A stretch of 34,927 nt of DNA from Bacteroidota bacterium (lineage in GTDB: Bacteria; Bacteroidota; Bacteroidia; Bacteroidales; Prolixibacteraceae), in assembly GCA_030706665.1 (NCBI GenBank), contig JAUZOB010000002.1:1-34927 (forward strand). The letters run 5' to 3'. The notes under the pieces are model-generated. The model searched no databases. It was not told where the DNA came from and saw nothing but the letters and a program-made list of their open reading frames with translations. Made by a program: the position numbers and the translations under genes. Positions within the stretch are counted from its first letter, which is position 1, and each line of letters starts with the position of its first letter. Shown in pieces: positions 1 to 34,927 of the stretch.

Positions 1-2
1 GC

Positions 3-1370
3 GGACCTGTTGAGTTCCGGTACAATGGAACTATGGTTCAGGATTATGTGCCAATTGAATGGCCAGACGGAAGAATTAAGTGGTATTATGATAATATCCC
101 TGGTCTTTACGATGATTTGTATATGGATTTAACCTTTGTAGATATATTCGATCGATTGGGTTTAGATGCTCCGGTCGATTCATTTGCAATGTCTTTTGCA
201 AATGCCGGATATACACTGTGGCATGCCAATCAGTCTGCTCGTTATAATATCCTTCATGGAATAAAGCCTCCTCAGTCTGGCCATTGGCTGAATAATCCTC
301 ATGCTGATGACATCGATTATCAGATCGAAGCGGACTATGCAGGACTCATGTCTCCCGGAATGCCAAATGCTGCTTCTGAATTTTCGGATAAGATTGGTCA
401 TATCATGAATTATGGCGATGGATGGTATGGCGGTGTTTATGTTGGTGCAATGTATTCAGTTGCATTTGTATCGAATGATATTGAAACCGTTGTATCTGAG
501 GCACTGAAAACAATTCCACATCAAAGTAAATTCTACCAATGTATGAGTGATGTCATAAAATGGCACAAACAATTCCCTAATGATTGGAAACGTACCTGGT
601 TTGAATGTGAAAAGAAGTGGAGTTCGGAAACAGGTTGTCCTGATGGGGTCTTTGTGCCTTTGGATATCGATGCATTGATGAATAGTGCCTATGTTACTAT
701 AGGTTTATTGTACGGGCAGGGAGATTTCTTTAAAACCATCGATATTGCAACTCGTTGTGGTCAGGACGCAGATTGCAATCCTTCTACTGCAGCCGGAATT
801 TTGGGAACTATGATCGGATATAGCCGCATTCCGGAAAAATGGAAGAAGAATCTGTATGAAGTTGAAAATATCAATTTCGCATATACCGATATCTCTTTAA
901 ACAAAGCTTATAAGATGAGCTTTGATCATGCCTTGAAAGTTATTGCTCGCAATGGAGGAAAGATAAGCGGGGACAATGTTACTCTTGTTTATCAAAAGCC
1001 GATTCCGGTGCGTTATGAAAAAGCTTTTGATGGTCTATATCCCATAGAAAAGATTGAGGTTCAAAAAACCATTTCAAAGCAACCTGAAATAACATTTGAG
1101 GGAACCGGCATTGTATTTAAAGGACATGTACAATGTTCTGATCCTGAATATGTAGCAAAAGCAGAAATGTACATTGATGGTAAATTGACAAAAACAGCAG
1201 ATTTGCCTGCGAAGTATCAGGTGCGAAGTAATGATCTGTTCTGGAAATATCAATTGCCCAAAGGCAAACACACGGTAAGCTTCAAATGGTTAAATCCACA
1301 AGACAATGCTTCTGTGAATTTTGGTGATGCTATTGTTTATTCGGATGCCCCTAAAAAGGCTCTTTATTAA
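3..1370 (+). CDS. ADP-ribosylglycohydrolase family protein with C-terminal beta-sandwich-like extension (5' partial; frame open to window start)
   Basis: Frame is open upstream of the ATG at 33 (GPVEFRYNGTMVQDYVP). Motifs YGDGWYGGVYVGAMYSVAF and ATRCGQDADCNPSTAAGILGTMIGY resemble the ARH-fold Asp-rich metal site. C-terminus (~aa 345-445) looks like a separate domain. Confidence 0.8.
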   Translation, partial: GPVEFRYNGTMVQDYVPIEWPDGRIKWYYDNIPGLYDDLYMDLTFVDIFDRLGLDAPVDSFAMSFANAGYTLWHANQSARYNILHGIKPPQSGHWLNNPHADDIDYQIEADYAGLMSPGMPNAASEFSDKIGHIMNYGDGWYGGVYVGAMYSVAFVSNDIETVVSEALKTIPHQSKFYQCMSDVIKWHKQFPNDWKRTWFECEKKWSSETGCPDGVFVPLDIDALMNSAYVTIGLLYGQGDFFKTIDIATRCGQDADCNPSTAAGILGTMIGYSRIPEKWKKNLYEVENINFAYTDISLNKAYKMSFDHALKVIARNGGKISGDNVTLVYQKPIPVRYEKAFDGLYPIEKIEVQKTISKQPEITFEGTGIVFKGHVQCSDPEYVAKAEMYIDGKLTKTADLPAKYQVRSNDLFWKYQLPKGKHTVSFKWLNPQDNASVNFGDAIVYSDAPKKALY

Positions 1371-1399
1371 TTAGTCATAACCTTCTAAATCATACCGCT

Positions 1400-2401
1400 A
1401 TGTTTATCGTGTCAAATTACCTTTTAGCTGTTCTATTTTGCGTGGTCACCATGTTTTGTTGGGGATCGTGGGGAAATACACAAAAGCTTGCTTCCAAAAC
1501 GTGGAGGTTCGAGTTCTTTTATTGGGACTATGTCATTGGTGTGTTGCTATTCTCACTGCTCTCGGCTTTTACCTTAGGCAGTTTCGGTGCAGAAGGGCGA
1601 AGTTTTATGACTGATCTGGCACAAGCGAGTACTTCAAATGTGGGAAGTGCTTTTCTGGGGGGAATAATCTTTAATGCTTCAAATATCTTACTTTCTGCGG
1701 CAATTGCTGTTTGCGGAATGTCAGTCGCTTTCCCTGTAGGTGTTGGGCTCGCATTGGTATTGGGGGTAATGATCAATTATTTTGGAGCAGCCAAAGGGGA
1801 GCCATTATTCATCTTTGCCGGAGTCCTGTTAATTGTGATTGGAATTCTGTTTAACGGATTGGCCTATAAAAAAGCATTGGTCGGAACCAAAAAACTTTCT
1901 GCGAAAGGTATTCTGCTTTCTGTTTCAGCCGGAGTAATCATGTCCCTTTTTTATCGTTTTGTGGCAGCTTCTATGGATTTGAATAACTTTTCTGCTCCTG
2001 CAGAAGGAAAGATGACTCCTTATACGGCAGTATTTATTTTTGCACTGGGAGTATTTGTCAGCAACTTCCTGTTTAATACGATTGCCATGAAGAGGCCGGT
2101 AGAAGGTGATCCGGTTTCCATTAGCGGTTACTTTAAAGGTAAAACGATAACCCATCTGGTAGGAGTGTTGGGTGGTGTCATGTGGTGCATGGGGATGACA
2201 TTCAGTATGATCGCATCAGGAAAAGCGGGCGCTGCTATCTCTTATGGATTGGGTCAGGGTGCAACCCTCGTGTCTGCTTTGTGGGGAATTTTGATATGGA
2301 AAGAATTCAAAGGAGCACCTAAGATTTCCAACCAGTTAAATATTGTGATGTTCATATTGTTTGTAATCGGGTTGAGCCTTTTGATTTATGCGGGAGCCTG
2401 A
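1400..2401 (+). CDS. GRP/RhaT-like DMT-superfamily sugar or nucleoside permease
   Basis: 333 aa, about 10 hydrophobic segments, N-terminal FCWGSWGNTQKLASKTWRFEFFYWDY; 29 nt downstream of the ADP-ribosylglycohydrolase gene. Confidence 0.75.
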   Translation: MFIVSNYLLAVLFCVVTMFCWGSWGNTQKLASKTWRFEFFYWDYVIGVLLFSLLSAFTLGSFGAEGRSFMTDLAQASTSNVGSAFLGGIIFNASNILLSAAIAVCGMSVAFPVGVGLALVLGVMINYFGAAKGEPLFIFAGVLLIVIGILFNGLAYKKALVGTKKLSAKGILLSVSAGVIMSLFYRFVAASMDLNNFSAPAEGKMTPYTAVFIFALGVFVSNFLFNTIAMKRPVEGDPVSISGYFKGKTITHLVGVLGGVMWCMGMTFSMIASGKAGAAISYGLGQGATLVSALWGILIWKEFKGAPKISNQLNIVMFILFVIGLSLLIYAGA

Positions 2402-2558
2402 TAATTTGTACCCGTTCTCAGGTAACAATAAGGTACCAAGAGTAGAGCCTTTTAGCATTGCATTTTTCGATTGAAAAGAACTACGTGAAGATGATTGCAT
2501 AGAGTTCGCAGTGCTACTCCCTGAATAATTTTGATACAGAACTTACTTTTTTATAATC

Positions 2559-2607
2559 AAAACCTCTTACTAAATGGCATACTGCCATTTGGCAAGAGGT
2601 TTTTTTA
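2559..2607 (+). terminator. Compound stem-loop plus T-tract after the transporter gene
   Basis: Outer arms AAAACCTCTT (2559-2568)/AAGAGGTTTT (2594-2603); inner perfect arms AAATGGCA (2572-2579)/TGCCATTT (2583-2590); followed by a T-run. Confidence 0.8.
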
Positions 2608-3303
2608 TTTGCTCGATTGTATAGTGCAATAAGCTCTCAAAGAATGTGGCTAATAATTTTAGTAAAGCACAATCACTGTACTAAAAAGGGGACAACGCTA
2701 TATTTCGTACATGGTTTGTATATGGTTCAGATATGGTTCAGATATCGAAAGGATGTTTAGATCATTCCTGAAGACAAAAGAAAAGAAGAATTAAAGTGGG
2801 TGTTATTATAGTGATGCTATAGGGAGAGTCTGAACAAATATTTCGTCCCGGAAGAATAGATTTCAATGAAAGATTCTCCTGAGATTGCTTTCTTTTCATT
2901 TGTTTACATCTTAAAGATAATCAGAATTTTATTTATTTCTGAATTAATAACTGGCGGTTTATTATCTGATAATAAGTATAGATTTGCCGTTTTGGCCTTA
3001 TGTGTCTGAATTATTCTTTGCTTTTAGCACTTCTAAAATTTGAAGTTCATGTATTTCAGGTATTTCTGCTTGATAGATCTCTTTTTAGTTTTCTCAGAAT
3101 GAGTTGTGGAATAAACAGAAAGAGATAAATTGACTATTGGGAAGTGTTTTATTTATTGAATAAGAGCATATTGCTAGAGTGGTATGGATAATAAAGGTGA
3201 AAAATACTCAAAAAAAACCTCTGTTTTAATTTTCGATTTGGGAAATTGCTAATTTTATACTGAATAAAATTCTGGACAATTTTTTCTAACAAAACCATAT
3301 GAA

Positions 3304-5142
3304 ATGTATAAACTAAAGTATCTAACCGGAATTGCATTGATTGCTCTGTGCTCCTGTCAGGTCTTCGGACAGTCAGGTAAAAAGAAGGCTGATTTTCATG
3401 ATTGGGCTGAAACACCTCCTATGGGCTGGAATAGCTGGGATTGTTACGGACCGACTGTCGTTGAGTCGGAGGTAAAAGCAAATGCTGATTATATGTCCGA
3501 ATATCTCAAGAATTATGGCTGGAATTATGTGGTTATTGACATTCGTTGGTATGTAGGCAATGATAAAGCTAACGGTTATAATGAAAAGGATGCAATTTAT
3601 TCAATAGATCAATATGGCCGCTTTGTCCCTGCCGTCAATCGTTTCCCCTCGTCTGCCAATGGGAAAGGTTTCAAACCGCTTGCGGATTACATTCATAGTA
3701 AAGGACTGAAATTCGGAATTCATATTATGCGAGGGATTCCAATGGAGGCTGTAAAAAGAAACCTTCCGATTTTGCATAGTAATGTAACAGCTCAGCAGGT
3801 ATACAACGATGACCGTTTATGTACCTGGTTACATGATATGTATTCTCTTGACGCATCAAAAGAAGGGGCCCAGGAGTATTATAATTCCATTTTTGAGTTG
3901 TATGCTTCGTGGGGACTCGATTTTGTAAAGGTGGATGACCTTTCTTCTCCGTATCACAAAGAGGAGATTGAGATGATCAGGAAAGCAATTGACCGAACTG
4001 GCCGTAAGATTGTCTTTAGTACTTCTCCCGGAGAGACCCCTATAACAGAGGGGAAACATGTTGGGCAACATGCTAATATGTGGCGGACTGTGGGCGATTT
4101 CTGGGATAGTTGGCAGCAACTGAAAGAGCATTTTGAGGTTTGTAACCGATGGGCACCGTTTATCTCATCCGGGGCCTGGCCTGATGCAGATATGTTACCA
4201 TTAGGCCGTATCGGGATTCGTGCAGAAAGAGGCGCGAATCGTATAAGCAACTTTACGAAGGATGAACAATATACTCTGATGACTTTATGGTCAATCTTTC
4301 ATTCCCCTTTGATGTTTGGCGGCGATTTGCCGAGTAATGATGCTTTTACCCTTTCTTTGCTTACCAACAAGGATGTGCTTTATGTAAATAAATGCAGTAA
4401 GAATAATCGCCAATTGTTTCGAAAAGACGATCAGATAGCCTGGATTGCTGATGATCCACGTACAGGTGATAAATTCCTGGCTGTTTTTAATGCTGCAGAT
4501 CAAGTACAGATTTTAGAAAACAAAGCTGCATGGTCGAGCGGACTGATTAACAAACAGACTCCCGGATTTAGCAGAACAGTTGATCTTGATATTACCGGGG
4601 CAACGAAGCTTTATTTGACTGTGAATGATGGAGGTGACGGGAATGACTGGGATCATGCCGATTGGATTGATCCTGTATTGTATCGAGGGAATGATTCTAT
4701 TGCATTGACATCGCTCAAATGGAGTAAAGCAACTACCGGATGGGGGCAGGTTTGTGTCAATAAAAGTGTTTCAGAAGCTGATTTGATTGTTGACGGGAAG
4801 AAGTACGACAATGGGATCGGAGTACATGCCAACTCGGTTATTGTGTATGACTTACCGGAAGGAGTGACCCGTTTCAAAGCGAAAGCAGGTTTGGACAATG
4901 CCTGTGTTTCTCAAAATGTGGGGGCAAGTGTAAAGTTTATGGTCTTTACTCAGGACCCTGCAGGACCTGTTCCTGCCGAGACAGTTAAGATCCCAGTGTT
5001 ATTGAAAAATTTGGGAATTCACTCTGCCTGTAAAGTGCACGATTTGTGGAGCGGTAAGGATCTTGGCGTTTTTAAAGGGAATTTTATTCCGACGATTAAA
5101 CGACATGGATGCGGATTGTATCGGATTTCAGTAGTGAAATAA
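3304..5142 (+). CDS. Secreted GH27 alpha-galactosidase with C-terminal NPCBM-like domain
   Basis: Signal peptide MYKLKYLTGIALIALCSCQVFGQ; TPPMGWNSWDCYG, GLDFVKVDDLSSP, SGAWPDADMLPLG motifs of GH27/clan D; C-terminal KYDNGIGVHANSVIVYDLPEGVTRFKAKAGLDN resembles NPCBM. Confidence 0.9.
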   Translation: MYKLKYLTGIALIALCSCQVFGQSGKKKADFHDWAETPPMGWNSWDCYGPTVVESEVKANADYMSEYLKNYGWNYVVIDIRWYVGNDKANGYNEKDAIYSIDQYGRFVPAVNRFPSSANGKGFKPLADYIHSKGLKFGIHIMRGIPMEAVKRNLPILHSNVTAQQVYNDDRLCTWLHDMYSLDASKEGAQEYYNSIFELYASWGLDFVKVDDLSSPYHKEEIEMIRKAIDRTGRKIVFSTSPGETPITEGKHVGQHANMWRTVGDFWDSWQQLKEHFEVCNRWAPFISSGAWPDADMLPLGRIGIRAERGANRISNFTKDEQYTLMTLWSIFHSPLMFGGDLPSNDAFTLSLLTNKDVLYVNKCSKNNRQLFRKDDQIAWIADDPRTGDKFLAVFNAADQVQILENKAAWSSGLINKQTPGFSRTVDLDITGATKLYLTVNDGGDGNDWDHADWIDPVLYRGNDSIALTSLKWSKATTGWGQVCVNKSVSEADLIVDGKKYDNGIGVHANSVIVYDLPEGVTRFKAKAGLDNACVSQNVGASVKFMVFTQDPAGPVPAETVKIPVLLKNLGIHSACKVHDLWSGKDLGVFKGNFIPTIKRHGCGLYRISVVK

Positions 5143-5158
5143 TTTATGAAATAAAAAA

Positions 5159-5179
5159 CCCGGGTTGGTCAGACCCGGG
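5159..5179. terminator. Bidirectional terminator between convergent GH27 and EF-G-like genes
   Basis: CCCGGGT (5159-5165)/ACCCGGG (5173-5179), 7-nt loop; T6 tract on the minus-strand side, CTTTCTTT on the plus side. Confidence 0.85.
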
Positions 5180-5227
5180 CTTTCTTTGGTTTAGTTTAAG
5201 ATATAAGATTAAAAAAGGATATTGAGA

Positions 5228-7384
5228 TTATTCTTCATTAACCTGAGCAGCATAGGTTGAAAGCAATTCATCCTGTACTTCTGCAGGCACTTTCTCATAA
5301 CTTGCAAATTTCATGATGAATCGTCCACGCCCTCCGGTAAGTGCACTTAAAGAAGTTGAATATCGATTCATCTCCTTAAGCGGAACCTTGGCATTGATCT
5401 TCTCATAACCGTGTTCGCTTCCCATTCCCATAATTAATGCTCTGCGGCCTTGCAAATCACTCATTACATCTCCCATGCGATCGCTTGGTACTGTGACTTC
5501 CAAATCGTAAATCGGTTCCAGAATTTTAGGACCTGCTTTTTTAAAGGCAAGGCTGAAAGCATTACGTCCTGCCAGTTTAAATGAAATTTCATTGGAGTCG
5601 ACCGGGTGCATTTTTCCGTCATAAATGCAAACACGAATATCGCGTGCATATGAACCGGTAAGCGGCCCTTCTTCCATCTTTTCCATGATCCCTTTCAGAA
5701 TGGCAGGATGGAAGCGTGCGTCAATCGATCCTCCTACGATACAGTTACAGAAGACAAGTTTACCTCCCCAGGGTAGTTGTTGAACCTGAGTATTACGAAG
5801 AGAGATCTTTAGTTCTTTCCCTTCTAATTTGTACATTTCGGGATTAGACATTCCCTCGGTGTAAGGTTCAATAAGTAAATGAACTTCACCGAACTGTCCG
5901 GATCCTCCCGATTGTTTTTTGTGGCGATAATCAGCTAAGGCTGCTTTCGTAATAGTTTCCCGATATGGGATCTTGGGATCAAGTAGTTGAATTTCAATTT
6001 TGAATACATGATCGAAATACCATTTCAATACATTGATATGATATTCGCCTTGTGAGTGTAAAATCAGCTGTTTCAGCTCTTTGGAGTATTCAATGACATA
6101 TGTCGGATCTTCATCGCGCAACCGGTGCAAAGCTTCACCCACTTTTTCATCATCAGCTTCGTTGACGGCCTTCAGCGCTACGCGATGACGGGGAACCGGA
6201 AATTCGATCGGAACAAATTTCATTTCGGGGTCTTTGTCACAAAGCGTATGATTGTATTTGGTCTCTTTTAGTTTCACGGTAGCACCGATATCTCCGGCAA
6301 CAAGTTCTGTTACTTTGGTTCGGTTCTTTCCTGCACAGACAAATAGCTGGGCGATACGTTCTTTATTATTGCGGGTTGTGTTAATGAGATCCATCCCTTC
6401 GCGTATAACTCCCGACATGACTTTGAAATAGGAGACTTCGCCGATATGAGGTTCAATGGAGGTTTTAAACACAAAGATTGATGTAATGTCGTTTTCCGAC
6501 ATTTTGATATCGCGGCCGCTCTCTTTTTCACGCATCGGCATATCGTCAGGAGCAGGGACTATATTGCAGATAAATTCCATGAGACGTCGAATTCCCATGT
6601 CTTTCTTTGCGCTAATACAGAATACCGGGAATAAGGTACGTTGTACCATTCCCCGGCGCATTCCCTGGCGCATTTCGTCTTCGGTGAGTGAGCCTTTTTC
6701 GAAGTAGAGTTCCATTAGGGACTCTTCATTTTCGGCTGCTTTCTCTACTAGTTCGTTATGTAATTGTTCGGCTTTTTCTCTTTCCGAATCAGGAATTTCA
6801 GTCATTTTGGGTGCACCACCCTCAGGTCCCCAACTGTACATTTTCATTTTTAGTACATCGACTACGGCGTTAAAACCGAGTCCGGGGTTTACAGGGTACT
6901 GTACGATCGTAACTTTATTGCCCCATAATGAACGGGCTTGTTCAATTGTTTGATCGTAATTTGCATTTTCGTGGTCCAGAAAATTGGTAAGAAAAATAAG
7001 AGGAGTGTTTGTTTGGCCGGAGGAACGCATGCTTCCTTCTGTTCCTGCTTCTATTCCGGCTGCTGAGTCGATTAGAAGTAATCCAAGATCGGCTACATTC
7101 AATGAAGACACGACTGCTCCTGCAAAATCATCAATGCCGGGAGTGTCAAGAATGTTGATTTTTAGATTGTTGAATTCGGTATACAATACCGTTGAGAATA
7201 ACGAGTTTCCAAACTCTTGCTCGATGGGCTGATAATCGGAAACTGTGTTTTTGGTCGCTACATCACCTCTGCGTGTTATGATACCACCCCCGTAGAGCAT
7301 GTCTTCTGCGAGGGTGGTTTTCCCAGAGCCGGGACTTCCCAGCAATACAAGGTTTTTGATTTCTTTGGTCTTATAGGTTCTCAT
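5228..7384 (-). CDS. Elongation factor G-like protein (EF-G2-type paralogue)
   Basis: 718 aa, EF-G domain order, G1 GSPGSGKTT, G3 DTPGI, domain IV/V motifs GQFGEVHLLIEP and GRRALIMGM. Diverged from the canonical fusA at 15340-17457. Confidence 0.92.
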   Translation of the reverse strand: MRTYKTKEIKNLVLLGSPGSGKTTLAEDMLYGGGIITRRGDVATKNTVSDYQPIEQEFGNSLFSTVLYTEFNNLKINILDTPGIDDFAGAVVSSLNVADLGLLLIDSAAGIEAGTEGSMRSSGQTNTPLIFLTNFLDHENANYDQTIEQARSLWGNKVTIVQYPVNPGLGFNAVVDVLKMKMYSWGPEGGAPKMTEIPDSEREKAEQLHNELVEKAAENEESLMELYFEKGSLTEDEMRQGMRRGMVQRTLFPVFCISAKKDMGIRRLMEFICNIVPAPDDMPMREKESGRDIKMSENDITSIFVFKTSIEPHIGEVSYFKVMSGVIREGMDLINTTRNNKERIAQLFVCAGKNRTKVTELVAGDIGATVKLKETKYNHTLCDKDPEMKFVPIEFPVPRHRVALKAVNEADDEKVGEALHRLRDEDPTYVIEYSKELKQLILHSQGEYHINVLKWYFDHVFKIEIQLLDPKIPYRETITKAALADYRHKKQSGGSGQFGEVHLLIEPYTEGMSNPEMYKLEGKELKISLRNTQVQQLPWGGKLVFCNCIVGGSIDARFHPAILKGIMEKMEEGPLTGSYARDIRVCIYDGKMHPVDSNEISFKLAGRNAFSLAFKKAGPKILEPIYDLEVTVPSDRMGDVMSDLQGRRALIMGMGSEHGYEKINAKVPLKEMNRYSTSLSALTGGRGRFIMKFASYEKVPAEVQDELLSTYAAQVNEE

Positions 7385-7446
7385 CTTTCAACGTTTTTGG
7401 TTTACGTCTATGTCGATTTTAAGGATTTCTTAATCTTTAGGCACAC

Positions 7447-7476
7447 CAAAGTTAACATTTATACAATGCAAAACAA
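7447..7476 (-). promoter_or_regulatory. Bacteroidetes sigma-ABfr-type promoter for the EF-G-like gene
   Basis: Minus strand reads TTG (7476-7474), N19, TAACTTTG (7454-7447), matching TTG-N19-TAnnTTTG; start codon at 7384. Confidence 0.7.
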
Positions 7477-7517
7477 GTTTTTCGTCTTTTTTTGAACGAT
7501 GAGCGTATATTTTGAGA

Positions 7518-7564
7518 AAAAAGAATAAGAGGCCGTCAAAACTGATCTGCCTCTTATTCTTTTT
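7518..7564 (-). terminator. Long perfect stem-loop downstream of the GH89 gene
   Basis: 16-bp perfect arms AAAAAGAATAAGAGGC (7518-7533)/GCCTCTTATTCTTTTT (7549-7564), 15-nt loop; T-rich on the minus-strand exit. Confidence 0.75.
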
Positions 7565-7657
7565 AGTGTTTTGAAAATTCTATGATAACCCAATTATGGT
7601 AATCAGGTGGATGTATTTTCTGATAATTATTTTTTAATTTTATTGTGGTAATAAAGT

Positions 7658-9811
7658 TTAGAAAGTGTTGCTTGTAATGATTTTATGAACAGCTTTTAAC
7701 GGATCGGTTTGTGGTTTTGAAGGATATGGATTACGTTGTTGGTTCCATTTTAATTCCATTGTGAAAAAGTCAATTTCTTTTAACGGTCTGTTTTCTTTTA
7801 GTGCATTTTGACTTTCCTGAATGAATAATTCCCAACGGGGGAGATAAAAGTCTTTCATTAGTCCTGCCCACTCTTTATGGGCATACTCGTGAAGATTCGT
7901 AGTCGTATTTGTGTCGGGTCCCCAATATGTTATTTGTGCTCTGGCATTTTTTTCCAGTAAGTCCTGATCCGCTTTTGTTTTTCCAAGTTTCCGGGCATGT
8001 GCAATCCAATTTCCAACCAAAAATTCTTTTCTGGATGAAAGGAGTTCGTCTTGTTCACGAAGAATGGTAAGGAATTGAGAGGCGGCCTGGTTAAAATGAT
8101 TCAAATCTTTAGTTGCGTAAGCTTCTTGCATCTCTTTGTATAGCTCCCTTCCCTGATTACCAAGTACCTGTCTTGAAAGATCGACAAGGTCGTAGAGGTA
8201 CGCATCGACAGTGCCAATTTCTTTGGATGCCTCCCAAAGTTTATTTAAAGCTTGAATTGTTACTTTCGGATCATAATAGAGTTTAGCGGTACCCCAGGTC
8301 GATACACTCTTAATAGAGAATGAAGGCCTTGCACAAAGAATTGATTCTGCGCATCCTTCCTGACTGGTCTCATCTGTCTTATAGGCAGAGCGTAGCAGAA
8401 GATCCCAGGCTTCAAGGGCTGATTGTGGTGCTTTCCCATAACGATATTGTACATAGTTACGGATCCATAGTTGGATATCGACGGGTTTCTCATTCCATCC
8501 CATATCGTAGTGCAAATCAAAATAGACAGGGTTATTGAGGACACCTTCGGGCATTGCTCCGATTCCAACCATGTATTTCCCATAAGGTCCGGCTAATGCC
8601 CGGGGTGGTTCTGTTGCCAATCTTTCAAGACGACCGTAAAGGCCTGTCTTTTCTCCGAAATTTGAGACGGTACACCAAGCCCAGTTATGGTTGTCGTAAC
8701 CTTCTCTTTTTTCCCAGTAATTGGCAGCTTCGCCAAATAGATCCAATACGAGTGTTTCATCGCTCTTTAAACCATTTAATAATTCTTTTGAAGGATTACC
8801 GCTCCATCCCTGCAAAACCCATACTGATCCGGGATTGTGTTTGATGAGCTCTGTGTAGACGGCATGAGCCGCATCACTTTCGGTAATGCCTTCTCTTCGT
8901 CCGCCTTCATGGAAGGGCTCTCCTCCAAAGAAGTGTGCCTGGCCGTATAATCTTTTTAATTCTTTGTAGTAAAATGCAGCCATCTCTTTGAAAAGTGAAT
9001 CCCCTGGCAATAAAATCGAGGGACGATCAAAGTCACCGGCCCATTTCCCCTGCTCGATTATCGGTGATTTTGGATAGTGATTCTTTAAGGATATTGGCAC
9101 CATTCCGTAGAAACATTGGAAGACTGGTTCGATGTTCAGTTCCCGCATCCTGGTTACGATGAATTGTTCGGTCTTTGACCTTTCATCTATCATTGATTGA
9201 GAGACCGGGCCTCCCCAGCCTTCGAGATTTCCCATTAACCACCATGCGTTAAAGGCGGGTCCGGGGATAAATTTCAAGGCTTCTTCGCGGCTATATCCAA
9301 AATGAGTAAGTGTGTTCAACCAGACTTTTTCCATCCCGTTGGTCATCAGGGCCAGATTGATTCCGTTTAGGACCATCCAATCCAACTCTTTTTCCCATTC
9401 TTCAGGACCCTGGAACGACATGGAATAATTCAGTGTACAATAATTGAGATAATATCGATAGGGATAAGGTGATATTTTACGAATTGTTTCTTTTAATACC
9501 GGGAGTTTACTTACTGGAGCCAGGTTGTTGCCGCAATGAGAATAAAAACGATGGCAATAATTTTTTAAATACCAGTTAAATCCCATTCCTCCTGACGGAA
9601 TGTTGGATGCTTTGATGATCAGCTTTCCGTTTTGAGTGGATAATTCGAAAACATCTTTCCCATTCTCTTTGGGAATGGATTTCAGAATGTATTTCCCAGT
9701 CATCCAGGGGCAGACTCGGTTGATGACATTTTTTAAAGGAGAAAGATTTTGTGCATTGACATTCCCTATTAATGCCAACAAGAATAGAATAAAGAAAATT
9801 TTTCTGGTCAT
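7658..9811 (-). CDS. Secreted GH89 alpha-N-acetylglucosaminidase (NAGLU family)
   Basis: Signal peptide MTRKIFFILFLLALIGNVNAQ; YPYRYYLNYCTLNYSMSFQ, EWEKELDWMVLNGINLALMTNG, FNAWWLMGNLEGWGGP, FFGGEPFHEGG are NAGLU-family hallmarks. Confidence 0.93.
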   Translation of the reverse strand: MTRKIFFILFLLALIGNVNAQNLSPLKNVINRVCPWMTGKYILKSIPKENGKDVFELSTQNGKLIIKASNIPSGGMGFNWYLKNYCHRFYSHCGNNLAPVSKLPVLKETIRKISPYPYRYYLNYCTLNYSMSFQGPEEWEKELDWMVLNGINLALMTNGMEKVWLNTLTHFGYSREEALKFIPGPAFNAWWLMGNLEGWGGPVSQSMIDERSKTEQFIVTRMRELNIEPVFQCFYGMVPISLKNHYPKSPIIEQGKWAGDFDRPSILLPGDSLFKEMAAFYYKELKRLYGQAHFFGGEPFHEGGRREGITESDAAHAVYTELIKHNPGSVWVLQGWSGNPSKELLNGLKSDETLVLDLFGEAANYWEKREGYDNHNWAWCTVSNFGEKTGLYGRLERLATEPPRALAGPYGKYMVGIGAMPEGVLNNPVYFDLHYDMGWNEKPVDIQLWIRNYVQYRYGKAPQSALEAWDLLLRSAYKTDETSQEGCAESILCARPSFSIKSVSTWGTAKLYYDPKVTIQALNKLWEASKEIGTVDAYLYDLVDLSRQVLGNQGRELYKEMQEAYATKDLNHFNQAASQFLTILREQDELLSSRKEFLVGNWIAHARKLGKTKADQDLLEKNARAQITYWGPDTNTTTNLHEYAHKEWAGLMKDFYLPRWELFIQESQNALKENRPLKEIDFFTMELKWNQQRNPYPSKPQTDPLKAVHKIITSNTF

Positions 9812-9990
9812 GTTGATGGTTTTATGATTAATTTCTATGGTTTAGTATGCAATAATAATAAAAAATTTGATATCCTGACTCGGTGCGCAGGAATGCCAAA
9901 CCAACTGATATCCATCTCTGTTTTTTCACTATTGCTAAAGTTCCGATATAATATATCAGGATAAAAAATTATTATTTAAGTATAATTTGA

Positions 9991-10016
9991 AAGAGTCGAG
10001 CATATGCTCGACTCTT
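9991..10016. repeat. 26-bp perfect palindrome in a divergent intergenic region
   Basis: AAGAGTCGAGCAT|ATGCTCGACTCTT is exactly self-complementary. Confidence 0.9.
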
Positions 10017-10136
10017 GAAGGATAAAGAAGAGAAAGAAGTGAAAATTGATTGAATTGCCGGTTTGAAGAATAAATACACATTCCGACAATAAGTAGGTGA
10101 ATGTTTTGTGATGCTGTATTTATTAGTGAAAAAAAC

Positions 10137-10144
10137 TATCTTTG
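10137..10144 (+). promoter_or_regulatory. Candidate -7 element (TATCTTTG) of the ABC exporter gene
   Basis: Matches TAnnTTTG; no good -33 element seen at 19-20 nt. Overlaps the ORF-track TTG start at 10142, favouring the ATG at 10166. Confidence 0.45.
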
Positions 10145-10165
10145 AAATTAGTAAAGTCTTTATTT

Positions 10166-12352
10166 ATGTCATTCCCTCATTACCATCAACCTGACGCCAT
10201 GGACTGCGGACCTACCTGTTTGCGCATGATTGCCCGGCATTACGGTAAAAGCTATAGTATTCAATATTTGCGGGATTTATCTTACATCTCCCGTGAAGGG
10301 GTATCGATGTTAGGAATCTGTGAGGCTGCAGAAGCTATTGGTTTGCGTTCGATGGGGGTACGCATATCACTTGATCAGTTGACCGGGGAAGCTTCTCTTC
10401 CATGTATCGTTCATTGGAAGCAAAATCATTTCGTTGTTGTTTATAAGATCAAAAGGGGAAGAATCTATGTGGCAGATCCGGCTGCAGGATTAATATCTTA
10501 TTCGGTTGATGAATTCAAACGGTCGTGGTTGGCTACGGTACGCGATGGCGAAGAAAAGGGACTCTGTCTTTTACTGGAACCATCTCCTGATTTTTTTAAT
10601 CGGGAAGATGAAAGAGAGAGTTATACCGGTTTTAGTTTTCTTTTTCGCTACCTACGCCCCCATAAAAAGATGATGGGGCAGTTGATGCTTGGTTTCATGA
10701 TTGGAAGCTTATTGCAATTAATCTTCCCTTTTCTGACACAGAGTATTGTCGATGTAGGGATCAGTAATCAGGATATTAACTTCATTTACCTGATCCTGGC
10801 TGCTCAGATGATGTTATTCATCAGTCGCATGACTGTTGATTTTATTCGTTCATGGATTTTATTGCACATCAGTACCCGTATCAATATTTCAATTATCTCA
10901 GATTTTCTGATTAAGCTGATGAAATTGCCAATCGGCTATTTTGATACCAAAATGACCGGTGATTTACTCCAGCGAATAGGAGATCATCGACGTATTGAGT
11001 ATTTTTTGACATCTCAGTCGCTCAGTGTTTTATTCTCTTTTTTTAATCTGGTAATCTTTGGGGTTGTACTGGCTGTTTATAACCTGACTATATTCTTCAC
11101 TTTTATTCTGGGTAGTGTATTATATATTGTATGGGTGCTTTTGTTTATGCAGAAGCGTCGTGTGTTGGATTACAAACGTTTTTCTCAGTTATCGGAGAAT
11201 CAGAGTAAGTTGATTCAACTGATTCATGGAATGCAGGAGATTAAGCTGAATAACTTTGAGCGGCAGAAACGTTGGGAATGGGAAAGGATACAGGCACGCC
11301 TTTTCAGAGTAAGTGTAAAAAGTCTTTCTCTTGATCAATATCAACAGTTAGGTTCGGTTTTTATCAATGAAACAAAGAATATTGTGATTACTGTTCTGGC
11401 GGCTTCGTCTGTAGTACATGGAAACATGACTCTGGGGATGATGCTTGCTGTTCAATATATATTGGGGCAGATGAACAGCCCGTTGGATCAGATGATTCTT
11501 TTCCTTCATACTGCTCAGGATGCAAAGATTAGTCTGGAACGTCTCGGAGAGATCCATAATATGGAGGATGAGGAAAAAGTTGAAGATTCAAAATTAACTC
11601 TTGCTCCTGAGGATGCTGATATCTCTATCCGGAATTTGATTTTTCAATATGAAGGGCCTCATTCTGCCAAAGTTCTCAATGGCATTAACCTTTATATCCC
11701 AGCCAATAAAACTACCGCAATTGTGGGAACCAGCGGAAGCGGCAAGACGACATTGGTAAAGCTGATGCTCGGTTTTTATGAGCCGGTAGAGGGTGAGCTA
11801 CGTATGGGTGACGCTTTGTTGAAAAATTATAGTCAGCACTGGTGGCGCGATAAATGCGGAGCTGTTATGCAGGATGGTTATATCTTCTCTGATACAATAG
11901 CCAATAATATTGCAATGGAAGAAGAGAAGATTGATAAGAAACGATTGCTTTATGCTGTAAAGGTGGCAAACATTCAAGAGTTTGTTGAAAGTCTCCCTTT
12001 GGGCTACAATACGAAAATAGGACAGGAAGGGCATGGTTTGAGTCAGGGACAGAAACAACGCATCCTGATTGCAAGAGCTGTTTATAAGAATCCTGATTTC
12101 CTTTTCTTCGATGAAGCGACGAATGCATTGGATGCCAACAATGAAAAGGTGATCATGGAAAACCTGAATGAATTTTTTAAGGGAAGAACTGTAGTTGTCG
12201 TTGCTCATCGGCTTAGTACCGTAAAGAATGCAGATCAGATTGTAGTACTTGAAAAAGGGAAAATAGTTGAAATCGGAACGCATCAGGAATTGACAGTTAA
12301 AAGAAGTGCTTATTACAATTTGGTAAAGAACCAGCTTGAGCTTGGAAATTAG
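10166..12352 (+). CDS. Peptidase-C39-containing ABC transporter (bacteriocin/peptide exporter)
   Basis: C39 motifs YHQPDAMDCGPTCLRMIA, LPCIVHWKQNHFVVVYK, VADPA; TM domain; Walker A GTSGSGKTT, signature LSQGQ, Walker B FLFFDEATNALD, H-loop VAHRLS. Confidence 0.93.
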   Translation: MSFPHYHQPDAMDCGPTCLRMIARHYGKSYSIQYLRDLSYISREGVSMLGICEAAEAIGLRSMGVRISLDQLTGEASLPCIVHWKQNHFVVVYKIKRGRIYVADPAAGLISYSVDEFKRSWLATVRDGEEKGLCLLLEPSPDFFNREDERESYTGFSFLFRYLRPHKKMMGQLMLGFMIGSLLQLIFPFLTQSIVDVGISNQDINFIYLILAAQMMLFISRMTVDFIRSWILLHISTRINISIISDFLIKLMKLPIGYFDTKMTGDLLQRIGDHRRIEYFLTSQSLSVLFSFFNLVIFGVVLAVYNLTIFFTFILGSVLYIVWVLLFMQKRRVLDYKRFSQLSENQSKLIQLIHGMQEIKLNNFERQKRWEWERIQARLFRVSVKSLSLDQYQQLGSVFINETKNIVITVLAASSVVHGNMTLGMMLAVQYILGQMNSPLDQMILFLHTAQDAKISLERLGEIHNMEDEEKVEDSKLTLAPEDADISIRNLIFQYEGPHSAKVLNGINLYIPANKTTAIVGTSGSGKTTLVKLMLGFYEPVEGELRMGDALLKNYSQHWWRDKCGAVMQDGYIFSDTIANNIAMEEEKIDKKRLLYAVKVANIQEFVESLPLGYNTKIGQEGHGLSQGQKQRILIARAVYKNPDFLFFDEATNALDANNEKVIMENLNEFFKGRTVVVVAHRLSTVKNADQIVVLEKGKIVEIGTHQELTVKRSAYYNLVKNQLELGN

Positions 12353-12513
12353 TTTACGTGTGGACTAATTGAGGCTAGCCCGGAAGACTTTAGTCAGGTT
12401 ATTTATTGAGACAAATTTCAGGGAGGTTCCTGCTAATGGATTTTGAAGGAAGACCCTGATGTAATCAGAATTTCTTAAGAGTGGTATCTGAAGTAGAAAA
12501 TGATTGAATATAT

Positions 12514-13818
12514 ATGCAGGAATCTGACAAAATTGAGATAAGAAGCGAGGAAGTCCAGGAAATAATAGGGCAAACTCCTTCCTGGCTGCTTCGGTCGGGA
12601 ATAACGTTGTTGTTTGTTATTCTGATTCTGCTTCTGTTGGGGAGTTGGTTTTTTCGTTATCCGGACTCAATTCAGGCACGTATAGTTGTGATTTCGGATA
12701 ATCCTCCGGCTTCTTTGGTCGCACGCGCGAATGGGAAGATTGATCAGTTAAAAGTAATCGATGGTCAAATCGTCGCTCCGGGAGATGTTCTGGCTGTACT
12801 TGAGAATTCTGCCAATTATAAGGATATTTTTGAACTGAAACGGGAACTGGAAAGCCGTTCTGCATTTTTCAATACATTGAATCCCGGATTATATAGCCCG
12901 ATGAGAAGCGATTACCAATTGGGCGAAGTGCAGGAAGAGTATTCCAAATTGCTTCGACTTACGGTCGATTACGTCACCTTTATGAAACTGAATTATTATC
13001 CGAGGAAGATTGCTTCGTTGAATTCTCAGATTAATGCGAACAAAGCATATTATAATCGGATGTCCGGGCAACGTGAGGATGTCGGATCTGATTTCGCATT
13101 ATCGAGTGATCAGTTCAAAAGAGATTCATTGCTCTTTAAACGAGGTGTACTCTCAAAGGCAGAGTATGAAAAGTCGAGAGGTGTGCTGTTGCAAAAACGG
13201 TATCAATATAATACGGTAAGAGCATCGATGGCAGAGTTGCAGCGCGACATGATTCAACAGAAACAGTTGTCGGTTGATGCCGAAAAAGATTTTGCCGAGC
13301 AGACGAATAAAGTGAAGCTGGAGTTGAAGGAGGCTTATAATAATCTAAAAAGTCGTTTGGCATGGTGGGAAAAGACTTATGCTTTTATCTCTCCGGTAGA
13401 GGGGCGGATCACTTTTACAACAGTGTGGAATAAAAATCAGCAGGTGAAATCGGGTGATATGGTTTTTACTATTGTCCCACTGCATAAAACTAAAGCGTTG
13501 GGACGGATTTCTTTGCCAATTATGAGAGCTGGTAAGGTAAAGCCCGGGCAGGAGGTTAATATTCAATTCGATAATTATCCTTACATGGAATATGGAATGA
13601 TCAAAGGGAACGTGGAAAGCATTTCGCTTGTTCCCAGTAATGATTATTACATCGCAGAGGTGAGCCTTCCGGAACGGTTGGTTACGAATTATAAGGTTGA
13701 AATTCCATTCGGACAGGAGATGCAGGGAAATGCGGAAATCATTACCGAAGACTTACGGCTTTTGCAACGAATTGTGAATCCGGTTCGGTCGTTATTGAGT
13801 CGCCATGCGAAACTCTGA
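12514..13818 (+). CDS. HlyD-family secretion protein (membrane fusion component)
   Basis: Single N-terminal TM (LLRSGITLLFVILILLLLGSWFF), biotinyl-lipoyl-like ARANGKIDQLKVIDGQIVAPGDVLAVLE, coiled coil, PVEGRITFTTVWNKNQQVKSGDMVFTIVP. Confidence 0.9.
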   Translation: MQESDKIEIRSEEVQEIIGQTPSWLLRSGITLLFVILILLLLGSWFFRYPDSIQARIVVISDNPPASLVARANGKIDQLKVIDGQIVAPGDVLAVLENSANYKDIFELKRELESRSAFFNTLNPGLYSPMRSDYQLGEVQEEYSKLLRLTVDYVTFMKLNYYPRKIASLNSQINANKAYYNRMSGQREDVGSDFALSSDQFKRDSLLFKRGVLSKAEYEKSRGVLLQKRYQYNTVRASMAELQRDMIQQKQLSVDAEKDFAEQTNKVKLELKEAYNNLKSRLAWWEKTYAFISPVEGRITFTTVWNKNQQVKSGDMVFTIVPLHKTKALGRISLPIMRAGKVKPGQEVNIQFDNYPYMEYGMIKGNVESISLVPSNDYYIAEVSLPERLVTNYKVEIPFGQEMQGNAEIITEDLRLLQRIVNPVRSLLSRHAKL

Positions 13819-14098
13819 ATCGAATTGTGAGATAAGATCCGAACAAAATGACTACTAAAAGACATTTCGGGAAAGTTTCATGTTGCAAGAATGTGAACTG
13901 AAGAGGTCGTTTGAAAGAGAAAAGTCGAAGCGTTTAAGATGAATTTAAGATTGGGAAATGCTCTTTTTATGAGGGGGGCAACTTCGGGCTTGCTTGATTT
14001 TATTGACCAGGGCGCTAATTTATATAGTTTCTAAATTACTTTCCGTGAAGAGCAGTTATCTGTAACTTCAAATTAATCAGTTTTTTTTTGCTAATATA

Positions 14099-14129
14099 TT
14101 GGGTTTTAGTGTGAAAATTAATACCTTTG
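14099..14129 (+). promoter_or_regulatory. Bacteroidetes-type promoter for the str-S10-spc-alpha cluster
   Basis: TTG (14099-14101), N20, TACCTTTG (14122-14129), upstream of rpsL. Confidence 0.65.
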
Positions 14130-14249
14130 CATGCCGTTTTTTGAGGGGGGACTCTCGATGAACGAAGCTATGTTTTTGTATATCAGGTAATAGTTGTTTT
14201 TTACCTAACGAAATTGAATAAGGAGTAATTAATTAAATATTACGTTTTT

Positions 14250-14657
14250 ATGCCAACAATTCAGCAATTAGTAAGAAAAGGAAGACAGAAGATTAATGAC
14301 AAAAGCAAATCTCCTGCATTGGACTCTTGTCCCCAGAGGAGGGGCGTATGTGTACGTGTGTACACCACTACTCCAAAAAAACCAAACTCAGCTATGCGTA
14401 AAGTAGCAAGGGTTAGGTTGACTAACGGAAAAGAAGTGAATGCTTACATTCCGGGTGAAGGCCACAACTTACAGGAACACTCAATTGTACTTGTTCGTGG
14501 TGGTAGGGTTAAAGACCTTCCAGGTGTAAGATATCACATCGTTCGTGGAGCTTTGGATACAGCCGGTGTTGACGGTCGTAAACAAAGACGTTCAAAATAC
14601 GGTGCAAAGAGACCTAAAGCTGGTAAAGCTCCTGTAGCAGCCGGTAAGAAGAAATAG
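14250..14657 (+). CDS. rpsL: 30S ribosomal protein S12
   Basis: [12 protein letters not shown]...[41 protein letters not shown]. Confidence 0.99.
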
Positions 14658-14797
14658 TCTTTTCACTTTTTGTCTTTCCTTTTAAAAAAGTGGTTTGGTT
14701 GAGTAAGCTGACGCAAGGCGCAGACTGAAGACTTTTTAACGCTTTTTTTTATCAAAAAAAAGGCAACCAATTTGAATAACACAAAAATTGTTCTGAA

Positions 14798-15274
14798 ATG
14801 AGAAAATCGAAACCAAAGAAAAGGATTCTGTTACCGGATCCTAAATTTAATGACAAACTGGTAACCCGTTTTGTAAATGACTTAATGATTGATGGCAAGA
14901 AACAGCTTGCATTCCATATTTTCTATGATTCTTTGGAATTGGTCGGCCAGAGAGTTAAGAATACCGAATTAAAGCCTCTTGATGTTTGGAAAAAAGCATT
15001 GGAGAATGTAACTCCTCATGTAGAGGTAAAGAGTCGCCGTGTTGGTGGTGCTAACTTCCAGGTTCCGGTTGAACTCCGTTCGGAACGTAAAGTGGCTGTT
15101 AGTATTAAAAACATGATCCTTTTTGCTCGCAAACGTAGCGGTAAATCAATGGCTGATAAACTGTCTGCTGAAATTATAGCTGCTTTTAACGAAGAAGGTG
15201 GAGCATATAAGAAAAAAGAAGATACACACCGTATGGCTGAAGCGAACCGTGCTTTTGCTCACTTCAGATTCTAA
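14798..15274 (+). CDS. rpsG: 30S ribosomal protein S7
   Basis: [19 protein letters not shown]...[10 protein letters not shown]; position after rpsL. Confidence 0.99.
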
Positions 15275-15339
15275 TCGGTTCGATCGTTTAGATTAAAGGT
15301 ATAGGTTTTTTATTCAAAGGATAAGAGTTAAAAATAGCA

Positions 15340-17457
15340 ATGGCGAATAGAGATTTAGGATATACAAGAAATATAGGCATCATGGCCCATATTGATGCCG
15401 GGAAGACTACTACTTCCGAACGTATCCTGTTCTACACCGGTCTTACCCACCGTATCGGCGAGGTTCATGACGGTGCAGCAACAATGGACTGGATGGAGCA
15501 GGAGCAAGAAAGAGGTATTACTATTACTTCTGCTGCAACTACTACTTTCTGGAAATACAAAGATGAGCAATACAAAATAAACCTGATTGATACTCCAGGT
15601 CACGTTGACTTCACTGTTGAGGTTGAACGTTCTTTGAGAATTCTTGACGGTTCAGTGGCTCTTTTCTGTGCTGTTGGTGGTGTTGAAGCTCAATCAGAAA
15701 CTGTTTGGCGTCAGGCAGAAAAATACGGTGTTCCCCGTATTGCTTTTGTCAACAAAATGGACCGTTCTGGTGCTGACTTCTTCAATGTTTACAATGAGAT
15801 CCGCGATAAGCTGAAAGCAAATCCGGTTCCGGTAATGTTGCCTATTGGTGCTGAAGATGCATTTACCGGTGTTGTTGACCTTATTAGAATGAAGTCAATT
15901 GTATGGACTGATAGTGCAGACTTTGGTTCTACTTTCGAATATCATGACATTCCTGAAGATATGGTCGAAAGCGCTCATGAATGGAGAGCTAAGATGGTTG
16001 AATCAATTGCTGAAACAGATGAAACGTTGATGGAGAAATTCTTTGAAGATCCGGATTCGATCACTGTTGATGAATTGATTGAGGGAATTCGCAAGGCCAC
16101 TATCTTTGGTACTGTTGTTCCGATGCTTTGTGGTTCTTCTTTCCGTAATAAAGGAGTTCAACAGCTTTTGGATGCCGTATGTTCTTATTTGCCAAGCCCG
16201 CTTGACAAAGAAAGCATCGTAGGTAACCTGCCAGGAGACAAAGAACACGAAATTGTTCGTCATCCTGATGTTACTGAACCAATGACTGCTCTTGCATTTA
16301 AAATTGCTACCGACCCATTCGTAGGTCGTCTATGCTTTATTCGTGTGTATTCAGGAGTTTTGAATGCCGGATCGTATGTGTTAAACTCTCGTACCGGTAA
16401 AAAAGAGCGTATCTCTCGTCTTTATCAGATGCACTCTAACAAACAGAATCCACGTGATTTTATTGAAGCTGGTGATATCTGCGCTGCTGTTGGTTTTAAA
16501 GATATTCGTACCGGAGATACTCTGGGAGATCCTGAACATCCGGTTGAATTGGAAAGCATGGACTTCCCGGAACCAGTTATCGGGATTGCAATCGAGCCTA
16601 AAACTCAAAAAGACATTGATAAATTGTCAAATGGTCTTGCTAAACTGGCTGAAGAAGACCCGACTTTCGTGGTTAATTCTGATCCGGACTCAGGACAGAC
16701 CGTTATTAGAGGTATGGGCGAGCTTCACCTTGAAATTATTCTTGATCGTTTGAAACGTGAGTTCAAAGTTGAATGTAATCAAGGTGCACCCCAAGTTGCA
16801 TACAAAGAAACCATTACTCAGGAAGTTGAAATCCGTGAGGTATTTAAGAAACAGACTGGTGGTCGTGGTAAATTCGCAGACATTTCGGTACGTGTTGCTC
16901 CCGGAGAAGACGGTAAAGAAGGTCTTACCTTCGTTAACGAAATCAAAGGAGGTGCTGTTCCACGCGAATACATCCCATCTATTGAGAAAGGTTTCAAAGA
17001 CGCAATGTCAACGGGGGTACTTGCAGGTTACACACTAGACAACCTGAAAGTTTCTTTGTTCGATGGTTCATTCCACCCGGTTGACTCCGATCAGCTTTCG
17101 TTTGAAATTTGTGGTAAACAGGCATTCCGTACTGCTTGTGCAAAAGCAAAACCGAACCTGCTTGAGCCAATTATGAAGATGGAAGTTGTTACTCCGGAAG
17201 ATTATATGGGTGACATCATTTCTGACCTTAATAAACGTCGTGGACAGGTTGAAGGGATGGAGACCAAATCAGGTGCTCGCGTAATTAAAGCAATGGTTCC
17301 GCTTGCAGAACTGTTTGGATACGTAACCATCCTTCGTTCATTGTCATCCGGACGTGCTACTTCTTCTATGGAATTTTCACATTATGCCGAAGTTCCTAAA
17401 GGAATCGCCGTTGAGGTTGTAACTAACGCTAAAGGAAGAATCGATTTATTAAAATAA
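15340..17457 (+). CDS. fusA: Elongation factor G (canonical)
   Basis: [34 protein letters not shown] all intact. Confidence 0.99.
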
Positions 17458-17466
17458 TTCAGCATT

Positions 17467-17772
17467 ATGAGCCAGAAAATTAGGATTAAGCTGAAATCGT
17501 ATGATCATAATCTTGTAGACAAATCTGCAGAGAAGATCGTTAAGACTGTAAAAAGCACTGGTGCTGTTGTTAGCGGACCTATTCCGCTCCCGACTCACAA
17601 ACGTGTATTCACAGTTTTGAGATCAACTTTCGTAAACAAAAAGTCAAGAGAGCAATTTCAGCTTTCTTCATACAAGAGATTGATTGACATTTACAGCTCA
17701 ACAGCTAAAACTATCGACGCACTGATGAAATTAGAATTACCCAGTGGTGTTGAAGTTGAAATTAAAGTTTGA
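17467..17772 (+). CDS. rpsJ: 30S ribosomal protein S10
   Basis: [25 protein letters not shown]...[11 protein letters not shown]. Confidence 0.99.
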
Positions 17773-17799
17773 TAAACAAACAAAGTAAAAAAGTAAGAC

Positions 17800-18417
17800 A
17801 TGTCAGGACTTATTGGTAAAAAAATCGGAATGACATCCGTATTCAGTGTTGAGGGGAAAAATATCCCATGCACTGTCATTGAGGCTGGTCCTTGCGTAGT
17901 AACTCAGGTGAGAACGCTTGAAAAAGACGGTTATGAAGCTATTCAGTTAGGTTTCGAAGACAAGAAAGAGAAACATGCTACGAAAGCTGAAATCGGTCAT
18001 TTTCAAAAAACAGGTACTGCCCCAAAGAAAAAAGTAGTTGAGTTCAAAGGCTTCGAAACAGAAGTTAACCTTGGTGATGTTCTTGGTGTTGACGTTTTCG
18101 AAGAAAATGATTTCGTTGACGTTTCAGGCCTCTCTAAAGGAAAAGGTTTCCAGGGTGTTGTAAAACGCCACGGATTCGCTGGAGTTGGTCAGGCTACACA
18201 TGGTCAGCACAACCGACTGAGAGCTCCCGGTTCATTGGGTGCTTCATCATATCCCTCCAGAGTATTCAAAGGGATGCGTATGGCAGGGCGTGATGGTGGT
18301 AAGACCGTTACAGTCCAAAACCTTCAAATTATCAAATTGATTCCGGAAAACAACCTTATCGTTGTGAAAGGTTCAGTACCTGGTGCAAAAGGTTCATATT
18401 TAATTGTCAAGAAGTAA
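17800..18417 (+). CDS. rplC: 50S ribosomal protein L3
   Basis: [15 protein letters not shown]...[13 protein letters not shown]...[19 protein letters not shown]. Confidence 0.99.
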
Positions 18418-19046
18418 TGGAAGTAACAGTATTCAATAAAGCAGGACAAGACACCGGAAGAAAGATTGATCTGAATGATCAGATCTTCGGTATTGAGCCC
18501 AATGAGCATGCCATTTACCTCGATGTTAAACTGTATTTGGCTAATCAGCGTCAGGGAACTCACAAATCAAAAGAAAGAGCTGAAATTTCTGGTAGCACCC
18601 GCAAGCTGAAAAAGCAGAAGGGTACCGGAGGTGCACGTTGTGGTAGCATTAAAGCTCCTATATTCGTTGGTGGAGGTCGTGTATTCGGTCCTCGTCCAAG
18701 AGATTATGGCTTTAAAGTGAACAAAAAAGTTAAAGCTCTGGCTCGTAAATCAGCATTGACTTTTAAAGCTCAGCAGAACAGCATTCTTGTTGTTGAAGAC
18801 TTCAAATTTGAAGCTCCTAAAACAAAGGAAATGGTGGCATTTAAAAATAATTTGAAATTAGCTGATAAAAAGTCGTTAATCGTTTTATCTGAAGCAGATA
18901 AAAATATATATTTGTCATCCAGAAATTTAAAGAATACATTTGTTGTAACTTCTTCGGATTTAACGACTTATGATATTTTGAATGCTTCAACTCTCGTGTT
19001 ATTAGAGAGTTCGGTGAAGAATATTGAAGAAAATTTAATGAATTAA
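18417..19046 (+). CDS. rplD: 50S ribosomal protein L4
   Basis: [49 protein letters not shown]; 1-nt overlap with rplC. Confidence 0.98.
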
Positions 19047-19056
19047 GTTAAGCAAG

Positions 19057-19347
19057 ATGGATATCTTAATCAGACCCATAGTCACCGAGAAAGTAACCGG
19101 TCAAACTGAAAAGTTTAACCGGTATGGTTTTATCGCTAGTAAAAAAGCGAATAAAGCTCAAATCAAACAGGCTGTTGAGTCACTTTATAAAGTATCCGTT
19201 GCTTCAATTAATACCATGGTTTATGCCGGCAAGAAGAAGTCACGCTTTACCAAAGCGGGCGTACTTCAGGGAAGAACTAATGCGTATAAGAAAGCAATCG
19301 TTACTTTAAAAGAAGGAGATAGTATTGATTTTTACAGCAATATTTAG
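19057..19347 (+). CDS. rplW: 50S ribosomal protein L23
   Basis: MDILIRPIVTEKVTGQTEKFNRYGFIASKKANKAQIKQAVE. Confidence 0.98.
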   Translation: MDILIRPIVTEKVTGQTEKFNRYGFIASKKANKAQIKQAVESLYKVSVASINTMVYAGKKKSRFTKAGVLQGRTNAYKKAIVTLKEGDSIDFYSNI

Positions 19348-19354
19348 TTAAAAA

Positions 19355-20179
19355 ATGGCAGTAAGAAAATTACAACCTGTAACTCCTGGTCAAAGGCACA
19401 AAATTGTGGCAACCTTTGGCGAGGTAACTAAAACAACACCTGAAAAATCATTGTTGAAGCCCATTAAGAACACCGGTGGTCGTAATAACACCGGTAAAAT
19501 GACAATGAGGTATATAGGTGGAGGGCATAAAAGGATGTACCGTGTAATCGACTTTGTACGTGAGAAGGAGAATGTTCCTGCTCGCGTTGACTCGATTCAG
19601 TACGACCCAAATCGCTCGTCACGCATCGCCCTTTTGGTGTATGCTGATGGTGAGAAGCGTTATATCCTTGCTCCGAACGGTTTGGCCGTAGGCCAGACTA
19701 TCTTATCAGGAAGCAAAATTGCTCCTGAGGTCGGAAATGCACTTCCATTATCTGATATCCCTCTCGGTACATTGGTTCATAATATTGAGCTTCACCCTGG
19801 ACAAGGTGGTGTTATGGCACGTAGTGCCGGAACGTATGCACAATTGACCTCTCGCGAAGGAAAATACGCTATTTTGCGTTTACCTTCAGGCGAAACTCGT
19901 ATGGTACTCGTTACCTGTAAAGCTACAGTAGGTATGGTCGGGAACTCGGAACACAATCTTGAACGTTCAGGTAAAGCTGGTCGTAGCAGATGGTTGAACC
20001 GTCGTCCTCGTGTTCGTGGAGTTGTAATGAACCCGGTTGATCACCCCATGGGTGGTGGTGAAGGCCGTGCTTCAGGAGGACATCCTCGCTCACGTACTGG
20101 TAAATTGGCTAAAGGGTTTAAAACCCGTAAACCAAAGAACCCGTCCAGTAAGTATATTGTAGAAAGAAGGAAAAAATAG
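19355..20179 (+). CDS. rplB: 50S ribosomal protein L2
   Basis: [26 protein letters not shown]...[18 protein letters not shown]. Confidence 0.99.
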
Positions 20180-20200
20180 TAATCTTAATCGGTAAAGAGT

Positions 20201-20470
20201 ATGAGTCGTTCGTTAAAAAAAGGCCCTTTTATTGATTTCAACCTCGATAAGAAAGTTGCGGATTTGAACGTAGCTAACAAAAAGAGTGTAGTTAAGACTT
20301 GGGCTAGAGCGTCAATGATTTCACCTGATTTTGTAGGACACACCATCGCCGTTCATAATGGGAATAAATTTATTCCTGTTTATGTGACCGAAAACATGGT
20401 GGGCCATAAGTTGGGAGAATTTGCCCCAACCCGTACATTCAGGGGACATGCCGGTAATAAAAGGAAATAA
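20201..20470 (+). CDS. rpsS: 30S ribosomal protein S19
   Basis: [19 protein letters not shown]...[20 protein letters not shown]. Confidence 0.99.
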
Positions 20471-20513
20471 GGCATGGAAGTTCAATGTTTAGTTAACCAT
20501 TATTCGTAAACAA

Positions 20514-20924
20514 ATGGGTGCTAGAAAAAAGAATGCAGCAACGCTGCGGAAAGAAGCCAAAAAACAACAATATTTCGCGATTCTTAATAACTGCCCTACT
20601 TCTCCCCGTAAAATGCGCCTTGTGGCTGACATGGTTCGTGGAATGGAAGTAAATAGAGCATTAGATGTACTGAAGTTTTCCTCGAAAGAGGCTTCAGGTC
20701 GGGTAGAAAAGCTCCTTCTTTCAGCAATTGCCAACTGGCAAGCAAAGAATGAAGGCGTTCGCCTGGAAGAAAGCAACCTCGTAGTAGAGACAATTTTTGT
20801 AGACTCAGGTCGTATTCTGAAAAGACTGAGACCAGCTCCACAGGGCCGTGCTCATAGAATCCGTAAGAGATCCAACCATGTTACTCTCTATCTGGGTAGT
20901 AAAGAAACAGCGATTAACGAATAA
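20514..20924 (+). CDS. rplV: 50S ribosomal protein L22
   Basis: [29 protein letters not shown]...[22 protein letters not shown]. Confidence 0.98.
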
Positions 20925-20942
20925 CCATCTAATTAGTAGTAC

Positions 20943-21644
20943 ATGGGACAGAAAGTAAATCCAATTTCAAACAGGTTAGGAATCATCCGCGGATGGGATT
21001 CTAACTGGTTTGGTGGTAACGATTACGGCGACAAACTTGTGGAAGATCACAAGATTAGGAAATATTTGAATACTCGTTTGGCTAAAGCCAGTATCTCAAA
21101 AATTATCATTGAGCGTACGCTAAAACTTATCACTATAACCGTCCATACTTCAAGACCTGGTATTATTATCGGTAAGGGTGGTCAGGAAGTTGATAAGCTG
21201 AAAGAAGAGTTAAAGAAGATTACCAATAAAGAGGTACAGATTAACATCTTCGAAATTAAACGTCCGGAACTGGATGCTCGAATCGTTGCCAATAATATAG
21301 CTCGTCAAGTCGAAGGTAAAATTGCTTACCGTCGCGCTGTGAAAATGGCCATTGCTTCCACCATGCGCATGGGCGCCGAGGGGATTAAAGTTCTTTGCTC
21401 GGGACGTCTTAATGGCGCTGAAATGGCCCGCTCTGAAATGTATAAAGAAGGCCGTACTCCTCTGCATACATTACGTGCAGATATTGACTATGCTCTAGCA
21501 GAAGCCCTTACTAAAACCGGTTTGATCGGTGTTAAAGTATGGATCTGCAAAGGTGAAGTTTACGGAAAAAGAGATCTTTCTCCAAACGTAGGACCCAAAA
21601 ATGGTCGTACCGGTAGTAAAGGTTTCAAAAAGAGAAAAAAGTAA
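20943..21644 (+). CDS. rpsC: 30S ribosomal protein S3
   Basis: [25 protein letters not shown] motif [13 protein letters not shown]. Confidence 0.99.
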
Positions 21645-21676
21645 ATGTCTTTTTAACCATTCAGAATTAGTAAAGA

Positions 21677-22111
21677 ATGTTACAACCTAAGAGGACAAAA
21701 TTCAGAAGGGTACAAAAGGGAAAAATGAAGGGCGTTGCTCAAAGAGGCAATCAACTTGCATTTGGATCTTTTGGTATTAAATCCCTAGAGACCGCTTGGA
21801 TCACAGGCCGTCAAATTGAGGCAGCGAGGGTAGCCGTAACACGCTACATGCAACGTCAAGGCCAAATTTGGATCAGAATATTCCCCGATAAACCTATTAC
21901 CAAGAAACCAGCCGAAGTGCGTATGGGTAAAGGTAAAGGTTCTCCTGAAGGCTTCGTCGCTCCAGTTACACCCGGCCGTATGATCATTGAGGCAGAAGGT
22001 GTTTCGTATGAAATCGCGAAAGAAGCTCTCCGTCTGGCTGCTCAAAAGTTGCCAGTGATTACTAAGTTTGTTGTAAGACGTGATTATGTAGAATCTTCAA
22101 ACGTTGAATAA
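21677..22111 (+). CDS. rplP: 50S ribosomal protein L16
   Basis: [19 protein letters not shown]...[20 protein letters not shown]. Confidence 0.99.
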
Positions 22112-22311
22112 TGAAAGCTGCAGAGATTAAAGAAATTACCACCAAAGAGATTCTGGAAAGAATCGAAGCAGAGAAAGATCAACTGGTTAAAGTTAAATTG
22201 AACCACGCTATTTCTCCGCTGGATAATCCCATGCAGATTCGTGCTTCCAGAAGAAACATCGCCAGACTTCTTACCATACTGCGTCAAAGGGAATTAACAG
22301 AAAATAAGTAA
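22111..22311 (+). CDS. rpmC: 50S ribosomal protein L29
   Basis: 66 aa, [23 protein letters not shown]...RRNIARLLTILRQRE. Confidence 0.97.
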   Translation: MKAAEIKEITTKEILERIEAEKDQLVKVKLNHAISPLDNPMQIRASRRNIARLLTILRQRELTENK

Positions 22312-22323
22312 TACGAAAGATTC

Positions 22324-22584
22324 ATGGAAACTACCAGAAACTTGCGCAAAGAACGTATTGGGGTTGTCGTAAGTAATAAAATGGACAGGACTATCGTTGT
22401 TGCCGAAAAGCGTAAAGTTAAACATACTATTTACGGAAAATTCGTAAATAAGACGACTAAATTTTATGCACAAGACGATAGTAACTCCTGCAATATTGGC
22501 GATGTGGTCCGTATCATGGAAACACGGCCTTTAAGCAAAAGCAAACGTTGGAGATTAGTTGAAATTATTGAAAGAGCTAAGTAA
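22324..22584 (+). CDS. rpsQ: 30S ribosomal protein S17
   Basis: [37 protein letters not shown]. Confidence 0.98.
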
Positions 22585-22586
22585 CC

Positions 22587-22952
22587 ATGATACAGCAAGA
22601 ATCAAGATGTACAGTAGCCGATAATAGCGGAGCAAAAGAAGTTTTGTGTATCCGCGTTTTAGGTGGAACTGGGAAACGTTATGCAACCTTGGGTGACATG
22701 ATAGTGGTAGCTGTTAAGAGTGCCATCCCCAGCTCGAATGTTAAGAAAGGTGCCGTCAGTAAAGCTGTAGTCGTTCGCACAAAAAAAGAGATTCGCCGTC
22801 AGGATGGTTCTTACATCCGCTTTGACGATAACGCCGTTGTTCTTTTGAACAATACCGGTGAAATGCGAGGAACTCGTATCTTTGGCCCTGTGGCGAGAGA
22901 ATTGCGCGACAAATACATGAAGATTATTTCGCTTGCACCTGAAGTTCTTTAA
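22587..22952 (+). CDS. rplN: 50S ribosomal protein L14
   Basis: [27 protein letters not shown]. Confidence 0.99.
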
Positions 22953-22969
22953 TGAGAAAACACTGAGCA

Positions 22970-23293
22970 ATGCAGAAAAAGTTAAATATCAAAAAAGGTG
23001 ATACCGTGGTAATTACTACTGGCGAATCAAAAAACCAGAAAGGTAAAGTATTACAGGTACTAAGAAAGACCGAACGCGCTATTATCGAAGGCGTTAATAT
23101 GGTCAAAAAGCATGCACGCCCTAGTGCAAAGAACCCTCAGGGTGGCATTATCGAACAAGAAGCACCTATTCATATTTCGAACCTGATGCTCGTTGATCCG
23201 TCTACCGGCACACCTACGCGTGTTGGTCGTCGTCTTAACGAAGAAGGAAAGTTAGTTCGTTACTCTAAAAAATCAGGGGAGGAGATCGCGTAA
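22970..23293 (+). CDS. rplX: 50S ribosomal protein L24
   Basis: [27 protein letters not shown]...[23 protein letters not shown]. Confidence 0.98.
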
Positions 23294-23850
23294 TGGAATA
23301 TGTAATTACACTGAATAAAAAGTACAAAGAGGAAATCGTACCCGCTCTTATGAAAGAGTTTGGCTACGCAACCGTAATGCAAGTTCCAAAGCTCGAGAAG
23401 ATCATCGTTAATCAAGGTTGTGGCGCTGCTATTGCCGATAAAAAATTGATCGATGTAACTCTTGAGGAAATTACTTCTATTACCGGTCAAAAGGCAGTTA
23501 CTACTAAATCACGTAAGGATATCGCCAACTTTAAGTTGAGAAAGAAAATGCCGATTGGCGTTCGCGTTACTCTTCGCCGTGATCGTATGTATGAATTCCT
23601 TGATCGCCTTATTTGTGTCTCTCTTCCTCGTATCCGCGACTTCCGTGGAATCGAAAGTAAGCTTGATGGACGTGGTAACTATACTTTAGGTATCAGCGAA
23701 CAGATTATCTTCCCAGAAATTAATATTGATAAGGTTAGCAGAATCAATGGATTTAACATTACATTTGTGACTTCTGCTAAAACCGATGAGGAAGGTTATG
23801 CTTTGTTAAAACATTTTGGGTTACCATTCAAAAACGCTAAAAAAGAGTAA
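23293..23850 (+). CDS. rplE: 50S ribosomal protein L5
   Basis: [39 protein letters not shown]. Confidence 0.98.
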
Positions 23851-23853
23851 GAT

Positions 23854-24123
23854 ATGGCCAAGGAATCAATGAAAGCCCGTGAAGTTAAGCGTGCTGCACT
23901 TGTTGCCAAATACGCTGAAAAACGTGAACAGCTTAAAGCTGCAGGTGATTATATCGAACTGAGCAAATTGCCAAAGAATTCCTCACGCGTGAGATTACAC
24001 AACAGATGTAAGCTTTCTGGCCGTCCAAAAGGCTACATGCGTCAGTTTGGAATTAGTAGGATTAGCTTCCGCGAAATGGCGTCTTCAGGATTAATCCCTG
24101 GTGTTAAAAAAGCAAGTTGGTAA
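23854..24123 (+). CDS. rpsN: 30S ribosomal protein S14 (zinc-independent form)
   Basis: [24 protein letters not shown]...[27 protein letters not shown]; 89 aa, no CxxC pairs. Confidence 0.98.
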
Positions 24124-24143
24124 AATTTTAAATGATTTAAAAA

Positions 24144-24542
24144 ATGACTGATCCAATTGCAGATTTTCTAACCAGACTTAGAAACGCCATAAGGGCCAAA
24201 CATAGAATAGTAGAAATACCTGCTTCAAAAGAAAAGATGGAGATTGCCCGTATCTTAAAAGAAAAGGGCTACATCCTTAATTATAAATTTGAGGAAACTC
24301 CAAACAAGCAGGGTGTCGTAAAAGTCGCTCTGAAATACCATCCTGAAACTCGTGTCCCTGCGATCAAATCGATTGTTCGCATCAGTAGACCAGGTTTGAG
24401 AAGGTATGTGAATTCTCATAATATCCCTCGTGTATTGAATGGACTGGGTATTGCCGTTATTTCAACTTCACGGGGTGTGATTTCTGACAAAGAAGCTCGT
24501 GCGTTAAACGTGGGCGGTGAAGTTTTGTGTTACGTATATTAA
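24144..24542 (+). CDS. rpsH: 30S ribosomal protein S8
   Basis: [20 protein letters not shown]...[31 protein letters not shown]. Confidence 0.99.
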
Positions 24543-24554
24543 AAGGAGAAGAAA

Positions 24555-25112
24555 ATGTCAAGGATAGGTAAATTACCCATTGAGATTCCCGCAGGAGTAA
24601 AAGTAACTGTATCTGATGCAAATTTGGTTACTGTTAAAGGTCCTAAGGGTGAACTCTCCCAATTAGTAGATCGTGACATCAAAGTCGCTGTCGAAGAAAA
24701 TGTACTCCACGTCACTCGTCCTACTGATCAACAACGTCATCGTTCATTGCACGGTCTTTATCGTTCTTTGATCAATAACATGGTTGTTGGTGTATCTAAC
24801 GGATACGAAGTTAAAATGGAACTCGTAGGGGTTGGATACAGAGCTGAAGCTCAAGGTCAGGTTGTTGACCTTGTATTAGGTTATTCTCACCATACTTACC
24901 TGCAACTTCCTAATGAAGTTAAGATAGAAACCGTTACTGATAAGCGTTCTAATCCAATTATTACACTTAGAAGCTGTGACAAACAGCTAATCGGTCAGGT
25001 TTCTGCAAAAATCAGGTCGCTGCGCAAACCTGAACCATATAAGGGTAAAGGTATCAAGTTCGTTGGTGAACAGCTGAGAAGAAAAGCTGGTAAGTCAGCA
25101 GGTGTTAAATAG
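24555..25112 (+). CDS. rplF: 50S ribosomal protein L6
   Basis: MSRIGKLPIEIPAGVKV...KPEPYKGKGIKFVGEQLRRKAGKSA. Confidence 0.99.
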   Translation: MSRIGKLPIEIPAGVKVTVSDANLVTVKGPKGELSQLVDRDIKVAVEENVLHVTRPTDQQRHRSLHGLYRSLINNMVVGVSNGYEVKMELVGVGYRAEAQGQVVDLVLGYSHHTYLQLPNEVKIETVTDKRSNPIITLRSCDKQLIGQVSAKIRSLRKPEPYKGKGIKFVGEQLRRKAGKSAGVK

Positions 25113-25128
25113 TAAAAGGTAAGTTATC

Positions 25129-25485
25129 ATGGCTTTAACAAAGCAGGAAAGAAGAAACAGGATAAAAATGAGGGTCCGGAAAATTGTATCCGGAACCGCT
25201 GAAAGACCACGCCTGAGCGTCTTCCGTAGCAACCAGCAAATCTACGCTCAGCTGATCGACGACAATGCCGGTGTAACCTTACTTTCAGTTTCATCCCGGG
25301 TAAAGGAAATTACCGAAGCTCAGGGAAACAAATCTGAAAAAGCAGCTTTGGTGGGAAAATCTATCGCTGAGAAAGCACTTGCTGCCGGAATTACCGAGGT
25401 CGTTTTTGATCGTAATGGTTATTTATATCACGGTAGAGTTAAACAATTAGCCGAAGCGGCTCGCGAAGGTGGCCTTAAATTTTAA
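25129..25485 (+). CDS. rplR: 50S ribosomal protein L18
   Basis: [35 protein letters not shown]...[26 protein letters not shown]. Confidence 0.98.
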
Positions 25486-25490
25486 GCATT

Positions 25491-26006
25491 ATGTCAGGAA
25501 ACATCAGAAAAGTTAAAACCAGCGATTTAGAATTGAAAGACAGATTGGTAGCTATCAATCGTGTTACTAAAGTAACCAAAGGTGGACGTACTTTCAGTTT
25601 CTCAGCTATTGTTGTCGTAGGAAATGAAAACGGCATAGTAGGCTGGGGACTAGGGAAAGCCAGTGAAGTTACTGCTGCAATCGCTAAAGGAGTTGATGCT
25701 GCTAAAAAGAATTTGGTGAAGATCCCTGTTATAAACAGGACTATTCCTCATGAGCAGGAAGCCAGATTCGGTGGAGCACAAGTCTTCCTGAGACCAGCTT
25801 CTTCGGGTACCGGAGTAAAAGCCGGGGGTGCTATGCGTGCCGTTCTTGAAAGCGTAGGTATTCATAATATCCTCGCAAAATCTAAAGGGTCATCAAACCC
25901 TCATAACCTGGTTAAAGCAACAATGGAAGCTTTGCTCGAATTACGCGATGCTTATACTGTTGCAGAACACCGAGGTGTATCATTAGAAAAAGTCTTTAAA
26001 GGATAA
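25491..26006 (+). CDS. rpsE: 30S ribosomal protein S5
   Basis: [42 protein letters not shown]. Confidence 0.99.
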
Positions 26007-26012
26007 TCAACC

Positions 26013-26192
26013 ATGGCTAGAATAAAAATAACACAGGTGAAAAGTAAAATCGGCTCCAGCCAAAACCAGAGAAGAACTCTGGAGGCACTGGGACTGAAAA
26101 AAATGAACCAAACTGTGGAGCACGAGGCAACGCCTCAGATTCTTGGAATGGTGAATAATTTGAAGCATTTGATCAAAGTTGAAGAAATTTAA
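26013..26192 (+). CDS. rpmD: 50S ribosomal protein L30 (not in supplied ORF track)
   Basis: Hand translation: MARIKITQVKSKIGSSQNQRRTLEALGLKKMNQTVEHEATPQILGMVNNLKHLIKVEEI*; between rpsE and rplO. Confidence 0.97.
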   Translation: MARIKITQVKSKIGSSQNQRRTLEALGLKKMNQTVEHEATPQILGMVNNLKHLIKVEEI

Positions 26193-26203
26193 AAACATTT
26201 GAT

Positions 26204-26650
26204 ATGGATTTAAGTAACTTGAAACCTGCTTTAGGTTCCACCAAGAAAACAAAAAGAATTGGTCGCGGACAAGGTTCTGGTCATGGTGGTACCTCTACAA
26301 GAGGTCATAAGGGGGCACAATCCAGATCAGGCTATTCCAAGAAAATAGGTTTTGAAGGAGGACAGATGCCATTACAGCGTCGTGTTCCTAAGTTCGGCTT
26401 TAAAAATTTCAACCGCGTTGAATTTAAAGCTATCAACCTTTCAATCCTTCAGGATTTGTCTGAAAAACTGGGCGCCACTACTATTGATGCTCAGACCCTT
26501 ATTGAGGCAGGTCTTGCTTCGAAGAGTGACAGAATCAAAATTTTGGGCAATGGTGAGCTGAAAGCTAAATTAGATGTCAAAGCTCATGCCTTCTCAAAAA
26601 ACGCAAAAGAAGCAATAGAAAAATTACAAGGAACAACTGAAATACTCTAG
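26204..26650 (+). CDS. rplO: 50S ribosomal protein L15
   Basis: GSTKKTKRIGRGQGSGHGGTSTRGHKGAQSRSGYSKKIGFEGGQMPLQRRVPK. Confidence 0.99.
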   Translation: MDLSNLKPALGSTKKTKRIGRGQGSGHGGTSTRGHKGAQSRSGYSKKIGFEGGQMPLQRRVPKFGFKNFNRVEFKAINLSILQDLSEKLGATTIDAQTLIEAGLASKSDRIKILGNGELKAKLDVKAHAFSKNAKEAIEKLQGTTEIL

Positions 26651-26656
26651 AGCGAA

Positions 26657-28027
26657 ATGAAAAAGCTAACTGACACCCTAAAGAACAACAGATTGATCGG
26701 AACCTTGATTAATATTTATAGAATCGAGGATCTTCGTTCGAGAATAGGTTATACCCTATTACTCCTGTTAATTTATCGTTTGGGATCCTTTGTGGCGCTA
26801 CCTGGTATAGACCCCCAAAAGCTTACAGCTTTGAAATCCCAAACTGCAGACGGGCTACTTGGGCTTCTGAATATGTTTACCGGTGGAGCCTTCTCACACG
26901 CCTCAATTTTTGCTTTAGGGATCATGCCTTACATTTCTGCTTCTATCGTTGTACAGCTTCTTGGAATTGCTGTTCCTTATTTTCAAAAACTACAGAAAGA
27001 AGGAGAATCGGGCCGCAGGAAGATCACTCAGATTACTCGCTACTTAACCGTAGCAATTCTGATCTTCCAGGGGTCCGCTTATCTGGCAAATCTTAGAGCT
27101 ACACTTGATGCTTCCGCATTTGTTGTAGGAGAACCATTTTTCTCAATTACTTCTACAATTATCATGTGTGCCTCATCAATGTTCATTATGTGGCTCGGAG
27201 AAAGAATTACAGATAAAGGTATTGGAAATGGTATCTCTTTGATCATCATGATTGGTATCATTGCACGTCTTCCATTTGCATTCTTTGGTGAATTAATTTC
27301 ACGTGTTGAAGAAAAAGGTGGTGGATTGATAATGTTCCTTATCGAGTTTGTAGTTCTGTTTGTCGTGTTCATGTTAGTTATTATGCTTGTACAAGGTACA
27401 CGTAAAGTACCAGTACAGTATGCAAAAAGAATTGTTGGAAACAAACAATATGGTGGCGTTCGTCAGTATATTCCACTGAAAGTGAATGCAGCCGGTGTTA
27501 TGCCCATCATTTTTGCTCAGGCTATCATGTTCATTCCAATGAGTCTTGCCAATTTCTCCCAATCTGATAAGTTGACTGGTTTTATCCACGCTTTTACTGA
27601 TTACACAGGATTTTGGCACAATTTTGCCCAATTTCTTTTGGTCATTGTGTTTACTTACTTTTACACTGCTATTACCGTCAATCCGACGATGATGGCTGAG
27701 GATATGAAAAAGAATGGCGGTTTTATACCTGGTGTAAAACCGGGACGTAAAACTGTAGAATTTCTTGATACTGTAATGTCGAGAATTACTCTTCCCGGAT
27801 CAATTTTCCTTGGAATTGTAACCATTCTTCCTTCATTTGCAATGATGGCCGGCGTAAATCAACAATTTGCGTATTTCTTCGGTGGAACATCATTGCTAAT
27901 CCTTATAGGAGTAATCCTGGATACACTCCAGCAGATCGAAAGCCATCTACTCATGCGTCATTATGATGGTCTGATGAAGTCCGGCCGAATTAAAGGACGT
28001 GCCGTTGGTGGCCCCGCTGCCATGTAG
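26657..28027 (+). CDS. secY: Preprotein translocase subunit SecY
   Basis: 10-TM protein; RIGYTLLLLLIYRLGSFVALPGID, NMFTGGAFSHASIFALGIMPYISASIVVQLL. Confidence 0.99.
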   Translation: MKKLTDTLKNNRLIGTLINIYRIEDLRSRIGYTLLLLLIYRLGSFVALPGIDPQKLTALKSQTADGLLGLLNMFTGGAFSHASIFALGIMPYISASIVVQLLGIAVPYFQKLQKEGESGRRKITQITRYLTVAILIFQGSAYLANLRATLDASAFVVGEPFFSITSTIIMCASSMFIMWLGERITDKGIGNGISLIIMIGIIARLPFAFFGELISRVEEKGGGLIMFLIEFVVLFVVFMLVIMLVQGTRKVPVQYAKRIVGNKQYGGVRQYIPLKVNAAGVMPIIFAQAIMFIPMSLANFSQSDKLTGFIHAFTDYTGFWHNFAQFLLVIVFTYFYTAITVNPTMMAEDMKKNGGFIPGVKPGRKTVEFLDTVMSRITLPGSIFLGIVTILPSFAMMAGVNQQFAYFFGGTSLLILIGVILDTLQQIESHLLMRHYDGLMKSGRIKGRAVGGPAAM

Positions 28028-28038
28028 ACATTAATTCT

Positions 28039-28845
28039 ATGATCTTCCTAAAAACAGAGGACGAGATTGGATTAATCAGGGAGAGCTGTCTGTTGGTAAG
28101 TAAAACTATAGCTGAAGTTGCTCGGAACATAAAACCTGGCATTTCAGCTGCAAATTTAGACCGGATTGCCCGGACGTTCATTCAAAATAATGGAGCCTGC
28201 CCAGCCTTTCTAGGGTATAATAATTTCCCGGCTGCTTTGTGTGTCTCTCTAAATAATGAGATTGCACATGGGCTGCCTACGGAAGATAAAATCATAAAAG
28301 AAGGAGACTTAGTCTCTGTCGATTGTGGAATAGAATATAATGGCTTTTATAGCGATATCTGTTACACATTTATGATTGGAAATATTGACTCTGATTGTTT
28401 TAATCTGTGTAAGACAACTTATACAGCCCTAAAAAAAGGGATAACAAAGGCAATTGACGGAAATAGGCTGGGGGATATAGGCTACGCCATTCAAAAGCAT
28501 GTTGAGAAAGCAGGTTATTCTGTAACTCGAAACATGTTTGGACATGGCATTGGAAGACTCCTGCATGAAGATCCTGATGTTCCGAATTATGGGAAAAAGG
28601 GAAGAGGAGTTCTTTTAATGGATGGGATGGTGATGTCTATAGAACCAATGGTGAATTTAGGACGACCTGAAACAGCAACGGCTGATGATGGATGGACTGT
28701 AAGAACCGTTGATAACAAACGTTCAGCTCATTTTGAACATACGATAGCAATCAGGCGCGGTAAAGCTGAGATTTTGACTAGTTTCAATTTCGTCAGAAAA
28801 GAGATAGAAATAAATAATTACTTATGGCAAAACAGCTTTCTATAG
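28039..28845 (+). CDS. map: Type I methionyl aminopeptidase
   Basis: [57 protein letters not shown]. Confidence 0.98.
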
Positions 28846-29045
28846 AACAAGACGGTACAATCATTGAAGCATTATCAAATGCGATGTTTCGGGTAGAATT
28901 GGAAAATGGGCATATAATTACTGCGCATATTTCCGGAAAGATGCGGATGCATTACATCAAAATTCTTCCTGGCGACAGAGTGAAAGTAGAAATGTCACCA
29001 TATGACCTTACTAAAGGCCGGATCACATTTAGATATAAAAATTAA
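28824..29045 (+). CDS. infA: Translation initiation factor IF-1
   Basis: [67 protein letters not shown]. Confidence 0.99.
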
Positions 29046-29057
29046 AAGGCAATAACA

Positions 29058-29174
29058 ATGAAAGTAAGAGTTTCGATAAAAAAACGCGATGACGACTGTA
29101 AAATTGTAAGAAGGAAAGGACGTTTATACGTCATTAACAAAAAAAATCCGAAGTACAAACAGCGTCAGGCATAA
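29058..29174 (+). CDS. rpmJ: 50S ribosomal protein L36 (zinc-independent form; not in supplied ORF track)
   Basis: Hand translation: [38 protein letters not shown]; between infA and rpsM. Confidence 0.97.
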
Positions 29175-29212
29175 TTTATTAATTTTGTAGAATAAAATTT
29201 AACAATAATTAT

Positions 29213-29590
29213 ATGGCTCGTATAGTTGGTGTAGATATACCTAACAACAAAAGAGGTGAAATTGGTTTAACCTATATCTACGGAATCGGACGCAGCAGTG
29301 CCAGAAAGATTCTTGCCGAGGCCGGCGTTGACAAAGATATGAAGGTTCAGGACTGGAATGATGATCAGTTCGGAGCCGTCAGAAAAATTATAACTGATAG
29401 CTTCAAGGTAGAAGGAGAACTACGCTCTGAGTACCAGCTTAGCATTAAACGTTTGATGGACATTGGTTGTTACAGGGGTATTCGTCACCGCCTTGGGTTA
29501 CCTGTACGTGGCCAGAGTACTAAGAATAATGCTCGTACTCGTAAAGGTAAGAGGAAAACTGTGGCAAATAAAAAGAAAGCGACTAAATAA
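29213..29590 (+). CDS. rpsM: 30S ribosomal protein S13
   Basis: [34 protein letters not shown]...[25 protein letters not shown]. Confidence 0.99.
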
Positions 29591-29604
29591 GAGTTAAACG
29601 GATT

Positions 29605-29997
29605 ATGGCAAAAAAGTCAGGTACTTCAAGTAAGAAGAGGGTCGTTAAAGTTGAGGCAATTGGCCAGGCCCATATACATTCTTCATTTAATAATATCATT
29701 GTCTCTTTGACAAATGATAATGGAGAAGTAATCTCATGGTCATCTGCAGGTAAAAAAGGATTTAGGGGGTCCAAGAAAAACACTCCTTATGCCGCACAAA
29801 CTGCAGCTGAGGAATGTGGAAAGACCGCTTACGATCTCGGATTACGTAAAGTAAAGGTTTACGTTAAAGGTCCCGGAAATGGCCGTGAATCGGCAGTTCG
29901 TGCCATTAACTCAGTAGGCATTCAGGTTACTGAGATTGTTGACGTTACTCCGCTACCACACAATGGTTGTAGACCACCCAAAAGAAGACGTGTATAA
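29605..29997 (+). CDS. rpsK: 30S ribosomal protein S11
   Basis: [44 protein letters not shown]...PPKRRRV. Confidence 0.99.
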
Positions 29998-30025
29998 TTT
30001 AAACGTGAATTAAAATCGAAGATCG

Positions 30026-30634
30026 ATGGCAAGATATAGAGGACCTAAATCAAAAATTGCTAGAGCATTTGGTGAGCCGATTTTCGGCCCGGATAAAGTT
30101 TTTGAACACAAAAACTACCCTCCCGGACAGCACGGTCAAGCTCGTCGCAGAAGAAAACAATCAGAATATGGTGTTCAGCTTCGCGAAAAACAGAAAGCTA
30201 AATTTACTTATGGCGTTCTGGAAAAACAGTTCCGTAACCTGTTCGAAGCAGCTGCACGTTCACGTGGTGTAACCGGTGAAGTGTTATTGCAACTTCTCGA
30301 ATCACGTTTAGATAACGTTGTATATCGATTGGGAATCGCTCCTTCTCGCGCAGCTGCTCGTCAGTTGGTGACTCATAAACATGTTGTTGTAAACGGCATT
30401 GTTGTGAATGTACCTTCTTTTCAGGTAAAAGCAGGCGATGTAGTTAGTGTTCGTGAAAAGTCGAAATCTCTCGTAGCTATTACAGAGTGTGTTTCAGCTT
30501 CTAGACACAACAAGTATTCTTGGCTTGAATGGGACAGCAATGTTATGGCTGGTAAATTCCTTAATCGTCCAGAAAGGACAGAAATCCCGGAAAATATCCA
30601 GGAACAACTTATCGTCGAGTTGTATTCTAAATAA
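30026..30634 (+). CDS. rpsD: 30S ribosomal protein S4
   Basis: [21 protein letters not shown]...[30 protein letters not shown]. Confidence 0.99.
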
Positions 30635-30650
30635 TAAACAATAAGAATTT

Positions 30651-31643
30651 ATGGCAATATTAGCTTTTCAGAAGCCGGATAAGGTTATAATGGTTGAATC
30701 GGATGACAAGTTCGGAAAGTTCGAATTTCGTCCTCTGGAGCCTGGATATGGTATCACCATTGGAAATGCTCTCAGACGTATACTGTTATCATCTTTGGAA
30801 GGCTATGCAATTACCTCGGTCAAAATCGAGGGCGTTGAACATGAATTTGCAACAATTAAAGGTGTAATTGAAGATGTTACTGAAATTATCCTAAATCTGA
30901 AGCAGATACGTTTCAAGCGCGAAGTCGAGGATTTTGACAGCGAAAAGGTTTCTATTACCATTTCTGGTCAGGAAGAGTTTACCGCTGGGGATATCAATAA
31001 ATTCATGACCGGATTCCGGGTATTGAATCCTGAACTGGTGATCTGCCATATGGATCCCGAGGTCAAGCTGCAAGTCGAGCTTAACATCAATAAAGGCCGC
31101 GGGTATGTTCCAAGTACTGAAAACCGTATGGTTGACAGCGAATTTGGGATCATCCCAATTGACTCTATATACACACCTATTAAAAATGTGAGATATAGCG
31201 TTGAAAACTATAGGGTTGAGCAGAAAACCGACTACGAAAAGCTGATTCTTGAGATCAGAACCGATGGTTCGATTCATCCCAAAGATGCCCTTAAAGAAGC
31301 TGCTAAGATCTTAATATATCACTTCATGCTATTCTCTGACGAAAAGATTACTCTTGATACCGATGAGAAATTTGCAAATGAAGAGTTTGACGAAGAAGTA
31401 CTTCATATGCGTCAGCTATTGAAGACTAAACTTGTCGATCTTGATCTCTCTGTCAGGGCACTAAACTGTCTGAAAGCTGCTGATGTCGAAACTCTGGGTG
31501 AGTTGGTTCAATACAACCGAAATGATTTGCTCAAATTCCGCAACTTCGGGAAGAAGTCGCTTACCGAGCTCGATGACCTGCTGAACAGCATGAACCTCTC
31601 CTTCGGGATGGATATTAGTAAGTATAAATTAGACAAGGAATAA
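30651..31643 (+). CDS. rpoA: RNA polymerase alpha subunit
   Basis: [31 protein letters not shown]; alpha-[41 protein letters not shown]. Confidence 0.99.
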
Positions 31644-31649
31644 TAAGCG

Positions 31650-32153
31650 ATGAGACATAATAAAAAAGTAAATCACTTAGGCCGGACGAGTTCTCACAGG
31701 CATGCTTTATTGGCTAACCTGGCAAATTCGCTGATATTGCATAAGCGTATCACTACTACTGTCGCAAAGGCCAAAGCTTTAAGAGTTTACGTTGAACCGT
31801 TAATTACTAAAGCAAAAGAAGATACCACTCACTCAAGAAGAACTGTATTCAGCTATCTTAAAGATAAACATGCTGTTTCTGAATTATTCCGTGAAGTAGG
31901 TACAAAAGTTACTGATCGTCCAGGTGGATACACTCGTATCCTTAAAACCGGAAACCGTTTAGGTGACAACGCAGAAATGTGTATCATTGAATTGGTTGAT
32001 TACAATATCAACATGTTAGGTGCTAAAGCTGAAAAAGCTAAAACTGCTCGTCGTTCACGTCGTGCCGCTGCTAAAAAGGCTGAAACTCCTGCTGTTGAAA
32101 CTCCGGCTACTGATGCACCTGCTGCAGAAGCTCAGGAAGGTCAGGCTGAATAG
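31650..32153 (+). CDS. rplQ: 50S ribosomal protein L17 with acidic/Pro-Ala-rich C-terminal tail
   Basis: [37 protein letters not shown]; tail [26 protein letters not shown]. Confidence 0.98.
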
Positions 32154-32180
32154 TCTTTTAGAATATTCAAAATAGTCCAT

Positions 32181-32215
32181 AGGGCTGGCTTCGTAGTAGT
32201 AGTCAGCCTTTTTTT
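32181..32215 (+). terminator. Rho-independent terminator after rplQ
   Basis: GGCTG...CAGCC-type stem followed by TTTTTTT. Confidence 0.8.
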
Positions 32216-32289
32216 ATACCCTTTTCTTTCCTTCTGATTCGCTATTCCGTAAAATCATTTATTTTTGAGAAAATTTAACCCTTCAGAAT

Positions 32290-33975
32290 ATGAGCGAAGA
32301 CAGGCAGATCATTTTTTCAATGTATAAGGTGAGCAAAGCTTATGCTCCGAATAAAAACGTAATCAAAGACATTTCTCTTTCCTTTTTTCTCGGTGCTAAG
32401 ATTGGAATTATCGGTCTGAACGGCTCCGGAAAGTCTACGCTGCTTAAGATTATTGCAGGACTGGATAAATCTTATCAGGGGGAAGTCGTATTTGCACCAG
32501 GATATAGTGTCGGATATCTGGAGCAGGAACCTAAATTGGACGATAATAAGACTGTAAAAGAAATTGTTCAGGAAGGCGTTCAAGAAGTTGTTGACATTCT
32601 TGCTGCATTTGAGAATGTAAATAATCAATTTATGGATCCGGAAGTGCTTGAAAATCCAGATAAAATGGAGGCACTAATGAATGAGCAGGCAAGACTTCAA
32701 GAGTTGATCGACCATCATGATGCATGGAATCTGGATACAAAACTGGAACGTGCAATGGATGCCCTCCGATGTCCTGCCGGTGATCAGATAGTCGGAACAC
32801 TTTCTGGTGGTGAGCGAAGAAGAATCGCTCTTTGCAGACTCTTACTCCAGGATCCGGATATCTTACTGCTAGATGAGCCTACGAACCATTTGGACGCTGA
32901 ATCGATTGACTGGCTGGAACAACATCTAAAGCAATACAAGGGAACTGTTATTTGCGTTACCCATGATCGCTACTTCCTTGACAATGTAGCAGGGTGGATT
33001 CTTGAACTTGACAGAGGAGAGGGAATTCCCTGGAAAGGTAACTATACCTCCTGGCTTGAACAGAAAACAAAACGACTTGAGAGTGAAGAAAAAGGATCCT
33101 CAAAACGTCGTAAAACACTTGAAAGAGAACTCGAATGGGTACGGATGGCTCCTAAAGCCAGACAGGCAAAATCCAAGGCTCGTCTGAAAGCCTATGATAA
33201 GCTCTTGAATGAAGATGTTAGAGAAAAAGAAGAAAAACTTGAAATCTACATACCCAACGGCCCCCGTTTGGGAGATAAGGTAATTGAAGCCCATGAAGTG
33301 TCTAAAGCTTATGGGGAAAGATTATTGTTTGAAAATCTTGAATTTGTTCTTCCACCCAATGGAATTGTTGGTGTTATCGGACCGAATGGAGCTGGTAAAA
33401 CTACTCTTTTCAAAATGATAATGGGAATGGAGACTGTCGATAAAGGTACTTTTGAAGTCGGAGAAACTGTCAAGATTGCCTATGTCGATCAGACTCACAA
33501 AGCAATTGATCCTGCAAAATCCGTATTCGAGGTAATATCAGGAGGGAATGACACCATGATGCTGGGAGGTAAGACTGTAAACGCAAGGGCCTATGTCGCC
33601 CGGTTTAATTTCACTGGCGCAGATCAGGAAAAGAAATGTGGCGTCTTATCCGGAGGTGAACGGAATCGTTTACACCTGGCATTGGCATTAAAAGAAGAAG
33701 GAAATGTACTTCTGCTCGATGAGCCAACCAACGATATTGATGTAAATACCCTTCGTGCATTGGAGGAAGGCTTGGATGATTTTGCCGGATGTGCAGTTGT
33801 GATCTCTCATGACCGCTGGTTCCTTGATCGTATTGCAACTCATATTCTTGCTTTTGAAGGAGATTCCCAGATCTATTACTTCGAAGGAGGATATTCCGAT
33901 TACGAAGAAAATCGTAAAAAAAGACTTGGTGATATCGGACCAACTCGAATTCGATACAAAAAGCTGGTGAAATAA
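32290..33975 (+). CDS. ettA: Energy-dependent translational throttle protein EttA (ABC-F ATPase)
   Basis: Two ABC domains (GLNGSGKSTLL/LSGGERRRIALCRLLL and GPNGAGKTTLF/LSGGERNRLHLALAL), arm and linker region typical of EttA, 561 aa. Confidence 0.93.
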   Translation: MSEDRQIIFSMYKVSKAYAPNKNVIKDISLSFFLGAKIGIIGLNGSGKSTLLKIIAGLDKSYQGEVVFAPGYSVGYLEQEPKLDDNKTVKEIVQEGVQEVVDILAAFENVNNQFMDPEVLENPDKMEALMNEQARLQELIDHHDAWNLDTKLERAMDALRCPAGDQIVGTLSGGERRRIALCRLLLQDPDILLLDEPTNHLDAESIDWLEQHLKQYKGTVICVTHDRYFLDNVAGWILELDRGEGIPWKGNYTSWLEQKTKRLESEEKGSSKRRKTLERELEWVRMAPKARQAKSKARLKAYDKLLNEDVREKEEKLEIYIPNGPRLGDKVIEAHEVSKAYGERLLFENLEFVLPPNGIVGVIGPNGAGKTTLFKMIMGMETVDKGTFEVGETVKIAYVDQTHKAIDPAKSVFEVISGGNDTMMLGGKTVNARAYVARFNFTGADQEKKCGVLSGGERNRLHLALALKEEGNVLLLDEPTNDIDVNTLRALEEGLDDFAGCAVVISHDRWFLDRIATHILAFEGDSQIYYFEGGYSDYEENRKKRLGDIGPTRIRYKKLVK

Positions 33976-34201
33976 TTTGAGAAAGGACAAAAGAGACTGT
34001 TTAATGTCCTGAACTCTAGGGTTTAGATTGCATACTCTATACATATTAGAAGTCCGGAATTAATTCAGTCTCGAAAAACTACATTGTGGAATGTTGTAAA
34101 ACGAGCCACATAATGTTAGTAGAAGGTTTTCTTAAAAAGTTTGTTTCAAATATAGTCGGGAGATTAGAGCAGAATGATCTGAATTATTGAACCGATCGTG
34201 G

Positions 34202-34232
34202 TATAAATCCCGAATACAATCCGGGATTTATA
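34202..34232. repeat. 11-bp perfect inverted repeat (hairpin)
   Basis: TATAAATCCCG (34202-34212)/CGGGATTTATA (34222-34232), 9-nt loop. Confidence 0.85.
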
Positions 34233-34265
34233 AGAAAAAATAATTTGCTTCATAGAAAAAATAGA

Positions 34266-34296
34266 AAGGCCGACAAATAATACATTAGTCGGCCTT
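34266..34296 (-). terminator. Probable minus-strand terminator
   Basis: AAGGCCGAC (34266-34274)/GTCGGCCTT (34288-34296); minus-strand exit reads TCTATTTTTTCTATG. Confidence 0.6.
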
Positions 34297-34493
34297 GAAT
34301 TCTTTTGACGAAAAGTGATACAGGGATAATACACGACAGGCTTCACCAAATTTGGAGCAGAATCTTCCCAATGCAGAACTAAATCTTCTGAAAGATTATG
34401 ACCTGGAGGTATCCCGACGATTGGAATGTTTAAATGCGTAAAATGGACTTTAGATTTATTTCATTCAGAAAGAATGATATTCAGAGGTGGAGC

Positions 34494-34927
34494 ATGGCAG
34501 AAAATGTAGAACTCCCAGAAGGTTTCGTATTGGATGAGTTACCACAAGGATTTGTCCTGGATCAGCCTAGACCTACGATTCAAAGACCACAAGAGCCATA
34601 CACACAGAGTTTAGGCAACATCCCTCTCGGTGGCGGTGATATTCCAGCAGGACTTGACGTAGGGCAATACTCCCAATCCCTCAATCAGCTTGCTCAACCG
34701 TCAGCCATGTGGGATGCAGCTAAGACGCTAGGTGCTTCAGCGGTCCTTGGGCCAGCTTCAGGGATTGCAGGAATGGCAGCTATGACCCCTCTTTCCTTGG
34801 CAACTGGAGGTGGTCTTGAGAGGGCTAATGACTGGGTTCAGGCTATTCAAGGATTGATACCACAGCCACAGACTCTAGGTGGACAGCAATGGGTACAGGC
34901 TACAAATGCTCCTATGGCTCCATTCCA
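34494..34927 (+). CDS. Phage-like structural/virion-associated protein, N-terminal fragment (runs off window; not in ORF track)
   Basis: Hand translation: MAENVELPEGFVLDELPQGFVLDQPRPTIQRPQEPYTQSLGNIPLGGGDIPAGLDVGQYSQSLNQLAQPSAMWDAAKTLGASAVLGPASGIAGMAAMTPLSLATGGGLERANDWVQAIQGLIPQPQTLGGQQWVQATNAPMAPF...; no stop to the window end; SD-like GAGGTGGAG just upstream. Function is inferred from pattern only. Confidence 0.6.
   Translation, partial: MAENVELPEGFVLDELPQGFVLDQPRPTIQRPQEPYTQSLGNIPLGGGDIPAGLDVGQYSQSLNQLAQPSAMWDAAKTLGASAVLGPASGIAGMAAMTPLSLATGGGLERANDWVQAIQGLIPQPQTLGGQQWVQATNAPMAPF

Follow-up and report, generated by a model that had tools for sequence, protein, structure and literature searches.

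A fragment of a P22-type ejection cassette at the end of a Bacteroidales contig, probably attached by a faulty assembly join

Layout of the contig

The window analysed here, 34,927 nucleotides in length, is a whole contig (G000:C112, 1-34927) of a 3.43-Mb draft assembly in 485 contigs. From base 1 to about base 34465 it consists of Bacteroidales chromosome, in which ribosomal-protein operons are followed by an ettA-type gene (Table 1). Of 40 further genomes of the order included in a search, 30 had DNA-level matches to the latter. About 490 AT-rich bases separate the end of ettA from the phage part, a foreign stretch of about 460 bases that reaches the contig end. The comparison of the region downstream of ettA in related genomes, which the original prediction had proposed, showed that the 3' neighbours of this gene differ among the relatives checked, with no phage-like open reading frame (ORF) among those listed.

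Table 1. Features of the contig end and of the host region preceding it.
Feature	Position	Strand	Basis or remark
ettA-type ABC-F ATPase gene	32290..33975	+	last clear host gene
Inverted repeat AAGGCCGAC...GTCGGCCTT, terminator-like stem	34266..34296		host side of junction
Possible host-gene remnant truncated by junction (weak)	34296..34460	-	coding-like frame
Inferred Bacteroidales/phage DNA junction	34464..34470		gp20-type homology break
Predicted last 13 codons and stop of gp20-type phage ejection gene (ERMIFRGGAWQKM, then stop)	34468..34509	+	tail profile E=5.5e-6
Predicted 5' part (144 codons, open at contig end) of gp16-type phage DNA-ejection protein gene	34494..34925	+	profile E=9.4e-15

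A gp16-type reading frame at the contig end

The ORF that runs off the contig had been described as foreign and phage-like, with a Shine-Dalgarno-like site and an LPxGFVLD repeat. Both elements are present in the sequence: AGAGGTGGAGC precedes the ATG at 34494, and LPEGFVLD and LPQGFVLD follow each other in tandem at residues 7-14 and 16-23 of the translation. A profile built from the N-termini of 42 distinct phage relatives supports the phage assignment, as it matched this ORF with an E-value of 9.4e-15, the next best of the 1018 six-frame ORFs of the window reaching 4.6. In tblastn searches against phage genomes, ORF residues 1 to 23-27 aligned, with marginal E-values of 0.08-0.3, to the first residues of Lederbergvirus DNA transfer/ejection proteins, one of which is annotated as a transglycosylase. 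These alignments are due to a shared LPxGFVLD start, which becomes visible when the N-termini are compared by translation (SEN22, MATDVGLPDGFVLDSQPDSSQLPDGFVLDEQ; E212, MATNVGLPEGFVLDEQPDNSQLPDGFVLDAQ; window ORF, MAENVELPEGFVLDELPQGFVLDQP). A match to Gordonia in the same searches was weak and probably spurious.

Past residue 26 only weak similarity remains, the best match being to an uncultivated phage from IMG/VR (L107; 49% over 37 residues, E=0.007), and the C-terminal part alone matched only a Desulfofustis phage, with an E-value of 8. The 144-residue fragment had no match in Pfam, PHROGs or PDB sequence searches; a plasmid search and a DNA-level phage search returned matches at chance level only. 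No close relative of the ORF emerged when IMG/VR and GTDB contigs were scanned with protein seeds, or when strict motif patterns were applied to IMG/VR. By its sequence, we assign the ORF to a phage and predict it to encode an ejection protein of the P22 gp16 type, a kinship that we claim through the N-terminus and the gene order only and not as membership in a Pfam or PHROG family.

The overlapping gp20-type gene and the position of the junction

The gene order is provided by a short upstream fragment, which had escaped the original prediction and which we identify as the predicted C-terminus of a gp20-type gene. Its frame stops at 34509 and overlaps the ATG of the gp16-type ORF by exactly 16 nt, an overlap of the same length being found between the two genes in 45 of 67 relatives (near-identical phages counted). 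In these relatives the gp20-type gene ends in a conserved tail, EGxTATNPxTGxKxIFRxGxWQ, and a profile of this tail from 29 distinct relatives matched the window fragment with an E-value of 5.5e-6, the next best among the 1018 ORFs of the window being 1.6. In one relative, the uncultivated IMG/VR phage L044, the upstream gene ends in ERMIVRGGKWQKM, 11 of whose 13 residues are identical to the window tail.

The match to the tail profile begins at base 34468, which corresponds to profile position 12. The conserved stretch of eleven residues that should precede the match, EGxTATNPKTG, is absent in all three forward frames, and the gp20-type frame closes 35 codons back, compared to 246-636 open codons in the distinct relatives listed. 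We therefore place the junction at about 34464-34470. The origin of the DNA changes abruptly at this point, near the contig end and inside a gene, so that the boundary proposed earlier, at 34300 or 34494, has to be moved to the start of homology at about 34468, within the gp20-type gene. The junction leaves only the final 13 codons of this virion gene and falls midway through the cassette, a place where no att site would be expected. There is no tRNA anywhere in the window and no integrase ORF or mobile element near the junction, in agreement with what had been noted before on integrase and tRNA.

Relatives of the cassette

In the gp20 and gp16 pair of the Lederbergvirus phages SEN22 and E212 (phrog_770, DNA transfer protein; phrog_6704), the tandem LPxGFVLD motif occupies the same N-terminal place as in the window ORF, and the preceding gene has the same tail and the same 16-nt overlap. 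The motifs are, however, 7 residues apart in Lederbergvirus and only 1 residue apart in the window ORF. The rest of the window fragment is not recognisably similar to Lederbergvirus, and the PHROG profiles do not match it.

When IMG/VR was scanned for two LPxGFVLD-type motifs behind an ATGG start, 76 stretches were returned, most of them long virion genes with the pattern in frame and some with the ATGG out of frame only. The best overall relative is the uncultivated phage L107, to which the whole fragment could be aligned (34% over 152 columns); no Pfam model covers its tandem motif. Its gene cluster is that of a short-tailed phage, with genes for terminase, SU10-type portal, capsid, adaptor, Hc3 and DNA ejection upstream. 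The cassettes of L107 and L044 are embedded in contiguous virion gene clusters, whereas the window retains 13 codons of the upstream gene, bordered on the left by bacterial DNA. In the GTDB collection, the strict tandem motif had five matches, all in Pseudomonadota (Proteus, Xenorhabdus, a Rhodobacteraceae MAG, Reyranella and Microvirga), which bears out the resemblance to Pseudomonadota phages that the original prediction had proposed.

Across the relatives L044 to L124, from viral and genome contigs, the tandem LPxGFVLD start of the gp16-type proteins and the ATNPxTGxKxIFRxGxWQ end of the overlapping gp20-type gene are kept in ejection proteins that are otherwise very diverse and range from 300 to 1268 residues. 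Judged from this conservation, the pair suggests a shared signal for packaging or interaction. The tandem LPxGFVLD start, together with an overlapping upstream gene ending in RxGxWQ, constitutes a compact signature with which divergent ejection cassettes could be found where PHROGs and Pfam miss them at this fragment length.

Composition of the phage part

The codon usage of the ORF, said earlier to be outlying in its use of CTA, AGG, GGG and CCC, turned out to be host-like, with a per-codon log-likelihood of 0.044 (host windows of 144 codons, 0.096 ± 0.054); CCC does not occur, AGG occurs once, CTA twice and GGG three times. The higher G/C content, which had also been pointed out, stands for the overall value, since the ORF at 0.509 exceeds every upstream 434-bp window (maximum 0.488), but not for GC3, which at 0.36 falls within the host range. 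Given this GC3, we attribute the high overall GC to the Gly/Ala/Pro-rich protein.

Origin of the join

We consider it probable that the contig is a chimera resulting from a faulty assembly join. This is because the contig end is marked as phage by the 16-nt overlap and by two profiles that are independent of each other, a virion gene is cut, and integrase and tRNA are lacking. In addition, a search of 393 sampled genomes of the order gave no relative of the ORF. The assembly itself is a draft in 485 contigs, and five queries against it, including the P22 portal, an SU10-type portal, the Hc3 connector and a gp20-type protein, found nothing, although this is a weak negative, several of the queries having had no positive control. 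A chimera had previously been rated at least as likely as integration; the cut inside the ejection cassette moves the balance to clearly favouring it. According to a review, MAGs and single-cell assemblies often contain chimeric sequences (PMC10523443). Two observations count against a chimera: the codon usage and GC3 are host-like, as expected of a host-adapted phage, and the assembly contains no second contig sharing sequence on either side of the join, as a repeat-induced misjoin might leave.

The join would most likely have formed during library preparation or short-read assembly, and the sequence from about 34468 to the end would belong to an unrelated phage of the short-tailed type that carries a P22-type ejection cassette and presumably infects a pseudomonadotan. 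In its own phage, the gp16-type protein would travel inside the virion and leave it by ejection together with its gp7- and gp20-type partners, and the ejected proteins would form a conduit carrying the DNA across the cell envelope (cf. PMC8954989). For the window fragment, the shared N-terminus and the gene order point to such an ejection role; the membrane segments would be expected in the C-terminal part, which the contig does not include.

Alternatively, the junction could be a real one in the chromosome, where a prophage that has decayed or been rearranged, or a piece of phage DNA captured by illegitimate recombination, happens to end inside the gp20-type gene. P22-like phages are temperate and P22-type cassettes are found in bacterial genomes; the sequence is also continuous across the join, with codon usage and GC3 compatible with the host. 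Nevertheless, we judge this explanation unlikely, as the break lies within a virion cassette and not at an att site, the join shows no integrase, tRNA or mobile element, the 393 genomes of the order gave no relative of the ORF, and none of the other phage structural genes checked was found in the assembly. We rate it as somewhat less likely still that a P22-type ejection cassette truly resides in, or infects, this Bacteroidales lineage, given that its order yielded no relative of the ejection protein among the 393 genomes sampled. An ordinary host chromosomal gene that resembles a phage protein through low-complexity composition, as might be suspected from the weak similarity past residue 26 to L107 and the absence of Pfam or PHROG matches, is hardly credible and in practice refuted, since three independent lines of evidence, namely the N-terminal profile, the gp20-type tail and the overlap of exactly 16 nt, point the same way, and no homologue was found in the sampled genomes of the order.

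The finding is mainly one of quality control: apart from marking the contig as suspect it has little biological interest, and the last ~460 bases should not be taken as evidence that this Bacteroidales genome carries a phage or is infected by it.

The interval between ettA and the junction

On the host side of the junction, the minus-strand frame listed in Table 1 may be the 3' part of a host gene without known relatives that was cut by the junction, or it may have arisen by chance. It has a host codon score of 0.053, whereas the five remaining frames score between -0.26 and -0.35; searches with it gave no convincing homologue, and no relative in the 393 genomes of the order. The terminator-like stem sits within this frame, and a consensus terminator scan made no call there. 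On the minus strand, a T-rich stretch follows this inverted repeat. A second inverted repeat, at 34202-34232 (TATAAATCCCG..), also lies between ettA and the junction, and both repeats are perfect or near-perfect.
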